From Pseudonocardia oroxyli (GTDB lineage: Bacteria > Actinomycetota > Actinomycetes > Mycobacteriales > Pseudonocardiaceae): DNA of 64,000 bases. The stretch covers positions 186,001 through 250,000 of the forward strand of contig NZ_FNBE01000001.1 of assembly GCF_900102195.1 (NCBI RefSeq), written 5' to 3'. Position numbers and translations under genes: made by a program. The notes beneath the pieces are model-generated. The model was not told the origin of the DNA and did not search any database. It worked only from the letters and a program-made list of their open reading frames with translations. Positions 1 through 64,000 of this stretch are shown here, piece by piece. The number at the start of each line of letters is the position of its first letter. Position 1 is the stretch's first letter.

Positions 1-3
1 TCC

Positions 4-249
4 TCAGTCGTCTCCCTTGGGCAGGCCCTCGTAGATCTTCTTGCAGTCCGGGCAGACCGGCGAACCGGGCTTGGGCGACTTGGTGACCGGGAACCGCTCG
101 CCGCAGAGCGCCTCCACCATGTTCCCCAGCACCGCGCTCTCGGCGATCTTCGCCTTCTTCACGTAGTGGAACATCTTCGGCTCGTCGGAGCCGGTGGAGT
201 CGGTCGTCTCCGGCCGAGTCTCGGTGTCGGGCAGAACCTGGGTGGCCAT
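4..249 (-). CDS. DUF3039 domain-containing protein
   Basis: This 81-residue protein matches the DUF3039 family, which is confined to actinobacteria and has no known function. One His (about residue 28, in MFHYV), Cys49 (EALCGE) and a C-terminal CPDC pair (Cys66/Cys69) could form a small zinc-binding site. The chosen start has GGAG a few bases upstream. A longer frame exists upstream but is low-complexity, and it runs through the body of the divergent psuG gene, so I reject it. The start codon overlaps the proposed psuG start on the other strand, so the two genes are divergent with no spacer. Confidence 0.85.
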   Translation of the reverse strand: MATQVLPDTETRPETTDSTGSDEPKMFHYVKKAKIAESAVLGNMVEALCGERFPVTKSPKPGSPVCPDCKKIYEGLPKGDD

Positions 250-1186
250 GTGCTCCATGATGCCCCACGTGGCCCCTGTCGACAGCAGCCCCGTGTGTTC
301 CCCCGCCGTGGCCGAGGCGCTCGCGGCGGGCACGGCCGTCGTCGCGTTGGAGAGCACGATCCTCGCGCACGGCCTGCCCGCGCCCCGCAACCGCGCCACC
401 GCGGACGAGCTGGAGGCCGAGGTGCGGGCGCTCGGGGCGGTGCCCGCCACGATCGCGGTGCTCGACGGCCGGGCCCACGTCGGGCTGGACGCGCGTGGAC
501 TCGACCGGGTCTGCACCGAGGAAATCGCCAAGCTGTCGGTCCGCGACCTCGGGGTCGCGGCGGGGTTGGGACTCTCCGGTGCCACGACCGTCGCGGCGAC
601 CGCGCACCTGGCCGCGGCCGTCGGGATCGCGGTGTTCGCGACGGGCGGGCTCGGCGGGGTGCACCGCGGCGCCCGCGAGACCTGGGATGTCTCGGCCGAC
701 CTGGCCGCGCTGGCGACCACACCGGTGCTGACGGTCTGCTCGGGGGTGAAGTCGATCCTGGACGTCGGCGCCACCCTGGAGGTCCTCGAGACGAGCTCGG
801 TGCCGGTGCTCGGCTACCGCACCGACCGGTTCCCCGGCTTCTACCGGCGGGACTCCGGGTTCGCCGTGCCCTGGCGCGTCGAGAGCCCGGACGAGGCCGC
901 CCGCGTGTGGGCGGCGCACACGACCGGATCGGGCATGGTGCTCGCCCGGCCCGTTCCCGACGCCGACGAGCTGGACGCCGCCCTGCACGACCGGCTGCTC
1001 GCCGAGGGGCTCGCGCTGGTCGAGGAACGCGGCGTCACGGGCAAGGACGTCACGCCCGCGCTGCTGGAGCACTTCCACACCGCCAGCGGCGGGGCGAGCC
1101 TCGCCACGAACGTCTCGCTCGTGCGGGCCAACGCCCGCCTCGCCGCCCGGGTGGCGGTGGCCCTCACCTGTTCGGACCCTCGATGA
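248..1186 (+). CDS. psuG: Pseudouridine-5'-phosphate glycosidase (PsuG)
   Basis: Family enzymes reversibly convert pseudouridine 5'-phosphate to uracil and ribose 5-phosphate in the cytosol. The protein is 312 residues, close to the usual ~305. It carries the N-terminal ALESTILAHGLP motif with Glu35, the FATGGLGGVHRG block, Asp148 (ETWDVSADL) and the putative Schiff-base Lys168 in CSGVKSILD. The conserved GKDVTPALL and SGGASLATN stretches near the C-terminus are intact. In-frame ATGs occur at 248, 257 and 260. None has a strong ribosome site, so the exact start is uncertain. No psuK kinase is adjacent. The 3' end overlaps the convergent DUF3099 gene by about 23 bp. Confidence 0.9.
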   Translation: MCSMMPHVAPVDSSPVCSPAVAEALAAGTAVVALESTILAHGLPAPRNRATADELEAEVRALGAVPATIAVLDGRAHVGLDARGLDRVCTEEIAKLSVRDLGVAAGLGLSGATTVAATAHLAAAVGIAVFATGGLGGVHRGARETWDVSADLAALATTPVLTVCSGVKSILDVGATLEVLETSSVPVLGYRTDRFPGFYRRDSGFAVPWRVESPDEAARVWAAHTTGSGMVLARPVPDADELDAALHDRLLAEGLALVEERGVTGKDVTPALLEHFHTASGGASLATNVSLVRANARLAARVAVALTCSDPR

Positions 1187-1490
1187 CCGGGTGCTCCCGC
1201 GACTCGAGAGCGGGCCGCTCCGGCTGGTAGCGGTTCGGCTTCGACGCCTTGTTCGGCAGCCGGTCGTTCGCGATCAGCACCGCGATCCAGGGCAGTGGGA
1301 TCGAGATGACCAGCAGCGTCACCGCCAGCCACGGGATCTGGTAGAAGACCGCCGCCAGGATCATGCACGGGATGCGCATGCCCATCGTGATCTTGTAGCG
1401 GCGCTTGCGGATCGCCAGCTCCTCCTCGTAGGAGAGCTGCGCGTCCGTGATGAGCACCGGCTCAGCCGGTCGCTCGGGTTGTTCGCTCAC
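1164..1490 (-). CDS. DUF3099 membrane protein
   Basis: Small actinobacterial DUF3099 protein of 108 residues. An acidic N-terminus (TDAQLSYEEELAIRKRRY) precedes two hydrophobic segments (MRIPCMILAAVFYQIPWLAV and LLVISIPLPWIAVLIA) and a Pro/Arg-rich tail. It is probably an inner-membrane protein with both ends cytosolic. I start it at the GTG at 1490 because GGAGGTGACC lies immediately upstream, an almost complete anti-16S match. A GTG two codons earlier would overlap that site. Function is unknown. The gene converges on psuG and overlaps its end. Confidence 0.85.
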   Translation of the reverse strand: MSEQPERPAEPVLITDAQLSYEEELAIRKRRYKITMGMRIPCMILAAVFYQIPWLAVTLLVISIPLPWIAVLIANDRLPNKASKPNRYQPERPALESREHPVIEGPNR

Positions 1491-1536
1491 GGTCACCTCC
1501 GTCTCCTCGTGTGACCGCTGGCAACGGTACGCCGGT

Positions 1537-1947
1537 TCACCGATCCCGCGACTCGTCGTGCTCCCCGTGGGCGTGCAGCCGGACCGGGCCGACCGCCTCC
1601 TCCGACACGACCTCCAGCAACCGCCGCGCCAGCCCGCCCGCGATGCGGTAGCGGACCAGCCTGCCCTCCCGGTGCGCCGTGACCATGCCGTGCGCGCGCA
1701 GCAGCCGCAGGGCGTGCGACACCGCGGAGTCGCTCATCCCGACCGCGACGGCCAGGTCCGACACGCACAGGTCCCCCGCGTGCTGCAGCGCCAGCAGGAT
1801 GGAGAGGCGGTTCACCTCGCCCAGCGCGTCGAGCACGGTGGCGGCCTGCTGGACGCGTTCGCCGTCGGCCAGCACGGCCGTCGCGTCGCACACCTGATCG
1901 GGATCGATGACCCGCAGGTCGCGGCGGTCGGTGGGGACCTTGTGCAC
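1537..1947 (-). CDS. ArsR/SmtB-family metal-sensing repressor
   Basis: Winged-helix repressor of 136 residues. The recognition region is DLCVSDLAVAVGMSDSAVSHALRLL (about 59-83), followed by the wing GRLVRYRI. Cys61 lies in the alpha-3 metal-site position but the usual second Cys of CxC is Ser. The C-terminal helix carries His125, His127 and His130 with nearby acidic residues. This suggests an alpha-5 Zn, Ni or Co site as in SmtB/NmtR proteins rather than an arsenic sensor. No metal transporter is adjacent, so its target is elsewhere or the gene itself. The GTG start is leaderless: a TAGGCT -10 box lies at 1954-1959, six bases upstream, with no Shine-Dalgarno. Confidence 0.88.
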   Translation of the reverse strand: MHKVPTDRRDLRVIDPDQVCDATAVLADGERVQQAATVLDALGEVNRLSILLALQHAGDLCVSDLAVAVGMSDSAVSHALRLLRAHGMVTAHREGRLVRYRIAGGLARRLLEVVSEEAVGPVRLHAHGEHDESRDR

Positions 1948-1965
1948 GGGGTCAGCCTACGCCGA

Positions 1966-2550
1966 TCACCCGGCCGCGTTCGTGCCCGCCTTCGCCGCCG
2001 CCTTGGCCGCCTGCTTGAACGCCCGCACCTTCTGCAGCGAGTCCGGGTCCACGACGTCCGCCACGGACCGGAACGCCCCCTCGTCGCCGTAGGCGCCCGC
2101 GGCCTCCCGCCAGCCCGCCGGCGTGACGCCGCGCTGCTTGCCCAGCAGCGCCACGAAGATCTGCGCCTTCTGCGTGCCGAACCCGGGCAGCGCCGAGAGC
2201 CGCCGCAGCAGCTCCCCGCCGTCCGCCGCGTCCGCCCAGAGGCCGGTGACGTCCCCGTCGTACTGCTCGACGACCGCCCGGTGCAGCGCCTGCACCCGGC
2301 CCGCCATGGAGCGCGGGAACCGGTGCACGGCCGGGCGCTCGGCGAACAGGGCGAGGAAGGCCTCGGGGTCGTACTCGGCGATCTGCCGCGCGTCGAGCCG
2401 GTCGGTGCCCAACCGCTCGGCGAGCACGGCGGGGCCCGCGAAGGCCTTCTCCATCGGGATCTGCTGGTCGAGCAGCATGCCGGTGAGCAGGGCGAGGGGG
2501 TCGCGGTCGAGCAGCGCGTCCGCCGCCGCGTCCTGGGAGAGGCTCAGCAC
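1966..2550 (-). CDS. HhH-GPD-type base-excision repair protein
   Basis: A 194-residue protein of the endonuclease III/AlkA-like superfamily. The helix-hairpin-helix is LSALPGFGTQKAQIF in the middle of the protein. The N-terminal helices include LLTGMLLDQQIPMEKAFAGP, the usual first signature of this actinobacterial subgroup. I do not see the catalytic Asp expected about 18 residues after the hairpin (the segment reads GKQRGVTPAGW). Glycosylase chemistry is therefore uncertain and the protein may only bind DNA. The GTG start is leaderless and diverges from the methyltransferase gene through an overlapping promoter. Confidence 0.85.
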   Translation of the reverse strand: MLSLSQDAAADALLDRDPLALLTGMLLDQQIPMEKAFAGPAVLAERLGTDRLDARQIAEYDPEAFLALFAERPAVHRFPRSMAGRVQALHRAVVEQYDGDVTGLWADAADGGELLRRLSALPGFGTQKAQIFVALLGKQRGVTPAGWREAAGAYGDEGAFRSVADVVDPDSLQKVRAFKQAAKAAAKAGTNAAG

Positions 2551-2557
2551 GGGTGCA

Positions 2558-2567
2558 ACGGTAGCGT
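2558..2567. promoter_or_regulatory. Overlapping divergent leaderless promoters
   Basis: Within the 23-bp gap between two divergent genes, a minus-strand -10 box TACCGT (2563 down to 2558) lies seven bases before the GTG at 2550. A plus-strand -10 box TAGCGT (2562-2567) lies six bases before the GTG at 2574. The boxes share the TA at 2562-2563, so both transcripts would begin at their start codons and the two promoters should compete for polymerase. Confidence 0.6.
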
Positions 2568-2573
2568 CCTCCC

Positions 2574-4034
2574 GTGCTCTCCCCCGCCCTGTGTGCCCGG
2601 CTCCGCGACGCCCTCCTGGACCACGGCTTCACGACGACCGGGGTGCGGGACCTGCTCGGCCACGGCGCCCACGCCGCGCTGACCCGCGGTGAGCTGGAGG
2701 CACCCGCCCGCGCCACCCGCGAGGCGGGCGAGCTCGGCGCCCTGGTCCGGCTGTTCCTGCTGGGCGCCGCCGAGGAGAAGCCCCCGCTCCCGGCGCTCGA
2801 CGAGCTCGTCTCCGGCGGTCTGCTCACCGCGGGCCCGGCGGGGTACCGCGCCGCGATGGACCTGCGGCCCTACGGGGAGGAGGAGACGGACTGGTACGTC
2901 CTCTCCGACCTCGACACCCCGGCCGCGCGGCAGGACCGCGACCACGTCACCGGGGTCGGCGGCGCGTCCCTCACCCTGGCGTCGTCGCTGGTCCGGACGC
3001 CGGTCGTCGACACCCTGGACCTCGGCACCGGCTGCGGGGTCCAGGCCCTGCACGCGAGCCGGTTCTCGGCGCGGGTCGTCGCGTCGGACGTCGCGCCCCG
3101 GGCCCTCGCGGTCGCCCGCGCCACGCTCGCGCTGTCCGGCGTCTCCGGCGTCGAGCTCGTCGAGGGGCCGTGGCTCGCGCCGGTGGCCGACCGGGAGTTC
3201 GACGCGATCGTCTCCAACCCGCCGTTCGTCCCCGGCCCCGGCCGGGTCGAGTACGTCTACCGCGACTCCGGCCGGGCGGGCGACGCGGCCCTCGCCGGGC
3301 TGCTCGCCGACCTGCCCGCCCGGCTGCGTGCGGGCGGTCGCGCCCAGCTGCTCGGTTCCTGGCTGCACGTGCGCGGCGAGGACTGGCCGGACCGGGTGCG
3401 GTCCTGGATCCCCGCGGGCTGCGACGCCTGGATCCTGCAGCGCGAGGTGACCGACCCGGCCCTGCACGTGGGCACCTGGCAGCGGGACGCCGGGCTGGAC
3501 CTGTCCGCGCCCGCCACCCGCGCGGCGGCCTCGGCGTGGCTGGACTGGCTCGAGGCCGAGCGCGTCGAGGGCGTCGGGTTCGGGTTCCTGCTGGTGCGCA
3601 AGCGGTCCGACGGCGGCCCCGGCGAGATCGTGGTCGAGGACCTGCAGGGCGAGCTCGCCGACCCGCTGAACCTCGAGATGGCGCAGTGGCTGGACCGCAT
3701 GGACTGGCTGCGCGCGCACCGCGCGGACGACGCCCTGCTCGGCGCCCGCCTGCGCCTGGCCCCCACCGCCACGCTGGAGACCTACGCGACGGCGAGCGAG
3801 GAGGGGTGGCGAGACGCCGGGTCCGCGGTCGTCCTCGCCGACGGGCCCCAGTGGCGCCACGAGGTGGACGCGCCCGCCGCCGCGCTGCTCGCCGGGTGCA
3901 CCGGCGCCCTGGCGCTGGAGGAGCTGATCGCGCTGCTCGCCTTCGCCCACGACCGGCCGACGGACGCGCTGGTGGCGGCCACGCTGCCCGCCGTGCGCGA
4001 GTTCGTGCGCCACGGCGTGCTCGTCCCGGCATGA
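2574..4034 (+). CDS. Class I SAM-dependent methyltransferase, NPPF type
   Basis: A 486-residue methyltransferase in three parts. An N-terminal helical domain covers about 1-130. A Rossmann domain follows with motif [14 protein letters not shown] (148-160), an acidic end of strand 2 (SDVAPRAL), and the catalytic NPPF at 215-218. A C-terminal winged-helix-like domain completes it. NPP(F/Y) motifs are typical of enzymes that methylate a side-chain or exocyclic nitrogen, such as PrmC, TrmN6 and RlmG, but the substrate here is unknown. It is a conserved actinobacterial architecture. The GTG start is leaderless (TAGCGT, six bases upstream). The stop overlaps the dtd start as ATGA, so the two are translationally coupled and may both serve translation. 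Confidence 0.85.
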
Positions 4035-4456
4035 GGGCGGTCGCGAGCCGGGTCCGCGGCGCGTCGGTCGAGGTGGACGGCCGCACCGTCGGGGCGATCG
4101 AGGGCGAGGGGCTGCTGGTGTTGCTCGGCATCACCCACGGAGACGGCCCGGAGTCCGTCGAGCGCATGGCCCGCAAGCTGTGGGAGCTGCGGATCCTCGC
4201 CGACGAACGGTCCTGCGCGGACGCGGGCGCCCCGCTGCTGGTCGTCAGCCAGTTCACGCTCTACGGCGACACGCGCAAGGGCCGCCGCCCCAGCTGGACG
4301 GCGGCCGCGCGACCCGAGGTCGCCGCACCCCTGGTCGACGCCGTGGTGGCCGCGCTGCGCGAGCGCGGCGCCCACGTGGAGACCGGGGTGTTCGGCGCGG
4401 ACATGAGGGTGGCGTCGGTGAACGACGGCCCCTTCACGGTCCTCGTCGAGACCTGA
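4031..4456 (+). CDS. dtd: D-aminoacyl-tRNA deacylase
   Basis: Dtd hydrolyses D-amino acids (and glycine mischarged on tRNA-Ala) from tRNA, a cytosolic proofreading step. The 141-residue length is normal. Both active-site motifs are visible: [17 protein letters not shown] (the SQxT motif at 73-76) and NDGPFT (131-136), which contains the cross-subunit Gly-cisPro. The usual Val of NDGPVT is Phe here, a conservative change. Start and stop of the preceding methyltransferase overlap by four bases. The gene runs to within one base of the convergent phasin-like gene. Confidence 0.95.
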
Positions 4457-4684
4457 CTACTTCGTCGTCTGCACCTTCTCGACGACCTGCACGCCGGCGT
4501 CGAGCACGCCCTTGGCGAAGTCCCGCTGGACGGCGAGGACCTTCTCGGCCGCGCTGAACCCGGTGTCGAGCAGACCCCGCGCGTCCTCCGAGGACGGCAG
4601 CGCGGGACGGAACGCGGACAGCGTGTCGGTCCAGGTGGCGAACGCGCCCTTGGCGAGATCGGTGAGGCGGTCGGTGGCTGCCAT
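4457..4684 (-). CDS. Phasin-like PHA granule protein
   Basis: A 75-residue, Ala-rich, almost entirely helical protein with amphipathic heptad-like segments (RLTDLAKGAFATWTDTLSAF; AAEKVLAVQRDFAKGVLDAG). Phasins coat PHA granules and control their size. The call rests on composition and on location beside PHA synthase, because phasins are poorly conserved. The ATG at 4684 has a strong GGAGGA site upstream, so I reject a longer reading frame that would run through the promoter. It has its own consensus promoter (4719-4747). Confidence 0.65.
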   Translation of the reverse strand: MAATDRLTDLAKGAFATWTDTLSAFRPALPSSEDARGLLDTGFSAAEKVLAVQRDFAKGVLDAGVQVVEKVQTTK

Positions 4685-4718
4685 GGTGATTCCTCCGTGT
4701 GTGGCTGCGGCGCTACCG

Positions 4719-4747
4719 AAACTACGCACGGGCGTTAAGTATGTCAA
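4719..4747 (-). promoter_or_regulatory. Housekeeping-type promoter of the phasin-like gene
   Basis: Reading on the minus strand, TTGACA (4747-4742) is followed after exactly 17 bp by TAGTTT (4724-4719). This is a perfect -35 with a good TANNNT -10. The predicted start near 4712 gives a leader of about 28 nt that contains the GGAGGA ribosome site. It is the closest match to a vegetative promoter that I noticed in the window, consistent with high phasin expression. Confidence 0.7.
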
Positions 4748-4757
4748 CCACACCTGG

Positions 4758-5156
4758 TCAGAGGTCCAGAAAGCTCCGGTAGACCCCGATGATCGCGGCC
4801 TTCTGCTCCTCGGTGAGGCGCGTCTCGGCCCGCACCGCCTCCTCGACGGAGCTCGGTGCCGACCGCGGCGGGGACTCGGGCTCGGCCGCCTCGCCGCCCC
4901 ACCCGGCCTGCCGGAGCAGCTGCTCGGTGTTGAGGTGCAGCGCGTCCGCGATCGACTGCAGCACCTTCAGCGACGGCTGGTGCAGCCCGCGCTCGACCTG
5001 GCTGAGGTAGGCGTTGGAGACCCGGGTCATCGAGGCCATCTCGCGCAGCGAGAGCTTCGCCATCTGGCGCTGCGTGCGGATGAACCCGCCGAGCGCGTTG
5101 ACCTGCTCTCCCCAACCCGTCCGGTCCTGCGTCGGACCGGCCTCACCCGTCGTCAT
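4758..5156 (-). CDS. XRE-family transcriptional regulator of the PHA locus
   Basis: A 132-residue protein with an N-terminal Cro/CI helix-turn-helix (LGGFIRTQRQMAKLSLREMASMTRVSNAYLSQVERGLHQPSLKVLQSIADAL) and an acidic, Pro-rich linker. The C-terminal helix ends EEQKAAIIGVYRSFLDL. It is 12 bp downstream of the PHA synthase gene and upstream of the phasin-like gene. By analogy with PhaR-type circuits it probably senses PHA or granules and controls one or both, though it is unrelated in sequence to proteobacterial PhaR. A good candidate operator is the inverted repeat upstream of the two hydrolase genes at 7098-7134. Confidence 0.82.
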   Translation of the reverse strand: MTTGEAGPTQDRTGWGEQVNALGGFIRTQRQMAKLSLREMASMTRVSNAYLSQVERGLHQPSLKVLQSIADALHLNTEQLLRQAGWGGEAAEPESPPRSAPSSVEEAVRAETRLTEEQKAAIIGVYRSFLDL

Positions 5157-5168
5157 GCGTCCAGTGTG

Positions 5169-6920
5169 TCAGCTTCCGCGCACGTACTCCCCGGGCGCGT
5201 CGCCCAGCACCGGCAGCTCGGCACAGCCGAACGCCGGCGGCGTGCGCTGCTCGCCCCCGCGCTCGGCGATCCACGGCGTCCAGTCCTCCCACCAGCTGGC
5301 GCGGCGCTCGGTCGCGTCGTCCCGCCAGTCCGCGGAGCTGCGCGGCAGCTCGGCGGTCTCGGAGAACCAGTGCCGGGACTTGGGCGAGGGCGGGTTCACC
5401 ACACCCGCGATGTGCCCGGAGTTGGACAGCACGAAGCGGACCGTCCCCCCGAGCTTGCGCGCGCCGGTGTAGACCGACTCCCAGGGTGCGATGTGGTCCC
5501 GCTCCGCGGTGATCACGTAGGCGTCCTGGCTGACGTCGCCGAGGTCCAGCCGCTCCCCCGCCAGCTCGAGCTTGCCCTCGGCCAGCTCGTTGCGCAGGTA
5601 GTGGGTCCGCAGGTACTCGGTCTGCATCTCGGCGGGCATCCGGGTGGAGTCGCCGTTCCAGGTCAGCATGTCGAAGGGCCGCGGGTCGTCGCCCTGGAAC
5701 CAGTTCGTGCCGACGTAGTTCCACACGAGGTCGGTGGCGCGCAGCAGGTCGAACGTGCGCTTCATGCTGGCGGCGGGCAGGTACCCGTCCTTGCGCATGG
5801 TGCGCTCCAGCCGGTCCACGGTCGGCTCGTCGACGAAGACGCCGAGCATGCCCGGCCGGGTGTAGTCGAGCATCGTGTTCATCAGGGTCAGCGAGTTGAC
5901 CCGGTCCTCGCCGCGCGCGGACAGCCAGGCCACCATCGAGGTGGCGATCGCGCCGCCGAGGCAGAGTCCGGCCACGTTCACCTTGGGCGCGCCGGTGATC
6001 CGCTGCACCGCGTCGAGCGCCGCGACGGGACCCTCGCGCAGGTAGTCGCTCATCGAGAGCTCGCGCAGCGACGAGTCCGGGTTGCGGTAGCTGATCATGA
6101 AGACGGTGTGGCCGTGCTGCACCGCCCACTCCACGAGGCTGCGGCCCGGCGCCAGGTCCATGATGTAGTACTTGTTGATCCACGGCGGGCTCATCAGGAG
6201 CGGGACGGCGTGCACCTTGGGGGTCTGCGGGGCGTACTGGATCAGCTCGATGAGCCGGTTCCGGAACACGACCTTGCCCGGGGTGGCGCCCAGCTGCTCG
6301 CCGACCGTCAGCTCGCCCGGGGTGAACTGGCGCGGCATCCCGCCGTTCTGCACGAGGTCCCGCAGCGCGTTGCGCGCCCCGCGGACCAGGCTCTTCCCGC
6401 CCGTCTGGAAGGCCCGCTGCACCAGCGCCGGGCTCGAGATCGGCCAGTTCGGCGGCGCCGCGGCCTCGACGAGTTGCCCCACCAGGAAGTCGATCTTCCG
6501 GCGGGACACCGGGTCCACGGTCATCCCCGCCGTCAGCTCGCGCAGCCGGTCCGCGAGCAGCCCGTGCTGCTGACGGCAGAGCCAGTACCAGGCGTTCTCA
6601 TCCCAGACCGGGTCCGAGTAGCGCGGGTCCCGCTCCGCCAGCACGGCCGGGCCGGAGGCGGTGCTCCCGACCGCCCGCAACGCGGAGACCACACCCGCGC
6701 GGCCCGCGTCGGCCCCCCAGCCGAGCCCGGTGCGCGCCGCCGCGACGGGGCGCGTCAGCACCGAGCGGGCCGCCCCGGCGAGCGCGGGCGCGAAACCCAC
6801 CGGATCGAGCTTCGCCGCGACCGTCCGGGGGTCCAGCGCCTCGCGGACGGTCTCCACGACTCGCTGCGCCTGCTCGCGAACCTCGAGTGTCTCGTGCTCT
6901 CGACCCTGCATGGACGTCAT
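5169..6920 (-). CDS. phaC: Class I-like polyhydroxyalkanoate synthase
   Basis: Polymerises (R)-3-hydroxyacyl-CoA into PHA storage granules. The protein is 583 residues, the size of single-subunit class I/II synthases. The N-terminal PhaC domain is followed by an alpha/beta-hydrolase core with the lipase-like box GLCLGG (nucleophile Cys320), the acid Asp475 (ERDHIAPWES) and His503 (NSGHIAGVVNPP), spaced as in the Cupriavidus enzyme. Conserved PPWINKYYIMDL and WNGDSTRMP blocks are present. The ATG at 6920 has GGGGAGGG upstream and is preferred over an earlier in-frame ATG at 6941. The XRE regulator follows 12 bp downstream. A PhaC-like hydrolase diverges from the other side. No phaA or phaB lies nearby. 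Confidence 0.95.
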   Translation of the reverse strand: MTSMQGREHETLEVREQAQRVVETVREALDPRTVAAKLDPVGFAPALAGAARSVLTRPVAAARTGLGWGADAGRAGVVSALRAVGSTASGPAVLAERDPRYSDPVWDENAWYWLCRQQHGLLADRLRELTAGMTVDPVSRRKIDFLVGQLVEAAAPPNWPISSPALVQRAFQTGGKSLVRGARNALRDLVQNGGMPRQFTPGELTVGEQLGATPGKVVFRNRLIELIQYAPQTPKVHAVPLLMSPPWINKYYIMDLAPGRSLVEWAVQHGHTVFMISYRNPDSSLRELSMSDYLREGPVAALDAVQRITGAPKVNVAGLCLGGAIATSMVAWLSARGEDRVNSLTLMNTMLDYTRPGMLGVFVDEPTVDRLERTMRKDGYLPAASMKRTFDLLRATDLVWNYVGTNWFQGDDPRPFDMLTWNGDSTRMPAEMQTEYLRTHYLRNELAEGKLELAGERLDLGDVSQDAYVITAERDHIAPWESVYTGARKLGGTVRFVLSNSGHIAGVVNPPSPKSRHWFSETAELPRSSADWRDDATERRASWWEDWTPWIAERGGEQRTPPAFGCAELPVLGDAPGEYVRGS

Positions 6921-7097
6921 CGGCCCTCCCCAGAACCTCACCGCCGACCTACCCCGGACACCCGCGCCGCGGGGCCCTGTCGTTCGGCCGCACCGCGAGC
7001 GGTCGCACCATGGTGGGGGGTACCAGCCGGTAGCGGGCGGTCACGGTTCCACGTCACCCTGTATGCCCCGTCACCAGCGCTGTCGCCGTGCTTGGGA

Positions 7098-7158
7098 TAG
7101 CAAGCACTACTCGGGGGTAAGTCGGGTGTTGCTAGGGATCCCCACCACGACCTACTCT
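7098..7158 (+). promoter_or_regulatory. Operator-like inverted repeat and promoter between phaC and the PhaC-like gene
   Basis: TAGCAAGCAC (7098-7107) and GTGTTGCTA (7126-7134) form an inverted repeat with one bulged base. The right arm supplies a -35-like TTGCTA (7129-7134), followed after 18 bp by TACTCT (7153-7158). This would start transcription near 7165, leaving room for the GGGAG ribosome site before 7202. It may be the operator of the XRE regulator. The rest of the 281-bp gap (6921-7201) shows no gene. Confidence 0.5.
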
Positions 7159-7201
7159 TCGGTAGTGATCGGTCGGACATCACCGGCGATGGGAGACGAC
7201 C

Positions 7202-8464
7202 ATGAGTAGCGCGATCAGTGCGGCCGGGGACCCCGGCTCCGTCGCGACGGAGGACACCGCGCCCGAGGCGACGCGGATCGGCGGCCCGGCCGCCGAGCAC
7301 CCCTACCGCTTCCTGTTGCGGTACGGCGCCCACACGACCCGGCGCACGGTCGAGGCGGCGGCCCGCGCGACCGGGGCGGCCTGGTGGTCGACCGCGCGCA
7401 GGCCCTGGGCCGCGCCCGCACGCACCGCGCTCTGGGTGTCGACGATGCTCGACCGTGCGGAGCCGCGCTGGCACCTGCAGAACCGGGTGACCCTGGAGAC
7501 GGACTTCGCCCGCCTGCGGGACTTCACCCTCGACGAGCACCGCGGCGACGACGTCGTGCCCACCCTGGTCCTGCCCCCGCAGGCGGGACACAGCTCCACC
7601 GTCGTGGACTTCGCGCCGGGGCAGAGCCAGCTCACCTCGATCCGTGAGACCGGGCTCACCCGCCTCTACGCGCTGGAGTGGCGCGCCGCCACGTCCGCGA
7701 CCAAGCGGGTCACCATCACCGACTACCTCGAGGTCGTGGACCGCTCGATCCGCCGCATGGGCGGGCGGGCGAACCTCGTCGGGGACTGCCAGGGCGGCTG
7801 GCTCGCCGCGATCTACGCGACCCTGCACCCCGAGCGCGTCCACACCCTCACCCTCGCCGGGGCGCCGATCGACTTCCACGCGGGCGACTCGGTGATCGCC
7901 GCGTCCACCGCGGCGCTGTCCGGGCGGCTCGGCATGGCGCCGTACCGCGCGCTCGTGGCGGCCAACGGCGGCAACATGTCCGGCGCGGCGGTGCTGGGCA
8001 ACTTCCTCATGATCCAGCCGCAGGCCGAGATCGCCCGCCAGCTGCAGCTGCTGGCGCACGTCGAGGACCCCGAGCACGTCCGGCGCTACCGGGTGTTCGA
8101 GGACTGGTTCAAGCACACGCAGGACGTGCCCGGCGCGTTCTACCTGTGGCTGGTGGACAACCTGTTCCGGCGCAACCGGCTGGTGCGCGGCGAGCTGGAG
8201 GTGGACGGGCGCCCCGCGCGCCTGTCGGCCATCGACTGCCCGGTGTTCCTGCTCGCGGGTGCCACGGATCACATCACGCCGCCGGAGCAGCTCTTCGCCA
8301 TCGCCGACCACGTCTCCACACCGGCCGCGCAGATCACCCGGCGGACGGCGGCGGGCGGTCACCTGGGCCTGTTCACCGGGCACAAGGCGCTGCACGAGGA
8401 CTGGCCCGCGCTCATGGCCCAGGTGTACCGACACTCCACCCGCGGGATCGTCGGCGTGGCCTGA
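7202..8464 (+). CDS. PhaC-like alpha/beta hydrolase with Cys nucleophile
   Basis: A 420-residue alpha/beta hydrolase related to PHA synthases and the DUF3141 group. The nucleophile elbow is GDCQGG (Cys196), so the residue is Cys, as in polymerising synthases, and not the Ser of depolymerases. A catalytic Asp is likely in GATDHITPPEQL and His in AGGHLGLFTG. A conserved PPQAGHSSTVVDFAPGQS block resembles the oxyanion region of these proteins. The N-terminal region is shorter than in PhaC. It diverges from phaC across a shared control region. It could be a second synthase, a granule-associated acyltransferase or a thiolytic depolymerase, and the sequence alone does not decide. Confidence 0.75.
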   Translation: MSSAISAAGDPGSVATEDTAPEATRIGGPAAEHPYRFLLRYGAHTTRRTVEAAARATGAAWWSTARRPWAAPARTALWVSTMLDRAEPRWHLQNRVTLETDFARLRDFTLDEHRGDDVVPTLVLPPQAGHSSTVVDFAPGQSQLTSIRETGLTRLYALEWRAATSATKRVTITDYLEVVDRSIRRMGGRANLVGDCQGGWLAAIYATLHPERVHTLTLAGAPIDFHAGDSVIAASTAALSGRLGMAPYRALVAANGGNMSGAAVLGNFLMIQPQAEIARQLQLLAHVEDPEHVRRYRVFEDWFKHTQDVPGAFYLWLVDNLFRRNRLVRGELEVDGRPARLSAIDCPVFLLAGATDHITPPEQLFAIADHVSTPAAQITRRTAAGGHLGLFTGHKALHEDWPALMAQVYRHSTRGIVGVA

Positions 8465-8510
8465 GCGGACCCGGGGGGGGTTCACCCGCACGGCGGATGC
8501 GCTTTGGCCG

Positions 8511-8536
8511 GGAACGTTTATTCGACGCCCCGCGTT
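8511..8536 (+). promoter_or_regulatory. ECF (SigE/SigH-type) promoter of the sigma-factor gene
   Basis: GGAAC (8511-8515) and GTT (8534-8536) are separated by 18 bp. This fits the GGAAC-N17/18-GTT pattern of mycobacterial SigE/SigH promoters, the arrangement known upstream of mycobacterial sigB. The transcript would start near 8541 and leave a leader of about 65 nt with a GGGGAGG ribosome site before 8608. Confidence 0.6.
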
Positions 8537-8607
8537 CAACCCTGTAGAACCCCGGCGGACCGCCGCTGCCACGGCGTCGCCCGGGTCGCGTTAGGGGAGG
8601 AACGTCC

Positions 8608-9789
8608 ATGACACTGGCACCGAGCATGGAAGCCGCCATCGCGCCGGCGACGCGCGTTCCCGGACAGCGTACCGCCTCCGGGCGGCGACGTGCCGCCACG
8701 CGGGCGGCACAGGACACGGCACAGGCGACCACGCAGGACACGACCGAGAGCACGGCTGAGGACACCCGGGCCGCCGGATCCTCCGAGCAGTCGGACGACG
8801 GCGAGGACTCGGCGACCGAGGGCCGCACCCGGCCCGAGCTCACCGCCGAGGACCTCGACGCGCAGAGCCCGGCGGCGGACCTGGTCCGCGTGTACCTGAA
8901 CGGGATCGGCAAGACCGCGCTGCTCACCGCGGCGCAGGAGGTCGACCTGGCCAAGCGGATCGAGGCGGGCGTCTTCGCCAAGCACGTGCTGGACACCGCT
9001 GCGGCGGAGGGCACGCAGCTGGACGTCGACTACGCGCGGGACCTGCGCGCCGTCGTCCGCGACGGGGAGCGGGCGCGCAACCACCTGCTGGAGGCCAACC
9101 TCCGGCTCGTGGTGAGCCTCGCGAAGCGCTACACCGGGCGCGGCATGCCGCTGCTCGACCTGATCCAGGAGGGGAACCTGGGCCTGATCCGCGCGGTCGA
9201 GAAGTTCGACTACGCGAAGGGCTTCAAGTTCTCGACCTACGCCACCTGGTGGATCCGGCAGGCGATCACCCGCGGGATGGCCGACCAGGCGCGCACGATC
9301 CGGCTGCCGGTCCACCTCGTGGAACAGGTCAACAAGCTGGCGCGGATCAAGCGTGACCTGCACCAGAAGCTCGGCCGCGAGGCCACCCACGAGGAGCTTG
9401 CGGCGGAGTCCGGCATCGCCGAGGAGAAGATCGCCGACCTGCTCGACCACGCGCGGGACCCGGTGAGCCTCGACATGCCCGTCGGGTCGGACGAGGAGGC
9501 CCCGCTCGGGGACTTCATCGAGGACGACCAGGCGGCGGACGCCGAGAACACGGTGATCTCCCACCTGCTGCACGACGATCTCCGGCGGGTTCTCGGAACC
9601 CTCGAGGAACGCGAGCAGCTGGTGATCCGGATGCGCTATGGCCTCGACGACGGCCAGCCCCGCACCCTGGACCAGATCGGCCGCCGGTTCGGGCTGTCCC
9701 GCGAGCGGGTCCGCCAGATCGAGCGCGAGGTCATGGCCAAGCTGCGGGTCGGCGAGCGCGCCGACCGGCTGCGGGCCTACGCAAGCTAG
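8608..9789 (+). CDS. sigB: SigB-like principal-type RNA polymerase sigma factor
   Basis: A 393-residue sigma-70-family factor. A long, disordered, Thr/Ala-rich N-terminus (1-85) precedes region 1.2 ([25 protein letters not shown]). Region 2 carries the invariant [30 protein letters not shown] and [13 protein letters not shown] stretches. Region 3 follows, and region 4 ([27 protein letters not shown]) recognises -35 boxes. It lacks the long acidic region of SigA/HrdB, so it fits the SigB (secondary principal, stress and stationary-phase) group. An ECF-type promoter lies upstream, suggesting envelope- or oxidative-stress control as in mycobacteria. A strong hairpin terminates it. Confidence 0.88.
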
Positions 9790-9807
9790 GGCGTCCGGAC
9801 CCGAACG

Positions 9808-9846
9808 CGGGAGAGGCGCGACACCGTCGGTGCCGCGCCGCTCCCG
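9808..9846 (+). terminator. Hairpin terminator after sigB
   Basis: CGGGAG and GGCGCG pair with CGCGCC and CTCCCG around an inner CACC-GTC-GGTG stem, giving a long stem with only single-base bulges, beginning 18 bases after the stop codon. There is no U-tract, which is usual for actinobacterial terminators. Confidence 0.65.
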
Positions 9847-10028
9847 TGGTGCGTGGAAGCCGACGCCGTCCACCGGGCTCCCCACGAGACGGGACGACGC
9901 CGACCACTGCACATTGTGTGGGCGGCCCCGGGGGAACGTCGCGCGACAGCCCGGCCCCGATCGGTGGACGGGGAGCGGGCCATGTCACAACCCGCGACAA
10001 CGCGAGCCGCGTTGCCTAGGCTTCCCCC

Positions 10029-10559
10029 ATGTCGTCGAGCGCCACGGAGACACCGCAGCCCGTGACCCCGCAAGCGATGCGCGAGGTGCTCGGGCACTTC
10101 GTGTCCGGGGTCGTCGTCATCACCTCCGTGGGGCCGGACGGCCCGGTCGGCTTCACCTGTCAGTCGTTCTCCTCGCTGTCGCTGGACCCGCCGCTGATCT
10201 CCTTCTCCCCGGCCCGCACGTCGAGCACGTGGCCGAAGATCCGGGAGATCGGCCGGTTCTGTGTGAACGTCCTCGCTTCCGACCACAGCCAGTACAGCAA
10301 CGGGTTCGCCCGCTCCGGCACGGACAAGTTCGCGGGGGTCAGCTGGACCCCGGCGCCCAGCGGCGCCCCGATCCTCGACGGGGTCAGCGCCTGGATCGAC
10401 TGCACGCTCTGGAACGAGTACGACGGCGGCGACCACACGATCGTCGTCGGGCGGGTCGCGGACCTCGGCGCGGACGCCGAGCGCCTCCCGCTGCTGTTCT
10501 ACCGGGGCGGCTACGGGATCACCGCTCCCCTCCCCCCGAGCGGCGCCGAGGAGTCCTGA
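10029..10559 (+). CDS. Flavin reductase family protein
   Basis: A 176-residue FMN-binding split-barrel reductase of the HpaC/HsaB/ActVB group. Such enzymes supply reduced flavin to a partner monooxygenase. Typical features are the N-terminal LGHFVSGVVVITS strand, TCQSFSSLSLDPPLISFSPA (flavin contact), the GRFCVNVLASDHSQ motif and the DHTIVVGRV strand near the end. No two-component monooxygenase is immediately adjacent, although luciferase-like monooxygenases needing reduced FMN occur at 32-37 kb. The start is leaderless: TAGGCT (10017-10022) six bases before the ATG. The last 49 bp overlap the convergent HAD gene. Confidence 0.9.
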   Translation: MSSSATETPQPVTPQAMREVLGHFVSGVVVITSVGPDGPVGFTCQSFSSLSLDPPLISFSPARTSSTWPKIREIGRFCVNVLASDHSQYSNGFARSGTDKFAGVSWTPAPSGAPILDGVSAWIDCTLWNEYDGGDHTIVVGRVADLGADAERLPLLFYRGGYGITAPLPPSGAEES

Positions 10560-11239
10560 GCCGGGATCCGCGGCTGCGGCAGGCCGAGTCGGGCCGGTAG
10601 CTCGCCGACGGCCGTGAGGACGTCGTGTGCGCCCGCCGCCCGCAGTGTGGGTGCGGGGTGGGCGCCGCCGAGCACACCCAGCGCCAGGCCGGCGCCCGCC
10701 CGCGCGGCGGCCACCATGGCCGAGGTCGTGTCGGCGGCGACCACCACGTCGGCGGGGTCGACGTCCGCGCCCCGGGCGGCCGCCAGGACCAGATCGGGCT
10801 CGGGGAGCCCGCGGCCCGCCACGTCGTCCGGCCCGAGCAGGACGTCCACGGGCAGCCCCGCCGCGGTGACCAGCCGGTCGCAGGCGTCCGCGCTCAGGTT
10901 CCCGACCACCGCCACCGCCACGTCCGCCTCCCGCAGGGCGACGAGCGCCGCCGCCGCGCCCGGGGCGGCCCGCACCCGACCCGCGGCCGCCTCGGCGCAG
11001 AGCCACGCCTCGTAGACCTCCGCGGCCAGCCGCGCCCGCCGCTGGTCGCCGTCGAGCAGGTCGGCGAAGATCCGCGGGACCGGACGGTCCATCGCCGCGC
11101 GCGCCTGCCGTTCGAGCGCCGGGACGCGGGGGCCCGCCACCGGGACGCCCACGCTCACCAGGCCGCGCCGCACGGCGTCGAGGGCCAGGCCGCCGTCGGA
11201 GACGACGGTTCCCACCAGGTCGATCACCGCCAGCCGCAC
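10511..11239 (-). CDS. HAD-superfamily hydrolase, phosphonatase-like
   Basis: A 242-residue HAD protein with a helical cap after motif I. Motif I reads VIDLVGTVV: the nucleophile Asp is present, but the second Asp of DxDGT is Val. Phosphonoacetaldehyde hydrolases and the phosphonatase-like group also lack that acid (DxAGT), so this is likelier a phosphonatase-like enzyme than a simple phosphatase. Motif II is the VVGN region, and motif IV is VVVAADTTSAM with a single Asp. There is no phosphonate gene nearby. A GTG start with GGGTGG upstream fits. The C-terminal tail overlaps the flavin reductase gene. Confidence 0.72.
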   Translation of the reverse strand: MRLAVIDLVGTVVSDGGLALDAVRRGLVSVGVPVAGPRVPALERQARAAMDRPVPRIFADLLDGDQRRARLAAEVYEAWLCAEAAAGRVRAAPGAAAALVALREADVAVAVVGNLSADACDRLVTAAGLPVDVLLGPDDVAGRGLPEPDLVLAAARGADVDPADVVVAADTTSAMVAAARAGAGLALGVLGGAHPAPTLRAAGAHDVLTAVGELPARLGLPQPRIPAQDSSAPLGGRGAVIP

Positions 11240-11318
11240 CGACCCACCCCAGCGGGTGCGGATGGCGGGCGGACCTACGGCGGGCGACCGCCGGGTGAAC
11301 GGATGCCGACTCCGGATC

Positions 11319-12044
11319 TCAGGGATACGGCCAGCCGTTCGGGGCGCAGCCGTCGAGGCCCAGGGTCTGCTGCTGCATCACGGGCGCGGGCCGCCCCGCA
11401 CCCGGACACCGCTGGTGGCCGTGGCCGAGCGCGTGCCCGACCTCGTGGTTGACCACGTACTGCCGGTAGGCCGTGGGATCGCTCGCGTACTCCTCGGTGG
11501 CGTTCACCCAGCGGTAGTGGGTGAGCACCACCCGGTCGCCCGTGCGGCACGAGAGCCGTCCGTAGGTCTCCAGCGGGCGACACATCCGCCGCGACGTGTC
11601 CGGGGTGGCCAGGATCAGCCGGATCTCGGCGTCCGCGGAGTCGGTGCGCGCGAACGACATCGTGTCGCCCGCGCCCCAGGAGCGGGGGTCGTTCAGGACG
11701 GCGAGCACGAAGCCCGCGAACCGTGCGCCGTCGACCGGCACGCCCTCCTCGACCTCCACCCGCACGGTCCGCACCCGTCCCGGTCCCGGCGCCGGGACCG
11801 CACCGGGCACCGGCACGAGCGCGCCGGTGCCGCCCTGCGGGACGTCCCGGCTCAGCAGACCGGCCTCGACGTCGGCCCGGGTGAGCCCCGACGGGAGCGT
11901 CGGGGTGGGGGTGGGGGTGGACACGGCGGGGGGCGGCGCGGTGAGCGAGCCCTCGCCCACCGGCGGCGCGGGCGGCGGCGCGCCCGCGCACCCCACGGCG
12001 AGCCCCGCCACCAGCAGGAACGCCCCCCACACCGACCCGCGCAC
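11319..12044 (-). CDS. DUF3152 lipoprotein with HExxH metalloprotease motif
   Basis: A 241-residue secreted lipoprotein. The signal peptide is FLLVAGLAVGCAG with the lipobox Cys at about residue 19, followed by a Pro/Thr-rich linker. The DUF3152 domain includes HEVGHALGHGHQRC, an extended zinc-protease signature HExxHxxGxxH. Paired Cys residues elsewhere could form disulfides outside the cell. Actinobacterial DUF3152 proteins are predicted metalloproteases without an established substrate. It is probably tethered to the outer face of the membrane. Transcribed with the strand of the neighbouring regulators, but separated by gaps of roughly 70 bp. Confidence 0.85.
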   Translation of the reverse strand: MRGSVWGAFLLVAGLAVGCAGAPPPAPPVGEGSLTAPPPAVSTPTPTPTLPSGLTRADVEAGLLSRDVPQGGTGALVPVPGAVPAPGPGRVRTVRVEVEEGVPVDGARFAGFVLAVLNDPRSWGAGDTMSFARTDSADAEIRLILATPDTSRRMCRPLETYGRLSCRTGDRVVLTHYRWVNATEEYASDPTAYRQYVVNHEVGHALGHGHQRCPGAGRPAPVMQQQTLGLDGCAPNGWPYP

Positions 12045-12109
12045 AGGCGGAATCTGCCACCCCCGGCGGCACCGGTCACACGACCCGCGCCGCCGTCACG
12101 AGAACGTCA

Positions 12110-12865
12110 TCACGAGGTCAGGTGGAGCTCGAAGGAGTAGCGGCCCGCGCGGTAGAGGTGCGACCCGTACGCGACGGCCCCGCCCGCGGCGTCCCAGGCG
12201 GTGCGGGTCATGGTGAGCAGCGGGGCACCCCGGGTCTCGTGGAGGATCCGGGCCTCCCCCGCCGTGGCCGCGCGGGCCCCGACGACCTGGTCGGCCGTGC
12301 GCGGCACGTGCCCCGCCGCCCGCAGCGCCGCGTAGAGCCCGCGGTGCTCCAGGTCCGCGCGGCGGATCCGCAGCAGGTCGACGGGCACCGCGTTGTGCAT
12401 CAACGCGAGCGGCTCGTCGCCTGCGAAGCGCAGCCGCTCGATCCACAGCACGTCCGACCCGAGAGGCAGCCCCAGCGTCTGCGCCACCTGGTCCGGAGCG
12501 GGCCGCACCTCGAACTCCCGGACCTCCGAGCGCGGCGACCGCCCCTCCTTCGCCAGCTCGTCGTGCAGGCTCGCGAGCTCGACGGGCCTGCGGACCTTCG
12601 GGTGCACGACCTGCGTGCCCACCCCGCGCCGGCGGACGAGCATGCCGCGCTCGACGAGGTAGGAGATCGCGCGGCGCATCGTCGGCCGGGACACCCCCAG
12701 CCGGTCGGCGAGCTCGACCTCGTTCTCCAGCCTGCCCCCGACGGGGATGTCGCCCGCCTCGATCTGCTGCTGCAGCCGGGTCGCGACCTGGAAGTACAGG
12801 GGCACGGGGCTGGTCCGGTCCAACACGACGTCGGGGACGAGTACTCCACGACCGTTCCGGCCCAC
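12110..12865 (-). CDS. GntR-family repressor with UTRA domain (HutC subfamily)
   Basis: A 251-residue regulator. The N-terminal winged helix reads PLYFQVATRLQQQIEAGDIPVGGRLENEVELADRLGVSRPTMRRAISYLVERGMLVRRRGVGTQVV (about 22-87). The C-terminal UTRA effector domain includes LWIERLRFAGDEPLALMHNAVP and LYAALRAAGHVPRTADQVVGARAAT. HutC-type regulators respond to small ligands such as sugars, urocanate or fatty acids. A GTG start with GGGGG upstream fits. Two operator-like repeats lie just upstream (12880-12906), suggesting autoregulation. It follows a LacI gene on the same strand without an obvious target operon. Confidence 0.88.
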   Translation of the reverse strand: MGRNGRGVLVPDVVLDRTSPVPLYFQVATRLQQQIEAGDIPVGGRLENEVELADRLGVSRPTMRRAISYLVERGMLVRRRGVGTQVVHPKVRRPVELASLHDELAKEGRSPRSEVREFEVRPAPDQVAQTLGLPLGSDVLWIERLRFAGDEPLALMHNAVPVDLLRIRRADLEHRGLYAALRAAGHVPRTADQVVGARAATAGEARILHETRGAPLLTMTRTAWDAAGGAVAYGSHLYRAGRYSFELHLTS

Positions 12866-12879
12866 TCGCGCCCCCGTCG

Positions 12880-12906
12880 TTGTCAGGACGATCGTTGTCA
12901 GGACAA
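12880..12906 (-). promoter_or_regulatory. Tandem GntR-type operators
   Basis: A direct repeat of TTGTCAGGAC occurs at 12880-12889 and 12895-12904. The second copy extends to the palindrome TTGTC-AG-GACAA (12895-12906). Each is a plausible dimer site for the GntR/UTRA protein whose start lies 15 bp away. The spacing of 15 bp puts the two sites on nearly opposite or adjacent helix faces, consistent with cooperative autoregulation. Confidence 0.55.
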
Positions 12907-13035
12907 ACTGTCAACCTGCCCGCAGGACGAACCTACCCGCCGGGCGGCCCGTGCAGACACCGGCTCTCAAGAGTGTGGGACGACTGCGCCTCCCACCACC
13001 GTGTACGCACGGTTTCGCCGATCATGCAGCGCCGA

Positions 13036-13052
13036 GTGCACGAAACGTGCAC
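13036..13052. repeat. 17-bp perfect inverted repeat between lacI-type and gntR-type genes
   Basis: GTGCACG-AAA-CGTGCAC forms a perfect palindrome two bases downstream of the LacI-family stop codon. It could be an operator for a LacI-type dimer or a short transcription-stop hairpin. The rest of the 189-bp gap contains only the GntR operators. Confidence 0.5.
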
Positions 13053-13054
13053 GA

Positions 13055-14074
13055 TCACGCGCTCGCTCCACGCGGCGCCGCCGTGGTCCGACGGATCGCG
13101 AGGTAGGGGTCGAGCAGCACCTCCGGCCCCGGGGCCGCCCCGCGGTCGAGCCGGGCGACCACGGCGTCGAGGGCATGGGCGGACAGGGCCTCGATGTCCT
13201 GCCCGACCGTGGTCAGCTCGATGTGGGCCAGCCGGGCGAGGGGCAGGTCGTCGTAGCCCACCACCGACACGTCCCCCGGCACGTCGACGCCGCCGCGGGC
13301 CAGGGCGTCCATCAGGCCCACCGCGGTGCGGTCGTTGAACGCGACGACGGCGGTCGGGAGCTCCGCCAGCAGGATCGGCGCGGCCTCGATACCGGTCCGC
13401 TCCGTGCCCGTCCGGCCGTCCGAGGGGACCACCCGGGGCGCCAGCCCCCGGGCCCGCATGGCGCGCAGATAGCCGTTGCGCCGGTCCTCGGCGATCCGGC
13501 CCACTCCCCCGTCGACGTAGGCGATCGCGGTGTGCCCCAGGCCCCAGAGGTGCTCCACCGCCAGCGCGGTGCCCGCGTCGTCTGCGGTCCGCACGACGTC
13601 CGGGCCGCCCCCGACGTCCACCCGGCGGCACAGCACCACCAGCGGCACCGTGGCGGCGAGCGTCGCGAGCTCGGCGGGCGCGGCCTCCGGGCCGACGAGG
13701 ACGAGCGCCTCGCACCGGGAGTCCAGCAGCGTCTCGACCGCCCGGTCCTGGCCGCGGCGGCGGGTGATCGTGGAGAGCAGGACGTCATAGCCCCGATCCT
13801 CCGCGGCGTCCTGCAGCTGCGCGGCCAGCTGGGCGTCGAAGGGATCGCCGACGTCGAGGAGCACACCCACCAGGCGGCTGCGCCGGGAGGCGAGCAGGGA
13901 GGCCGCGCGGTCGGGCCGGTAGCCCAGGCGCTGCGCCGCCTCCAACACCCGCGCCCGCGTGTCCGCGCTCGGGCCGGGGGCGCCCCGCAACACCAGCGAC
14001 ACCGACGCGGGCGACACCCCGACCGCCGCGGCCACGTCGTCCAGCCGCACACGCCTGCCCGCCGTCGGAGCCAT
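13055..14074 (-). CDS. LacI-family transcriptional regulator
   Basis: A 339-residue LacI/GalR repressor. The N-terminal helix-turn-helix VRLDDVAAAVGVSPASVSLVLRG is followed by the hinge helix (RARVLEAAQRLGYRPDRAASLLASRRSRLVGVLLD). A periplasmic-binding-like sensor domain makes up the rest, including AVVAFNDRTAVGLMDAL and PGDVSVVGYDDLPLARLAHIELTTV. Family members bind sugars or nucleosides. I chose the ATG at 14074, with AAGGGA upstream; an upstream extension is low-complexity. It diverges from the large SARP gene across a 108-bp gap. Confidence 0.92.
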   Translation of the reverse strand: MAPTAGRRVRLDDVAAAVGVSPASVSLVLRGAPGPSADTRARVLEAAQRLGYRPDRAASLLASRRSRLVGVLLDVGDPFDAQLAAQLQDAAEDRGYDVLLSTITRRRGQDRAVETLLDSRCEALVLVGPEAAPAELATLAATVPLVVLCRRVDVGGGPDVVRTADDAGTALAVEHLWGLGHTAIAYVDGGVGRIAEDRRNGYLRAMRARGLAPRVVPSDGRTGTERTGIEAAPILLAELPTAVVAFNDRTAVGLMDALARGGVDVPGDVSVVGYDDLPLARLAHIELTTVGQDIEALSAHALDAVVARLDRGAAPGPEVLLDPYLAIRRTTAAPRGASA

Positions 14075-14182
14075 CCGAGTCCCTTGTGTGGCCGTTCGTC
14101 CGCCCGCACCGTATCGCGCGGGAGACCGACGGCGGCGTCTCGCCCGCACGCGACGGTGATCGTCACGTCGTAGGCTGGCCGG

Positions 14183-17100
14183 GTGTCGACGGTCACGGTC
14201 CGGGCGTTCGGACCGCTCGGTGCCCGGGTGGCCGGTGGCGAGGCCGAGCTCGGCGGGCCGCGCCAGCGCGCCGTGCTGGGCATGCTCGTGGCCGCGTCGG
14301 GGAGGGTGGTGTCCGTCGACCGCTTCCTCGAGGACCTGTGGTCCGGCGAGCCGCCACCCAAGGCACTCGGCGCGCTGCAGGCCTACGTCTCCCACCTGCG
14401 TCGGCTCCTCGAGCCGGACCGGGCACCCCGCACGCCGGCGTCCGTGCTGGTCAGCGCCCCTCCCGGGTACGCGCTCGCCCTACCCGTGCCGCAGGTCGAC
14501 ACCTGGGCGTTCGACGCGCTCGTCCGGGCCGCCGAGCAGGCGGCCGTCCCCGCCGAGGTGTGGGCGGCCTGCACCCGGGCGCTGGCCCTGTGGACGGACG
14601 AGCCCTTCACCGGCTACCCCGACCAGGAGTGGGCGGTCGCGGAGGCCGGGCGGCTGCGCGAGCGCCGGGCCACCGCCGTCGAGCTGCGGGCGGGGGCGGC
14701 GCTGGCACTCGGCCGCCCGGAGGCCGTGCTGGGCGACCTCGCCGCCCTGCACGCGCGCGACCCGCTGCGCGAGCGGACCGCGGGCCTGCGCGCGCTGGCG
14801 CTGTACCGGGTCGGCAGGCAGGGCGAAGCGCTGACGGTGCTGCGGGAGACCCGCACCCGCCTGGTCGACGAGCTCGGTGTGGACCCCGGCCCCGAGCTGC
14901 GCGCGCTCGAGTCGGACATCCTGGCCCAGGCCCCGCACCTCCTCCCCGCCGCTGCACCCGCCGCTGCACCCGCCGGTGCACCCGCCGCTGCACCCGCCGG
15001 TGCGCATCCGCGGCCAGTGCAGGAGCCGACCGACCCACCGGCCCCCGGCTCCGCGCCACCCGGTCACCCCGGCTCCGCGCCCCCCGGTCGCCCCGGCTCC
15101 GCGCCGCCCGGTCGCCCCGGCTCCCAGCCGCCTGATGACCCCGGCTCCGCGTCCCCGGGTCGCCCCGGCTCCGCGCCCCCCGGTCGCCCCGGCTCCGTGC
15201 CCCCCGGTCACCCCGGCTCCGTGCTGCTCGGTCGCGCGGCCGAGCTCGCCGCCCTGCACCGCGCCGCCGCCGCGACCGGACCGCGGCCGAGCGTGGCCTG
15301 GGTCGAGGGCGAGCCGGGCGTCGGGAAGTCCGCGCTGGTCGAGCGGTTCGCCGCAGGCCTCGACGGCTGGACGGTCGCGCGCGGCCGCTGCCCCGAGGTC
15401 AGCGGCGCCCCGCCCGGCTGGGCCTGGTCCGAGATCCACACCGCGCTGACCGGGACCGCCGCCACCGGGCCCGCGTTCGACCTCGCCCGCGCCGTAGCGG
15501 GCGCGCTCACCGGGCCGGTCCTGCTGCTGCTGGAGGACCTGCACCGCGCGGACCAGGAGACCCTGCAGATCCTGCGGCAGCTCGCGACCGCCGACGGCCC
15601 GGCCGAGGTCCTCGTCGTCGGGACGTTCCGCGGCGACGAGGCGGGACCCGACCTGCGGGCCACGCTCGCGGCCACGGTGGACCGCACCGCGGGCCGGATC
15701 GCCCTCACCGGCCTGGACGACGACGCCGCCCGCACCCTGCTGCACGGCGTCGTCGGGCGGGACCTGCCCGAGAGCGCCTGGGGTGCCCTCCTCGCCCGCG
15801 CGTCCGGCAACGCCCTATTCCTGCGCCAGCTCGGCGGGCTCGTCGCGGCCGAGGGCGTCGGGGCCGCCGCCACCGGACTGCCCGTGGCGATCCGCGAGCT
15901 CATCGGCCGCCGCCTGGACCGGCTCCCGGCCCGGACGGCGACGACGTTGGCCCGCGCCGCCGTACTCGGCCGAGACGTCGACGTCGACCTGCTGCTCGCC
16001 GTCACGAACACCCCGGAGGACGACCTCGTCGACGACCTCGACGCGGGCGTCGTCGCAGGCCTGCTCACCGCGCCCGACCCGGCCTCGGTGCGGTTCGTGC
16101 ACGCCCTGGTCCGGGACACCTGCTACGACCGGATCCCGCCCATCCGCCGCGGCAGGCTGCACCTCGCGGTCGTCGAGGCCCTGGAGGGCAGACCGGACCA
16201 GGTCTTCGCCCTGGCCCACCACTCCGCGCAGTCGCTCACCGCGGGATCCGCGGCCCGCGCCCTCCCCCACCTCGTCCGGGGCGCGGAACAGGCCCGCCGG
16301 GGCGGTGCGGCGGACGAGGCCGCGGGCTACTGGCGGGCCGCGCTCGCGGCCCACGACCTCGGGGCGGGCGACACCCCGGGACTGCTCCGCGCGCATCGCG
16401 GGCTCGTCGAGGCCGTGGCGGCCAGCGGCGACGCGCTGCGCGCCCGGGCCGAGCGCGAGGCCTCCCTCGCCGCGGCCGAGCGGCTCGGCGACACCGCGGA
16501 CGTCGCCCGGGCGTGGATCATCGACTCGCCGACGCTGTGGACGGCACGACCCTTCGACCTCGCGGACAGCGACGCCGTCGCCGCGCGGATCACCGCCGTG
16601 CTCGACCGGCTGGATCCCGCCGACCGTGCGTTGCGGGCGGACCTGCTCGCCACCCGCTCGCAGGAGACGGAGGCCTGGCTGCTCGGGGTCTCGGCACCGA
16701 GCTCGGAGGAGGCCCTCGACCTCGCCCGCGAGCTGGACGACCCGCGGCTGCTCTGTCGCGCCCTCAACAGCCGGTTCGCCCACACCTTCGCCTCCGACGA
16801 CGTCGACGAGCTCGCCGTCGTCGCCGACGCGCTCCTCGCCGCCGCGGACCGGGCCGGAAGGGTGGACTTCGAGGCGCTGGCCCACCTCCTGCACGCCTCG
16901 CACGCGATCGGGTGCGCCGACCTCCCCGCCGTCGACCGCCACCTGCACGCCGCCGTCCGGGCGGGCACCACGGGCCAGCTCGCGATGCTGCTGTTCGCGA
17001 CCCAGGTGTACGGGGCGACGGAGCTGCTCCTCTCCGGCGACCTCGAGCAGGGGCGGGCCCGACACGCGGAGGTCCTCGCCCGCATCATCGAGGGCGGCGA

Positions 17101-17611
17101 ACCCAACGCGGCCATCGTGCGGGTCTGGGCCACGGGGGTCGTCGAGTTCACCGTCGGCTCCCTCGCCGGGATGGTCGACGACATCCGCGCCGTCGCCGCG
17201 CGGCACCCCGGCGCCGTCGACGACGTCCTCACCGTGGCCCTGCTCGACGCAGGCCTGGTCGACGAGGCCCGCGCGGGCTGGGACCGGCCGCCGTGGCCGC
17301 GGGACGCGACCTGGCTGGTCGCGACCTCGCTGCGCGCCCACTGCGCCGCGCGGCTGGGCGACCTCGCGGAGTGCCGCCGCACCCACGACGCGCTGCTGCC
17401 CTGGTCCGGGCGGCTGGCCCGCACGCTGAACGGCCTGGTCGTGCTCGGCCCCGTCGACCTGTTCCTCGCCGAGACCGCCGCCGCGCTCGGCGACACCGAC
17501 GCCGCAGCCCGGCACGCCGACCGCGCGCTCGCGCTGGGCACCCGGTTCGCCGGGGACCCGTGGCGCCCGCGTGCAACTCGGCTACAAGTCGGGCGCAACA
17601 CCCCCGGGTGA
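14183..17611 (+). CDS. AfsR-like SARP regulator with AAA ATPase domain
   Basis: A 1142-residue signalling protein. An OmpR-type DNA-binding domain (about 5-95; LGGPRQRAVLGMLVAASGRVVSVDRFLEDLW) precedes the bacterial transcriptional activation domain (100-245). Next comes a repeat-rich Pro/Gly/Ala linker (255-350), then a STAND/AAA ATPase with Walker A GEPGVGKS and Walker B LLLLEDLHRAD. A long helical C-terminus follows. Such proteins activate secondary metabolism or stress genes, but no biosynthetic cluster is present here. It lacks a C-terminal LuxR helix-turn-helix. The GTG start is leaderless (TAGGCT at 14171-14176, six bases upstream). A palindromic hairpin follows the stop. Confidence 0.88.
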   Translation: MSTVTVRAFGPLGARVAGGEAELGGPRQRAVLGMLVAASGRVVSVDRFLEDLWSGEPPPKALGALQAYVSHLRRLLEPDRAPRTPASVLVSAPPGYALALPVPQVDTWAFDALVRAAEQAAVPAEVWAACTRALALWTDEPFTGYPDQEWAVAEAGRLRERRATAVELRAGAALALGRPEAVLGDLAALHARDPLRERTAGLRALALYRVGRQGEALTVLRETRTRLVDELGVDPGPELRALESDILAQAPHLLPAAAPAAAPAGAPAAAPAGAHPRPVQEPTDPPAPGSAPPGHPGSAPPGRPGSAPPGRPGSQPPDDPGSASPGRPGSAPPGRPGSVPPGHPGSVLLGRAAELAALHRAAAATGPRPSVAWVEGEPGVGKSALVERFAAGLDGWTVARGRCPEVSGAPPGWAWSEIHTALTGTAATGPAFDLARAVAGALTGPVLLLLEDLHRADQETLQILRQLATADGPAEVLVVGTFRGDEAGPDLRATLAATVDRTAGRIALTGLDDDAARTLLHGVVGRDLPESAWGALLARASGNALFLRQLGGLVAAEGVGAAATGLPVAIRELIGRRLDRLPARTATTLARAAVLGRDVDVDLLLAVTNTPEDDLVDDLDAGVVAGLLTAPDPASVRFVHALVRDTCYDRIPPIRRGRLHLAVVEALEGRPDQVFALAHHSAQSLTAGSAARALPHLVRGAEQARRGGAADEAAGYWRAALAAHDLGAGDTPGLLRAHRGLVEAVAASGDALRARAEREASLAAAERLGDTADVARAWIIDSPTLWTARPFDLADSDAVAARITAVLDRLDPADRALRADLLATRSQETEAWLLGVSAPSSEEALDLARELDDPRLLCRALNSRFAHTFASDDVDELAVVADALLAAADRAGRVDFEALAHLLHASHAIGCADLPAVDRHLHAAVRAGTTGQLAMLLFATQVYGATELLLSGDLEQGRARHAEVLARIIEGGEPNAAIVRVWATGVVEFTVGSLAGMVDDIRAVAARHPGAVDDVLTVALLDAGLVDEARAGWDRPPWPRDATWLVATSLRAHCAARLGDLAECRRTHDALLPWSGRLARTLNGLVVLGPVDLFLAETAAALGDTDAAARHADRALALGTRFAGDPWRPRATRLQVGRNTPG
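14946..15005 (+). repeat. 12-bp tandem repeats encoding PA(A/G)A units
   Basis: Five copies of CCCGCCG(C/G)TGCA in frame inside the SARP linker encode PAAA/PAGA units. The repeat length is a multiple of three, so copy-number change would lengthen the linker without frameshift. Confidence 0.75.
15044..15235 (+). repeat. Eight 24-bp tandem repeats in the SARP linker
   Basis: Eight consecutive 24-bp units encode PGSAPPG(H/R) variants (PGSAPPGH, PGSAPPGR twice, PGSQPPDD, PGSASPGR, PGSAPPGR, PGSVPPGH, PGSVLLGR). They lie between the BTAD domain and the ATPase. The codons are nearly identical between copies, which suggests recent slippage. The unit resembles a flexible, collagen-like Pro/Gly spacer. 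Confidence 0.85.
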
Positions 17612-17614
17612 TCG

Positions 17615-17651
17615 TCACCGGCGACGGCGCACCGTGCGCCGCATCCGGTGA
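17615..17651 (+). terminator. 37-bp interrupted palindrome after the SARP gene
   Basis: TCACCGG-CGA-CGGCGCA-CCG-TGCGCCG-CAT-CCGGTGA is a perfect nested inverted repeat, starting four bases after the SARP stop and ending where the AAAGGA ribosome site of the next gene begins. It may terminate the SARP transcript or control translation of the membrane protein downstream. Confidence 0.55.
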
Positions 17652-17663
17652 AAGGAACCTCCC

Positions 17664-18326
17664 GTGACCAGGACGCGCCTGCTGTCCCTCGGCGGGGCCG
17701 CGCTCGTCGGCTCCGCCGTGCTCAGCCTCGCCGGCGGACTCGCCCACCCCGTCGTCGACGGCCGGGCCCACTCCGTCGACGCCCTGTTGGCCCCCGGCTC
17801 GCCGTGGGGCCAGCTGTCGATCTACGCCGGGGCCCTGCTGCTCATGTTCGGCCTGCCCGCGGCCTACGCCTGGCTCGCCCCGCGCGTCGGTGTGCTCGGG
17901 TTCCTCGGGTTCAGCGGCTACTTCCTCGGCAACGCCGTCAGCGCCCAGGCCCACCTGGTCGTCGAGGCGCTCGTGGCGCCCGAGATCGCCCGCCGCGCGC
18001 CCGAGCTGATCCCCGACGACGAGGCCATCGTCGCGGCGGAGCCGTTCGCGCTGATCCAGGTCGTCGGCGGGTTGGTGCTGGTGATCGGCCTGATCGTGCT
18101 GGGCGTCGCGCTCGTGCGGCAGCCGGGGGCCCTGCGCTGGGCGGGGGTGTTCGCGATCCTCGGCGGGCTGGCGACCTTCGTCCCGCTCCCGCAGGCGCCG
18201 ATCCTCACCGGCCTGCAGATCGAGCTGTTCCGCGGCCTCGCCGTCGCGGTGCTCGGCGTGGTGCTGATCCGGGCCGCGGCGCGCACCGCGGCGCCCTCGG
18301 ACGACCGGGCTCCCGTGCACGTCTGA
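17664..18326 (+). CDS. Predicted six-helix membrane protein
   Basis: A 220-residue integral membrane protein with about six hydrophobic segments and no recognised catalytic motif. The layout resembles small DUF4386/DUF998-type membrane families, but I cannot assign one. The N-terminus (RTRLLSLGGAALVGSAVLSLAGGLAHP) could be a signal anchor. The GTG start has AAAGGA nine bases upstream. It is 52 bp downstream of the SARP gene and may be co-transcribed with it unless the intervening palindrome terminates. A convergent repeat element sits at its 3' end. Confidence 0.75.
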   Translation: MTRTRLLSLGGAALVGSAVLSLAGGLAHPVVDGRAHSVDALLAPGSPWGQLSIYAGALLLMFGLPAAYAWLAPRVGVLGFLGFSGYFLGNAVSAQAHLVVEALVAPEIARRAPELIPDDEAIVAAEPFALIQVVGGLVLVIGLIVLGVALVRQPGALRWAGVFAILGGLATFVPLPQAPILTGLQIELFRGLAVAVLGVVLIRAAARTAAPSDDRAPVHV

Positions 18327-18331
18327 GACCT

Positions 18332-18373
18332 CGTGAGCGGCGATGGTCGCCCTGGCGACCATCGCCGCTCACG
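18332..18373. repeat. Dispersed palindromic repeat, copy A1 (perfect)
   Basis: Two perfect 20-bp arms, CGTGAGCGGCGATGGTCGCC and its complement, with a two-base CT loop. It lies at the junction of convergent genes and contains the stop codon of the minus-strand gene (18369-18371). Near-identical or related copies lie at 23503, 26475, 39235 and 45331. It may act as a bidirectional terminator. Confidence 0.85.
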
Positions 18374-19391
18374 GGGTGCGGCGGCGGACCAGCTTGCGGA
18401 CGCGGGTCGCCAGCGGGGTGCGGGGGTCGACCGGGTGCGCGGCGCGCAGCTCCGCGATCTCGTCCCACGCGGCGTCGAGCTCCTGCAGGCAGCGGGTCAG
18501 CCGGTTCTGCTGGTCGGCGGCCTCGCGGGCGGCGGTGGTGGCGCCGTGCTCGAGCTCCAGCAGCCGGGAGAGCAGGGCGATCCGGTTGCGTTCCAGGCCC
18601 GCGAGCAGCTCCGAGGTCGTCCAGGGCAGGAGGGTCTCCCACAGGTCCTCGGCGAACGGCGCGTCGTCGCGCGCGATCACCCCGACCCCGGACAGCACCG
18701 GGACCAGGCCCATGGTCCAGGACTCCGCGGCGGTGTTGAGGACGTCCTCGACGGCCGTCAGGACCCCGTTCTCCTCCCCGCCCGCCTCGTCGGCGGCGTC
18801 CACCGTGCCCGCGCCGACCCCGGCGGGGGTCAGCCCGTCCCGCCACACCGACGGACCGGTCCGCCCGACGCCGGGCAGCACGTCCCGCCGCCCGGCGGGC
18901 CAGAGCACGTTCCCGACCAGCACGATCGCGTCGGGCGCCTCGGTCAGCACGCGGTCCAGCTCGCGGCGCACCCCGTGGTAGCCGGTGTCGCCGACCAGCA
19001 CGTACAGCTCCGCCTCCGGCGGGTCGCCGTCCGTGACCAGGTGCAGCGCCGGGTGGGCGGCGACCGCGGCCCGCAGCTCGCGGGTGGGCGACCCGGCGAC
19101 GACGTGCACCGTGTGCGCGCCGAGCTCCGCCCAGAGCGCCGCGTGCACGTCGGTCCCGATCACGGTCACGGTGCGGACGCCGCGCTCGCGCAGGATGGGC
19201 TCGAAGACCTCGCGCAGCAGGGCGTGCGACGGCGCGTGCAACGGCTCCAGGCGCGCCCGCCGGGGCTGGACGTGCGGGTCCTCCCGGGTGCCGCCCCACC
19301 GCGCACCGACGACCTCGTTCCCGGTACCGAGAAAGCCCGGGTGGCCCGAATCCCCCGGACCGCCTCCTCGGCCGTCGACGAGTGCCGTCAT
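18369..19391 (-). CDS. Uncharacterised protein with possible methyltransferase-like core and coiled coil
   Basis: A 340-residue protein that I do not firmly recognise. The N-terminal third ends in a Rossmann-like segment (VRTVTVIGTDVHAALWAELGAHTVHVVAG), and ELYVLVGDTGYHGVRRELDRVL resembles later strands of a class I methyltransferase. The SAM motif is weak, however. The C-terminal ~80 residues are a predicted coiled coil (LERNRIALLSRLLELEHGATTAAREAADQQNRLTRCLQELDAAWDEI). Similar C-terminal coils occur in surface-polysaccharide methyltransferases. It diverges from an acyltransferase gene, which fits a glycan-modification role. The ATG at 19391 has GGGGGCG upstream. Confidence 0.6.
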   Translation of the reverse strand: MTALVDGRGGGPGDSGHPGFLGTGNEVVGARWGGTREDPHVQPRRARLEPLHAPSHALLREVFEPILRERGVRTVTVIGTDVHAALWAELGAHTVHVVAGSPTRELRAAVAAHPALHLVTDGDPPEAELYVLVGDTGYHGVRRELDRVLTEAPDAIVLVGNVLWPAGRRDVLPGVGRTGPSVWRDGLTPAGVGAGTVDAADEAGGEENGVLTAVEDVLNTAAESWTMGLVPVLSGVGVIARDDAPFAEDLWETLLPWTTSELLAGLERNRIALLSRLLELEHGATTAAREAADQQNRLTRCLQELDAAWDEIAELRAAHPVDPRTPLATRVRKLVRRRTP

Positions 19392-19557
19392 GTGTCGCCC
19401 CCTCAGGCTCGCCCAGCTGCGGTCCGCACAGCCCACCACGCGACACCGCCCGCGCCCGGCGGCGACTCGGACACGACACCCGATTCCACCCGACCGTGGA
19501 TGCTCGCCCCGGGCGATCTTTCGTGCCAGCATCACCCTTCCGAGCGAAAGGGGTCCG

Positions 19558-21387
19558 GTGGCCACACTGGAGGGTGCGCTGGAGGCGGCACGGCCGGTGC
19601 GGATCCGGCCCGTCCGCAACCCGTTCGCCGTCCCGCACGCGCCCGGTCTGGACGGGCTGCGGGCGATCGCGGTGCTCGCCGTCGTCGCCTACCACCTGGA
19701 CCTCGGCTGGGCGGGCGGCGGCTTCCTGGGCGTCGAGGTGTTCTTCACCCTCTCCGGGTTCCTGATCACCCAGCTACTGGTCGCCGAGCTGCGCCGACAC
19801 GGCCGGGTGGGCGTGCGCGCCTTCGCCTTGGCCCGAGCCCGCAGGCTGGTCCCGGCCCTGGTCGCCGCGGTGCTGGGCACCCTGCTGGTGTTCGCCCTCG
19901 TCCGGCCGGTCGCGGACCTGCGGGCGGACGCCCTGTTCTCGCTGCTGTACCTGCAGAACTGGCACCTGCTGATCGGCGGGGTGCCCTATGCCGAGTCGTT
20001 CAGCACGCCCTCGCCCTTCCTGCACATGTGGTCGCTCTCGGTCGAGGCGCAGCTCTACCTGCTGTGGCCGCTGCTGTTCTGCGGGGTGCTCGCGGTGCTC
20101 GGGCGCCGCCGGGTCGCGGCGGCCGCGCTGCTGCTGGCCGCGGTCTCGGCGGTGCTCTGCGCCTGGCAGTTCGACCCGGACACGACCGGCCCCGCCTACT
20201 ACGCCACGGACTCCCGGGCGGCGGGCTTCCTGGTCGGCGCGGCCACGGCCCTGCTGTGGCTGCCCGGCGCGTGGCGGCGCGCCCGGCGGGGCGCCGTGGT
20301 GTTCGACGTCCTGGGGGTGGCCGCGCTCGTCGCGCTGCTGCTCGCGCTGGGGACCGCCTCGGAGTTCGCCGCGGACCTCTACCTGCACGGCGGGTTCCTC
20401 CGCACGGCCCTGGTCACGGCCGTGGTCCTGGTCGCGGCGACGGGTGCCGGTCCGGCGGTGAGCGGACTGCTGTCCGTGGCCCCGCTCGCCGCGCTCGGCC
20501 GGCGGTCGTACGGGATCTACCTCTACCACTGGCCGATCATCGTCCTGACCAGGGACCTCCCCGCCTCATCGTGGGTGGTGAACGCGGTGCGCGTGGCGGC
20601 CACCCTCGTCGTCACCGAGGCCTCCTACCGCTGGCTGGAGACCCCGATCCGGCGTGGGGCCCTGCGCCGGGCGCTGGCCCGGGCCCGGGTCGGCCGGGTC
20701 GGGGCGGGGGTCGTCGCGGTGGTGGGCGCCGCGCTCGTCGCGTCGGCGGTGCTCGCCCTGACCGCGCCCGCGGGCCCGCTGCGACCACCCGCCGCGCCCG
20801 TGGCGGCCGGGGAGCAGCAGCGGGACGAGCCGCCCGCCCCGACCCCCGCCCCCGCGCTGGACATCGGGGTCGCCTCGGGCGCCGCGGATGCCGCCGCGGC
20901 GGCGAGCCGGGTCGTCACGGCCGCCCCGCTGGGCCCCGCCTACGTCCTCGGCGACTCCATCTCCCTGGGCAGCGCGGACGCCCTCGTGGCCGCCCTCGGA
21001 CCCGGCACCACGGTGGACGCGAAGGTGGGCAGGCAGTACGCCGGGGCACCCGCGGCGGTCCGGACCTGGGCGGCCGCGCACGACGGGCCGATCGTCGTCG
21101 CGCTGGGGGCGAACGGGACCGTCGAGCCCGAGGACGTCGAGTCCGTCGTCCGCTCCGCGGACGGCCGACCGCTCGTCCTCGTCGGGGTGTCGGTGCCGCG
21201 GCGCTGGCAGGACGGCAACAACGCGGTGCTGCGCGCGGCCGCCGCCCAGCACGGCCCCTCGGTGCGGTTCGTGGACTGGGCCGCGGTCGTGGCCGGCGAT
21301 CCCGGGCTGCTCGGCCCGGACCACGTGCACCCCACGGCGCGGGGCCGCACCGCCCTCGCCGAGGCCGTCCGGGCTGCGCTGGGCTAG
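19558..21387 (+). CDS. OafA/YrhL-type acyltransferase with C-terminal SGNH domain
   Basis: A 609-residue membrane acyltransferase. The acyltransferase-3 domain starts LDGLRAIAVLAVVAYHLDL and contains GVEVFFTLSGFLIT, the HMWSLSVEAQLYLLWPLL motif and YLYHWPIIV, across about ten membrane helices. A Pro/Ala linker leads to an extracellular SGNH domain with the nucleophile motif GDSISLG and the C-terminal DHVHPT dyad. Such enzymes O-acetylate peptidoglycan or surface glycans. The GTG start has GAAAGGGG upstream. It diverges from the coiled-coil protein gene, with which it may share a pathway. Confidence 0.92.
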   Translation: MATLEGALEAARPVRIRPVRNPFAVPHAPGLDGLRAIAVLAVVAYHLDLGWAGGGFLGVEVFFTLSGFLITQLLVAELRRHGRVGVRAFALARARRLVPALVAAVLGTLLVFALVRPVADLRADALFSLLYLQNWHLLIGGVPYAESFSTPSPFLHMWSLSVEAQLYLLWPLLFCGVLAVLGRRRVAAAALLLAAVSAVLCAWQFDPDTTGPAYYATDSRAAGFLVGAATALLWLPGAWRRARRGAVVFDVLGVAALVALLLALGTASEFAADLYLHGGFLRTALVTAVVLVAATGAGPAVSGLLSVAPLAALGRRSYGIYLYHWPIIVLTRDLPASSWVVNAVRVAATLVVTEASYRWLETPIRRGALRRALARARVGRVGAGVVAVVGAALVASAVLALTAPAGPLRPPAAPVAAGEQQRDEPPAPTPAPALDIGVASGAADAAAAASRVVTAAPLGPAYVLGDSISLGSADALVAALGPGTTVDAKVGRQYAGAPAAVRTWAAAHDGPIVVALGANGTVEPEDVESVVRSADGRPLVLVGVSVPRRWQDGNNAVLRAAAAQHGPSVRFVDWAAVVAGDPGLLGPDHVHPTARGRTALAEAVRAALG

Positions 21388-21501
21388 CCGGCCGGGGCGC
21401 GGGTCCGGCCGGGTCGCGACGACCGGACCCGAGAACCCGGCCCACAGGAGGGACGGCCCGACCGCACGTCGGGATGGCCGATCGTGCCTCGGATCACACC
21501 G

Positions 21502-22032
21502 TCAGCGGGGCCTGCGGGCCGCTCGTCCGGCGCCCGCGACGAGGCTCGTGATCACGAGCCCGATGATCAGGTGGATCACCGCGTTCGCCACCCGCTCCCC
21601 CAGCGGCGCGTTCCCGAGCAGCGGCAGCAGCGCGACGACGACCGTGACCAGCCCCGTGATCCACGACAGGTAGGTCATCGGCCGGGGCGTCGACAGCAGC
21701 AGCAGGTGCGCCAGCCCGGTGGCCGCCAGCGCGGCGACCGCCGAGAGCGTGCAGAGCAGGATCGTCCGCTCGTCCCCGAGCACACCGGAGGAGGCCGGGC
21801 CGTTGAAGGCGATCCGCAGGAACGCCCGCACCACCAGCGTGCCGACGACGGCCACGAGGGCCGCCACGATCGCCGTCGCGACGCCCGCGGCCCACAGCCG
21901 CCCCGCGTCCACCGTCGGCCCCGCGGGCCGCTGCGGTGCGGGCGGCTCGTACTCCTCGCGGGCGAACTGCCTGGTCTGCTCCTCGCGGTCCCAGGAGCCG
22001 TACCCGCCGCCCTGTCCGTAGCCGCTCGACAT
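21502..22032 (-). CDS. DUF6069-like membrane protein
   Basis: A 176-residue protein. A Gly/Tyr-rich, charged cytosolic N-terminus (YGQGGGYGSWDREEQTRQF) precedes four membrane helices starting near residue 50. The arrangement and the segments ERTILLCTLSAVAALAATGLAHLLL and RPMTYLSWITGLVTVVVALLPL fit the DUF6069 family of actinobacteria. Function is unknown. The ATG has GAGGGGG upstream. An upstream in-frame extension is antisense to other genes and is rejected. Confidence 0.75.
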   Translation of the reverse strand: MSSGYGQGGGYGSWDREEQTRQFAREEYEPPAPQRPAGPTVDAGRLWAAGVATAIVAALVAVVGTLVVRAFLRIAFNGPASSGVLGDERTILLCTLSAVAALAATGLAHLLLLSTPRPMTYLSWITGLVTVVVALLPLLGNAPLGERVANAVIHLIIGLVITSLVAGAGRAARRPR

Positions 22033-22145
22033 CGGTCCCCCTCGTGGATGGTGGCGACAGTGTCCTGCAGTCTGGTGCGCACACGCGCGCGGGGGAAGCC
22101 GCCACGGCGGCACGACCGGGTGGGCCGGGCGCCTATCCTCCAGAC

Positions 22146-22523
22146 GTGGACCCGCAGCCGCTGAACCCGCCGAAACTCCTCCTCGGCCTGGTGGCCGCCG
22201 CAGCCGTCGCGCACGCGGGGCTCGCCGTCGTCGGCGGCGCGCTCTGGGCGCAGGTGATGTCGGGGCTGTTCGCCGTCGCGGGGATCGCGCTCGCAGGCCT
22301 GCTGACCACCCGCCCGGTGCCGGCCGTCGTCCTCGGCACCGCGGTGGCCGGGATGCTCGGGGTGGCGAGCTTCCTGCTGGTCCTGGGCGTGGGCCTGGCG
22401 AGCTCGGCGGGGCCGGTGGCCGGGTGGATCGGACCGTGGGGCATCGCGGGCGTGCTCCTGGACTCCTCGGTCGTCCGGATCTCCGCCGCGGTCCTGCGCC
22501 GCGCCGAGCGCGAGCGGGCCTGA
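22146..22523 (+). CDS. Small four-helix membrane protein
   Basis: A 125-residue protein with four hydrophobic segments and a basic C-terminus (RRAERERA). No family is recognised. The GTG start is leaderless: TATCCT at 22134-22139, six bases upstream and no ribosome site. The stop codon is separated by one base from the ATG of the quinone oxidoreductase gene, so the pair forms an operon with probable translational coupling. Confidence 0.72.
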   Translation: MDPQPLNPPKLLLGLVAAAAVAHAGLAVVGGALWAQVMSGLFAVAGIALAGLLTTRPVPAVVLGTAVAGMLGVASFLLVLGVGLASSAGPVAGWIGPWGIAGVLLDSSVVRISAAVLRRAERERA

Positions 22524-22524
22524 G

Positions 22525-23499
22525 ATGGTGCGGGCGGTCCGTTTCCACGAGCCGGGCGGGCCGGAGGTCCTGCGGATCGAGGACGTGCCCGTCCGTGAAC
22601 CCGGCCCCGGTGAGGTCCGGATCCGCGTCGACGCGATCGGGCTCAACCGCGCCGAGGTCAACTTCCGCCGCGGCACGTACCTGGAGGTCCCGCGGCTGCC
22701 CGCCGGGCTCGGCACGGAGGCCGCCGGTGAGATCCTCGCCGTCGGCGCCGGGGTGGACTGGGCGCCCGGGACCGCGGTCAGCGTGATCCCGGCCTTCTCC
22801 CAGAACGACTACCCGGTCTACGCCGAGGAGGCCGTGGTGCCGGCGTCCGCGCTGGTCCGGCGCCCGGACGGGATGGACGCGGTGACCGGCGCCGCCGTCT
22901 GGATGCCCTACGTCACGGCCTACGGGATGGTCGCCGAGATCGTCCGGGTGCGGCCCGGGGACCGGGTGATCGTCACAGCGGCGGCCAACAGCATCGGCGT
23001 CGCGGCGCTGCAGGTCCTGCGGTCCCTGGGCGCCGTCCCGCTGGCCACGGTCCCCGCCCCCGGCCACGAGGCGGCCCTGCGCGCGGCCGGGGCGGCGGAG
23101 GTCCTGGTCACCGGCCCCTACGACGGCCCCGTCACGGCCGACCTGGGCCGGGCCGACCTGGTCCTCGACGCGGTCGGCGGCCCCCAGGTGGAGCAGCTGG
23201 TGCGGGCCTGCGCGCCCGGCGGCAGCGTGATCGTCCACGGCGGCCTGTCCGGGCTGCCCACCCCGCTGCCCGGCGGCGGGTACGCGGCGGTGTGGCTGCG
23301 CCGCTACCGGGTCTTCGAGATCACCGGCGACCCGGCGGCGCTGCGCCGCGCGATCGCCTTCGTGACCGCGGGCCTGCGCACGGGGGCGCTCCAGCCCGTG
23401 ATCGACCGCGTCTTCGGCTTCGACGAGGTCCGCGCCGCCCACGAGTACCTCGACTCGCCGACCCGGGCCCCCGGCAAACCCGTCCTGCTCACCCGCTGA
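22525..23499 (+). CDS. Zinc-independent quinone oxidoreductase / MDR alcohol dehydrogenase
   Basis: A 324-residue medium-chain dehydrogenase/reductase. The GroES-like N-terminus (FHEPGGPEVLRIEDVPVREPGPGEVRI) is followed by an NAD(P)H fold (RVIVTAAANSIGVAALQVLRSLG). The usual catalytic zinc ligands are not in place and the LNRAEVNFRRGTY segment matches quinone reductase-like members. It probably reduces quinones or enones with NADPH. The ending EYLDSPTRAPGKPVLL is typical. Coupled to the preceding membrane protein gene. A dispersed repeat begins four bases after the stop. Confidence 0.88.
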   Translation: MVRAVRFHEPGGPEVLRIEDVPVREPGPGEVRIRVDAIGLNRAEVNFRRGTYLEVPRLPAGLGTEAAGEILAVGAGVDWAPGTAVSVIPAFSQNDYPVYAEEAVVPASALVRRPDGMDAVTGAAVWMPYVTAYGMVAEIVRVRPGDRVIVTAAANSIGVAALQVLRSLGAVPLATVPAPGHEAALRAAGAAEVLVTGPYDGPVTADLGRADLVLDAVGGPQVEQLVRACAPGGSVIVHGGLSGLPTPLPGGGYAAVWLRRYRVFEITGDPAALRRAIAFVTAGLRTGALQPVIDRVFGFDEVRAAHEYLDSPTRAPGKPVLLTR

Positions 23500-23502
23500 C
23501 CC

Positions 23503-23559
23503 CGTGAGCGACTCCGCTCACCCACCCCGCCGCCTCCGTCGGCTGCCGACCCCCGGCCG
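23503..23559. repeat. Dispersed palindromic repeat, copy C (partial)
   Basis: Begins with CGTGAGCGACTCCGCTCACC, continues with a GC-rich core ending TGCCGACCCCCGGCCG, and lies between convergent genes. The core matches the interior of the element at 26475-26558 read on the opposite strand with a few substitutions. The right-hand end is degenerate. Confidence 0.65.
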
Positions 23560-23571
23560 GCGCTGACGGGG

Positions 23572-24528
23572 TCAGGACCAGGCGCGGGCGGAGCGGGCGG
23601 TCCAGTACTGCTCGGGGGGCTCGGCGAGGTCGAGCAGCTCGTCGGACACCTCGTCGGGGATCTTGACCTCGACGGCGGCGACGTTGCTCGCCACCTGCGC
23701 CGGGTCGACCGCGCCGGAGAGCACCGTGTGCGCCCACGGCTCCTCCAGCACGGCCGCGATGGCGAGCCGGTCCACCGACACGCCCATCCCGGCGGCCAGC
23801 GCGGCCACCCGCTCGTCCCCGGCGGTCACCGCACCCCCGGGGGCCAGCCGCCCGTTCGCCACCGGTTCCTTGACGATCACCCGGGCGCCCGCGTCCGCGG
23901 CCTCGGCCAGCGCGGGCCCGGCCGAGGGCTCGAGGACGTTCCAGGTCGTCTCGAACGAGGTGAACAGCGGCTCCCCGTCCACCGCGACCTCCAGGGCCCG
24001 GCGGATCGCCGTCGCCTGCCGCGGCCCGGAGGTCGAGATCCCGACCCGGATCCCGTGCTCGCGCAGGTCGGCCAGCGCCCGGTGCAGCTCGGCGTCGTCG
24101 AGGGCGCCGGTGTCCAGGGTGGCGGAGTGCACGTGGTAGATCGCCAGCCGGTCCCCGAGCAGCGCCAGGGACTCGGCGGACTGGGCGGCGAACGCCTCCG
24201 CCGAGTGGTCCTTGACCTCGTGGACGGCGGCATGCGGGTCCCAGTCGCCCACGTACCGGTAGCCCCACTTCGACCCGACCTCGACGTCCGTGTGCTCGGG
24301 ACGGGCGGCCAACCAGCCGGCCAGGAACTCCTCGGCCCGGCCGTAGGAGCGGGCGACGTCCACGTAGCGCACCCCGGCGGCGTAGGCGGCGTCGAGCACC
24401 GCCCAGCTGCGGTGGCGCAGGGCGTCGACCGAGCGGTCCGCCGCGAGGTCCCGGTCCCGCCCGGCGTTGATGTAGGCGGGTCGGCCGACGGCAGCCAGCC
24501 CGATGCCGATGCGGCGCACGGAGGTCAC
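23572..24528 (-). CDS. Aldo/keto reductase
   Basis: A 318-residue TIM-barrel oxidoreductase of the AKR superfamily, NADPH-dependent and cytosolic. Features include GVRYVDVARSYGRAEEFLAGWL (catalytic Asp and Tyr), the Lys in EVGSKWGYRY, YHVHSATLD in place of the catalytic His region, and the cofactor-side IVKEPVANGRL and TVLSGAVDPAQV segments. Substrate unknown. The GTG at 24528 is supported by a leaderless promoter (TAGCCT at 24541-24536 on the minus strand, seven bases upstream). It is divergent from the flavin monooxygenase gene by 115 bp. Confidence 0.9.
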   Translation of the reverse strand: MTSVRRIGIGLAAVGRPAYINAGRDRDLAADRSVDALRHRSWAVLDAAYAAGVRYVDVARSYGRAEEFLAGWLAARPEHTDVEVGSKWGYRYVGDWDPHAAVHEVKDHSAEAFAAQSAESLALLGDRLAIYHVHSATLDTGALDDAELHRALADLREHGIRVGISTSGPRQATAIRRALEVAVDGEPLFTSFETTWNVLEPSAGPALAEAADAGARVIVKEPVANGRLAPGGAVTAGDERVAALAAGMGVSVDRLAIAAVLEEPWAHTVLSGAVDPAQVASNVAAVEVKIPDEVSDELLDLAEPPEQYWTARSARAWS

Positions 24529-24605
24529 GCGCCCGAGGCTAGTCCCAGGCTCGCCCTGCAACACCGCTGCAACCCTTGCGAGCCCGCTGGACGTCGGGTC
24601 GACTG

Positions 24606-24621
24606 TGTGGCAGGCACCACA
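24606..24621 (+). promoter_or_regulatory. Operator-like inverted repeat before the monooxygenase gene
   Basis: TGTGG-CAGGCA-CCACA is a perfect 5-bp-arm palindrome 22 bp upstream of the monooxygenase ATG. It is placed as a repressor site would be, between promoter and ribosome site. The regulator is unknown. Confidence 0.4.
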
Positions 24622-24643
24622 TCGGGACAGGGAGGTCCTCCGC

Positions 24644-26461
24644 ATGACCCAGACCCTCGAGGCCACCACCGCGCAGCAGCGGGTCGACGCCTGGCTCGCG
24701 GACTTCGAGGCCGCGCTCGCCGCCCGGGACGCCGAGCGCGCCGCCGGGCTCTTCGCGACGACGTCGTTCTGGCGGGACCTGGTCGCCTTCACCTGGAACA
24801 TCAAGACGGTCGAGAACCGGGACGGCGTCGCGGACCTGCTGCGCGCCACCATGGACACCACGGACGCCCGCGGCTTCCACACCACCGAGGAGCCCACCGA
24901 GGCGGGCGGGATCGTCGACGCCTGGATCGGCTTCGAGACGGCGGTGGGGCGCGGCCGCGGCCACCTCCGGCTCGCGGACGAGGGCGCGTGGACCCTGCTC
25001 ACCACCCTCTACGAGCTCAAGGGCCACGAGGAACCGCAGGGTGAGAACCGGCCGATGGGCGCCGAGCACGGCGCGAACCGCGGCCGGGTGACCTGGGCCG
25101 AGGCCCGCCAGGCCGAGGCCGAGGAGCTGGGTCGGACCCGTCAGCCCTACGTCCTGGTGGTGGGCGGCGGGCAGGGCGGGATCGCGTTGGGCGCCCGGCT
25201 GCGCCAGCTCGGGGTGTCCCACGTCGTCGTGGACCGGTACGCCCGGCCCGGCGACCAGTGGCGCAGCCGCTACAAGTCGCTCTGCCTGCACGACCCGGTC
25301 TGGTACGACCACCTGCCCTACATCGACTTCCCGAAGAACTGGCCGGTGTTCGCGCCGAAGGACAAGATCGCGGACTGGCTCGAGATGTACACGAAGGTCA
25401 TGGAGATCAACTACTGGTCCTCCACGACCTGCCGCAGCGCCTCCTTCGACGAGTCCACCAAGGAGTGGACGGTCGTGCTGGACCGGGACCTCGGAGACCA
25501 CACCGAGGAGATCACCCTCCACCCGACGCAGCTCGTACTGGCCACGGGCATGTCCGGGAAGCCGAACGTCCCGGAGCTGCCCGGCCAGGACGTGTTCCGG
25601 GGCGAGCAGCACCACAGCTCGAAGCACCCCGGCCCGGACGCCTACAGGGACAAGAAGGTCGTGGTCGTCGGGTCCAACAACTCGGCGTTCGACATCTGCG
25701 GGGCGCTGTGGGAGGTGGGCGCGGACGTCACGATGGTGCAGCGGTCCAGCACCCACATCGTCAAGTCGGACTCGCTGATGGACCTCGGCCTGGGCGACCT
25801 CTACTCCGAGCGCGCCGTCGCCGCGGGGATGACCACGCAGAAGGCCGACATGACCTTCGCGTCCCTGCCGTACCGGATCATGCACACGTTCCAGCAGCCG
25901 GTGTACGCCGCGATCAGGGAGCGGGACCGGGACTTCTACGACCGGTTGGAGGCGAGCGGCTTCCGCCACGACTGGGGCGACGACGACTCCGGCCTGTTCA
26001 TGAAGTACCTGCGCCGCGGCTCGGGCTACTACATCGACGTCGGCGCGGCGGACCTGATCGCCGACGGCGAGGTGACGCTCGTGCAGGGCCAGGTGGTGCG
26101 GCTGACCGAGCACACCGTCGTCCTGGAGGACGGGACGGAGCTGGAGGCGGACCTCGTCGTCTACGCGACGGGCTACGGCTCGATGAACGGCTGGGCCGCG
26201 GACCTGATCAGCCAGGAGGTCGCGGACAAGGTCGGGAAGGTGTGGGGCCTGGGCTCGGACACCACGAAGGACCCCGGCCCGTGGGAGGGCGAGCAGCGCA
26301 ACATGTGGAAGCCCACCCAGCAGGAGGGGCTGTGGTTCCACGGCGGCAACCTGCATCAGAGCCGCCACTACTCCCTCTACCTCGCCCTGCAGCTCAAGGC
26401 CCGGCAGGAGGGCGTCCCGACCCCCGTCTACGCCCTGCAGGAGACCCACCACACCCGCTGA
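24644..26461 (+). CDS. Flavin-containing monooxygenase with N-terminal NTF2-like domain
   Basis: A 605-residue fusion. Residues 1-140 form a SnoaL/NTF2-like domain (WLADFEAALAARDAERAAGLFATTSFWRDLVAFTWNIKT). Residues 160-600 form an FMO/YUCCA-like monooxygenase with FAD-binding VVGGGQGG (near 174), the NADPH fold VVVVGSNNSAFDICG (near 345) and the conserved VVYATGYGSMNGW. It oxygenates a small nucleophilic or carbonyl substrate, which cannot be named from sequence. This fusion is common in actinobacteria and fungi. GGGAGG lies upstream of the ATG. Confidence 0.9.
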   Translation: MTQTLEATTAQQRVDAWLADFEAALAARDAERAAGLFATTSFWRDLVAFTWNIKTVENRDGVADLLRATMDTTDARGFHTTEEPTEAGGIVDAWIGFETAVGRGRGHLRLADEGAWTLLTTLYELKGHEEPQGENRPMGAEHGANRGRVTWAEARQAEAEELGRTRQPYVLVVGGGQGGIALGARLRQLGVSHVVVDRYARPGDQWRSRYKSLCLHDPVWYDHLPYIDFPKNWPVFAPKDKIADWLEMYTKVMEINYWSSTTCRSASFDESTKEWTVVLDRDLGDHTEEITLHPTQLVLATGMSGKPNVPELPGQDVFRGEQHHSSKHPGPDAYRDKKVVVVGSNNSAFDICGALWEVGADVTMVQRSSTHIVKSDSLMDLGLGDLYSERAVAAGMTTQKADMTFASLPYRIMHTFQQPVYAAIRERDRDFYDRLEASGFRHDWGDDDSGLFMKYLRRGSGYYIDVGAADLIADGEVTLVQGQVVRLTEHTVVLEDGTELEADLVVYATGYGSMNGWAADLISQEVADKVGKVWGLGSDTTKDPGPWEGEQRNMWKPTQQEGLWFHGGNLHQSRHYSLYLALQLKARQEGVPTPVYALQETHHTR

Positions 26462-26474
26462 CCCCCACCGACCC

Positions 26475-26558
26475 CGTGAGTGGCGGCCGGGGGACGGCAG
26501 CCGCCGAAGGCGGCGGGGTGGGTGAGCGGAGTCGCCAGGGCGACCATCGCCACTCACG
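26475..26558. repeat. Dispersed palindromic repeat, copy B (84 bp, composite)
   Basis: The outer ends CGTGAGTGGC and GCCACTCACG match the ends of the 42-bp copies at 18332 and 45331. One side carries the same GCGACCATCGCC arm. The interior holds an extra GC-rich hairpin (CAGCCGCCGAAGGCGGCGGG) that is shared with copies at 23503 and 39235. It looks like the short palindrome with an inserted or alternative core. Confidence 0.75.
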
Positions 26559-26619
26559 AGGTGTCTCAGGATGGGCCATCCGGCCGTTCCCGAGGCCCTC
26601 GCGTGCTGTGATCGGGCGC

Positions 26620-27006
26620 ATGCGAGCAGCAGAGTGGCTGATCGAGGCGGAGCGCGTCCTGGACGACGTGCTCGAGAGCCTGTCCCGGGAGGACCGGCGC
26701 AAGTCGGTGCCCGCCGTCGGAGACGTCCCCGCCGGGACGATCGACGTCCTGCTCAAGGCCCACGCCGAACGGGAACCCGACGGGACCTGGGCGGACGTGG
26801 CGCGCACCGCGCTGGTCGCCCACGAGGTCTCGATCCACCGCGGCTCGGTCAACCCGCTCACCGAGGACCTGGCCCGCGCCCTGTGCGACCACGCCGCACA
26901 GTGGCGCGAGCCCGGCCCGGAGCCGGAGCTGCCCGCCGACGTCAGCTGGCGGGACCGCTTCGTGCTGCTCGCGGGCCACGACCCCCACCCGCTGTGGGAC
27001 CGCTGA
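26620..27006 (+). CDS. Hypothetical protein, RyR/helical type
   Basis: A 128-residue acidic, helical protein. No membrane segment or catalytic motif is seen. Notable parts are VLDDVLESLSREDRRKSVPAVGDVPAGTIDVLLKAHA and ARTALVAHEVSIHRGSVNPLTEDLARAL. I cannot place it in a family with confidence. It lies between a repeat element and the convergent zwf gene, whose stop codon is adjacent. A weak -10-like TGTGAT sits seven bases before the ATG. Confidence 0.6.
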   Translation: MRAAEWLIEAERVLDDVLESLSREDRRKSVPAVGDVPAGTIDVLLKAHAEREPDGTWADVARTALVAHEVSIHRGSVNPLTEDLARALCDHAAQWREPGPEPELPADVSWRDRFVLLAGHDPHPLWDR

Positions 27007-28503
27007 TCAGCGCTTCTCCCGCCAGGCCCGCTCGAACGGCAGCCGCCAGGCGTTGGGCGCGATCAGCTGGTGGATCGCGTTGGGGCCCCACGAGCCCGGC
27101 GGGTAGTTCCGGACCGGCGGCGGGTCCAGGAGCAGCGGCGCGGACCGCTCCCACAGCGACTCGATGCCCTCCGCGGTGGTGAACAGGGTGTGGTCGCCGC
27201 GCATGGCGTCGAGGATGAGCCGCTCGTAGGCCTCCAGGACGTCCGAGGCGGACTCGGTCTCCTGGGTGGAGAACTGCATCGACAGCTTCTCCAGCCGGAA
27301 GCCGGGCCCGGGCCGCTTGCCGTAGAACGACAGCGAGACCTTCGACGAGTCCGCGAGGTCGAACGTCAGGTGGTCCGGTCCCCCGGTGCCGACGCCGGAC
27401 CCGGCCGGGAACATCGTCCGCGGCGCCTCCTTGAAGGCGATCGAGATGATGCGCTGCCCCTCGGCCATCCGCTTGCCGGTGCGCAGGTAGAACGGTGTGC
27501 CCGCCCACCGCCAGTTGTCCAGCCCGACCTTCAGGGCGATGAACGTCTCGGTGTCGGAGTCCCGCGCCACCCCCTCCTCGCCGCGGTAGCCGGTGTACTG
27601 CCCGCGCACGACGTCCGTCGGGTGCACCGGCAGCATCGAGCGGAAGACCTTGTTCTTCTCCTCAGAGATCGCCCGCGGCTCCAGCGCCGTGGGCGGCTCC
27701 ATCGCCACGAACGCCATGACCTGCATCAGGTGCGTGACGACCATGTCCTTGAACGCGCCGGTCGACTCGTAGAAGTTGGCGCGCTGGTCCAGCCCCAGGG
27801 TCTCGGGGATGTCGATCTGGACGTGGTCGATGAAGTTGCGGTTCCAGATGGGCTCGAACAGCCCGTTGGCGAAGCGGAACGCGAGGATGTTCTGCGCCGC
27901 CTCCTTGCCCAGGAAGTGGTCGATCCGGAAGATCTGCGACTCGTCGAACACGGTGTGGACGTAGTCGTTGAGCTCGATGGAGCTCGGGAAGTCGTGCCCG
28001 AACGGCTTCTCCATGATCACGCGCGAGTCGGCGACGAGGTCGGCGTCTCGCAGCATCGAGATCACGGCCTTGGCGGCCTTGGGCGGGACGGAGAGGTAGT
28101 GCAGCCGCTTGACGCCGTCCCCGAGCAGCGTCTCGGCCTCCTTCACCGCGGCGGTGAGCGCCTCGGGCCCCGCGCCCTGCGGGACGTAGGTCAGCCGCTC
28201 GGAGAAGTCCCCCCAGTCCTCCTCGGCCAGGCGGTGGGTGCCGAAGTTCTGCACGGCGTTCTTGGCGATCTGGCGGAACTCGTCCGTGCCGAGGTCCTCC
28301 ATCGCCGTCCCGACGATCCGGATCGACGGCGCGAGCTCGGACTCGGACAGGTAGGCCAGACCGGGCAGCAGCTTGCGCTTGGCCAGGTCGCCGGTGGCCC
28401 CGAACAGCACGATGACGTGCGGGGCGAGGGGCTCGAGATCGCGGCGGAAGGGCCGCGAGCCGGGTCCGGGGTAGGCGATGTTCTCGGGGTTTCTCTCGGC
28501 CAC
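27007..28503 (-). CDS. zwf: Glucose-6-phosphate 1-dehydrogenase (copy 1)
   Basis: Oxidises glucose 6-phosphate with NADP, the first step of the oxidative pentose phosphate pathway. Full length at 498 residues. The Rossmann motif is VLFGATGDLAKRKLLPGL, the catalytic signature RIDHFLGKE, and EKPFGHD precedes it. The C-terminus is typical of the actinobacterial enzyme encoded with tal/opcA, but here it stands alone, without tkt, tal or opcA. The GTG start has GAGGAG eight bases upstream. A second, shorter zwf lies at 47370. Confidence 0.97.
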   Translation of the reverse strand: MAERNPENIAYPGPGSRPFRRDLEPLAPHVIVLFGATGDLAKRKLLPGLAYLSESELAPSIRIVGTAMEDLGTDEFRQIAKNAVQNFGTHRLAEEDWGDFSERLTYVPQGAGPEALTAAVKEAETLLGDGVKRLHYLSVPPKAAKAVISMLRDADLVADSRVIMEKPFGHDFPSSIELNDYVHTVFDESQIFRIDHFLGKEAAQNILAFRFANGLFEPIWNRNFIDHVQIDIPETLGLDQRANFYESTGAFKDMVVTHLMQVMAFVAMEPPTALEPRAISEEKNKVFRSMLPVHPTDVVRGQYTGYRGEEGVARDSDTETFIALKVGLDNWRWAGTPFYLRTGKRMAEGQRIISIAFKEAPRTMFPAGSGVGTGGPDHLTFDLADSSKVSLSFYGKRPGPGFRLEKLSMQFSTQETESASDVLEAYERLILDAMRGDHTLFTTAEGIESLWERSAPLLLDPPPVRNYPPGSWGPNAIHQLIAPNAWRLPFERAWREKR

Positions 28504-28607
28504 GGCTGAAGGCTCCTCGTCAGGACTGACCGCGCACGCTCGACGGGAGGTGACCCTAGCGCCTCCCGACGGGCCCGGCCCCTCCTCCGGGCCCGTTCGG
28601 GAGGTGA

Positions 28608-28952
28608 TCAGGACCGCAGTGCGGACCCGCGCAGGGCCGAGAGGACCAGCCCCGCTCCGACGAGTGTCAGCACCACGATCGCGGCGGCGACGACGACGGC
28701 CGGGGTCGGGACGTCCGGCACGAGGAAGGCGGGGACCGCGGTCGCCGCCGAGACGACCCGCAGCACCAGGAGCCCGACCACCGTCGCGGGCCGCGGCGTG
28801 CGCCAGGCGAGCACGACCAGGACCAGGGAGGCGAGCCCCAGCACGGTGCCGACGGCGGCGATCCAGAGCGGCGGGTGCTCGCCGTCGGTCAGCAGCAGAC
28901 CGAGCGCGTCCACCACGGACAGCAGGCCCAGGAGCACCAGCCCCGCCTTCAT
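28608..28952 (-). CDS. Small four-helix membrane protein
   Basis: A 114-residue protein of four hydrophobic helices with short loops and a basic tail. No family is recognised. Its ATG overlaps the stop of the upstream membrane protein gene by four bases, so the two are translationally coupled and probably work together. Confidence 0.72.
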   Translation of the reverse strand: MKAGLVLLGLLSVVDALGLLLTDGEHPPLWIAAVGTVLGLASLVLVVLAWRTPRPATVVGLLVLRVVSAATAVPAFLVPDVPTPAVVVAAAIVVLTLVGAGLVLSALRGSALRS

Positions 28953-29584
28953 CGCCGCACCCCCGCGGCCACGGCGAACCCGGCGGCGGTCAGGGCCCAG
29001 GCGCAGGCGTCGAGCAGGTGGTTCGGGACCACGACCGCGAAGACGAGATGCAGCGGCTGGGACGCGATCAGGGCCACCGCGGCCCAGCGCGGCACCGCCC
29101 GCCACAAGGCCACGCCGAGCAGCACGGTACCGACGATGTGGCCGATCACGAAGGCGCCGGCGGCGACGGACTGGGTCGGGTGGGCCCCGATCCCCTCCGC
29201 GGCGGCCGCCACCTCCGTCGGGGGCAGGCCCGCGGCGGCGAGCTGGTCGGGCGCCGCGAGCCAGAACAGGCTGGCGTACCCCACCCACGTCAGCCCGGCC
29301 GCGATCCCGCCGAGCACCCGGTGCGCCCGCACCGCGGCCCGCCCGACGATCACGACTCCCAGAGGCAACGTCAGCAGCGCCAGATACGACAACCACAGCA
29401 CGGCCGACTGCGCGCCGGGGTGCGCGGCGGCCGACGTCGCCGCGGTGAGGGGGTCGTCGTTCGTGGAGTACGGCAGCACGCCGCGGAGCACGGCGACGGC
29501 GGTCGGGCCCGCCGCGGCGAGCACGACGACCGGTACGAGCGACCGGCGGCGGACCGCGGTCGGGGGTGCGAGTGTCGAGGTCAT
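28949..29584 (-). CDS. Predicted six-helix membrane protein
   Basis: A 211-residue membrane protein with about six helices. A His/Pro-containing loop (ATSAAAHPGAQSAVLWLSYLALL) and GAHPTQSVAAGAFVIGHIVGTVLLG are the most distinctive parts and resemble DUF4386-type small integral proteins. Function is unknown. First gene of a two-gene operon with the protein below. It is divergent from the sensor kinase gene by 132 bp, so the two-component system may control it. Confidence 0.7.
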   Translation of the reverse strand: MTSTLAPPTAVRRRSLVPVVVLAAAGPTAVAVLRGVLPYSTNDDPLTAATSAAAHPGAQSAVLWLSYLALLTLPLGVVIVGRAAVRAHRVLGGIAAGLTWVGYASLFWLAAPDQLAAAGLPPTEVAAAAEGIGAHPTQSVAAGAFVIGHIVGTVLLGVALWRAVPRWAAVALIASQPLHLVFAVVVPNHLLDACAWALTAAGFAVAAGVRR

Positions 29585-29716
29585 GGGGAGCAGCGTGCGG
29601 GCCACGCACTCCCGCGGAGCAGGGCCGGCCTCCCCGGGTGACCCGGGAACCCGCCCGGCCGGACCCGGGAGTCCGCCCGGGCCGGCCGCGTCCCCCGCAC
29701 CCCAGACTCGACGACC

Positions 29717-31696
29717 ATGACCCCCCGCGCCGCGTTCGTCCTCTTCTCGGTCGTGCTCGCCGAGGTCTCGGCCGCGCTCGCGCTCGCCCCCGCCGCGGGG
29801 CTGACCCTCGCGGACCTGGTCGACGCGTTCGTGGTCACCAACCTGGTGATCGGGCTGTCCTGCGGGGTCGCCGGGTTCCTGATCGCCTGGCAACGGCCCG
29901 CCAACCCGGTCGGCAGGCTGCTGCTCGGGGCGGCGGTGTGCCAGTCGACGTCGGGCGTCGGGGTGCCGTTGAGTGTGGCCGGCGCAGCGGCGGGCTGGCC
30001 CGAACCCGTGCTGCGGACGACCGCCACGCTCGTCGCGTACGCCTGGCCGTTCTCGATCGCGGTGTTCCTGCCGCTGGCCCTGCTGGCCTTCCCGGACGGG
30101 CTGCTGCCGGGCCGCATCTGGCGGGCACCGGTGGTCCTCGCCCTGGTCAACGCGCCGCTGTTCGCGCTGGACTCCGGCGCCGAGCCGGGCGGGACGCCGA
30201 TCGACCCCTGGCTGGTGCTGCCCGGGTACGCGGCGCTGGCTCCGCTGTGGACCCTCGCCGAGATCGCGAACCTCGTGGTGTTCGTGTCCGCGGTGGTGGG
30301 GCTCGTGATCCGCTACCGCCGCGGTGACGAGCAGCGCAGGCGGCAGCTGCTGTGGCTGGTCTGGGCGTTGGTCGGCGTCGTGGTGATGATGGTGCCCTGG
30401 GGGCTGTTCGGCCTCGGCCCCGTCCTGCAGCTGCTCGCGATCGCGCTCGTCCCGACCGCCATCGCCATCGCCGTGCTCCGCCACCAGCTGCTCGACATCC
30501 GGCTCGTGCTGTCCCGCACCGTGGTCTACGTGCTGCTCAGCGCGGCGGTCGTCGGGATCCTCGCCGGACTGGTCGCCGCCGCGGGAGGCGCCGTCGGCGG
30601 CGCGGACCGGGAGACGTCCGTGCTGGTCACGGTGCTCGTGGCCGTCGCGTTCGAGCCGGTGCGGCGCCGGTTGCAACGGCGGGTGGACCGGGCGCTGTAC
30701 GGCGATCGCGACGACCCCGTCCGGGCGCTGGGCCACATGGGCGGGGCGCTGCGCTCCGCGGACGATCTCGCCGGGGTGTGCGCGGCGGTCTGCGCGGCCC
30801 TGCGGCTCCCCGCGGCGGCGGTCGTCCGCGGCGGGGTCGAGCTCGCCGGGTCCGGCACGTGGCCGGACGGCACGGGCGAGTCGGTCGCGCTCGTCTCCCG
30901 CGGCGAGGCCGTCGGCGAGCTGCGGGTGGGCGTGCGGCGCGGGGAGGGCGGGCTGTCCCGGGCCGACCGCGCCGCCCTGGAGGTCCTGGCCGCCCCGATC
31001 GCCGTCGCCGTGCACGCCACCGCGCTGTCCGAGGCGGTCCAGCGGTCCCGCACGGAGATCGTCGCCGCCCGCGAGGAGGAGCGCAGGCGCCTGCGCCACG
31101 ACCTGCACGACGGGCTCGGCCCAGCCCTCACCGGCATCTCGTTCCAGGCCGACGCCGCGGGCAACCTCGTCGCCGCCGACCCGGCGGCCGCGTCCCGGGT
31201 GCTCGCCGCGCTGCGGGCCGCCGCCACGGACGCGATCGCGGACGTCCGTCGGATCGTCTACGGCCTCCGCCCGCCCGCGCTCGACGAGCTCGGCCTGGTC
31301 GAGGCGCTGCGCAGGCACGCGGCCCAGCTGCCCGCGGTCACGGTCGTCGCGCCGGAGCTCCCGCCCCTGCCCGCGGCCGTCGAGTCGATCGCGTACCGGA
31401 TCGCGGTGGAGGCCCTGACCAACGCGGTGCGCCACGGCGCGGGCCCGGTCGAGGTGCGCCTCGACCTCACCGACCATCTGCAGCTCACCGTCTCCGATGC
31501 CGGCCCGCCCGGTCCCGTCTGGCGCCCCGGCGTGGGCCTGACCTCGATGCGGGAGCGGGCTGCGGAGCTGGGCGGCACGCTCGACGCGGGCCCGACGCCG
31601 ACGGGTGGCCGGGTGGTCGCCCACCTCCCCCGCGCGGTGGGGCCGGTCGACCTCGACACCGAAGAGCGGATCGACAGGTCGGAGATGATCCGGTGA
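29717..31696 (+). CDS. NarL-type membrane sensor histidine kinase
   Basis: A 659-residue kinase. The N-terminal half has about seven membrane helices (to roughly residue 300), then a GAF-like segment (340-430). The HisKA_3 dimerisation helix REEERRRLRHDLHDGLGPALTGI carries the phospho-acceptor His461. The HATPase domain includes AVEALTNAVRHG and GVGLTSMRERAAELGG. It autophosphorylates and passes phosphate to the coupled regulator. The signal is unknown. The stop overlaps the regulator's GTG start. Confidence 0.92.
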   Translation: MTPRAAFVLFSVVLAEVSAALALAPAAGLTLADLVDAFVVTNLVIGLSCGVAGFLIAWQRPANPVGRLLLGAAVCQSTSGVGVPLSVAGAAAGWPEPVLRTTATLVAYAWPFSIAVFLPLALLAFPDGLLPGRIWRAPVVLALVNAPLFALDSGAEPGGTPIDPWLVLPGYAALAPLWTLAEIANLVVFVSAVVGLVIRYRRGDEQRRRQLLWLVWALVGVVVMMVPWGLFGLGPVLQLLAIALVPTAIAIAVLRHQLLDIRLVLSRTVVYVLLSAAVVGILAGLVAAAGGAVGGADRETSVLVTVLVAVAFEPVRRRLQRRVDRALYGDRDDPVRALGHMGGALRSADDLAGVCAAVCAALRLPAAAVVRGGVELAGSGTWPDGTGESVALVSRGEAVGELRVGVRRGEGGLSRADRAALEVLAAPIAVAVHATALSEAVQRSRTEIVAAREEERRRLRHDLHDGLGPALTGISFQADAAGNLVAADPAAASRVLAALRAAATDAIADVRRIVYGLRPPALDELGLVEALRRHAAQLPAVTVVAPELPPLPAAVESIAYRIAVEALTNAVRHGAGPVEVRLDLTDHLQLTVSDAGPPGPVWRPGVGLTSMRERAAELGGTLDAGPTPTGGRVVAHLPRAVGPVDLDTEERIDRSEMIR

Positions 31697-32316
31697 CGGT
31701 GCGCGTGGTGATCGCGGACGACCATCCCGTGGTGCGCGACGGGCTGTCCGCCCTGCTCGGGTCCCGGGCCGGGATCACCGTCGTCGGCACGGCGTCCGGC
31801 GGCCGGGAGGCGGTCCGCGCCGCAGTGGTCGAGAAGCCGGACGTGCTGGTCCTGGACCTGCAGATGCCCGACCTCGACGGCGTCTCCGCCGCCCGCGAGA
31901 TCACCAGGGCCGCGCCGGACGTCGCGGTCCTCGTCCTCACGATGTTCGACGACGACGACTCGGTCTTCGCCGCCGTGCGCGCGGGGGCGCGCGGCTACGT
32001 GCTCAAGGGCGCGGGCCAGGACGAGATCGTGCGGGCGATCGAGGCCGTCGCCGCGGGCGAGGCGATCTTCGGCCCCGGCGTCGCGCGGCGGGTCCTCGGC
32101 CTGGCGGCGGGCCCCTCCGTCCCGCTGCCCGAGCTGACCCCCCGGGAGCGGGACGTGCTGCAGGCGCTGACCGAGGGCCTGACCACGACGGCGATCGGCA
32201 CCCGGCTCGGGCTGGCGCCCAAGACCGTCACCAACCACCTGTCCGCCGTCTTCGCGAAGCTGCAGGTCCAGAGCCGGGCCGAGGCGGTCGACCGCGCCCG
32301 GCGAGCGGGGCTCTAG
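31693..32316 (+). CDS. NarL/FixJ-family response regulator
   Basis: A 207-residue regulator. The receiver domain starts VRVVIADDHPVVRDGLSALL, with phospho-acceptor Asp55 in VLDLQMPDLDG and the switch Lys in YVLKGAGQDE. The C-terminal LuxR helix-turn-helix is LTPRERDVLQALTEGLTTTAIGTRLGLAPKTVTNHLSAVFAKL. GTG overlaps the kinase stop (GTGA), so it is translationally coupled. Its targets may include the divergent membrane-protein operon. Confidence 0.95.
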   Translation: MTVRVVIADDHPVVRDGLSALLGSRAGITVVGTASGGREAVRAAVVEKPDVLVLDLQMPDLDGVSAAREITRAAPDVAVLVLTMFDDDDSVFAAVRAGARGYVLKGAGQDEIVRAIEAVAAGEAIFGPGVARRVLGLAAGPSVPLPELTPRERDVLQALTEGLTTTAIGTRLGLAPKTVTNHLSAVFAKLQVQSRAEAVDRARRAGL

Positions 32317-32352
32317 TGTCCCGACTCGGGACACCGGGAGCCTGGGCGAGGC

Positions 32353-33471
32353 TCAGTGCCAGGCCTCGGCGAGGAGCTCGTGGCTGCGGACGCGGTCGGC
32401 GTGCTCGGTGGTGATCGTGGTGACCAGCAGCTCGTCCGCCCCGACGACCCTGACCAGGGTCTCCAGGCCGCCGCGCACGGTCATCGGCGACCCGACGAAC
32501 TGGCTGTCCACCCGGTCTGCGACGCCGGCGCGTTCCTCGGGGGTCCACGGGCGGGCGAGCGCCTCCTCCGGCGTCACGTACGGGCGCGCGCCGCGGCCGG
32601 AGCGGATGTCGAGCACCCACTGGCCGTAGGGGGCCGCCAGCTCGCGTGCCCGGTCGTCGGACTCGGCGACCACGACGTCCGCGGACACGATCACGTACGG
32701 CTCGGCCACCCGGCCGGGCCGGAAGGACGCGCGGTAGGCCTCGACGGCGTCGAGCACGAGGTGCGGGACGAGGTGGTAGCTCACCGCGAACGGCAGCCCA
32801 CGCTGCCCGGCGACGCGCGCGCTGTCCCCCGGCGTGGACCCGAGCACGACGACCTCGACGTCCGCCCCGAGCGCGGGCGTGACCGTCAGCCGCTCGCCGC
32901 GCGGCCCGGGTGCCGTGCCCGCGAAGTAGGACAGCACCTCGTCGACCTCCGCCCCGTAGTCCGGCGGGGTCTGCTCGGCGTCGAAGCCCAGCAGGGCGGC
33001 GAGGCAGCCGTAGAGCGCGAGATCGGACTCGACCCGGCCGGGCTCGGGGAGCAGCAGGCCGTCCACCACCCGCGTCCGCACCGGCGTGCCGCCGCGCCGC
33101 CCCGACGAGCCCTTCTTCAGCAGCGTGAGGATCCGGTGCAGGTCGAACCGCCCCAGCCCCACGTCCACCCGCCCCGGGTGCACCGCGGCGACGGTGCCGA
33201 ACTGCTCGGCCACCTGCAGCGGCCGGGTGTTCGGCAGCTGCACCGCGCCCGAGCCGACCCGGATCGTGGAGGTCGCGGACGCGATCAGCGCGACGAGCAC
33301 CGGCGTGGACGCCGAGGCGACGCCCTCGTTCAGATGGTGCTCGGCCACCCAGTACCGGTGGTAGCCGGCCCGTTCGGCCACCTGCGCGAGGTCGATCGAG
33401 TTGCGCAGGGCGTCCCCCGCCGTGCCGTCCCGCGGCACCGGCGAGAGGTCGAGGATCGACAGCGGGACCAT
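32353..33471 (-). CDS. LLM-class flavin-dependent oxidoreductase (MsnO8-like)
   Basis: A 372-residue TIM-barrel enzyme of the bacterial luciferase-like family, using reduced FMN or F420. The N-terminal SILDLSPVPRDG and YHRYWVAEHHLNEGVASASTPVLVALIASAT segments and the ending DELLVTTITTEHADRVRSHELLAEAW are typical of the MsnO8 subgroup. The substrate is unknown. The start codon directly abuts the stop of the epoxide-hydrolase-like gene, so the two are coupled. It is transcribed away from the other two LLM enzymes of this locus. Confidence 0.88.
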   Translation of the reverse strand: MVPLSILDLSPVPRDGTAGDALRNSIDLAQVAERAGYHRYWVAEHHLNEGVASASTPVLVALIASATSTIRVGSGAVQLPNTRPLQVAEQFGTVAAVHPGRVDVGLGRFDLHRILTLLKKGSSGRRGGTPVRTRVVDGLLLPEPGRVESDLALYGCLAALLGFDAEQTPPDYGAEVDEVLSYFAGTAPGPRGERLTVTPALGADVEVVVLGSTPGDSARVAGQRGLPFAVSYHLVPHLVLDAVEAYRASFRPGRVAEPYVIVSADVVVAESDDRARELAAPYGQWVLDIRSGRGARPYVTPEEALARPWTPEERAGVADRVDSQFVGSPMTVRGGLETLVRVVGADELLVTTITTEHADRVRSHELLAEAWH

Positions 33472-34305
33472 CTACAGCACCTCCGTGAGCGCCTCGGCCC
33501 AGGCGGCGGGCGCCTCGACCGGGGAGAAGTGGCCGACCCCGTCCAGCGGGCGCACGGTCGCGGCGCTGAACCACTCCCCCACCCGGTCCGCCCAGGCCCG
33601 CGGGAAGAGCGGGTCGAACTCGGGCCAGAGCACCACGGTCCAGGTGCCGATCCGACGGGCGGGCGGCTGCTCGGACAGCGCCCGGCGCACCGTCCCCGAC
33701 CCCGCCCGGTACCAGCCGATCGACGCGGTGAAGGCCCCCGGGCGGCCGTAGTGCGCCGCGAGCCGGTCGAGGTGCTCCCCGGGCACCGTGAAGTCCGGGC
33801 CGGACCAGTGCTCCCAGAAGTGCCGCAGGTAGGTGCGGGCGGCCGGGACGCTGCCGTCGACCAGCTCCTCGGCGAGCCGCAGCTGGTGGAAGGACTGGTA
33901 CCAGAACTCCTCGACCGACGTGGGCTCCAGGACCCGCCTGCCGGCGCCGGGCAGCGGCGGGGCGAGCACCATCGCGGACACCCGGTCGGGATGGGTGGTG
34001 GCCAGCTGCTGGGCGACCCGGCTGCCGACGTCGTACCCGCCGACGACGACGCGGTCGAGGTCCAGCTCGTCGAGCAGGTGCACCAGCGAGGTCACCTGCC
34101 CGGTCGCGCCCGGGTCCCCCCGCAGATCGGACTCGCCGAAACCGCGCAGGTCGGGCCGCAGGACGTCCGCGTGCAGCCGGTCCGCGACCGCCGCAAAGTC
34201 CTGCCGGTCCCCCGGCCAGCCGTGCAACAGCAGCACCGCTGGCCCGTCGCCCGCGCGGTCGTAGGTGAGGCGGACGCCGTCCGCGTCCGGTGTCGTGCTC
34301 GCCAC
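33472..34305 (-). CDS. Epoxide-hydrolase-like alpha/beta hydrolase
   Basis: A 277-residue hydrolase. The oxyanion motif is LLLHGWPGD, and the nucleophile elbow GGYDVGS carries Asp92 in place of Ser, as in epoxide hydrolases and haloalkane dehalogenases. The acid is likely the Asp in LWPEFDPLF and the base His in GVGHFSPVEAP. The ring-opening Tyr of epoxide hydrolases is plausible in the cap (YQSFHQL). A near-leaderless GTG (TAAGGT eight bases upstream) heads an operon with the MsnO8-like monooxygenase. An oxygenase plus epoxide hydrolase pair suggests breakdown of an organic compound. Confidence 0.85.
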   Translation of the reverse strand: MASTTPDADGVRLTYDRAGDGPAVLLLHGWPGDRQDFAAVADRLHADVLRPDLRGFGESDLRGDPGATGQVTSLVHLLDELDLDRVVVGGYDVGSRVAQQLATTHPDRVSAMVLAPPLPGAGRRVLEPTSVEEFWYQSFHQLRLAEELVDGSVPAARTYLRHFWEHWSGPDFTVPGEHLDRLAAHYGRPGAFTASIGWYRAGSGTVRRALSEQPPARRIGTWTVVLWPEFDPLFPRAWADRVGEWFSAATVRPLDGVGHFSPVEAPAAWAEALTEVL

Positions 34306-34347
34306 AGTCTCGAACCTTACGGCGTCGATCCGGCCCCGGTGCGCGGT

Positions 34348-34353
34348 TAGGGT
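34348..34353 (+). promoter_or_regulatory. -10 box of the leader-peptide transcript
   Basis: TAGGGT lies seven bases upstream of the GTG at 34361, so transcription should begin at the leader-peptide start codon. On the opposite strand, TAAGGT (34319-34314) serves the divergent hydrolase gene. Confidence 0.55.
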
Positions 34354-34360
34354 TCATGAC

Positions 34361-34444
34361 GTGCTTCCCGGGGTGCTGACGCAGCGGCGGTGGATCGACT
34401 GCTGCCGCGTCACCACCACGGGTTGTCCCGTCGGCCGTCCCTGA
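34361..34444 (+). CDS. Cysteine-rich leader peptide (attenuator) before LLM monooxygenases
   Basis: A 27-codon reading frame that resembles the leaderless polycysteine leader peptides of actinobacterial sulfur genes. The core reads LTQRRWIDCCRVTTTGC, close to the recurring RR(H/W)(V/I)DxCRV pattern, with a tandem Cys-Cys at codons 14-15 and a third Cys at codon 22. In mycobacteria such frames sense charged cysteinyl-tRNA and attenuate downstream operons when cysteine is plentiful. The start at 34361 or the in-frame GTG at 34373 is possible. It ends 50 bp before the first monooxygenase gene. Confidence 0.75.
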   Translation: MLPGVLTQRRWIDCCRVTTTGCPVGRP

Positions 34445-34494
34445 CCATCGAGTCGCACCGCAGCGAGCACCGCACCGAGCAGAGAGCCGCCGAC

Positions 34495-35634
34495 ATGACA
34501 CTGCACCTGGCCGTCGCCCTCGAAGGGACGGGTTGGCACCCGGCATCCTGGCGCGAACCCGAGGCGCGGCCCACCGCGCTGTTCTCCGCCGACTACTGGG
34601 CCGGTCTGGTCCAGGAGGCGGAGCGCGGGCTGGTGGACCTCGTGACGTTCGAGGACACCTTCGCGGTCCAGTCCTCGCGCCCGTTCGAGCCGGACGACCG
34701 CACCGACCAGGTCCGCGGCAGGCTGGACGCCACGCTGGTCGCCGCCCGGGTCGCCCCGCTGACCCGCCACATCGGGCTCGTGCCCACCGCGGTCGCCACG
34801 CACACCGAGCCCTTCCACTTCTCCAAGGCCGTCGCCACGCTGGACTACGCGAGCCGGGGCCGGGCCGGGGTGCGGGTGCGGGTCTCCTCGCGCGCGGACG
34901 AGTTCGCGCTGGTCGGCCCGCACCGCCCGAGCCCGGACCTGGGGACGGACGACACGCGCGCGGAGCTGTTCGCCGAGGCCGCGGACTGGGTCGAGGTGAT
35001 CCGGCGGCTCTGGGACTCCTGGGAGGACGACGCCGAGATCCGGGACGCCGCGACCGGGCGGTTCGTGGACCGGGACAAGCTGCACTACATCGACTTCGCG
35101 GGCCCGCGGTTCTCCGTCCGCGGCCCGTCGATCACCCCGCGCCCGCCGCAGGGGCAGCCGCTGGTGGCCGCGCTCGCGCACCGCGAGGTGGCCTTCGAGC
35201 TCGTCGGGTCCTCGTGCGACCTCGGGTTCGTCACCCCCGGGTCCGCCGCGGACGTCGCCGGGATCCGGGCGCAGATCCCGGGCTCGCCGCTGGTGTTCGG
35301 AGACGTCGTGGTGTTCCTGGCCGACACGGCGTCCGAGGCCCGGGAGCGCAAGGCGCGCATGGACGCGCACCTGGGTCGCGAGCTGGTGAGCGACGCCCAC
35401 GTGTTCGTCGGAACGCCCGTGGAGCTCGCGGACCTGGTGCAGGAGTGGCACGCCGCGGGGCTCGCGGGTGTCCGGCTGCGCCCCGGATCGGTCGACCACG
35501 ACCTGCCGCAGGTCACCCGCGGGCTGGTCCCGGAGCTGCAGCGGCGCGGCGCCTTCCGCACCGCCTACGAGGCGGACACCCTGCGCGGGCTGCTCGGACT
35601 GCCCCGGCCCACCAACCGCTACGCCGCCGTCTGA
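34495..35634 (+). CDS. LLM-class FMN-dependent monooxygenase (SfnC/NtaA-related)
   Basis: A 379-residue luciferase-like TIM-barrel protein. Distinctive parts are LVTFEDTFAVQSS, TLDYASRGRAGVRVRVSSRADEFALVG and the C-terminal GTPVELADLVQEWHAAGLAGVRLRP. It fits the group that includes two-component sulfone, sulfonate and nitrilotriacetate monooxygenases, which need a separate flavin reductase. The cysteine leader peptide upstream points to a role in sulfur scavenging. The ATG has only a weak ribosome site. The next monooxygenase gene starts 12 bp downstream, so both form one operon. Confidence 0.85.
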   Translation: MTLHLAVALEGTGWHPASWREPEARPTALFSADYWAGLVQEAERGLVDLVTFEDTFAVQSSRPFEPDDRTDQVRGRLDATLVAARVAPLTRHIGLVPTAVATHTEPFHFSKAVATLDYASRGRAGVRVRVSSRADEFALVGPHRPSPDLGTDDTRAELFAEAADWVEVIRRLWDSWEDDAEIRDAATGRFVDRDKLHYIDFAGPRFSVRGPSITPRPPQGQPLVAALAHREVAFELVGSSCDLGFVTPGSAADVAGIRAQIPGSPLVFGDVVVFLADTASEARERKARMDAHLGRELVSDAHVFVGTPVELADLVQEWHAAGLAGVRLRPGSVDHDLPQVTRGLVPELQRRGAFRTAYEADTLRGLLGLPRPTNRYAAV

Positions 35635-35646
35635 GAGGGAGAGACC

Positions 35647-37005
35647 ATGCCGCGCAAGCAGATCCATCTCGCCGCGCACTTCCCCGGCGTCAACAACACC
35701 ACCGTGTGGAGCGACCCGGCCTCCGGCAGCCACATCGACTTCTCCTCCTTCCAGCACTTCGCCGAGACGGCGGAGCGCGCCCGGTTCGACTTCCTGTTCC
35801 TCGCCGAGGGCCTGCGGCTGCGCGAGCAGGGCGGCGAGATCTACGACCTCGACGTCATGGGGCGCCCGGACACGTTCACGATCCTGGCCGCGCTCGCCGC
35901 CGTCACGGATCGGCTCGGGCTCGCCGGGACGATCAACTCGACCTTCAACGAGCCCTACGAGGTGGCCCGCCAGTTCGCCTCGCTGGACCACCTGTCCGCG
36001 GGGCGCGCCGCCTGGAACGTGGTGACCAGCTGGGACGCGTTCACCGGCGAGAACTTCCGCCGCGGCGGCTTCCTCCCGCAGGAGAAGCGGTACTCCCGCG
36101 CCAAGGAGTTCCTCGCCGCCGCCTTCACCCTGTTCGACTCGTGGGCGCCGGACGCGGGCATCGTGGCGGACAAGGAGACCGGCGAGTTCTGGCGGCCCAC
36201 CGGCGAGTTCTCGATCCACACCGACCAGTTCGCGATCGACGGCCGCTTCCCGGTGCCGCGCAGCCCCCAGGGCCGCCCGGTGATCCTGCAGGCCGGGGAC
36301 TCCGAGGAGGGCCGCGAGTTCGCCGCCTCCGGCGCGGACGCGATCTTCACCCGGCACGGCACCCTGGAGGCGGGCCAGGCCTTCTACGCCGACGTCAAGG
36401 GGCGCCTAGCGAAGTACGGTCGGGACCCCGAGGACCTCAAGATCCTCCCCGCCGCGACCTTCGTGCTCGGCGACACCGACGCCGAGGCCCAGGAGCGGGC
36501 CCGCCACGTCCGCTACCAGCAGGTCAGCCCGGCCACGGCGATCAAGTTCCTCGAGCAGCTGTGGAACCGCGACCTCTCCGACCACGACCCCGACGGCCCG
36601 CTGCCGACGGTCGACCCGGTCGTCGGCGAGAACACGATCTCCCGCGGACGGGCCAGCGTGCGGATGTACAAGGACCCGATCGCCACGGCGAACGAGTGGC
36701 GCGCGCTCGCCGAGGCGAAGCAGCTGTCCACCCGCGAAGTGATCATCGAGGTGACCGGGCGGCAGAACTTCATCGGCACGCCCCAGCGCATCGCCGAGGC
36801 CCTCGACGAGTTCGTCCAGGCGGACGCGAGCGACGGGTTCGTGCTGGTCCCGCACGTCACGCCCGGCGGGTTGGACGAGTTCGCCGACACCGTGGTGCCG
36901 CTGCTGCAGGAGCGCGGTGTCTTCCGGACGGAGTACGAGGGCACCACCCTGCGGGAGCACCTCGGCCTCAAGCCCGCCCCGACGACCTCGGGCGCGGACT
37001 TCTGA
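35647..37005 (+). CDS. NtaA/SnaA/DszA-family FMN-dependent monooxygenase
   Basis: A 452-residue luciferase-like enzyme with the hallmarks of the NtaA/SnaA/DszA family: RKQIHLAAHFPGVNNTTVWSDP, FDFLFLAEGLRLREQGG, GRAAWNVVTSWDAFTGENFRRGGFLP and PQGRPVILQAGDSEEGREFAA. Members oxidise sulfones (DszA), nitrilotriacetate/EDTA or alkyl sulfides with FMNH2. GAGGGAG precedes the ATG. Together with the preceding gene and the leader peptide it suggests an organosulfur pathway under cysteine control. No transporter or reductase is adjacent. Confidence 0.9.
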   Translation: MPRKQIHLAAHFPGVNNTTVWSDPASGSHIDFSSFQHFAETAERARFDFLFLAEGLRLREQGGEIYDLDVMGRPDTFTILAALAAVTDRLGLAGTINSTFNEPYEVARQFASLDHLSAGRAAWNVVTSWDAFTGENFRRGGFLPQEKRYSRAKEFLAAAFTLFDSWAPDAGIVADKETGEFWRPTGEFSIHTDQFAIDGRFPVPRSPQGRPVILQAGDSEEGREFAASGADAIFTRHGTLEAGQAFYADVKGRLAKYGRDPEDLKILPAATFVLGDTDAEAQERARHVRYQQVSPATAIKFLEQLWNRDLSDHDPDGPLPTVDPVVGENTISRGRASVRMYKDPIATANEWRALAEAKQLSTREVIIEVTGRQNFIGTPQRIAEALDEFVQADASDGFVLVPHVTPGGLDEFADTVVPLLQERGVFRTEYEGTTLREHLGLKPAPTTSGADF

Positions 37006-37023
37006 TCCTCTAACCTGGCGACG

Positions 37024-37842
37024 ATGGCCGTACGTGCGCGTGACGTCATGACCCGGCGGGTGCTCACCGTGGATGCGGAGGACCCGATCGAGCGGGCCGA
37101 GAAACGCATGCTCACGACGGGCTTCTCGGCGCTGCCGGTGGTGCGGGACATCGACCGGCTCGTCGGGATCGTCAGCCTGGTGGACGTGCTGCGGGCGCGG
37201 GAGCAGGACTCGGACGGGACCGTCGGCGGGATCATGACCACCGAGGTCCTGGCCCTGTCCCCCACCACCAGCGCGGCCGTCGTCGCGCACCGGATGCGGA
37301 CCTACGGCGAGCTGCGGGTGATGCCGATCGTCGAGCGTGGCCGCCTGGTCGGCATCGTGACCCGCAGCGACCTGCTCCGCGGGCCGCGCAGGGCACAGGG
37401 CAGGCTCGGGCGGCTCTTCCGGCCGACGCTGCCGGACCCCACCCCCGTCCGGCCGCCGAGGCCCGCGGTGGCGGGGGCGACGACCGTCGGCGAGGTCATG
37501 ACCCGCACCGGGCTCGTGACCGTGGACCCGACCACGCCGTGCTCGCGCGCCGTGGAGCTGTTGCTGGCCCACCGGTTCAGCGCGCTGCCGGTGACCGAAC
37601 CGGACGGCGCCGTCGTCGGGATCGTCAGCGAGGCGGACCTCATGCGGGACCCGCTCGACGGCACCCGCGGCGTCCTGCCCCGCACCGTGGGCGCGGCGAT
37701 GACACGCGACCCGACGGTCGTGCACCCGGGCACCCCGCTGGACCAGGCCCGTGCCTTGGTCGTCGACCGCGGGTTCCGGGTCCTCCCGGTGGTGGAGGAG
37801 GGTGGGCTCGTGGGCGTGCTCAGCCGCAGCGACCTGATCTAG
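37024..37842 (+). CDS. Four-CBS-domain protein
   Basis: A 272-residue protein made of two CBS pairs (Bateman modules) joined by a basic linker. Each repeat shows DVMT or EVMT followed by FSALPV(V/T) and GIVS(E/L)xDL. CBS pairs bind adenine nucleotides. There is no attached enzymatic or channel domain, so it may regulate a partner or act as a sensor, as with DosR-regulon-type CBS proteins. The ATG is leaderless (TAACCT at 37011-37016, seven bases upstream). Its stop codon overlaps that of the convergent SDR gene. Confidence 0.9.
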
Positions 37843-38411
37843 CGGCCGTGCTGGCCGTCGTCGATCTTGACGATCGTGCCGGTGACCGCGTCGGAGGCCG
37901 GGGACACCAGGTAGCGCAGCGTGGAGTCCATCAGCTCCGGGCTCGGGAACCGCCCGCGCGGCCAGCGCTCGGCCAGCTCCTGCTCGCTGGTCCCCAGGCG
38001 CCCGATCATGCCCTCCATCATCTCGGTGAGGAACGCGCCGGGGGCGATGGCGTTGACGTTGATCCGGTACCGGGCCCACTCCACGGCGTGGACCTCGGTC
38101 ATCCGTTCGATCGCGGCCTTGGACACCGAGTAGAGCCCGGCGGCGCCGTCGTGGCGGTAGTCGTGCGCGGCCATCGACGAGATGTTCACGTCCACCGCGC
38201 CCGCCAGCGCGGCCGCGTCCGCCATGTCGAGCCGGACCGGCAGGGCGCGTCCGCCTGCGGCCTCGATCTCGGCCACCAGCTCGGTCAGCCGGTCCAGCCT
38301 GCGGCCCGCGACGGCGACCGCGGCACCCGCCCCGGCCAGCACCGTGGCGAAGCGGCGACCGAGCCCCGAGCTCGCGCCGGTGACCAGGGCGATCTGACCT
38401 TCGAGCTCCAT
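37839..38411 (-). pseudogene. Short-chain dehydrogenase with internal in-frame deletion
   Basis: An SDR of only 190 residues against the usual ~250. The cofactor motif TGASSGLG, the [29 protein letters not shown] segment, and the active site ISSMAAH...GLYSVSKAA with Ser, Tyr and Lys are intact. The C-terminus is normal. However, AALAGAVD runs straight into VNISS (near 38190), so about 60-65 residues are missing, including the NNAG motif and helices 4-5. The reading frame is open. It may be a recent deletion pseudogene or a sequence artefact. A palindromic operator lies upstream and the stop overlaps the CBS gene. Confidence 0.72.
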
Positions 38412-38458
38412 CGAGCGATCCTCACGACGTCGGGACGGACGATCCGACCCTACGGCTT

Positions 38459-38470
38459 GAACGATCGTTC
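38459..38470. promoter_or_regulatory. TetR-type operator palindrome
   Basis: GAACGATCGTTC is a perfect 12-bp palindrome 48 bp upstream of the SDR start and 15 bp beyond the deoC stop. It is the kind of site bound by TetR-family repressors. No TetR gene is adjacent. Confidence 0.45.
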
Positions 38471-38484
38471 GGTAAGAGCGGGCG

Positions 38485-39174
38485 TCAGTACGAGGACGCC
38501 TCGGACCGGACGTCGAGCCCCGCGGCCGCGTCGAGCAGTGCCGCCGACCCGCTCGTGCCGAACCGGGTGGCCCCCAGGTCGTAGAGCCCCTGGAGTGTGG
38601 CCAGGTCCCGCACCCCACCCGAGGCCTTGACCTGCACCGCCGGGCCGACCGAGGCGCGCATGAGGGCGATGTGCGCCGCCGTGGCCCCACCGCCCGCGAA
38701 CCCCGTGGACGTCTTCACGAAGGACGCGCCGGCCCGCTCGGCCGCGCCGCAGGCGGCCACGATCTCGGCGTCGGACAGGAACACGGTCTCCAGGATGACC
38801 TTGACCACGAGCCCGCCCGCGGCCGCGACGACGGCCGCGATGTCGGCCTCGACCTCGGCGATCATCCCGCTGCGGAGCCACCCGATGTGCAGCACCATGT
38901 CCAGCTCCACCGCGCCGTCCGCGATCGCCTGCCGCGCCTCGGCGACCTTCGCCGCGGTCGACGTGGTGCCGTGGGGGAACCCGATCACCGTGCAGACCGC
39001 GACGCGGTCGAGGACCTGGGCGGCGTGCGCCACGTCCGAGGGCCGCACGCAGGCGCTGAACACGCCGTACCGCTCCGCCGTCGCCAGCTCGGCGTCCACC
39101 TCGGCGCGGGTCAGCTCCGGCTTGAGCACGGCGTGGTCGATCATCGCGGCGATCTCGGGCCCGGTCAGCGACAT
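38485..39174 (-). CDS. deoC: Deoxyribose-phosphate aldolase
   Basis: Cleaves 2-deoxyribose 5-phosphate to glyceraldehyde 3-phosphate and acetaldehyde in deoxynucleoside catabolism. A 229-residue TIM barrel with the Schiff-base Lys in [10 protein letters not shown], the proton-relay Lys in [10 protein letters not shown], and the N-terminal [15 protein letters not shown] near the end binds phosphate. A CATACT box six bases upstream of the ATG suggests a leaderless transcript, and one arm of a 15-bp inverted repeat overlaps it. No other nucleoside catabolic gene is adjacent, though a nucleobase permease lies 4.5 kb away. Confidence 0.95.
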
Positions 39175-39183
39175 GCCCCGAGT

Positions 39184-39298
39184 ATGCGGCTCCGCCGCCC
39201 GTGCGTGGTAAGTGGTGCCAGAGCACCACCGGGTCCACCCGCCCCGCGGCTCCGCCGCTGCCGTCCCCCGGCCCACTCACGAGCGGCGGAGCCGCATG
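39184..39298. repeat. 15-bp inverted repeat flanking the deoC/SARP divergent region
   Basis: ATGCGGCTCCGCCGC (39184-39198) is repeated perfectly in inverse at 39284-39298, 100 bp apart between arm starts. A third direct copy of the core (39246-39259) pairs with the right arm as a 14-bp palindrome. The left arm overlaps the putative deoC -10. Confidence 0.65.
39235..39281. repeat. Dispersed palindromic repeat, copy D (partial)
   Basis: The stretch from CCACCCGCC to TGCCGTCCCCCGGCCCACTC aligns with the core and one end of the copy at 26475-26558. It lies in a divergent promoter region, unlike the other copies. Confidence 0.55.
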
Positions 39299-39347
39299 GT
39301 CACGTGCGCGAAACACGGCCGGAACACGGCGTCCGCATGCTCGCGAG

Positions 39348-40655
39348 GTGGCCGACGCGATCGAGTTCCGCGTGCTCGGCCGGGTCGAGGCCTGGCGGGG
39401 CGGGACCCGCCTCGAGCTGGGCGGGCCCAAGCAGCGCGCCGTGCTCGCCTCGCTGCTGCTGCGCGCCGGTCGGGTCGTCTCGCAGGACCAGCTGGTGGAC
39501 GACCTCTGGCCGGACGACCCACCCGCCCGCGCGACGGCCACGGTGCAGGTCTTCGTCTCCAACCTCCGTCGCGCACTCGAACCCGACCGGCCCCGCGGCA
39601 CTCCGGCCCGCGTCCTGGTCACTGAGGCACCGGGCTACCGGCTCGCGGTCGCGGCGGACGCCGTGGACGCGCACGTGTTCACCGATCTCCTCCGCCGCGC
39701 CCGCGAGTCCGACGAGCCGGACGAGGTCGCCCACCTGTTGGGGGCGGCCGCGGCGCTCTGGCGCGGGCCCGCGCTGTCGGGGCTGCCCGACGCCCCGTTC
39801 GCCCGGACCGAGGCCGCGCGACTGGAGGAGCTGCGCCTCGGCGCCGCCGAGGACCATGCCGAGGCCGAGCTGGCCCTGGGGCACCACGCGGACCAGGTGG
39901 CGGGCCTCGAGCGCCGGGTCCGCACGCACCCGCTGCGGGAGCGCTCCCGGGCGCAGCTGATGCTGGCGCTGCACCGCTGCGGGCGGGAGGCCGAGGCCCT
40001 GGAGGTCTACCGCGACGGGCGCCGCGTGCTGGCCGACGAGCTCGGTCTGGAGCCGGGCGCGCGGCTGCGCGCGCTGGAGCAGGCGATCCTGCGCCAGGAC
40101 CCGGCCCTGACCTGGACACCGCCGCGGGTCGTGCTGCCCGCGCCCGCGGCCGAGCCGACCGCGGACGAGCCCGGCCGGGTCCTCGTGGTGGACGACAGCG
40201 GGCTCAACCGCAGGCTGCTGGTCACGGCGCTGACCGAGCTGGGGCACACCGCCCACGCCGTCGCCGACGGCGAGCAGGCCCTGGAGGCGCTCGCCGGCGC
40301 CGAGTACGACGTCGTCCTGCTCGACCTGCTCATGCCGGTGCTCGACGGCTACACCACCCTCGCCGAGATCAAGGCCGACCCGGCGACCGCCCACCTCCCG
40401 GTGATCATGGTGTCCGCCGTGCAGGACATGGACAGCGTGGTGCGGTGCATCGAGCTCGGCGCCACCGACTACCTGCCCAAGCCGTTCGGGGCCGCGATCC
40501 TGCGCGCGCGGCTGCGCTCGTCGCTCGCGGCCAAGCGACTCCGGGACGCCGAGCGCGAGGGCCTGCGACGGCTCGTCGAGGAGCGCGAGGCCGCCCTGCA
40601 GGCCGAGATCGACGCCCTGCGCCGCGAGGTCCAGCGGGGACGGATCGGTGCCTAG
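39348..40655 (+). CDS. SARP-type BTAD regulator fused to a response-regulator receiver domain
   Basis: A 435-residue fusion. An OmpR-like winged helix (5-95; LGGPKQRAVLASLLLRAGRVVSQDQLVDDLW) is followed by the bacterial transcriptional activation domain (97-250). A complete receiver domain (about 278-395) has VLVVDDSGLN, phospho-acceptor Asp326 in LLDLLMPVLDG and Lys in LPKPFG. A C-terminal coiled coil ends it. Ordinary SARPs lack a receiver, so phosphorylation could switch DNA binding. The GTG at 39348 has CATGCT six bases upstream and seems leaderless. The partner hybrid kinase starts three bases after its stop. Confidence 0.88.
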   Translation: MADAIEFRVLGRVEAWRGGTRLELGGPKQRAVLASLLLRAGRVVSQDQLVDDLWPDDPPARATATVQVFVSNLRRALEPDRPRGTPARVLVTEAPGYRLAVAADAVDAHVFTDLLRRARESDEPDEVAHLLGAAAALWRGPALSGLPDAPFARTEAARLEELRLGAAEDHAEAELALGHHADQVAGLERRVRTHPLRERSRAQLMLALHRCGREAEALEVYRDGRRVLADELGLEPGARLRALEQAILRQDPALTWTPPRVVLPAPAAEPTADEPGRVLVVDDSGLNRRLLVTALTELGHTAHAVADGEQALEALAGAEYDVVLLDLLMPVLDGYTTLAEIKADPATAHLPVIMVSAVQDMDSVVRCIELGATDYLPKPFGAAILRARLRSSLAAKRLRDAEREGLRRLVEEREAALQAEIDALRREVQRGRIGA

Positions 40656-40658
40656 GCC

Positions 40659-43652
<2,994 letters not shown>

Positions 43653-43674
43653 GGGCGCCGCGTTCCCTTGCCCC

Positions 43675-45327
43675 ATGAGCATCGACGAGGCCCCGCCGAC
43701 CGCCGGGGCGACAGCGGCACCCCGCACAGGGGCCGCCAAGGAGACCCTCGAGGACTACACTCTCCGGTTCGCCCCTCGCAGCTATCGCAAATGGGGCACC
43801 GGCACGGTGGCGGTGTCGGCGCTGGGCGGGATCGCCTACCTCGCCGACTTCGCCATCGGGGCCAACATCGGCATCTCCTACGGCACGGTCAACGCGCTGT
43901 GGGGCATCCTCGTGTTCGCCGTCGTGATCTTCCTGTCCGGCTTCCCGCTGGCCTACTACGCGGCGCGCTACAACCTCGACCTCGACCTGATCACCCGCGG
44001 CTCCGGGTTCGGCTACTACGGCTCGGTCGTCACGAACGTCATCTTCGCGACGTTCACGTTCATCTTCTTCGCCCTCGAGGGCTCGATCATGGCGCAGGGC
44101 CTGGAGCTGGGGCTCGGGATCCCGCCGTGGATCGGCTACGCCCTGTCCACGATCATCATCTTCCCGCTCGTCATGTACGGCATGTCGCTGCTGTCCAAGC
44201 TGCAGCTGTGGACCACGCCGCTGTGGCTCGTGCTGATGGTCGCGCCGTTCGTCTACCTGCTCGTCCAGCACCCGGACTCGATCGGCCAGTTCTTCGGCTA
44301 CCAGGGCGAGACCGGCATGGGCGCGCCGAGCCTCGGGGCCGTGATGCTCGCCGCGGGCGTCTGCCTCTCGCTCATCGCCCAGATCGCCGAGCAGATCGAC
44401 TACCTGCGGTTCATGCCGCCGAAGACCCCGGAGAACAAGCGCCGCTGGTGGACCGCGATGATCCTCGCCGGGCCGGGCTGGGTCGTGTTCGGCGCGATCA
44501 AGCAGGTCGTCGGGCTGTTCCTCGCCGTCTACCTGATCGCGAACGTCGCCGGCGGCGCCGACGTGGCCAACGAGCCCGTCCACCAGTTCCTGGAGATCTA
44601 CAACCAGTTCCTGCCGCCGTGGGCCGCCATCGCGCTGGCGGTGGTCCTGGTCGTGATCAGCCAGATCAAGATCAACGTCACCAACGCCTACTCCGGCTCG
44701 CTGGCCTGGACGAACTCCTTCACCCGGGTCACCAAGCGCTACCCGGGCCGCCTGGTGTTCGTCGGCGTGAACCTGCTCATCGCGCTGGTGCTGATGGAAG
44801 CCAACATGTTCGACTTCCTCAACACCATCCTCGGCTTCTACGCCAACTGCGGCATGAGCTGGATCGTCGTGGTCGCCGTGGACATCGCGGTCAACAAGTA
44901 CGTGCTCAAGCTGTCGCCCATCCAGCCCGAGTTCCGCCGCGGCATGCTGTACAACGTCAACCCGGTCGGCTTCGGCTCGATGCTCGTCTCGGCCGGCGTG
45001 TCGATCCTGGTGTTCTTCGGGGCCTTCGGGTCCGGCATCCAGCCGTACAGCCCGCTGGTGGCGATCGGCCTGGCCGTGGTGCTGCCCCCGCTGCTCGCGA
45101 TCGCGACGAAGGGCAGGTACTACCTGCGCCGCACGGACGACGGCATCGACCTGCCGATGTACGACGAGCACGGCAACCCGTCGGGCGAGGTCCTCGACTG
45201 CCACGTCTGCGGCGAGTCGATCGAGCGCCCGGACATGATGGCCTGCCACGAGCACGACGCCTACATCTGCTCGCTGTGCCTGTCGCAGGACAAGACCGGG
45301 GAGCACGTGCTGCCCGCCCAGGTCTGA
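43675..45327 (+). CDS. NCS1-family purine/cytosine permease with zinc-binding C-terminal tail
   Basis: A 550-residue cation-symporter of the Transp_cyt_pur family with about twelve helices, from LADFAIGANIGISYG to PLLAIATKGRYYLR. Conserved parts are YYGSVVTNVIFATFTFIFFALEGSIMAQGLELGLGIP and IKINVTNAYSGSLAWTN. The unusual part is residues 509-538, where CHVC, ACHEHD and ICSLC place Cys509, 512, 524, 532 and 535 and His525/527 as a treble-clef or RING-like zinc site in the cytosol. The gene follows the hybrid kinase directly, so it may be the transporter half of a sensory unit or its target. A palindromic repeat follows the stop. Confidence 0.88.
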   Translation: MSIDEAPPTAGATAAPRTGAAKETLEDYTLRFAPRSYRKWGTGTVAVSALGGIAYLADFAIGANIGISYGTVNALWGILVFAVVIFLSGFPLAYYAARYNLDLDLITRGSGFGYYGSVVTNVIFATFTFIFFALEGSIMAQGLELGLGIPPWIGYALSTIIIFPLVMYGMSLLSKLQLWTTPLWLVLMVAPFVYLLVQHPDSIGQFFGYQGETGMGAPSLGAVMLAAGVCLSLIAQIAEQIDYLRFMPPKTPENKRRWWTAMILAGPGWVVFGAIKQVVGLFLAVYLIANVAGGADVANEPVHQFLEIYNQFLPPWAAIALAVVLVVISQIKINVTNAYSGSLAWTNSFTRVTKRYPGRLVFVGVNLLIALVLMEANMFDFLNTILGFYANCGMSWIVVVAVDIAVNKYVLKLSPIQPEFRRGMLYNVNPVGFGSMLVSAGVSILVFFGAFGSGIQPYSPLVAIGLAVVLPPLLAIATKGRYYLRRTDDGIDLPMYDEHGNPSGEVLDCHVCGESIERPDMMACHEHDAYICSLCLSQDKTGEHVLPAQV

Positions 45328-45330
45328 CCC

Positions 45331-45372
45331 CGTGAGTGGCGATGGTCGCTATGGCGACCATCGCCACTCACG
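45331..45372. repeat. Dispersed palindromic repeat, copy A2
   Basis: The same 42-bp architecture as at 18332: 20-bp arms, one mismatched inner base, and a two-base loop. CGTGAGTGGC replaces CGTGAGCGGC with compensating change in the other arm (GCCACTCACG). It sits four bases after the permease stop. The conserved pairing suggests selection on the hairpin. Confidence 0.82.
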
Positions 45373-45475
45373 AGTTCGGTGCGCCGGAGGGGTGCGCGCC
45401 GACCCGACCGTGTCCTCCGCCCGGGCCTGTCGTGATCGAGGCGTACACCCGGTCGCCCGTGGGGACAGGAGAGTC

Positions 45476-46255
45476 ATGAGTACGACCACCGAGAAGGCCC
45501 GGCTCCTGCGCGACCTGCACGCGGCACCCGAGCTGCTGCTCGTGGTGAACGTGTGGGACGCGATCACCACGACCGTCGTCGCGAACACACCCGGCACCCG
45601 GGCCATCGCCACCGCCAGCCACGGCATCGCCGCGGCCCGGGGCTACGAGGACGGCGAGAACATCCCGCGGGACGAGATGATCGCCGAGGTCGGGTTGATC
45701 GCGCGCACCGCGGGCGACCTGCCCGTGACGGCGGACCTGGAGGGCGGCTACGGCGACCCGGGCGGCACCGTGGCGCGGGCCGTCGACGTCGGGATCGTCG
45801 GGGCGAACCTCGAGGACCAGATGAAGCCGCTCAGCGATTCGGTGAAGGCCGTCGAGGCCGCCGTCACCGCGGCGGAGCAGGCCGGGGTCCCGTTCGCGCT
45901 CAACGCCCGCACCGACGCCTTCCTGCGCGGCGCCGACCGCGACCCCGAGGACGTGCTGGCGGACGCGATCGAACGTGGCAGGGCCTACCTCGACGCGGGG
46001 GCCACGAACTTCTTCGCCCCCGGCAAGCTCGACGAGACCACCGTCGGCAGGCTCGTCGAGGCCCTCGGCGAGCGCAAGGTCAACATCATCGGCATCCCCG
46101 GCTCGATCAGCCTCGACGCCGCGCAGCGGCTCGGCGTCGCCCGCGTCTCCTACGGCCCGTGGAGCCAGAACGTCGCGCTCACGGCCCTGGCGACCCTCGC
46201 CGAGGACGTGTACGCCGGGGGTGGGCTGCCGGAGGGCACCCGCAAGCTGAACTGA
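45476..46255 (+). CDS. Isocitrate lyase/PEP mutase-family enzyme
   Basis: A 259-residue TIM-barrel protein of the ICL/PEPM superfamily. Metal- and substrate-binding TADLEGGYGD and VNVWDAIT are conserved, and NARTDAFL is present. The KKCGH-type Cys loop of isocitrate and methylisocitrate lyases is absent (the region reads EDQMKPLSDSVKA). A lyase with that mechanism is thus unlikely, and an oxaloacetate hydrolase- or PEP-mutase-like reaction is possible. A strong GGACAGGAGAG precedes the ATG. A hairpin separates it from gnd. Confidence 0.82.
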   Translation: MSTTTEKARLLRDLHAAPELLLVVNVWDAITTTVVANTPGTRAIATASHGIAAARGYEDGENIPRDEMIAEVGLIARTAGDLPVTADLEGGYGDPGGTVARAVDVGIVGANLEDQMKPLSDSVKAVEAAVTAAEQAGVPFALNARTDAFLRGADRDPEDVLADAIERGRAYLDAGATNFFAPGKLDETTVGRLVEALGERKVNIIGIPGSISLDAAQRLGVARVSYGPWSQNVALTALATLAEDVYAGGGLPEGTRKLN

Positions 46256-46262
46256 CCCGATC

Positions 46263-46293
46263 GGGGCGGGCCCGTAACGCACCGGCCCGCCCC
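46263..46293 (+). terminator. Hairpin terminator between the PEPM-family gene and gnd
   Basis: GGGGCGGGCC pairs perfectly with GGCCCGCCCC around an 11-base loop, eight bases after the stop codon. No U-tract. Confidence 0.6.
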
Positions 46294-46356
46294 GCCGAGC
46301 GCGCTCGTGGCGGGAGGACCGCTCGGCTCCGCCCGTGCCAAGCGCTGAGGAGAAGC

Positions 46357-47373
46357 ATGCAGATCGCCATGGTCGGCCTGGGCCGGATGGGCGCCAACAT
46401 GGTCCGCAGGCTGCTGCGGGCGGGCCACGAGTGCCACGTCTACGACGTCTCGGCGGACGCCGTCGCCGCGCTGGTCGCCGAGGGCGCCCGCGGCGCCGAC
46501 TCGATGGAGGCGCTGGTCGCGGGCCTGGAGGCGCCCCGTTCGGTGTGGCTGATGCTGCCCGCCGCGATCACCGGGGACACCGTGGGACAGCTGCTGTCCC
46601 TGCTCGACGAGGGGGACGCCGTCGTCGACGGCGGCAACTCCTCGTACCGGGACGACATCGACCGCGCCGAGCTGGCCGCCGTGCACGGCATCGACTACGT
46701 CGACTGCGGGACCAGCGGCGGCGTGTGGGGCCTCGACCGGGGCTACTGCCTGATGATCGGCGGACCGGACCGCGCGGTCACCCGGCTGGAGCCGGTGTTC
46801 GCGACGCTCGCCCCCGGCGTCGCCACGGCACCGCGGACCCCCGGCCGCACCGGCGACCCGACGCCCGCCGAGCAGGGCTGGCTGCACTGTGGACCGTCGG
46901 GCGCGGGGCACTTCGTGAAGATGGTCCACAACGGGATCGAGTACGCGCTGATGGCGGCGTACGCGGAGGGGCTCAACGTCATCCGCAACGCCGGCGTCGG
47001 TGCGCGCCCGGCCGCCGCGGACGCCGAGACCGCCCCGCTGCGCGAGCCCCGCTACTACCCGTACGAGGACATCGACCTCGCCGAGGTCGCCGAGGTGTGG
47101 CGGCGCGGCAGCGTCGTCGGGTCGTGGCTGCTCGACCTCACCGCCGAGGCCCTGCACCAGGACCCGCGGCTCGACCAGTTCGCGGGCCGGGTCTCCGACT
47201 CCGGCGAGGGGCGCTGGACCTCCATCGCCGCGATCGAGGAGGGTGTCTCGGCGCCCCTGCTCACCGCCGCGCTGTACAGCCGGTTCGCCAGCCGCGGCAG
47301 CGAGCTGTTCGCGGACAAGGTCGAGTCGGCGCAGCGCTTCGAGTTCGGCGGGCACCTGGAGAAGAAGTCGTGA
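46357..47373 (+). CDS. gnd: 6-phosphogluconate dehydrogenase, decarboxylating (short GntZ type)
   Basis: Oxidatively decarboxylates 6-phosphogluconate to ribulose 5-phosphate. At 338 residues it belongs to the short class (GndA/GntZ-like, about 300-335) rather than the 470-residue form. Motifs are VGLGRMGANMVRRLL (cofactor), DGGNSSYRDD, YVDCGTSGGVWGLDRGYCLMIGG and HFVKMVHNGIEYALM with the catalytic Lys. CTGAGGAGA is the ribosome site. The stop overlaps the zwf2 start (GTGA), so the two are coupled. Confidence 0.93.
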   Translation: MQIAMVGLGRMGANMVRRLLRAGHECHVYDVSADAVAALVAEGARGADSMEALVAGLEAPRSVWLMLPAAITGDTVGQLLSLLDEGDAVVDGGNSSYRDDIDRAELAAVHGIDYVDCGTSGGVWGLDRGYCLMIGGPDRAVTRLEPVFATLAPGVATAPRTPGRTGDPTPAEQGWLHCGPSGAGHFVKMVHNGIEYALMAAYAEGLNVIRNAGVGARPAAADAETAPLREPRYYPYEDIDLAEVAEVWRRGSVVGSWLLDLTAEALHQDPRLDQFAGRVSDSGEGRWTSIAAIEEGVSAPLLTAALYSRFASRGSELFADKVESAQRFEFGGHLEKKS

Positions 47374-48710
47374 CCGCCCGCACCGGTGACGTGCTGGTCC
47401 TCTTCGGCGTGACCGGGGACCTCGCGAAGAAGATGATCCTCCCCGCGCTGTACCGGCTGGTCGCGCGGGGGGTGCTGACCGTGCCCGTGGTCGGCGTGGC
47501 CCTCACCGACTGGGACGACGAACGGCTGCGCGCACACATCGCGGACTGCGTGCACGCCGTGGAGTCCGAGGTGGACGCCGACGCGCTGGCCCGGCTGCAG
47601 AAGTCGGTCACCCTGGTGGCCGGGGACTACGCGGACCCGGACACCTTCACCCGCCTCGCCGGCGCGATCGGGCCCACGGCGTTCGCGGTGCACTACCTGG
47701 CCGTGCCGCCCGCCCTGTTCGGCACGGTCGCGGACGGGCTCGCGGCGGTCGGGCTCGCCGACCGCTCCCGGCTCGTCGTCGAGAAGCCGTTCGGGCGCGA
47801 CCCGGCCTCCGCCCGCGCGCTGCAGGCCCGGCTGGACGCGCACTTCCCGGAGGACCGGATCTTCCGGGTGGACCACTTCCTCGGCAAGGAGCCGGTGGAG
47901 GACCTGCTGGTCCTGCGCTTCGCGAACACCCTGCTCGAGCCGCTGTGGAGCCGGGAGTGGGTCGACCGGGTCGAGATCACCATGGCCGAGGACTTCGACG
48001 TCGCCGACCGCGGCTCGTTCTACGACGCCGTCGGCACCGTCCGGGACGTCGTGCAGAACCACCTGCTGCAGGTCATGGCCTACCTGCTGATGGACGCCCC
48101 GCTCTCCGACGCCGCCGACGACCAGCGGGACGCCAAGTCCAGGCTGCTCAAGGCCACCCGCGCGCTGGACCCGGCCGAGGTCGTCCGCGGCCGGTACGAC
48201 GGCTACCTCGACACCGCGGGCGTGGCGCCGGACTCCACCACGGAGACGTTCGTCGCGGTCGTGCTGCACGTGGACGACTGGCGGTGGGCGGGGGTGCCGA
48301 TCCACCTGCGGGCGGGCAAGTGCCTGCCGGAGACCTCGCTGGAGATCGTGGTGGTGCTGAAGCCGCCGCCGCGCGCGCTGTTCGGCGCCTCGACCCCCAA
48401 CCGGATCACGCTGCGCCTGCAGCCGGACGCCGGCGTCACGGTCACGCTGCTGGCGAAGCGGCCCGGCCAGGAGGACGTCCCGGTGGAGTTCCCCCTGGGC
48501 GCGGACTTCCGCCAGGTGCTGGGCCCGGTCCATGCGCCCTACGAGCGGATCTTCGCCGACGCGCTGGCGGGCGACCCGGCCCACTTCGCCCGGATGGACA
48601 CCATCGAGGAGGCGTGGCGGATCGTCGAGCCGATCCTCGACCCCGGCACCGAGCCCGAGCCGTACGCGCGGGGCACGTGGGGACCGCCGCCCCCGTGGAG
48701 CTCGTCCTGA
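47370..48710 (+). CDS. zwf2: Glucose-6-phosphate 1-dehydrogenase (copy 2, short)
   Basis: A second G6PDH of 446 residues, shorter than copy 1 at 27007 (498). The N-terminus VLVLFGVTGDLAKKMILPAL, EKPFGRD and the catalytic RVDHFLGKE are intact. The central and C-terminal regions are more divergent. Coupling with gnd gives a two-gene oxidative pentose-phosphate module, possibly supplying NADPH or NADH under different conditions. The stop codon lies within the left arm of the downstream operator palindrome. Confidence 0.95.
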   Translation: MTARTGDVLVLFGVTGDLAKKMILPALYRLVARGVLTVPVVGVALTDWDDERLRAHIADCVHAVESEVDADALARLQKSVTLVAGDYADPDTFTRLAGAIGPTAFAVHYLAVPPALFGTVADGLAAVGLADRSRLVVEKPFGRDPASARALQARLDAHFPEDRIFRVDHFLGKEPVEDLLVLRFANTLLEPLWSREWVDRVEITMAEDFDVADRGSFYDAVGTVRDVVQNHLLQVMAYLLMDAPLSDAADDQRDAKSRLLKATRALDPAEVVRGRYDGYLDTAGVAPDSTTETFVAVVLHVDDWRWAGVPIHLRAGKCLPETSLEIVVVLKPPPRALFGASTPNRITLRLQPDAGVTVTLLAKRPGQEDVPVEFPLGADFRQVLGPVHAPYERIFADALAGDPAHFARMDTIEEAWRIVEPILDPGTEPEPYARGTWGPPPPWSSS

Positions 48711-48738
48711 CGCAACGTTCTCCTTGTCCGTTGCATCA
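48708..48738. promoter_or_regulatory. TetR-type operator upstream of the QsdR-like gene
   Basis: TGACGCAACG (48708-48717) and CGTTGCATCA (48729-48738) form an inverted repeat with a single mismatch and an 11-bp spacer. It precedes the -10 box of the regulator gene (TATGCT at 48748-48753) and would cover the -35 region, so binding should repress. The left arm includes the zwf2 stop codon. Confidence 0.6.
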
Positions 48739-48759
48739 GCGCAGCCCTATGCTGCGTCG

Positions 48760-49332
48760 GTGAGTGTCACCGGTCACACCACCCACGAGGACGCGGTCCG
48801 GCTCGCCCGCCGTGCCTTCATGGCGGGTGAGCGGATCGACGCGCAGGGGATCGCGGCCGCGCTCGGGGTCGACCGCACCACGCTGTTCCGCTGGGTCGGC
48901 AACCGGGACCGGCTGCTGGTCGCCGTGCTCACCTCGCTCGCGGACCCGACCCTGCGCGCCGCGGCGCAGCGTGCTCCGGGCCGCGGCCCGGAGCGGGTCG
49001 GCCGGATCATGCAGGACTTCGCCCAGGCCCTGATCGACGCGCCCTACTACCGCTCGTTCCTGCGCCGCGAGACCGAGCGCGCGCTGCGCCTGATCACGAC
49101 CAGGGCCAGCCCGCTGCAACAGCACGTCGTCGGGGAGGTGGAGCGGCTCCTCGCCGAGGAGTGCCGCGCCGGACACCTGCCCACCGCCCTCCCCCTCGGC
49201 GACCTGGCCTACCTGGTGGTCAGGATCGCCGAGTCGTTCATCTACGCGGACCTGCTCACCGGCGAGGAGCCGGACGCGGAGAAGGTCCGCACCGCCGTGA
49301 CCGCGCTGTTGCGCGGCGCGGCAGGCCCCTAG
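48760..49332 (+). CDS. TetR-family regulator, QsdR-like
   Basis: A 190-residue TetR repressor. The N-terminal helix-turn-helix is [39 protein letters not shown]. The C-terminal domain ([35 protein letters not shown]) resembles the QsdR group, which controls quorum-signal lactone degradation in Rhodococcus. The GTG start is leaderless (six bases after TATGCT). The two enzymes downstream (a serine hydrolase and an acyl-CoA ligase) are its probable targets, with autoregulation through the adjacent palindrome. Confidence 0.83.
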
Positions 49333-49372
49333 TCCCCCGCACGATCACGCACTCGACGAGGAGAGCACGATC

Positions 49373-50506
49373 ATGGCCGAACTCCAGGGCACACAGGACG
49401 ACCGCTTCGACGGCCTGCGCCGACTGCTGCAGGCGAACCTCGACTCCGGGGAGGAGCTCGGCGCGTCGCTGGTCGTCGACCTCGACGGGGAGGTCCTCGT
49501 CGACGTCTGGGGCGGGTTCCGCGACCCCGCCCGCACCACGGCATGGGACGAGCACACGATCGTCAACGTCTGGTCCACGACCAAGACCGTCACCGCGCTC
49601 GCCGCCCTGATGCTGGTCGACCGCGGCCTGCTCGACGTCGACGCCCCCGTCGCGCGCTACTGGCCGGACTTCGCCGCGGCGGGCAAGCAGGACGTGCCGG
49701 TCCGCGCCCTGCTGGCGCACACCTCGGGCGTCTCCGGCCTGGACCGGCCCGCGGTCCTCGAGGACCTGTACGACGCCGAGCGCGCCGCGGCCCGGATGGC
49801 CGCCCAGGCCCCATGGTGGGAGCCGGGCACCGCGTCCGGCTACCACGCCCTGAACTTCGGGCACCTGCTCGGCGAGCTGATCCGCCGGGTGGACGGCCGG
49901 ACGCTCACCGCGTTCGTCGCCGAGGAGATCGCAGGCCCGCTGGACGCGGACTTCACCCTCGGCGCCCCGGAGAAGGACTGGGGCCGGATCGCGGAGGTCG
50001 TGCCGCCCCCGCCGCTGCCCTTCGACCTCGAGGCCGCCGGCCTGGAGAGCCCGATGGTGCGCACGCTGACGGGGCCGCCCGCCGAGGCCGCGGCGGCCAA
50101 CACCGACGCCTGGCGGCGGGCGGAGATCGGCGGCGCGAACGGCCACGGGAACGCCCGGTCGGTCGCCCGGATCCTCTCGACGATCTCGCGCGGGGGCCGG
50201 GGGCTGCTCTCCCCCGCGACGATCGACCTGATCTTCCGCGAGCAGGCGCACGGCGTGGACCTGGTGCTCGGCGTGCCGCTGCGCTGGGGCATCGGGTTCG
50301 GCCTGCCGGAGACCACGACGCTGCCCTACATCCCGGACCGCCGGATCTGCTTCTGGGGCGGCTGGGGCGGATCCATGATCGTCATGGACCTGGACCGCAG
50401 GCTGACGGTGTCCTACATGATGAACCGGATGGCGCCCGGGATCATCGGGTCGGACCGCAGCGCGGCCTACCTCACCGAGATCTACCGAGTGGTGGAGGCC
50501 TCGTGA
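49373..50506 (+). CDS. Serine hydrolase, beta-lactamase/EstB class
   Basis: A 377-residue hydrolase of the class C beta-lactamase/family VIII esterase group. The nucleophile motif is VWSTTKT (SxxK, about residue 66) and the second motif YHALN (YxN). A Trp/Gly-rich WGGWGG region replaces the third beta-lactamase motif, which points to an esterase rather than an antibiotic hydrolase. It has no signal peptide, so it acts in the cytosol. GAGGAGAG precedes the ATG. The stop overlaps the GTG of the acyl-CoA ligase, so esterase and ligase are coupled. Confidence 0.88.
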
Positions 50507-52089
50507 GCACCATGAGGATCATCCCGAGCCCCTACGAGCCCGTCGAGGTCCCCGAGGTCTCGCTGCACGAGTTCCTGTTCGGGGCGGGCTTCGGCGACCG
50601 GGCGGACGCCGAGGCCTTCGTCGACGGTGCGACCGGCACCGCGGTCACGTTCGCCCAGCTCGACGGCATGGTCACCCGGGTCGCCGCCGCGCTGCACGAG
50701 CGGGGGCTGCGCAAGGGGGACGTCGTCGCGCTGTTCGCCCCCAACAGCCCGGCCTGGGTCGCGGTCTTCCACGGGGTGCTGCGCGCCAACGGGATCGTGA
50801 CCAGCGCGAACTCCCTGTACTCCCCCACCGAGCTCGCCCACCAGCTCACCGACTCCGGGGCCACCACGCTGGTCACGGTGTCCCCCTTCCTCGACCGGGC
50901 GTTGCCCGCGGCCGCGCAGGCGGGCCTGTCGGACGCCGACGTGCTCACCCTCGACCCGGTGGAGGGCCGCGCATCCCTCGCCGACCTGCTCGCGAGCACC
51001 GCAGCGGCACCCCCGAGCGAGGTGCTCCCGTCGGACACCGCGGTGCTGCCCTACTCGTCCGGCACCACCGGGCTGGCCAAGGGGGTGGTCCTCACCCACC
51101 GCAACCTCGTCGCGAACCTGCTGCAGTACACGCCGATGGGGCGCGTGGACGCGTCGAGCCGGATCCTCGCCGTGCTGCCGTTCTTCCACATCTACGGCAT
51201 GACGGTGATGATGAACCACGGCCTGCACCGCCGGGCCACGGTCGTCACGATGCCCCGCTTCGACCTGCGCGATTTCCTCCGGGTGGTCTCCGAGTACCGG
51301 GTGAGCAGGCTGTACATCGCCCCGCCGGTCGCCGTCGCGCTCGCCAAGCACCCGATGGTCGACGAGTTCGACCTGTCCGGTGTGGAGGGGGTGTTCTCCG
51401 GGGCCGCGCCGCTCGACGCCGAGCTGGGCCACGCCGTCGGGCGCAGGCTGGACTGCGTCGTGCTCCAGGGCTATGGCATGACCGAGCTGTCCCCGGTCAG
51501 CCACTCGATGGACGAGCGCCGCCCGGACGACGACCTGGGCGGTGTCGGCTACGGGCTCCCGAACGTCGAGTCGCGGCTGGTCGACCCGGAGACCGGCCTG
51601 GACGTGGGGCCCGGCGAACGCGGCGAGCTGTGGGTCCGCGGGCCGAACGTCATGGCCGGCTACCTGAACAACCCCGCCGCGACCGCGGCGACGCTCGACG
51701 CGGACGGCTTCCTGCACACCGGGGACGTCGCGACCGTCGACGAGCGCGGCTACTTCCGGATCGTCGACCGGGTCAAGGAACTGATCAAGTACAAGGGCTA
51801 CCAGGTGCCGCCCGCCGAGCTCGAGGCGCTGCTGCTCACCCATACCGCCGTCGCGGACGCCGCCGTGATCGGGGTGCAGGACGCCGAGGGCGAGGAGGTG
51901 CCGAAGGCCTTCGTGGTGGTCCAACCCGGCGCGGCGCTCACGGCGGAGGACGTCATGGCCTATGTGGCCGAGCGGATCGCGCCCTACAAGAAGGTGCGGG
52001 TCGTGGAGTTCATCGACGCCATCCCCAAGTCCGCCTCGGGCAAGATCCTGCGCAAGGACCTGCGGGCCCGGGAGCAGACGCCGGTCTAG
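50503..52089 (+). CDS. 4-coumarate-CoA-ligase-like acyl-CoA synthetase
   Basis: A 528-residue adenylate-forming enzyme that activates a carboxylic acid as CoA ester. The AMP-binding motif is [20 protein letters not shown], followed by [12 protein letters not shown], the HTGDVA...[25 protein letters not shown] hinge block, and the C-terminal catalytic Lys in [13 protein letters not shown]. All three core motifs are intact. The likely substrate is a fatty or aryl acid released by the coupled esterase. The operon runs qsdR-like, serine hydrolase, ligase. Confidence 0.92.
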
Positions 52090-52095
52090 GGAGCA

Positions 52096-52677
52096 CTAGG
52101 CAGCGCCCAGGGTCGTCCGCAGGTCCTGGCCGAGCTCGGACCACACGCGGTGGCAGGAGTCGCGGTCGAGCCCGGTGATCCACGCCTCCTGGGTGTCCGC
52201 CACGGCGAGGGCCGCGGCGAACCGGCGGTGGTAGCCGGCGAACCGGGGCAGCACGGCCACGAGCCGCGCCTCGAGCTCGGCCACCGCGCCGGCCGCGCGA
52301 CGCAGGACGACGAGCGTCTCGGCCTGCCCGACCGCGGCCTCGCCGAGGCCGAGCTGGCGCTGCTGCCACGCGGCGCAGGCCGCCTCCACCACGTCGTCGA
52401 GCGGGAGGAAGTCGCGGTGCGCAGCCGCGACCGTCTCCCGCGCGTCGGCGGCGTCCAGCTCGGCGGCGACCCGCCGCTCCCCCTCCGCCCGACCCCGGTC
52501 GGTGGCCGACCAGCCGCCGTCGGCGTGCCGGACCCAGCCGTACGCCTCCGCGTCGAGCAGGGCCTCGGACACGGCGGGCTCCGGCAGCCCCAGCCGGTCC
52601 GCGATCCGCGCGGGCTCGGCGTACCCGAGCACCCGGACGGTGTGCAGGACGCGGGTCGTCGGCTCGTCGGGGCGCAC
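52096..52677 (-). CDS. Predicted winged-helix regulator, uncharacterised
   Basis: A 193-residue protein. The N-terminal ~70 residues look like a winged helix-turn-helix (VLHTVRVLGYAEPARIADRLGLPEPAVSEALLDAEAYGWVRHADGGWSATDRG). The rest is helical and Ala-rich with no motif that I know. The GTG at 52677 is leaderless (TATCGT at 52689-52684 on the minus strand, six bases upstream). Two alternative upstream starts would ignore that promoter. It converges on the ligase gene with a six-base gap. Confidence 0.72.
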   Translation of the reverse strand: MRPDEPTTRVLHTVRVLGYAEPARIADRLGLPEPAVSEALLDAEAYGWVRHADGGWSATDRGRAEGERRVAAELDAADARETVAAAHRDFLPLDDVVEAACAAWQQRQLGLGEAAVGQAETLVVLRRAAGAVAELEARLVAVLPRFAGYHRRFAAALAVADTQEAWITGLDRDSCHRVWSELGQDLRTTLGAA

Positions 52678-52755
52678 CGCACCACGATAGGAGCGGGGCG
52701 GCTCCCCGTCCGCGGGACCCGCCACGCCACACCCGACCACGACGACCGGCGCGCT

Positions 52756-52794
52756 CGCTCATACCCGGTGAACCGACGCGCCGTTCGCTCCACC
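52756..52794. repeat. 39-bp dispersed repeat, copy 1
   Basis: A 39-bp segment ending CCGACGCGCCGTTCGCTCCACC is repeated in inverted orientation at 60152-60190, with 33-34 of 39 positions identical. The remainder of the gap 52678-52986 contains nothing else that I recognise. Confidence 0.7.
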
Positions 52795-52986
52795 GACGCC
52801 CGCGCGACGTGACGACGGTTGCTCCACTCGGGCAGCCCTCTCACCGCCACGCTCACCGAGAGCGACCGGGAACGGTCGACCCGGCGCGCTGGACTCCACG
52901 TCCGGGTGGACTTCCGCCCGCTCCGAAGCGTCGACGGCGGCGGCGCCGATAGCCCGGATGTCCCCCCGGCGAAAGGAACCGCCCCC

Positions 52987-53268
52987 ATGAGGACCGAGCC
53001 CGACCGTCCGACCACCTCCACCCGCCCGCCGTCGATCCCCGCCCAGCGCGCCGCGTCGCCGGAGACACCGACGACGTCCGCCGCACCCGCTCCGGACCGC
53101 GGACCCGAGCAGGCGCCCTGCCACTGCACCCACGGCGCGTCCCTGCACGAACACTTCCGTGCGGGCTCGGACTGCGCGCAGTGCGACTGCGCCCGCTACC
53201 GCCCCTCCCCGGGCCCCACCGCGAGCCTCGCCGAGCTGTTGATCGGCATCCTCCGGAAGGGTCGGTGA
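52987..53268 (+). CDS. Small Cys/His-rich protein, probable zinc binder
   Basis: A 93-residue protein. The first half is Pro/Thr/Ala-rich and disordered. The second half holds PCHCTHGASLHEHF followed by SDCAQCDCARYRPS, with five Cys and three His arranged CxCxxH(x)nHxH...CxxCxC. That spacing fits a compact zinc knuckle, and similar C/H patterns recur in uncharacterised actinobacterial proteins. AAAGGA lies upstream of the ATG. It is convergent with the SpoIIE-type phosphatase gene. A longer frame upstream is not supported. Confidence 0.72.
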   Translation: MRTEPDRPTTSTRPPSIPAQRAASPETPTTSAAPAPDRGPEQAPCHCTHGASLHEHFRAGSDCAQCDCARYRPSPGPTASLAELLIGILRKGR

Positions 53269-53300
53269 GGATCGCGGACCCCCCTCGGTGACCTGCGCCG

Positions 53301-54476
53301 CTACTCCCGGCGGACGACCAGGAGCGCGACGTCGTCGTCCGCCGGACGGTCCCCGACCAGCGCGGCCATGATCCCGGCGCAGAGCCCGTCCGGGGTCTCC
53401 GCGCCCGCGGCGACGACCTCGACGAGCCGTTCGAGCCCCACGTCCGGGCTCACCCCGCGGCGTTCGACCAGGCCGTCGGTGAACGCGCAGAGCACACCGC
53501 CGGGCTCCAGGGTGATCTCCGACCCGAGCCGCGGCGCGTCGAACGCCACCCCCACCGGCACACCGGGCGCCAGCTCGAGGACGGCGGCGGCGCCCCCCGG
53601 GCGGGCCAGGACCGGCGGCGGGTGCCCGGCGGAGGACATCCGCATCCGCCCGTCGGCGGGATCGAGCACCGCACACCACAGCGTGGCCAGCTGGCCGGGA
53701 TGGAAGGTCCGGACATGGCGGTCGAGGCGGGTCAGCAGGTCGGCCGGGTCGTCGGTCTCCAACGCGTAGGCGCGCAGGGCCGTGCGCACCTGGATCATGG
53801 TCTGCGCCGCACCGAGGCCGCGCCCCAGCACGTCCCCGACGACGAGCAGCAGCCCCCCGGCCGGCAACAGCACCGTGTCGTGCCAGTCGCCACCGACGAT
53901 GCCTCGGCGATCACCCGCCACGTAGCGGGAGGCCAGCGTGAACCCGTCGACCTCGGTGGGCCGCTCGGGCAGGAAGGAGCGCTGCAGCATCGCCGCGCTC
54001 TCCCGCCGCGCGCGCATCAGCTCCCCGTGGATCGCCGCCGCGGCCCGGTCCGCCAACAGCTGCAGGTACTCCTCGTCGCCCACGGAGAAGCGCCGGGGGG
54101 CCAGGCTGCCGACGTGCAGCACCCCGATCAGCTCGCCGTCGACGGACAACGGTGCCCCGAGCAGGGACTGGATCCCCGCCCGCCACAGCAACGGGTTGAG
54201 CACCGTGCCGGGCTCGACGCGGTCCACCGCGACCGGCCGCCGTTCCGCGGCGACCCGCCCGGCGAAGCCCGCGCCGACCGGGACCTGCACACCCTGCTGC
54301 ACCTCACCGGCGATCCCGCGCGCCGCGGCGGCGACCAGCATCCGTCCGGACGGGTCGGCCAGCAGCACGGCGGCGGTGTCCGCGGCCAGCAGGACGCGGG
54401 CCTGCTCCACCACGTCGGCGAGCACGCCGTCGACCGTCGCCGAGGAGGACGCCGTGGTGGCGGCGTCAGCCGTCAT
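53301..54476 (-). CDS. GAF-domain PP2C (SpoIIE-type) phosphatase
   Basis: A 391-residue regulator. The N-terminal GAF domain covers about 20-160 (VGAGFAGRVAAERRPVAVDRV and LGAPLSVDGELIGVLHVG). A linker coil leads to a SpoIIE/RsbU phosphatase with the metal-binding GGDWHDTVLLPAGGLLLVVGDVLGRG, TLWCAVLDP, SSAGHPPPVL and FTDGLVER motifs. Such enzymes dephosphorylate anti-sigma-factor antagonists, often releasing stress sigma factors. No anti-sigma gene lies nearby. I prefer the ATG at 54476 to a GTG two codons earlier. A PTS-like signal is not visible. Confidence 0.9.
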   Translation of the reverse strand: MTADAATTASSSATVDGVLADVVEQARVLLAADTAAVLLADPSGRMLVAAAARGIAGEVQQGVQVPVGAGFAGRVAAERRPVAVDRVEPGTVLNPLLWRAGIQSLLGAPLSVDGELIGVLHVGSLAPRRFSVGDEEYLQLLADRAAAAIHGELMRARRESAAMLQRSFLPERPTEVDGFTLASRYVAGDRRGIVGGDWHDTVLLPAGGLLLVVGDVLGRGLGAAQTMIQVRTALRAYALETDDPADLLTRLDRHVRTFHPGQLATLWCAVLDPADGRMRMSSAGHPPPVLARPGGAAAVLELAPGVPVGVAFDAPRLGSEITLEPGGVLCAFTDGLVERRGVSPDVGLERLVEVVAAGAETPDGLCAGIMAALVGDRPADDDVALLVVRRE

Positions 54477-54623
54477 GTCCACTCTCGACGAGAACCGTCA
54501 CGCCTCACTCCCACCTGGGACACCCGGAAACCGTGGAAGGGCTGGGAACTCAACCGTCCGTCGGTCGCCATCCTCGCACCGGACGTCCCCCGTCCGCCAC
54601 CGGGGACGAGGGCCCGAACGCGG

Positions 54624-54658
54624 CCACCCCCGGCCCGCGGGAAGCGGGTCGGGGGTGG
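54624..54658 (-). terminator. Hairpin terminator of the transporter operon
   Basis: CCACCCCCGGCCCGC pairs with GCGGGTCGGGGGTGG (one G-T wobble) around a five-base GGGAA loop, 23 bases downstream of the transporter stop on the minus strand. Confidence 0.65.
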
Positions 54659-54680
54659 GACGCGTGCGCGTGCGGGCTCT

Positions 54681-56000
54681 CTAGAACACGCCCGGCAGGA
54701 CCAGCACGGCCCAGGCCGCGATCGGCCCGAGGCCGACGATGAAGCAGGTGTAGGTGATGACCTGCTTGTAGAAGCGCTGCCGGTCGACGCCTCGGGCGTT
54801 GGCCAGCACGAGCGCGCCGTTGGTGGAGAACGGGGACACGTCGACGATGGTGGTGGAGATCGCCATCGCGGCGATGACGCCCGCGGCCGGCAGCGACCCG
54901 GTGAGCAGCAGCGGGATCGCCATCGGGATCACCGCGGTGAGGATGGCCGTGGACGAGGCGAACGCCGAGGTGATGCCGACGGTGAGGCAGAGCACGAGCG
55001 CCACCAGCAGCGGGGCGCCGATGCCGACGGCGGCGTGCGAGACCCACTCGATGGTGCCCGCGTGCTCCAGTACGCCGACGTAGGTGACCATGCCCGCGAC
55101 CAGCAGGATCGTCGGCCAGCTGATCCCGTCGATGGCCTTGCCCAGGTTCTCCTTGTCCATCAGCCCGAGCAGCGCGCCCGCGGCGAGGGCGAGGAACCCG
55201 ATCTGCAGGTGCAGGGCCAGCGCGCCGACGACCAGGCCGACCAGGGCCACCAGCGTCGCGGTCTGCTTGGCGTTCACCGCGACGCGCGGGGGCCGGACCA
55301 TCGTCGCGGTGCCGCCGCCACCCGTGGGCAGGTCGGGCAGGTCGGTCGAGTCGGTCGGGTCGGTCGGGTCGGACGCCGGGGGCTGCTCGGCGAAGCTCTC
55401 CTCGCCGCGGCGGCGGAGCAGCACGTAGGTCACGGCCGCGAGCGCCATGTTGAAGGCCATGCTGGCGAAGAACAGCACCGCCGCGGACACCGACAGCCCG
55501 GACTCGGCGACGATGCCGAAGACCAGCGCACCGGAGACCGCCATCGGGGAGAAGGCGCCCGCGTGCGCGCCGCAGATGACCATCATGCCGATCATCAGCG
55601 GGCTGATCCGGTACTTGAAGGCGAAGTTCATGCCGATCGGGACGAGCAGCGCCACCGCGGCGGGGGTGAACGTGCCGAGCGCGGTGAGCACCGCGGCGAG
55701 GGCGAACAGCACCCAGGGCACCAGGATGGCGCGGCCCCGCACCAGGCGGACGCCTGCGTCCACCAGGAGGTCGATGGTGCCGTTGAGCTTCGCCACCGAG
55801 AACAGATAGGTGACGCCGACGACGGTCACGAACAGCGAGACGGGGAAGCCCTCGAAGATCTCCTTCTCGTCCAGCCCGAGGACGAACGTCCCCACGATGA
55901 ACGAGCCGACGAAGGCCAGGATCCCGATGTTGATCGGCAGGAGCGTGGCGACGACGAAGATGCCGCCGAGTATGAGGATGGAGAGCAGTTGCGGTGACAT
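54681..56000 (-). CDS. SLC13/MatC-type dicarboxylate permease
   Basis: A 439-residue membrane transporter with about eleven helices. The N-terminus (LPINIGILAFVGSFIVGTFVLGLDEKEIFEGFPVSLFVTVVGVTYLF) matches the MatC N-terminal family described for Rhizobium malonate uptake. A hydrophilic loop with Asp/Pro/Thr repeats (near residue 210) divides two halves. The C-terminal half includes SFASSTAILTAVIPMAIP. Likely substrates are dicarboxylates or tricarboxylates related to the prpF product. It is 79 bp downstream of the PrpF-family gene in the same operon. Confidence 0.88.
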   Translation of the reverse strand: MSPQLLSILILGGIFVVATLLPINIGILAFVGSFIVGTFVLGLDEKEIFEGFPVSLFVTVVGVTYLFSVAKLNGTIDLLVDAGVRLVRGRAILVPWVLFALAAVLTALGTFTPAAVALLVPIGMNFAFKYRISPLMIGMMVICGAHAGAFSPMAVSGALVFGIVAESGLSVSAAVLFFASMAFNMALAAVTYVLLRRRGEESFAEQPPASDPTDPTDSTDLPDLPTGGGGTATMVRPPRVAVNAKQTATLVALVGLVVGALALHLQIGFLALAAGALLGLMDKENLGKAIDGISWPTILLVAGMVTYVGVLEHAGTIEWVSHAAVGIGAPLLVALVLCLTVGITSAFASSTAILTAVIPMAIPLLLTGSLPAAGVIAAMAISTTIVDVSPFSTNGALVLANARGVDRQRFYKQVITYTCFIVGLGPIAAWAVLVLPGVF

Positions 56001-56079
56001 CGTTGTCCTTCGGGTGTCGAGGTCAGGCGGGTCCGGGCGGCGCCTCCCCCGTCGGACGGGTCGGGTGCCTGGTGGCGAG

Positions 56080-57195
56080 CTAGGCGGCGTGCGCGGCGCC
56101 GGCGGTCGGTCGTTCGGCGTGTGTCGTCGGCGCGCCCTCCGGGAGGGCGAGCAGAGCGTCGGCGAGCCGGCGGGCGGTGCGCCACACCCCGACGGCGGTG
56201 CGGCCCTCGCGGTCGGCGATCGCCGTGCTGACCACTCCGGCAGGCGTGTCCATGTCCAGGTTCACCGTGTCCCGATCCCCGCTGACCAGGTCCGCGAGTA
56301 CGGTACCCGGCTCACGGGCGGCCAGGGTGAGCGCGATGCTGCCGGTCACGGCGAGCGCGGGGTGGGCGCGGCCCATGGACAGCATGCGGATGGTCAGGTC
56401 GGAGCGGCCCGGCACACCCGCCGCCGCGAGCGCGAGCTTGGGGGTGGCGCGGGCGGCCTGCGCCGGCTCCGTGGCGAGGCCCATCAGCACCGCCCCCCGC
56501 CGCCGGATGCCGTCGAGCCGGGCCAGGAGCGCGGGGTCGGAGTCGATCTCGGAGATCGACTCCCGCCCGGTCAGGCCCACGGCGCCCGCGGGCACGACGA
56601 CGACCGGTGCGCCGGCGTCGACGAGGGTGACCGGCACCCCGTCGATCTCGTCGGTCCTGCGGCCGGACGGCCACAGGGCGCCGGTCGTGCGGCCGCCCGG
56701 GTCCACGAACCACATGCGGACGCCGAGGCCCGGGGTCGCCACCCCGGGGATGACGACGTCGCCCTCCTCCTGCACCTCGCCGCCGGGGGTCGCGACCTCG
56801 AGGACGATGAGCTGGTCGGTGTTGGTGTTGTGCACCCGGACCTCGGTGACGTCGCCGGTGGGGACGACCCAGCCCCGGCGCAGCGCGTAGGGCCCGACCA
56901 CCGCCGAGCAGTTGCCGCAGTTGCTGGTCCAGTCGACCCGGCCGTCGCTGATGCCGACCTGCGCGAAGGTGTAGTCGACGTCCGCGTCCGGGCGGGCGCT
57001 CGGCGAGAGGAGCACCGCCTTGCTGGTGGTGGAGGTGGCGCCGCCGACGCCGTCGAGCTGACGGGGGTCGGGGCTGCCGTAGAGGCGCAACAGCACCTCG
57101 TCGACCCCGCGTCCGGGGACCGCGAGCGCGTCGTGCTCGAAGACCCAGCACTTGCTGGTCCCTCCGCGCATCAAGGTCGCGTGGATGTCTCGCAC
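56080..57195 (-). CDS. PrpF-family isomerase (AcnD-accessory/4-oxalomesaconate tautomerase-like)
   Basis: A 371-residue protein of the PrpF superfamily, which isomerises double bonds of unsaturated polycarboxylates such as cis/trans-aconitate, 2-methylaconitate and 4-oxalomesaconate. The signatures are ATLMRGGTSKCWVF and SNCGNCSAVVGP. The catalytic Lys is in RGGTSK, and the usual Cys is in CGNC. GTG at 57195 has AGGAG five bases upstream and is preferred over an earlier GTG at 57201 that lies inside that site. First gene of the prpF-matC operon, divergent from a LysR regulator. Confidence 0.9.
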   Translation of the reverse strand: MRDIHATLMRGGTSKCWVFEHDALAVPGRGVDEVLLRLYGSPDPRQLDGVGGATSTTSKAVLLSPSARPDADVDYTFAQVGISDGRVDWTSNCGNCSAVVGPYALRRGWVVPTGDVTEVRVHNTNTDQLIVLEVATPGGEVQEEGDVVIPGVATPGLGVRMWFVDPGGRTTGALWPSGRRTDEIDGVPVTLVDAGAPVVVVPAGAVGLTGRESISEIDSDPALLARLDGIRRRGAVLMGLATEPAQAARATPKLALAAAGVPGRSDLTIRMLSMGRAHPALAVTGSIALTLAAREPGTVLADLVSGDRDTVNLDMDTPAGVVSTAIADREGRTAVGVWRTARRLADALLALPEGAPTTHAERPTAGAAHAA

Positions 57196-57298
57196 TGCCA
57201 CTCCTGTCGAGGCGGTGGCGGCCGCCGTTGCCGAATGCGAACACGGTCACGGTGAGGCCGAAGGACGTGCAGCACAATCACGACTCTGCGCAGGGGGT

Positions 57299-57313
57299 TG
57301 AAGCAATACTTCA
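57299..57313. promoter_or_regulatory. LysR-type recognition site
   Basis: TGAAG-CAATA-CTTCA is a perfect inverted repeat in the divergent region between prpF-like and lysR-type genes. It follows the T-N11-A rule. A second, imperfect half-site (TGAAGCAGAAC) starts at 57388, next to the LysR gene start, giving the two-site layout usual for LysR activators. Confidence 0.6.
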
Positions 57314-57443
57314 TGCCGAGCAGGCGCTGAGAACCGGTAACCCGCCGCAGAGATCCGAAAGGGTCTGCTCAGCGGTAGGGTCGAGTCTGAAGCAGAACTG
57401 AACCGGTTTCGCGACTGCTGCAGATGCGTAGGAGGAGATTCTC

Positions 57444-58355
57444 GTGCTGGACGTGCGCCGTCTCGCGTTGTTGGCCGCGGTGCTCGACTCCGGTTCGATG
57501 ACGGCGGCGGCCGAGCAGCTCGGCTACTCGCCCTCCGCGGTCTCCCAGCAGCTCCGCAGGCTCGAGGCGGAGGCGGGGCAGCCCCTCCTGCACCGGCAGG
57601 CGCGCGGGGTGCGCCCGACCGAGGCGGGGGCGCTGCTCGCCGGGCACGCCCGCCACCTGGTGCGCAGGCTCGAAGCGGCCGAGGCCGACCTCGCCGAGCT
57701 CGCCGGGCTCCGCCGCGGCACCCTGGCCGTCGGCACCTTCCCGACGGTCGCGAGCGCGCTCATGCCGCTCGTGGTCAGCCGGTTCCGCCGCCAGTACCCC
57801 GACATCCGGCTGGACGTGCGCAGCGCCCGCCTCGACGAGCTCCTGACGATGCTGGAGAACGGGACCGTCGGGCTCTCCCTGCTCTGGGACTACGACTGGC
57901 ACCGCATGGACGCGCAGGAGTTCTCGCTGACCCCGCTGCTGGACGACCCGACCGTCGTCGTCCTGGCCCAGGACCACCGCCTCGCCCGGCGCCGCCAGAC
58001 GAGCATGGCCGAGCTCGCGGACGAGGACTGGATCGTGCGCGCCCACGACCACCCCGTCGCCGAGGTCCTTGAGCGCAGCTGCCGCGCGGCGGGCTTCACC
58101 CCGCGCATCTCGTTCCAGGCCAACGACTATCAGGAGGCCCAGGCGATGGTCAGCGTCGGCCTCGGGATCGCCCTCGCCCCGCGGACCGCGGTCACGACCC
58201 CCCACCCGGACGTCCGCGTGCTCAGCCTGGGGCGGGACGCCCCGTCCCGCCGGATCCTGCTGGCCCACCGCCAGGACCGGCTCCGCGCCCCGGCCGAGCT
58301 CGCCATGCACCAGCTGCTCGTGGACATCGCCCGCGAGTACCAGACGCGCGGCTGA
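57444..58355 (+). CDS. LysR-family regulator
   Basis: A 303-residue LysR protein. The N-terminal helix-turn-helix is LALLAAVLDSGSMTAAAEQLGYSPSAVSQQLRRLEAEAGQPLLHR. The effector-binding domain contains DEDWIVRAHDHP and MVSVGLGIALAPRTA. GTG with GGAGGAGA upstream. It diverges from the prpF-like/matC operon with a TGAAG-N5-CTTCA site between them, so it probably activates the operon in response to the transported carboxylate and regulates itself. Confidence 0.93.
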   Translation: MLDVRRLALLAAVLDSGSMTAAAEQLGYSPSAVSQQLRRLEAEAGQPLLHRQARGVRPTEAGALLAGHARHLVRRLEAAEADLAELAGLRRGTLAVGTFPTVASALMPLVVSRFRRQYPDIRLDVRSARLDELLTMLENGTVGLSLLWDYDWHRMDAQEFSLTPLLDDPTVVVLAQDHRLARRRQTSMAELADEDWIVRAHDHPVAEVLERSCRAAGFTPRISFQANDYQEAQAMVSVGLGIALAPRTAVTTPHPDVRVLSLGRDAPSRRILLAHRQDRLRAPAELAMHQLLVDIAREYQTRG

Positions 58356-58376
58356 GCGGCTCCCCTCCGGGCCCGG

Positions 58377-58439
58377 TGATCCACTCGTCGGGAGCCGGGC
58401 GGTCGGAGATCGACCTCCCCGCTCCCCAGACGTGGATCA
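58377..58439. terminator. Long imperfect inverted repeat between convergent genes
   Basis: TGATCCAC (58377-58384) pairs with GTGGATCA (58432-58439), and GGGAGC and GGTCGG segments inside pair with GCTCCC and CGACC. It lies in the 179-bp gap between convergent lysR-type and CMD genes, which shows no other feature. Probably a bidirectional terminator. Confidence 0.55.
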
Positions 58440-58534
58440 TGTGGGCGGTTCGGCCTCGATGCCCCGATGCCTGGGCCGACCCGGCCGAGCCCGCCGCGGT
58501 GACCGGATGGGGCCGAGGCCGCCCGCCGGGGTCG

Positions 58535-59008
58535 TCACCGGACGAGCCTCCCGTCGCCGTCGCGCGGACGGACGGGGTGCTCGCTGAGGATGGAGATCCG
58601 GTTGAAGGCGTTGATCGTGACCGCGACCCACTCGGCGGCGACGAAGGCCTCCTCACCGAGCACCGCTCGCGCGCCGAGCAGGTCCGCCGCCGCCTCGTCG
58701 GTCACGGGCAGCGCGGTCGCCGCCTCGGCGACGGCGAGCACCGCCCGCTCCCGGTCGTCGAACAGCCCGGTCTCGCGCCAGGCGGGCAGCAGGTCCAGCT
58801 GTTGTCGCCCGACGCCCGCCTGGCGGGCCTGGCGGGAGTGCAGGTCCAGGCAGAACGCACAGGCGTTGAGCTGGGAGGCGCGAACCTTGATCAGCTCCGC
58901 CTCCCGCGCCGAGAGCCCGCGCGCCGCCGCCGCGTCCCGGATCGCGGCGGAGAAGGCCTGCGCCGCCTGCCACGCCTCGGGCATCACCTTGTCCACCGCC
59001 GGCCGCAT
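58535..59008 (-). CDS. Carboxymuconolactone-decarboxylase/AhpD-like protein
   Basis: A 157-residue all-helical protein of the AhpD-like CMD superfamily. The redox motif is NACAFCLDLHSRQARQAG, with CxxC and the downstream His in the E(x)nCxxCxxxH arrangement, so a peroxidase-type thiol function is more likely than decarboxylation. The ending GEEAFVAAEWVAVTINAFNRISILSEHPVRP is typical. GGGAG precedes the ATG. It diverges from the DUF5996 gene. Confidence 0.88.
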   Translation of the reverse strand: MRPAVDKVMPEAWQAAQAFSAAIRDAAAARGLSAREAELIKVRASQLNACAFCLDLHSRQARQAGVGRQQLDLLPAWRETGLFDDRERAVLAVAEAATALPVTDEAAADLLGARAVLGEEAFVAAEWVAVTINAFNRISILSEHPVRPRDGDGRLVR

Positions 59009-59117
59009 CGCCACTCCCTCGCCGTCCCACCCGTCGAACGACGGGCGCGTCGACCTCCTCGTCCTACCATTCCCCTGTTCCGTCGCCGCGACCGACCGAC
59101 ACACCCGAAGGGACCCC

Positions 59118-59156
59118 ATGACCGGCTCCGCCCACGCCACACCCGAGCTCCGATGA
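59118..59156 (+). CDS. 12-residue leader peptide overlapping the DUF5996 start
   Basis: An ATG with GAAGGG upstream opens a 13-codon frame (MTGSAHATPELR, stop). The TGA overlaps the downstream ATG as ATGA, so ribosomes finishing it can restart on the DUF5996 gene, which has no ribosome site of its own. It may be a translational-coupling leader, or the start of a longer N-terminus broken by a frameshift. Confidence 0.5.
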   Translation: MTGSAHATPELR

Positions 59157-60115
59157 CCGGCCCCACGGCGGGCTGGCCGACCCTGCGGGTCGCGGACTGG
59201 ACCCCCACGCGGGAGACCCTGCACATGTGGACCCAGATCGTGGGCAAGATCCGCATGGCCCACGCGCCGCTGCTCAACCACTGGTGGCAGGTACCCCTCT
59301 ACGTCAGCCCCCGCGGGCTCACGACCTCGTCGATCCCGTACGGCACGGGCGCCTTCGCGATCGAGTTCGACTTCGTCGAGCACCGGCTCGAGGTCCGCAG
59401 CAGCGACGCGGGCACGGAGAGCCTGCCGCTGGAGCCGATGTCGGTGGCGCAGTTCTACGCCCGGCTGCTCGACGTGCTCGGGCGGCTGGGCGTCGAGGCG
59501 CCGATCCGGCCGGTCCCCACCGAGGTCGACCCGGCCGTACCGTTCGCCGAGGACCACCAGCACGCCTCCTACGACGCCGAGGCCGCCACCCTGTTCTGGC
59601 GCCAGCTGCTGCAGGCCGACCGGGTGCTCGGCGAGTTCCGGTCGCACTTCGTCGGGAAGGTCAGCCCGGTGCACTTCTTCTGGGGGTCGTTCGACCTGGC
59701 CTGCACCCGCTTCTCCGGACGCCCGGCCCCGCCCCACCCCGGCGGGGTGCCGAACTGCGGGGACTGGGTCATGGTCGAGGGGTACTCGCGCGAGCTGTCC
59801 AGCTGCGGGTTCTGGCCCGGCGGCGGGGACGAGGGCGCGTTCTACTCCTACGCCTACCCCGCACCCGACGGGTTCGCCGACCGGCCCGTCGGTCCGGACG
59901 GCGCGTTCTTCAGCCCCGAGTTCCAGCAGTTCCTGTTCCCCTACGAGGCCGCCCGCGCCGCCGCCGACCCCGACCGCGCCGTCGCCGAGTTCCTCCGCAC
60001 CACCTACGAGGCCGCCGCGGACCTCGGCCGCTGGGACCGCGCCGCCCTGGAGGACGACCCCCTCCGCTGGCACCGCTCGACGGTCGATGCCCCGGGCCAC
60101 GTCCGGGTGGAGTAG
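59153..60115 (+). CDS. DUF5996 family protein
   Basis: A 320-residue protein of the DUF5996 family, found in actinobacteria and proteobacteria with unknown function. Typical parts are WPTLRVADWTPTRETLHMWTQIVGKIRMA, LLNHWWQVPLYVSPRGLTTSSIPYG, the HFVGKVSPVHFFWGSFDLACTRFSGRPAPP core and SHEIxxxGFWPGG-like ELSSCGFWPGGGDEGAFYSYAYPAP. Several conserved His, Asp and Trp residues suggest an enzyme. Translation is coupled to the small leader frame. Confidence 0.88.
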   Translation: MTGPTAGWPTLRVADWTPTRETLHMWTQIVGKIRMAHAPLLNHWWQVPLYVSPRGLTTSSIPYGTGAFAIEFDFVEHRLEVRSSDAGTESLPLEPMSVAQFYARLLDVLGRLGVEAPIRPVPTEVDPAVPFAEDHQHASYDAEAATLFWRQLLQADRVLGEFRSHFVGKVSPVHFFWGSFDLACTRFSGRPAPPHPGGVPNCGDWVMVEGYSRELSSCGFWPGGGDEGAFYSYAYPAPDGFADRPVGPDGAFFSPEFQQFLFPYEAARAAADPDRAVAEFLRTTYEAAADLGRWDRAALEDDPLRWHRSTVDAPGHVRVE

Positions 60116-60151
60116 CCGCCGTCGCGCCGCGCGGTGGTAGACGACATCGCA

Positions 60152-60190
60152 GGTGGAGCGAACGGCGCGTCGGCTCAGTGGATGTGAGCG
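60152..60190. repeat. 39-bp dispersed repeat, copy 2 (inverted)
   Basis: GGTGGAGCGAACGGCGCGTC and its continuation match the complement of 52756-52794, 7.4 kb away. It lies between the convergent DUF5996 and HNH genes. Confidence 0.7.
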
Positions 60191-60203
60191 AGCGTTCGCC
60201 GGG

Positions 60204-61376
60204 CTAGGACCGCAGGGTGTAGCGGCGGCCGGTGGGGGTCGTGGTGGTGCGGTCGGTGAGGTGCCAGCCGGGTTGTTCCCGCAGCTGGTTGTGGAACGCG
60301 CAGGTACCCCGGCCGTTCCCCAGGCTCGTCGGGCCACCCTCCGACCAGCGTCTGCGATGGTCGAGGTGTTCGATCGGGGCGTCGCAACCGAGTTCGGTGC
60401 ACCGGCCACGGTCCCGGGCGCGGATCCAGTCGGCCAGCACCCCGCCGAAGGCGCGGCGGCGGGAGTCGCCGCCGATCACGATGCCGTCCCGGGTGGCCAG
60501 CCGCCGCCACCCCACACAGGTGGCCTGGTCGAGGAGGTCGGTGGGGCCGAACCCGGGGATCTCCGCGGGCAGCGGGGAGTCGGGGTCCAGCAGGGACTCG
60601 ACCGGTACGAGGACTTGGATCTCCACCCGCGCCGGGGCGGCCGCAGACTCTCCGGTGAGGCGTTCGATGAGGGTGTCGGCCATGATCTGTCCGCGGGTGC
60701 GGGTGACCGGCTCGGGCCCGACCCAGTGTTCGGTGACCGCTTTGCGAAGCGCGGCGTAGCAGGCGATGCCCTGTTCCATCGGCAGCAGCGCCCGCAGCAC
60801 CGCCATCCCGTCTTCGGCGGGAGAGATCGTGACCTGCCGGTCCCGGCGGGCGGCACGGGCGCGTTCGGCGAAGGCTTCCGGCGCCACCGCCGCCGCGACC
60901 GTCCGGGCGAGGTCGGCGATTCGCCGCACCCCGAGCAGGGGCAGGTCATGGAGCGAGAGTCGGCGGTCGAGCTCGGCGCGTGGGGTGGGGTCGAGGTGTC
61001 TGGCCGCGGCCACGATCGCGGCGACCCGCCGCTCGTCGAGCTCCCCGGCCGCGAACGCTTGCCGGATCGTGTCCAGCCCGGCGTGCAGGTCACGGGCGAG
61101 GCGCAGCTGGGTGCGGGCCCGGGTCGGGGAGACCCGCAGGGCGAGCCCGAGCTGCCCGATGATGCTCGCCTCGACCCGCTCGGGATCGACCAGCGCCTCC
61201 TGCAGACGGGCCTGCACCTCCCGCTGCGCCGCGGCCCGGACCTCCTCGGCGATCTCGGCGTCGATCCGGTTCCGCAGCGCGACCAGCCGCTCGATCCGGG
61301 CGAACCCTGCGGCCCGCTCCTCCCGCGACGGCACGACACCCGCCACCGTCGGAGGGTCTGCGAGAGTCGTGGTCAT
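60204..61376 (-). CDS. DUF222/13E12-type HNH endonuclease
   Basis: A 390-residue protein of the 13E12 repeat family, often multi-copy in actinobacterial genomes. The DUF222 helical domain (about 20-280) contains LVALRNRIDAEIAEEV and DLHAGLDTIRQAFAAGELDERRVAAI. The C-terminal HNH fold has CTELGCDAPIEHLDHRRRWSEGGPTSLGNGRGTCAFHN, with paired Cys and the catalytic DH. Possible roles are mobile-element or defence nucleases, unproven. The ATG at 61376 is leaderless (TATGAT at 61388-61383, six bases upstream), which rejects an upstream in-frame ATG at 61415. An IS remnant lies next to its 5' side. Confidence 0.92.
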   Translation of the reverse strand: MTTTLADPPTVAGVVPSREERAAGFARIERLVALRNRIDAEIAEEVRAAAQREVQARLQEALVDPERVEASIIGQLGLALRVSPTRARTQLRLARDLHAGLDTIRQAFAAGELDERRVAAIVAAARHLDPTPRAELDRRLSLHDLPLLGVRRIADLARTVAAAVAPEAFAERARAARRDRQVTISPAEDGMAVLRALLPMEQGIACYAALRKAVTEHWVGPEPVTRTRGQIMADTLIERLTGESAAAPARVEIQVLVPVESLLDPDSPLPAEIPGFGPTDLLDQATCVGWRRLATRDGIVIGGDSRRRAFGGVLADWIRARDRGRCTELGCDAPIEHLDHRRRWSEGGPTSLGNGRGTCAFHNQLREQPGWHLTDRTTTTPTGRRYTLRS

Positions 61377-61531
61377 GCAGTCATCATAGCAGCTCATCAC
61401 CCATAAATCGAACACCTGTTCGCCTCATGCAGATCAGACCCACCGTAGGTGCATCCAGAACTGACAGACGTCGTTGACGGTTTGGGCTCCTAGATCGAGG
61501 AGTTCCACATGAGCGAGCGTGTGTGGAGTAG

Positions 61532-61772
61532 TACACCGCCATCGACGACTGCACCCGCCTACGCGTGCTGAGGATCTACCCACGCTCCGACCAGAAAACC
61601 GCCATCCAGTTCCTGGACTACGTCCTGACCCGACTGCCCTTCCAGATCAAGAAGATCCAGACCGACAACGGCGCCGAGTTCAGTCCAGCTTCCGCCGGCA
61701 CGTCCTGATCACCGCCTCCTCGACGGAACCGTGATCGACGACGCCGGCGTGTTCAACACCAAGCTCAAGGAG
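61532..61772 (+). pseudogene. Degenerate IS481-family transposase fragment
   Basis: A translated fragment YTAIDDCTRLRVLRIYPRSD...IQTDNGAEF matches the integrase core (DDE) of IS481-type transposases: the first Asp is in AIDDCTR and the second in QTDNGAEF. After GAGTTC a single C is missing (61680), shifting the frame to SSFRRHVL. A deletion then joins it to LLDGTVIDDAGVFNTKLKE in another frame. The gene lacks its N-terminus and C-terminal end and is dead. No terminal inverted repeats were found. The 449-bp gap 61377-61825 contains only this remnant. Confidence 0.82.
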
Positions 61773-61825
61773 TCCTGCGCCACGCTCAGGGACGGCACCG
61801 GGTGAGAGGTGGCTTCCGCGCCGGG

Positions 61826-62602
61826 TCAGGGTGAGCCGGCTTCGAGGAGCAGCTCGGTGAGCGCGGCCGGTTCGGTGATCATGCAGTCGTGGCCGGTGGG
61901 GAGCTCCCGGATCCGGGAGGGTGTCCCGTCGGGTCCGCGGGCGGGGACGGGCCGCCGGACCACGGGCTCGGCGGCGGGGTGGTCGGCGGCGGGCCCGGCG
62001 CCGACGCAGAGGATGTGGGTGCGCGGGATCGCGTCGGCAGCGGGGTCGTCCATGACGACCGGCTCGAGGAAGCAGCGGACCGACTCGTCGCCGAGGGTGG
62101 GTCGCAGCCAGGCGAGGTCCTCGGGAGCGGTGACGCCGAACAGGCCGCGGGGCGCGGGCATCTCCGGCAGGGGCGGGATGCGCCACGGGTGCGCGGGGTC
62201 CGCGGCGGCGTCGATCATCAGCCGGGTGACCGGCATGACGTCGAGGGCGCTCTCGCCGTGGGTGGGGACCATGGCGTCGACGAAGACCAGGTGGGAGATG
62301 CGGTCGGGGATGCGGTGGGCGACCGCCGACACGACCATGCCCGCGTAGCTGTGGCCGACGAGCACCACGTCGGTCAGGTCGTGGTCGGCGATGGTGGTGA
62401 GCACGTCCTCGACGTGGGTGGACAGGCCCACGTCGGGGCCCAGCAGGTGGGCCCTGTCGCCGTGGCCGGTCAGCGAGGGGGTCAGGACGCGGTGTCCGCG
62501 GGCCTCGAGCAGCGGGACGACCCGTCGCCAGACCCGCCCGTCGTGCCAGGCGCCGTGGACCAGGACGAACGTGCGGGAGGTGGGTGCGGTGCGTGGTGTC
62601 AT
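61826..62602 (-). CDS. Alpha/beta-fold hydrolase (EstC/SalA-like)
   Basis: A 258-residue serine hydrolase. The oxyanion loop is LVHGAWHDGRVW, the nucleophile elbow GHSYAGM, and the catalytic His is in LPTGHDCMITEP near the end. Size and HGAWH motif fit the methylesterase/MenH-like group. The start is leaderless: TAGTGT (62615-62610) seven bases before the ATG, with no ribosome site. It diverges from the HxlR regulator gene across 52 bp, so it is a likely target. Confidence 0.86.
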   Translation of the reverse strand: MTPRTAPTSRTFVLVHGAWHDGRVWRRVVPLLEARGHRVLTPSLTGHGDRAHLLGPDVGLSTHVEDVLTTIADHDLTDVVLVGHSYAGMVVSAVAHRIPDRISHLVFVDAMVPTHGESALDVMPVTRLMIDAAADPAHPWRIPPLPEMPAPRGLFGVTAPEDLAWLRPTLGDESVRCFLEPVVMDDPAADAIPRTHILCVGAGPAADHPAAEPVVRRPVPARGPDGTPSRIRELPTGHDCMITEPAALTELLLEAGSP

Positions 62603-62609
62603 GACCCGG

Positions 62610-62642
62610 ACACTAGGAAGCCGACGGTTACCCCCGGGTACC
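62610..62642. promoter_or_regulatory. Divergent promoter with operator-like GGTTACC-GGGTACC
   Basis: The minus-strand -10 TAGTGT (62615-62610) and an imperfect palindrome GGTTACC-CCC-GGGTACC (62626-62642) occupy the gap between the hydrolase and hxlR-like starts. HxlR-type regulators commonly bind GTAC-centred palindromes. The palindrome would cover both -35/-10 regions. Confidence 0.5.
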
Positions 62643-62654
62643 TCTCGGCGTGCC

Positions 62655-63068
62655 ATGATCGGGCCCGTGAGCACCCGTCTCGGCACCGTTTTCCTCGCCG
62701 ACTGCCCGACCCGCCTCACCCTGGAGGTGATCACCGGCAAGTGGGCCGTGATCGTGCTGTTCGCGCTGCGCCACGGCCCGGTCCGACACGGTGAGCTCGT
62801 CGATCGCGTGGGGGGTGTCTCCCGCAAGGTGCTGACGCAGACCCTGCGGCGTCTGCAGGACAACGGCCTGGTCGAGCGGCACGTCCACGCCGAGGCCCCG
62901 CCCCGGGTGGAGTACGGCCTGACCGAGCTGGGCCGCACGCTCGAGGAGCCGATCAGGATGCTGACCGACTGGGCCGTGCGCCACGGCGAGGCCGTCGTCG
63001 ACCGGCAGCAGGAAGCCGCCCGCCACCCCGGACGGCACGGTCGCGCGCCCGAGGGGGCGGCGTCATGA
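62655..63068 (+). CDS. HxlR-family transcriptional regulator
   Basis: A 137-residue winged-helix dimer of the HxlR/YodB family. The DNA-binding segment is CPTRLTLEVITGKWAVIVLFALRHGPVRHGELVDRVGGVSRKVLTQTLRRLQDNGLVERHVH. Cys17 is the N-terminal Cys used for electrophile or quinone sensing in YodB/QorR relatives. The ATG at 62655 or the GTG at 62667 could be used. The stop overlaps the amidohydrolase ATG (ATGA), so the regulator and enzyme are coupled, suggesting control of an aromatic or quinone-related pathway. Confidence 0.88.
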   Translation: MIGPVSTRLGTVFLADCPTRLTLEVITGKWAVIVLFALRHGPVRHGELVDRVGGVSRKVLTQTLRRLQDNGLVERHVHAEAPPRVEYGLTELGRTLEEPIRMLTDWAVRHGEAVVDRQQEAARHPGRHGRAPEGAAS

Positions 63069-64000
63069 CCCTCGTCGCCATCGAGGAGCACTGGATGCTC
63101 CCCGACCTCGCGGCCGCCCTCGGTGCGACCCCGCACCCGGACGAGAGCCTGGTGCTCAACGACCACGGCGACACCGCGGAGCGGCTCACCGACCTCGCCG
63201 AGGGCAGGCTCGCCGTGATGGACGCGCAGGGCGTGGACGTCGCGATCCTGTCCCTGACCCCGCCGGGGACCCAGGCGCTGGCCCCCGCGGCGGCGGTGCG
63301 GCTGAGCCGGGCGGCGAACGACACGGCGGCCGAGGCCGTCCGCAGGCACCCGACCCGGTTCCGGTTCCTGTCCACCCTCCCCCTCGCATCCCCGGAGCAC
63401 GCCGCGGACGAGCTGCGCCGGGCCGCGGACCTCGGAGCCGTCGGCGCCATGGTCTACGGCCGCTCCGGCGCACTCCCCCTGGACGATCCGGCGCTGGAGG
63501 GCGTGCTCGCGACCGCCGCCGCCCTGCACCAGCCGGTGTTCCTACACCCCCAGATCCCGCCGGACGCCCTGCGCGCGGCCGCCTACCGGGGCTTCGAGCC
63601 GCTCGTCGAGCTCGGGCTCGCGACCTTCGGCTGGGGCTGGCACGTCGAGGCGGCGACGGCGGCGCTGCGACTGATCCTGCGGGGCACCTTCGACCGCCAT
63701 CCCGACCTGCGGGTGGTGCTCGGCCACTGGGGCGAGCTGCTGCTGTTCTGGCTGGACCGGGCGGACTCGCTGGCGCGGATCGCCGGGCTGCGCCGCTCGG
63801 TCTCCGAGTACGTGCGCGAGCACTTCTGGATCACGGCCTCCGGGATGCTGAACCCCGCCCTGCTCGACCACGTCCGCACCGTCACGACCCCGGACCGCCT
63901 GCTCTTCTCCACCGACTACCCCTTCCAGCAGCCGAGCCGCGAGGAGATCACCGCCTTCCTCCAGCACTTCGGCGACGGTGAGCGCGAGGCGTTCAGCTCC
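63065..64000 (+). CDS. Amidohydrolase_2-family decarboxylase-like enzyme (partial)
   Basis: An open frame running off the window edge, with 312 codons visible. It resembles gamma-resorcylate and 2,3-dihydroxybenzoate decarboxylases or ACMSD. The N-terminus has IEEHW (Glu7/His9 of the E-x-H metal pair), FLHPQ supplies the next His, GHWGE follows, and STDYPF holds the metal Asp. These enzymes non-oxidatively decarboxylate aromatic acids with Zn or Mn. Coupled to the HxlR regulator by ATGA overlap. No stop codon before position 64000, so the end is missing. Confidence 0.85.
   Translation, partial: MTLVAIEEHWMLPDLAAALGATPHPDESLVLNDHGDTAERLTDLAEGRLAVMDAQGVDVAILSLTPPGTQALAPAAAVRLSRAANDTAAEAVRRHPTRFRFLSTLPLASPEHAADELRRAADLGAVGAMVYGRSGALPLDDPALEGVLATAAALHQPVFLHPQIPPDALRAAAYRGFEPLVELGLATFGWGWHVEAATAALRLILRGTFDRHPDLRVVLGHWGELLLFWLDRADSLARIAGLRRSVSEYVREHFWITASGMLNPALLDHVRTVTTPDRLLFSTDYPFQQPSREEITAFLQHFGDGEREAFSS

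Follow-up and report, generated by a model that had tools for sequence, protein, structure and literature searches.

A conserved leader peptide frame, predicted to be leaderless and cysteine-sensing, ahead of two FMN monooxygenase genes in Pseudonocardia oroxyli

The locus and its genes

Within a 64,000-nt stretch of the Pseudonocardia oroxyli genome (the window), a short forward-strand frame precedes two genes for FMN monooxygenases. The frame opens with a GTG at 34361, runs through 27 sense codons (MLPGVLTQRRWIDCCRVTTTGCPVGRP) and closes with a TGA ending at 34444. A -10 box, TAGGGT (34348–34353, forward strand), stands 7 nt upstream of the GTG, and 50 nt separate the leader stop from the ATG of LLM1. 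Frame, start, box and paired genes had all been read in the original prediction, and each withstood a check against the sequence. The RRWID core occupies codons 9–13 (34385–34399, forward strand), its aspartate being codon 13 (34397–34399). It is followed by Cys14-Cys15 (TGC TGC, 34400–34405) and, at codon 22, by a further cysteine encoded by TGT (34424–34426), all on the forward strand. An overlapping seven-codon ATG frame at 34356 (MTCFPGC) was rejected, as it is absent from the relatives compared.

LLM1 (34495–35634, forward strand) encodes a luciferase-like FMN monooxygenase of 379 aa and is preceded by a Shine-Dalgarno-like AGAGAG (34481–34486, forward strand; AGGGAG in relatives). LLM2 (35647–37005, forward strand) encodes an NtaA/DmoA-family FMN monooxygenase of 452 aa. 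LLM2 passes TIGR03860 NtaA/DmoA with 402.4 bits against the NCBIfam cut-off of 279.7; LLM1, a distant relative, stays below it with 225.2 bits. The label 'SfnC-like' found no support: no such model was among the profile matches of either protein, and the matches of the pair to the SfnG model were far under its cut-off (73.9 and 12.3 against 382.95 bits). The nearest solved relatives of LLM2 are YtnJ/MoxC, which we take to be CmoJ, and DszA (E 2.5e-82 and 6.3e-78); here, in distinction to both, two LLM genes lie side by side. LLM1 adjoins LLM2 in all 28 contexts examined, from 40 retrieved. Relatives of these enzymes cleave C-S or C-N bonds, and the substrate of LLM1-LLM2 is probably a C-S compound.

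On the reverse strand, an alpha/beta hydrolase gene (33472–34305) diverges from the operon and also adjoins it in the genomes G059, G015 and G020. It is predicted to be leaderless as well; its own -10 box (TAAGGT, 34314–34319, reverse strand) lies 8 nt from its GTG. After the hydrolase comes a gene for an MsnO8-family LLM oxidoreductase (32353–33471, reverse strand; TIGR03558, 316.5 bits against a cut-off of 166.95). An Rfam search of 33900–37400 returned just a sub-threshold RAGATH-5 match inside LLM1 (26.8 against 50 bits).

Conservation of the leader and its promoter

The same peptide (QRRWID..VTTTGC), with its GTG and its -10 spacing, precedes the orthologous operon in four other Pseudonocardia genomes (G059, G015, G016 and G020), and all three features also occur at two further loci, ahead of a membrane-protein gene. 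The distance from -10 box to GTG is conserved at all seven loci of this subgroup, subgroup A: 7 nt in the window genome (G000), in those four genomes and at a second G020 locus, and 8 nt in G013. Across both strands of the window, TANNNT stands 6–8 nt before 15 of 3254 ATG or GTG triplets. A sigma-70 consensus scan requiring both hexamers found no promoter at 34280–34600, so the -10 box, with its conserved spacing, is the basis of the promoter call. Among six subgroup-A leaders, 14 of 22 residues are invariant in the leader frame, including the RRWID core; the remaining frames, read in the same way, give 8 of 21 and 9 of 21. Taken together, these comparisons confirm, at the level of sequence, that the leader frame is real and conserved; its start and promoter spacing are likewise established by comparison, and they sustain the original view of a true peptide of the cysteine-attenuator kind.

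How far leaderless initiation extends is a separate matter. The window leader is predicted to be leaderless because its -10 box lies only 7 nt upstream of the GTG, and its subgroup fits this part of the original prediction; most relatives do not, as judged by a crude motif test. That test classed 3 of 22 relatives at LLM1 loci of named genomes as leaderless-looking and gave 17 of 22 a Shine-Dalgarno-like site; for leaders within the window's own genome the corresponding counts were 5 of 27 and 9 of 27.

A search for homologous leaders before related LLM operons, proposed at the outset as a check, did find them. RRxxD leaders stand upstream of LLM1 at 21 of 30 Pseudonocardia loci (mean 0.18 in dinucleotide shuffles) and, among 80 loci from named genomes, at 22 (shuffles 0.12), and related leaders precede LLM1 orthologues in Streptomyces, Kitasatospora and Saccharopolyspora. 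Counting against the attenuator reading, 58 of the 80 named-genome loci have no leader within 400 nt. Nine loci of the genus gave no match (G027, G056, G047, G053, G040, G057, G054, G060 and G036). Visual inspection shows a RLWLDGVGSPPG leader with TGT and a distant stop in G056 and G047, and what look like decayed leaders in G053 and G036. G027, which the LLM1 tree places as sister to G000, also counts against: it keeps the -10 box, yet only 20 nt lie before the gene and this leader is absent. If the frame were a functionless product of chance, such a loss would be natural, and a GC content near 73% makes short frames common; conservation across relatives contradicts this explanation, which we regard as very improbable.

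A cysteine codon in fixed register

A cysteine nine codons after the RRxxD aspartate (position D+9) is conserved, and in the window leader it is Cys22. This leader, whose RRWID corresponds to the RRHVD of the wider family, has what we take to mark such attenuators: a short frame, RRxxD, a C-terminal cysteine nine codons later and a sulfur-type operon downstream. Of the cysteines first remarked on, in RRWIDCC and further along, the CC pair is not conserved; among the six leaders codon 14 is C or R and codon 15 C or G. We propose codon 22, the last cysteine, as the conserved sensor in place of the CC pair.

The 21 leaders of the genus carry cysteine (17) or a stop (4) at D+9, a position that the search pattern did not require. 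Counting only frames with cysteine at D+9 and removing identical cores leaves 130 distinct leaders, of which 128 use TGT at this position. A first count with a looser pattern, including a few evidently spurious frames, gave 78 TGT, 6 TGA, 2 TAG and 1 TGC in 87 cores; a stricter set of 82 cores, with the aspartate required and spurious or edge rows removed, gave 77 TGT, 1 TGC and 4 TGA. In ordinary genes the TGT share of cysteine codons is 9.0% (84/929), 11.8% (25/211), 7.1% (6/84) or 10.7% (50/466), UGC making up about 90% in the sampled genes. In LLM1-ascertained leaders of other genera TGT also encodes most of the remaining cysteines (12 of 16), so the site-specificity of UGU, evident in Pseudonocardia, does not stand out in them. 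Four orthologues of one Pseudonocardia clade have UGA at D+9, followed by a C, which counts against the cysteine-sensing reading.

RNA structure was rejected as the reason for UGU. Across 82 leaders no helix in fixed register was found, the best of several thousand position pairs reaching z 4.6, and leaders paired no better with their own than with swapped downstream RNA (0.437 vs 0.407, p 0.61). A downstream GACA occurs in 32 of 82, against 19.8 in mononucleotide shuffles; these take no account of coding bias, and the excess found no support in the swap test. The passages returned by our literature search, outside which the 2020 work of Canestrari lies, contained nothing on a UGU rule in such leaders.

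The lack of a helix across the 82 leaders also bears on a different account, in which what is conserved is the inverted repeat inside the frame (34367–34422, forward strand), serving as an operator or as a hairpin in the RNA with no translated peptide. The predicted hairpin of G000 is strong: a 72-nt leader stretch folds at -42.1 kcal/mol (dinucleotide z -3.65), a value as low in none of 500 dinucleotide shuffles, and the synonymous-codon control gave 15 of 1000. For the hairpin at the second G020 locus, one synonymous variant in 1000 folded as low, and over six sequences the pairs are retained in 90.8% of cells, matched by 21 of 500 shuffles. Yet four of the six hairpins are not stronger than their synonymous variants (190–430 of 1000 as low), and covariation is weak, with one pair changed on both sides (reached by 85 of 500 shuffles) and a score reached by 70 of 500. 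With residue conservation highest in the peptide frame, we consider this account improbable.

Possible mechanism and known attenuators

We think it likely that the frame at 34361–34444 encodes a leader peptide, translated from a leaderless transcript, and that this translation gauges cysteinyl-tRNA and thereby governs LLM1-LLM2. Ribosomes would begin at the 5' GTG and, when Cys-tRNA is scarce, stall once codon 22 (UGU) occupies the A site, assisted by the RRxxD stretch, by then inside the exit tunnel. A ribosome halted there would alter the downstream RNA such that LLM1-LLM2 are expressed; with sufficient cysteine, ribosomes would reach the stop and expression would drop. Comparison establishes the fixed register, the codon and the link to these genes; we infer the stall, the part played by RRxxD, the cysteine response and the regulation of LLM1-LLM2.

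The output of the stall could be exposure of the Shine-Dalgarno site or prevention of Rho-dependent termination. In folding calculations the G000 site is unpaired at 0.28 when the RNA is free; placing a ribosome at codon 22 raises this to 0.45, but so does placing it at the stop, and folding thus does not distinguish the last two states; G059, G015 and G020 show no clear rise. This want of consistent occlusion, and a scan of 34280–34600 that found no terminator-like site, favour an output step in which stalling governs Rho-dependent transcription termination and not ribosome access to LLM1. We hold such an output possible, while leaning against it: Rho-dependent attenuation is proposed for mycobacterial cys leaders in a passage of PMC1262725, but a passage of PMC13236596 cites the M. 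smegmatis cysteine genes as under translation attenuation.

The sensing step might alternatively be classical codon counting, in which any cysteine codons of the frame form the sensor and RRxxD is incidental. Mycobacterium-like leaders do have runs of cysteine codons, the window leader has three cysteines, and Seliverstov 2005, in the part consulted, describes cysteine runs near the stop (PMC1262725). Many leaders, however, have a single cysteine, and within the genus D+9 keeps both its register and its codon where other cysteines come and go; RRxxD is retained too, but the search itself had asked for it. We find counting rather unlikely. Fixed register and near-absolute UGU suggest instead that stalling is codon-specific and nascent-chain-assisted.

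Tentatively, and with somewhat less than even confidence, we extend codon-specific, nascent-chain-assisted sensing to the whole actinobacterial RRxxD family. Its members may be cysteine-responsive arrest peptides, with RRxxD in the tunnel and UGU in the A site at D+9, preferred over UGC as the slowly wobble-read codon; the clade with UGA followed by C would pause by slow termination in place of Cys-tRNA.

Compared with catalogued families, the window leader falls short of NF042933, a model that takes its name from a mycobacterial Cys-rich leader and has a cut-off of 45 bits (score 19 bits, E 8.3e-4, residues 5–22 to profile 6–23). NF042934 (cut-off 27 bits) gave no match at E up to 10, either for it or for three further leaders of subgroup A. 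Six leaders of subgroups A and B, the window leader not among them, had no NCBIfam match; this and the low score of the window leader we count against the assignment. Because it scores under the cut-offs of the mycobacterial cysteine attenuators, the window leader is most likely an uncatalogued subtype that would work as they do. It resembles Ms5788A (NF042933; the cysA2 / MSMEG_5788 leader) in being a short frame that heads a sulfur operon, in its RRxxD core and in its C-terminal D+9 cysteine encoded by TGT; it differs in having W and I for A and V, VTTTG before the cysteine, no cysteine run and an LLM pair downstream. With cis_reg_atten (NF042934) and Ms4527A (NF042936) it has the register RRHVDLxRVxxxxC in common, without a listed match to either.

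Canestrari and colleagues reportedly described in 2020 polycysteine leaderless attenuators of M. smegmatis, in which ribosomes paused at cysteine codons control the operon. The mechanism proposed here is alike, whereas the window leader lacks a polycysteine tract and its conserved point is one UGU. The relevant passages of Shell 2015 report ribosome occupancy on a Cys-rich small frame before MSMEG_5788 (cysA2) and conserved Cys-rich small frames before Rv0485 and nirA (PMC4633059). The uORFC-8-2 cysS attenuator of Rhodobacterales also has an upstream frame with conserved cysteine codons, but there, in the portion of PMC8632094 consulted, UGC dominates and an intrinsic terminator follows, whereas here UGU dominates and the scan found no terminator-like site.

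An uncatalogued subtype of this kind would link cysteine sensing to a probable organosulfur monooxygenase pair, and its association with LLM genes offers a handle on enzymes of unassigned substrate. A fixed register with near-absolute UGU in genomes that avoid UGU also yields a direct prediction on how such leaders stall ribosomes.

The sulfur setting first proposed is supported by the relatives of the LLM pair and by the window's own genome, where 25 related leaders have the D+9 cysteine, many before sulfur-type genes. Pfam searches of 20 of 22 selected downstream genes (L112 and L117 left out) placed sulfite/nitrite reductase, Cys/Met PLP enzyme, TauD, OsmC and LLM genes after several of them. 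Ms5788A-type traits are seen in an own-genome member and in the Mycobacterium-like leaders L191–L193. One leader of the same genome, VNWPLTKRRAVDLCRVAGCLCRS, scores above the cut-offs of both NF042933 and NF042934, and members above the NF042934 cut-off are present in 62 of 62 Pseudonocardia genomes.

The window leader and its closest relatives

The leader finding is sound. The window contains the elements that the original prediction described: a TAGGGT -10 box (34348-34353) seven bases before a GTG, the 27-codon frame that this GTG opens (34361-34444, forward strand) and, after a 50-bp gap, two adjacent genes for luciferase-like FMN monooxygenases, LLM1 (34495-35634) and LLM2 (35647-37005). 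It probably represents a new variant, so far uncatalogued, among the known cysteine attenuators. On the minus strand, the divergent hydrolase gene has a leaderless look as well (TAAGGT, 8 nt, GTG; 34303-34319), which puts two promoters of leaderless type back to back.

In four orthologous operons (G059, G015, G016 and G020) the sequence VVPGVLTQRRWIDRCLVTTTGC occupies the equivalent position, with identical GTG start and -10 box spacing. QRRWID leaders of the same architecture occur at two more loci, one in G020 and one in G013; the gene following the G013 leader belongs to PF03601, a family labelled sulfate exporter, and by eye the gene at the second G020 locus resembles it. Window-type leaders precede a membrane protein at loci L181 and L182, with PF03601 in L182, where an MsnO8-family LLM gene with 68% identity to the window's own comes after. 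Six window-type leaders align without gaps from the GTG through Cys22, the last cysteine. They share 14 of 22 residues in the leader frame versus 8/21 and 9/21 in the other frames, and the most variable codon position is the third (variable in 10 of 22 columns, compared with 7 and 5 for the other two). At E 1e-6, a profile built from the subgroup matched 6 of 390 family genomes, every one in this genus.

Five window-type operons and that of G027 form a clade of six (support 0.998; FastTree, 30 LLM1 proteins). Upstream of the G027 orthologue (L010, contig C838, before position 454) the -10 box is retained and the leader is absent, the stretch before LLM1 being 20 nt with a GGGAGG site. Given this nested position, natural loss of the leader is most likely.

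Distribution of RRxxD leaders

The original prediction had called for a search for homologous leader frames upstream of related LLM genes, and they were found. Among 30 LLM1 orthologues from the genus, 21 have an RRxxD leader within 350 nt upstream (mean 0.18 in shuffles); at 80 named LLM1 loci, nearly all actinobacterial, 22 have one within 400 nt (0.12 in shuffles) and 58 lack it. Nineteen of these 22 come from genera other than Pseudonocardia: Streptomyces, Kitasatospora, Actinacidiphila and Saccharopolyspora. Types within the genus are QRRWID..VTTTGC (window type), R[RL]WLDGxGSPxG, RLHVDLLRVASASC and RRHVDLxRVxxxxC-like, and the source genome has a paralogous LLM1-LLM2 pair with a RRWLDGLGSPPGHC leader. 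Members of NF042934, the NCBIfam putative leader peptide model, exceed the cut-off in 62/62 genomes of the genus. Given this spread, the association of LLM1 with RRxxD-type leaders is either old or often regained.

The fetched loci of the 6.1-Mb source genome, G000, include 25 leaders with Cys nine codons after the RRxxD aspartate (27 frames if Cys or stop is counted). Among 20 downstream genes, picked by GC3 within 500 nt, Pfam assigned five to luciferase-like monooxygenases, two each to OsmC and DAO flavoproteins, and one each to sulfite/nitrite reductase, Cys/Met PLP enzyme, TauD, NlpA lipoprotein, ABC permease, NMT1-like binding protein, SBP_bac_5 binding protein, DUF4395, NAD_binding_9 and HpcH_HpaI, leaving one gene without a match. 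We take these families to fit a cysteine/sulfur regulon, although several are not sulfur-specific. One 19-kb stretch (L188, G000:C6:60000-79000) holds four RR[VI]IDHGxVxSxxC leaders and an LLM2-like gene. Elsewhere (L086, G000:C12:118806-118844), the leader RRHVDLCRTAAAL, with TAG nine codons after the aspartate, precedes a NAD_binding_9 protein.

A codon and register rule

More surprising than the leader itself, and directly testable, is the rule governing this codon (D+9; codon 22 in the window leader). In 21/21 genus LLM1 leaders, retrieved by a pattern with no Cys requirement, D+9 is Cys (17) or stop (4), and TGT encodes all 17 of these cysteines. Across 130 distinct leaders with a D+9 Cys it is TGT in 128: 23/25 in the source genome, 62/62 in the rest of the genus and, in other genera, 23/23 found via NF042934 and 20/20 at LLM1 loci. 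Both exceptions are in the source genome, upstream of DAO flavoprotein genes. TGT makes up 7-12% of Cys codons in ordinary genes of the same DNA. At other positions within the same peptides its share is 33/125 (8/64 in Pseudonocardia and 13/45 in the NF042934 set, but 12/16 at LLM1 loci of other genera). The following base is C in 111/130.

Upstream of LLM1 in G058, G032, G037 and G010 (L029-L032), D+9 is TGA, then C, in leaders without a terminal Cys (RRWLDGxGSPTGL or RLWLDGxGSPAGF). These four form one clade in the LLM1 tree (support 1.0), pointing to what was probably a single change. Neither fixed-register pairing nor specific pairing with downstream RNA accounts for the U at D+9; we infer that it marks the one codon where the stall must happen.

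Output and likely substrate

In related mycobacterial leaders, ribosomes paused at Cys codons are proposed to control the operon (PMC4633059, PMC9094748, PMC13236596). In folds of the window RNA, the ribosome site of LLM1 is unpaired with probability 0.28 when no ribosome is present; placing one at codon 22 raises this to 0.45, but placing it at codon 14, codon 15 or the stop gives 0.44, 0.21 and 0.45. Three orthologues showed no clear change in opening of this site. The leader-frame hairpin is strong in the source genome, but the hairpins of four of the six leaders do not exceed those of synonymous variants in strength. A scan of 34280-34600 turned up no terminator-like site.

The nearest PDB structures are nitrilotriacetate monooxygenase and YtnJ for LLM1, and YtnJ/MoxC and DszA for LLM2. 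Some relatives act on C-N bonds. The DszA and YxeK homologue CmoJ breaks a C-S bond of alkylcysteine sulfoxides (PMC10863075), and by this analogy the LLM1-LLM2 substrate is likely a C-S compound. The two genes adjoin in 28/28 contexts compared. At one locus (L069, G030), the match to the LLM2 orthologue is split in two, so the gene may be broken.
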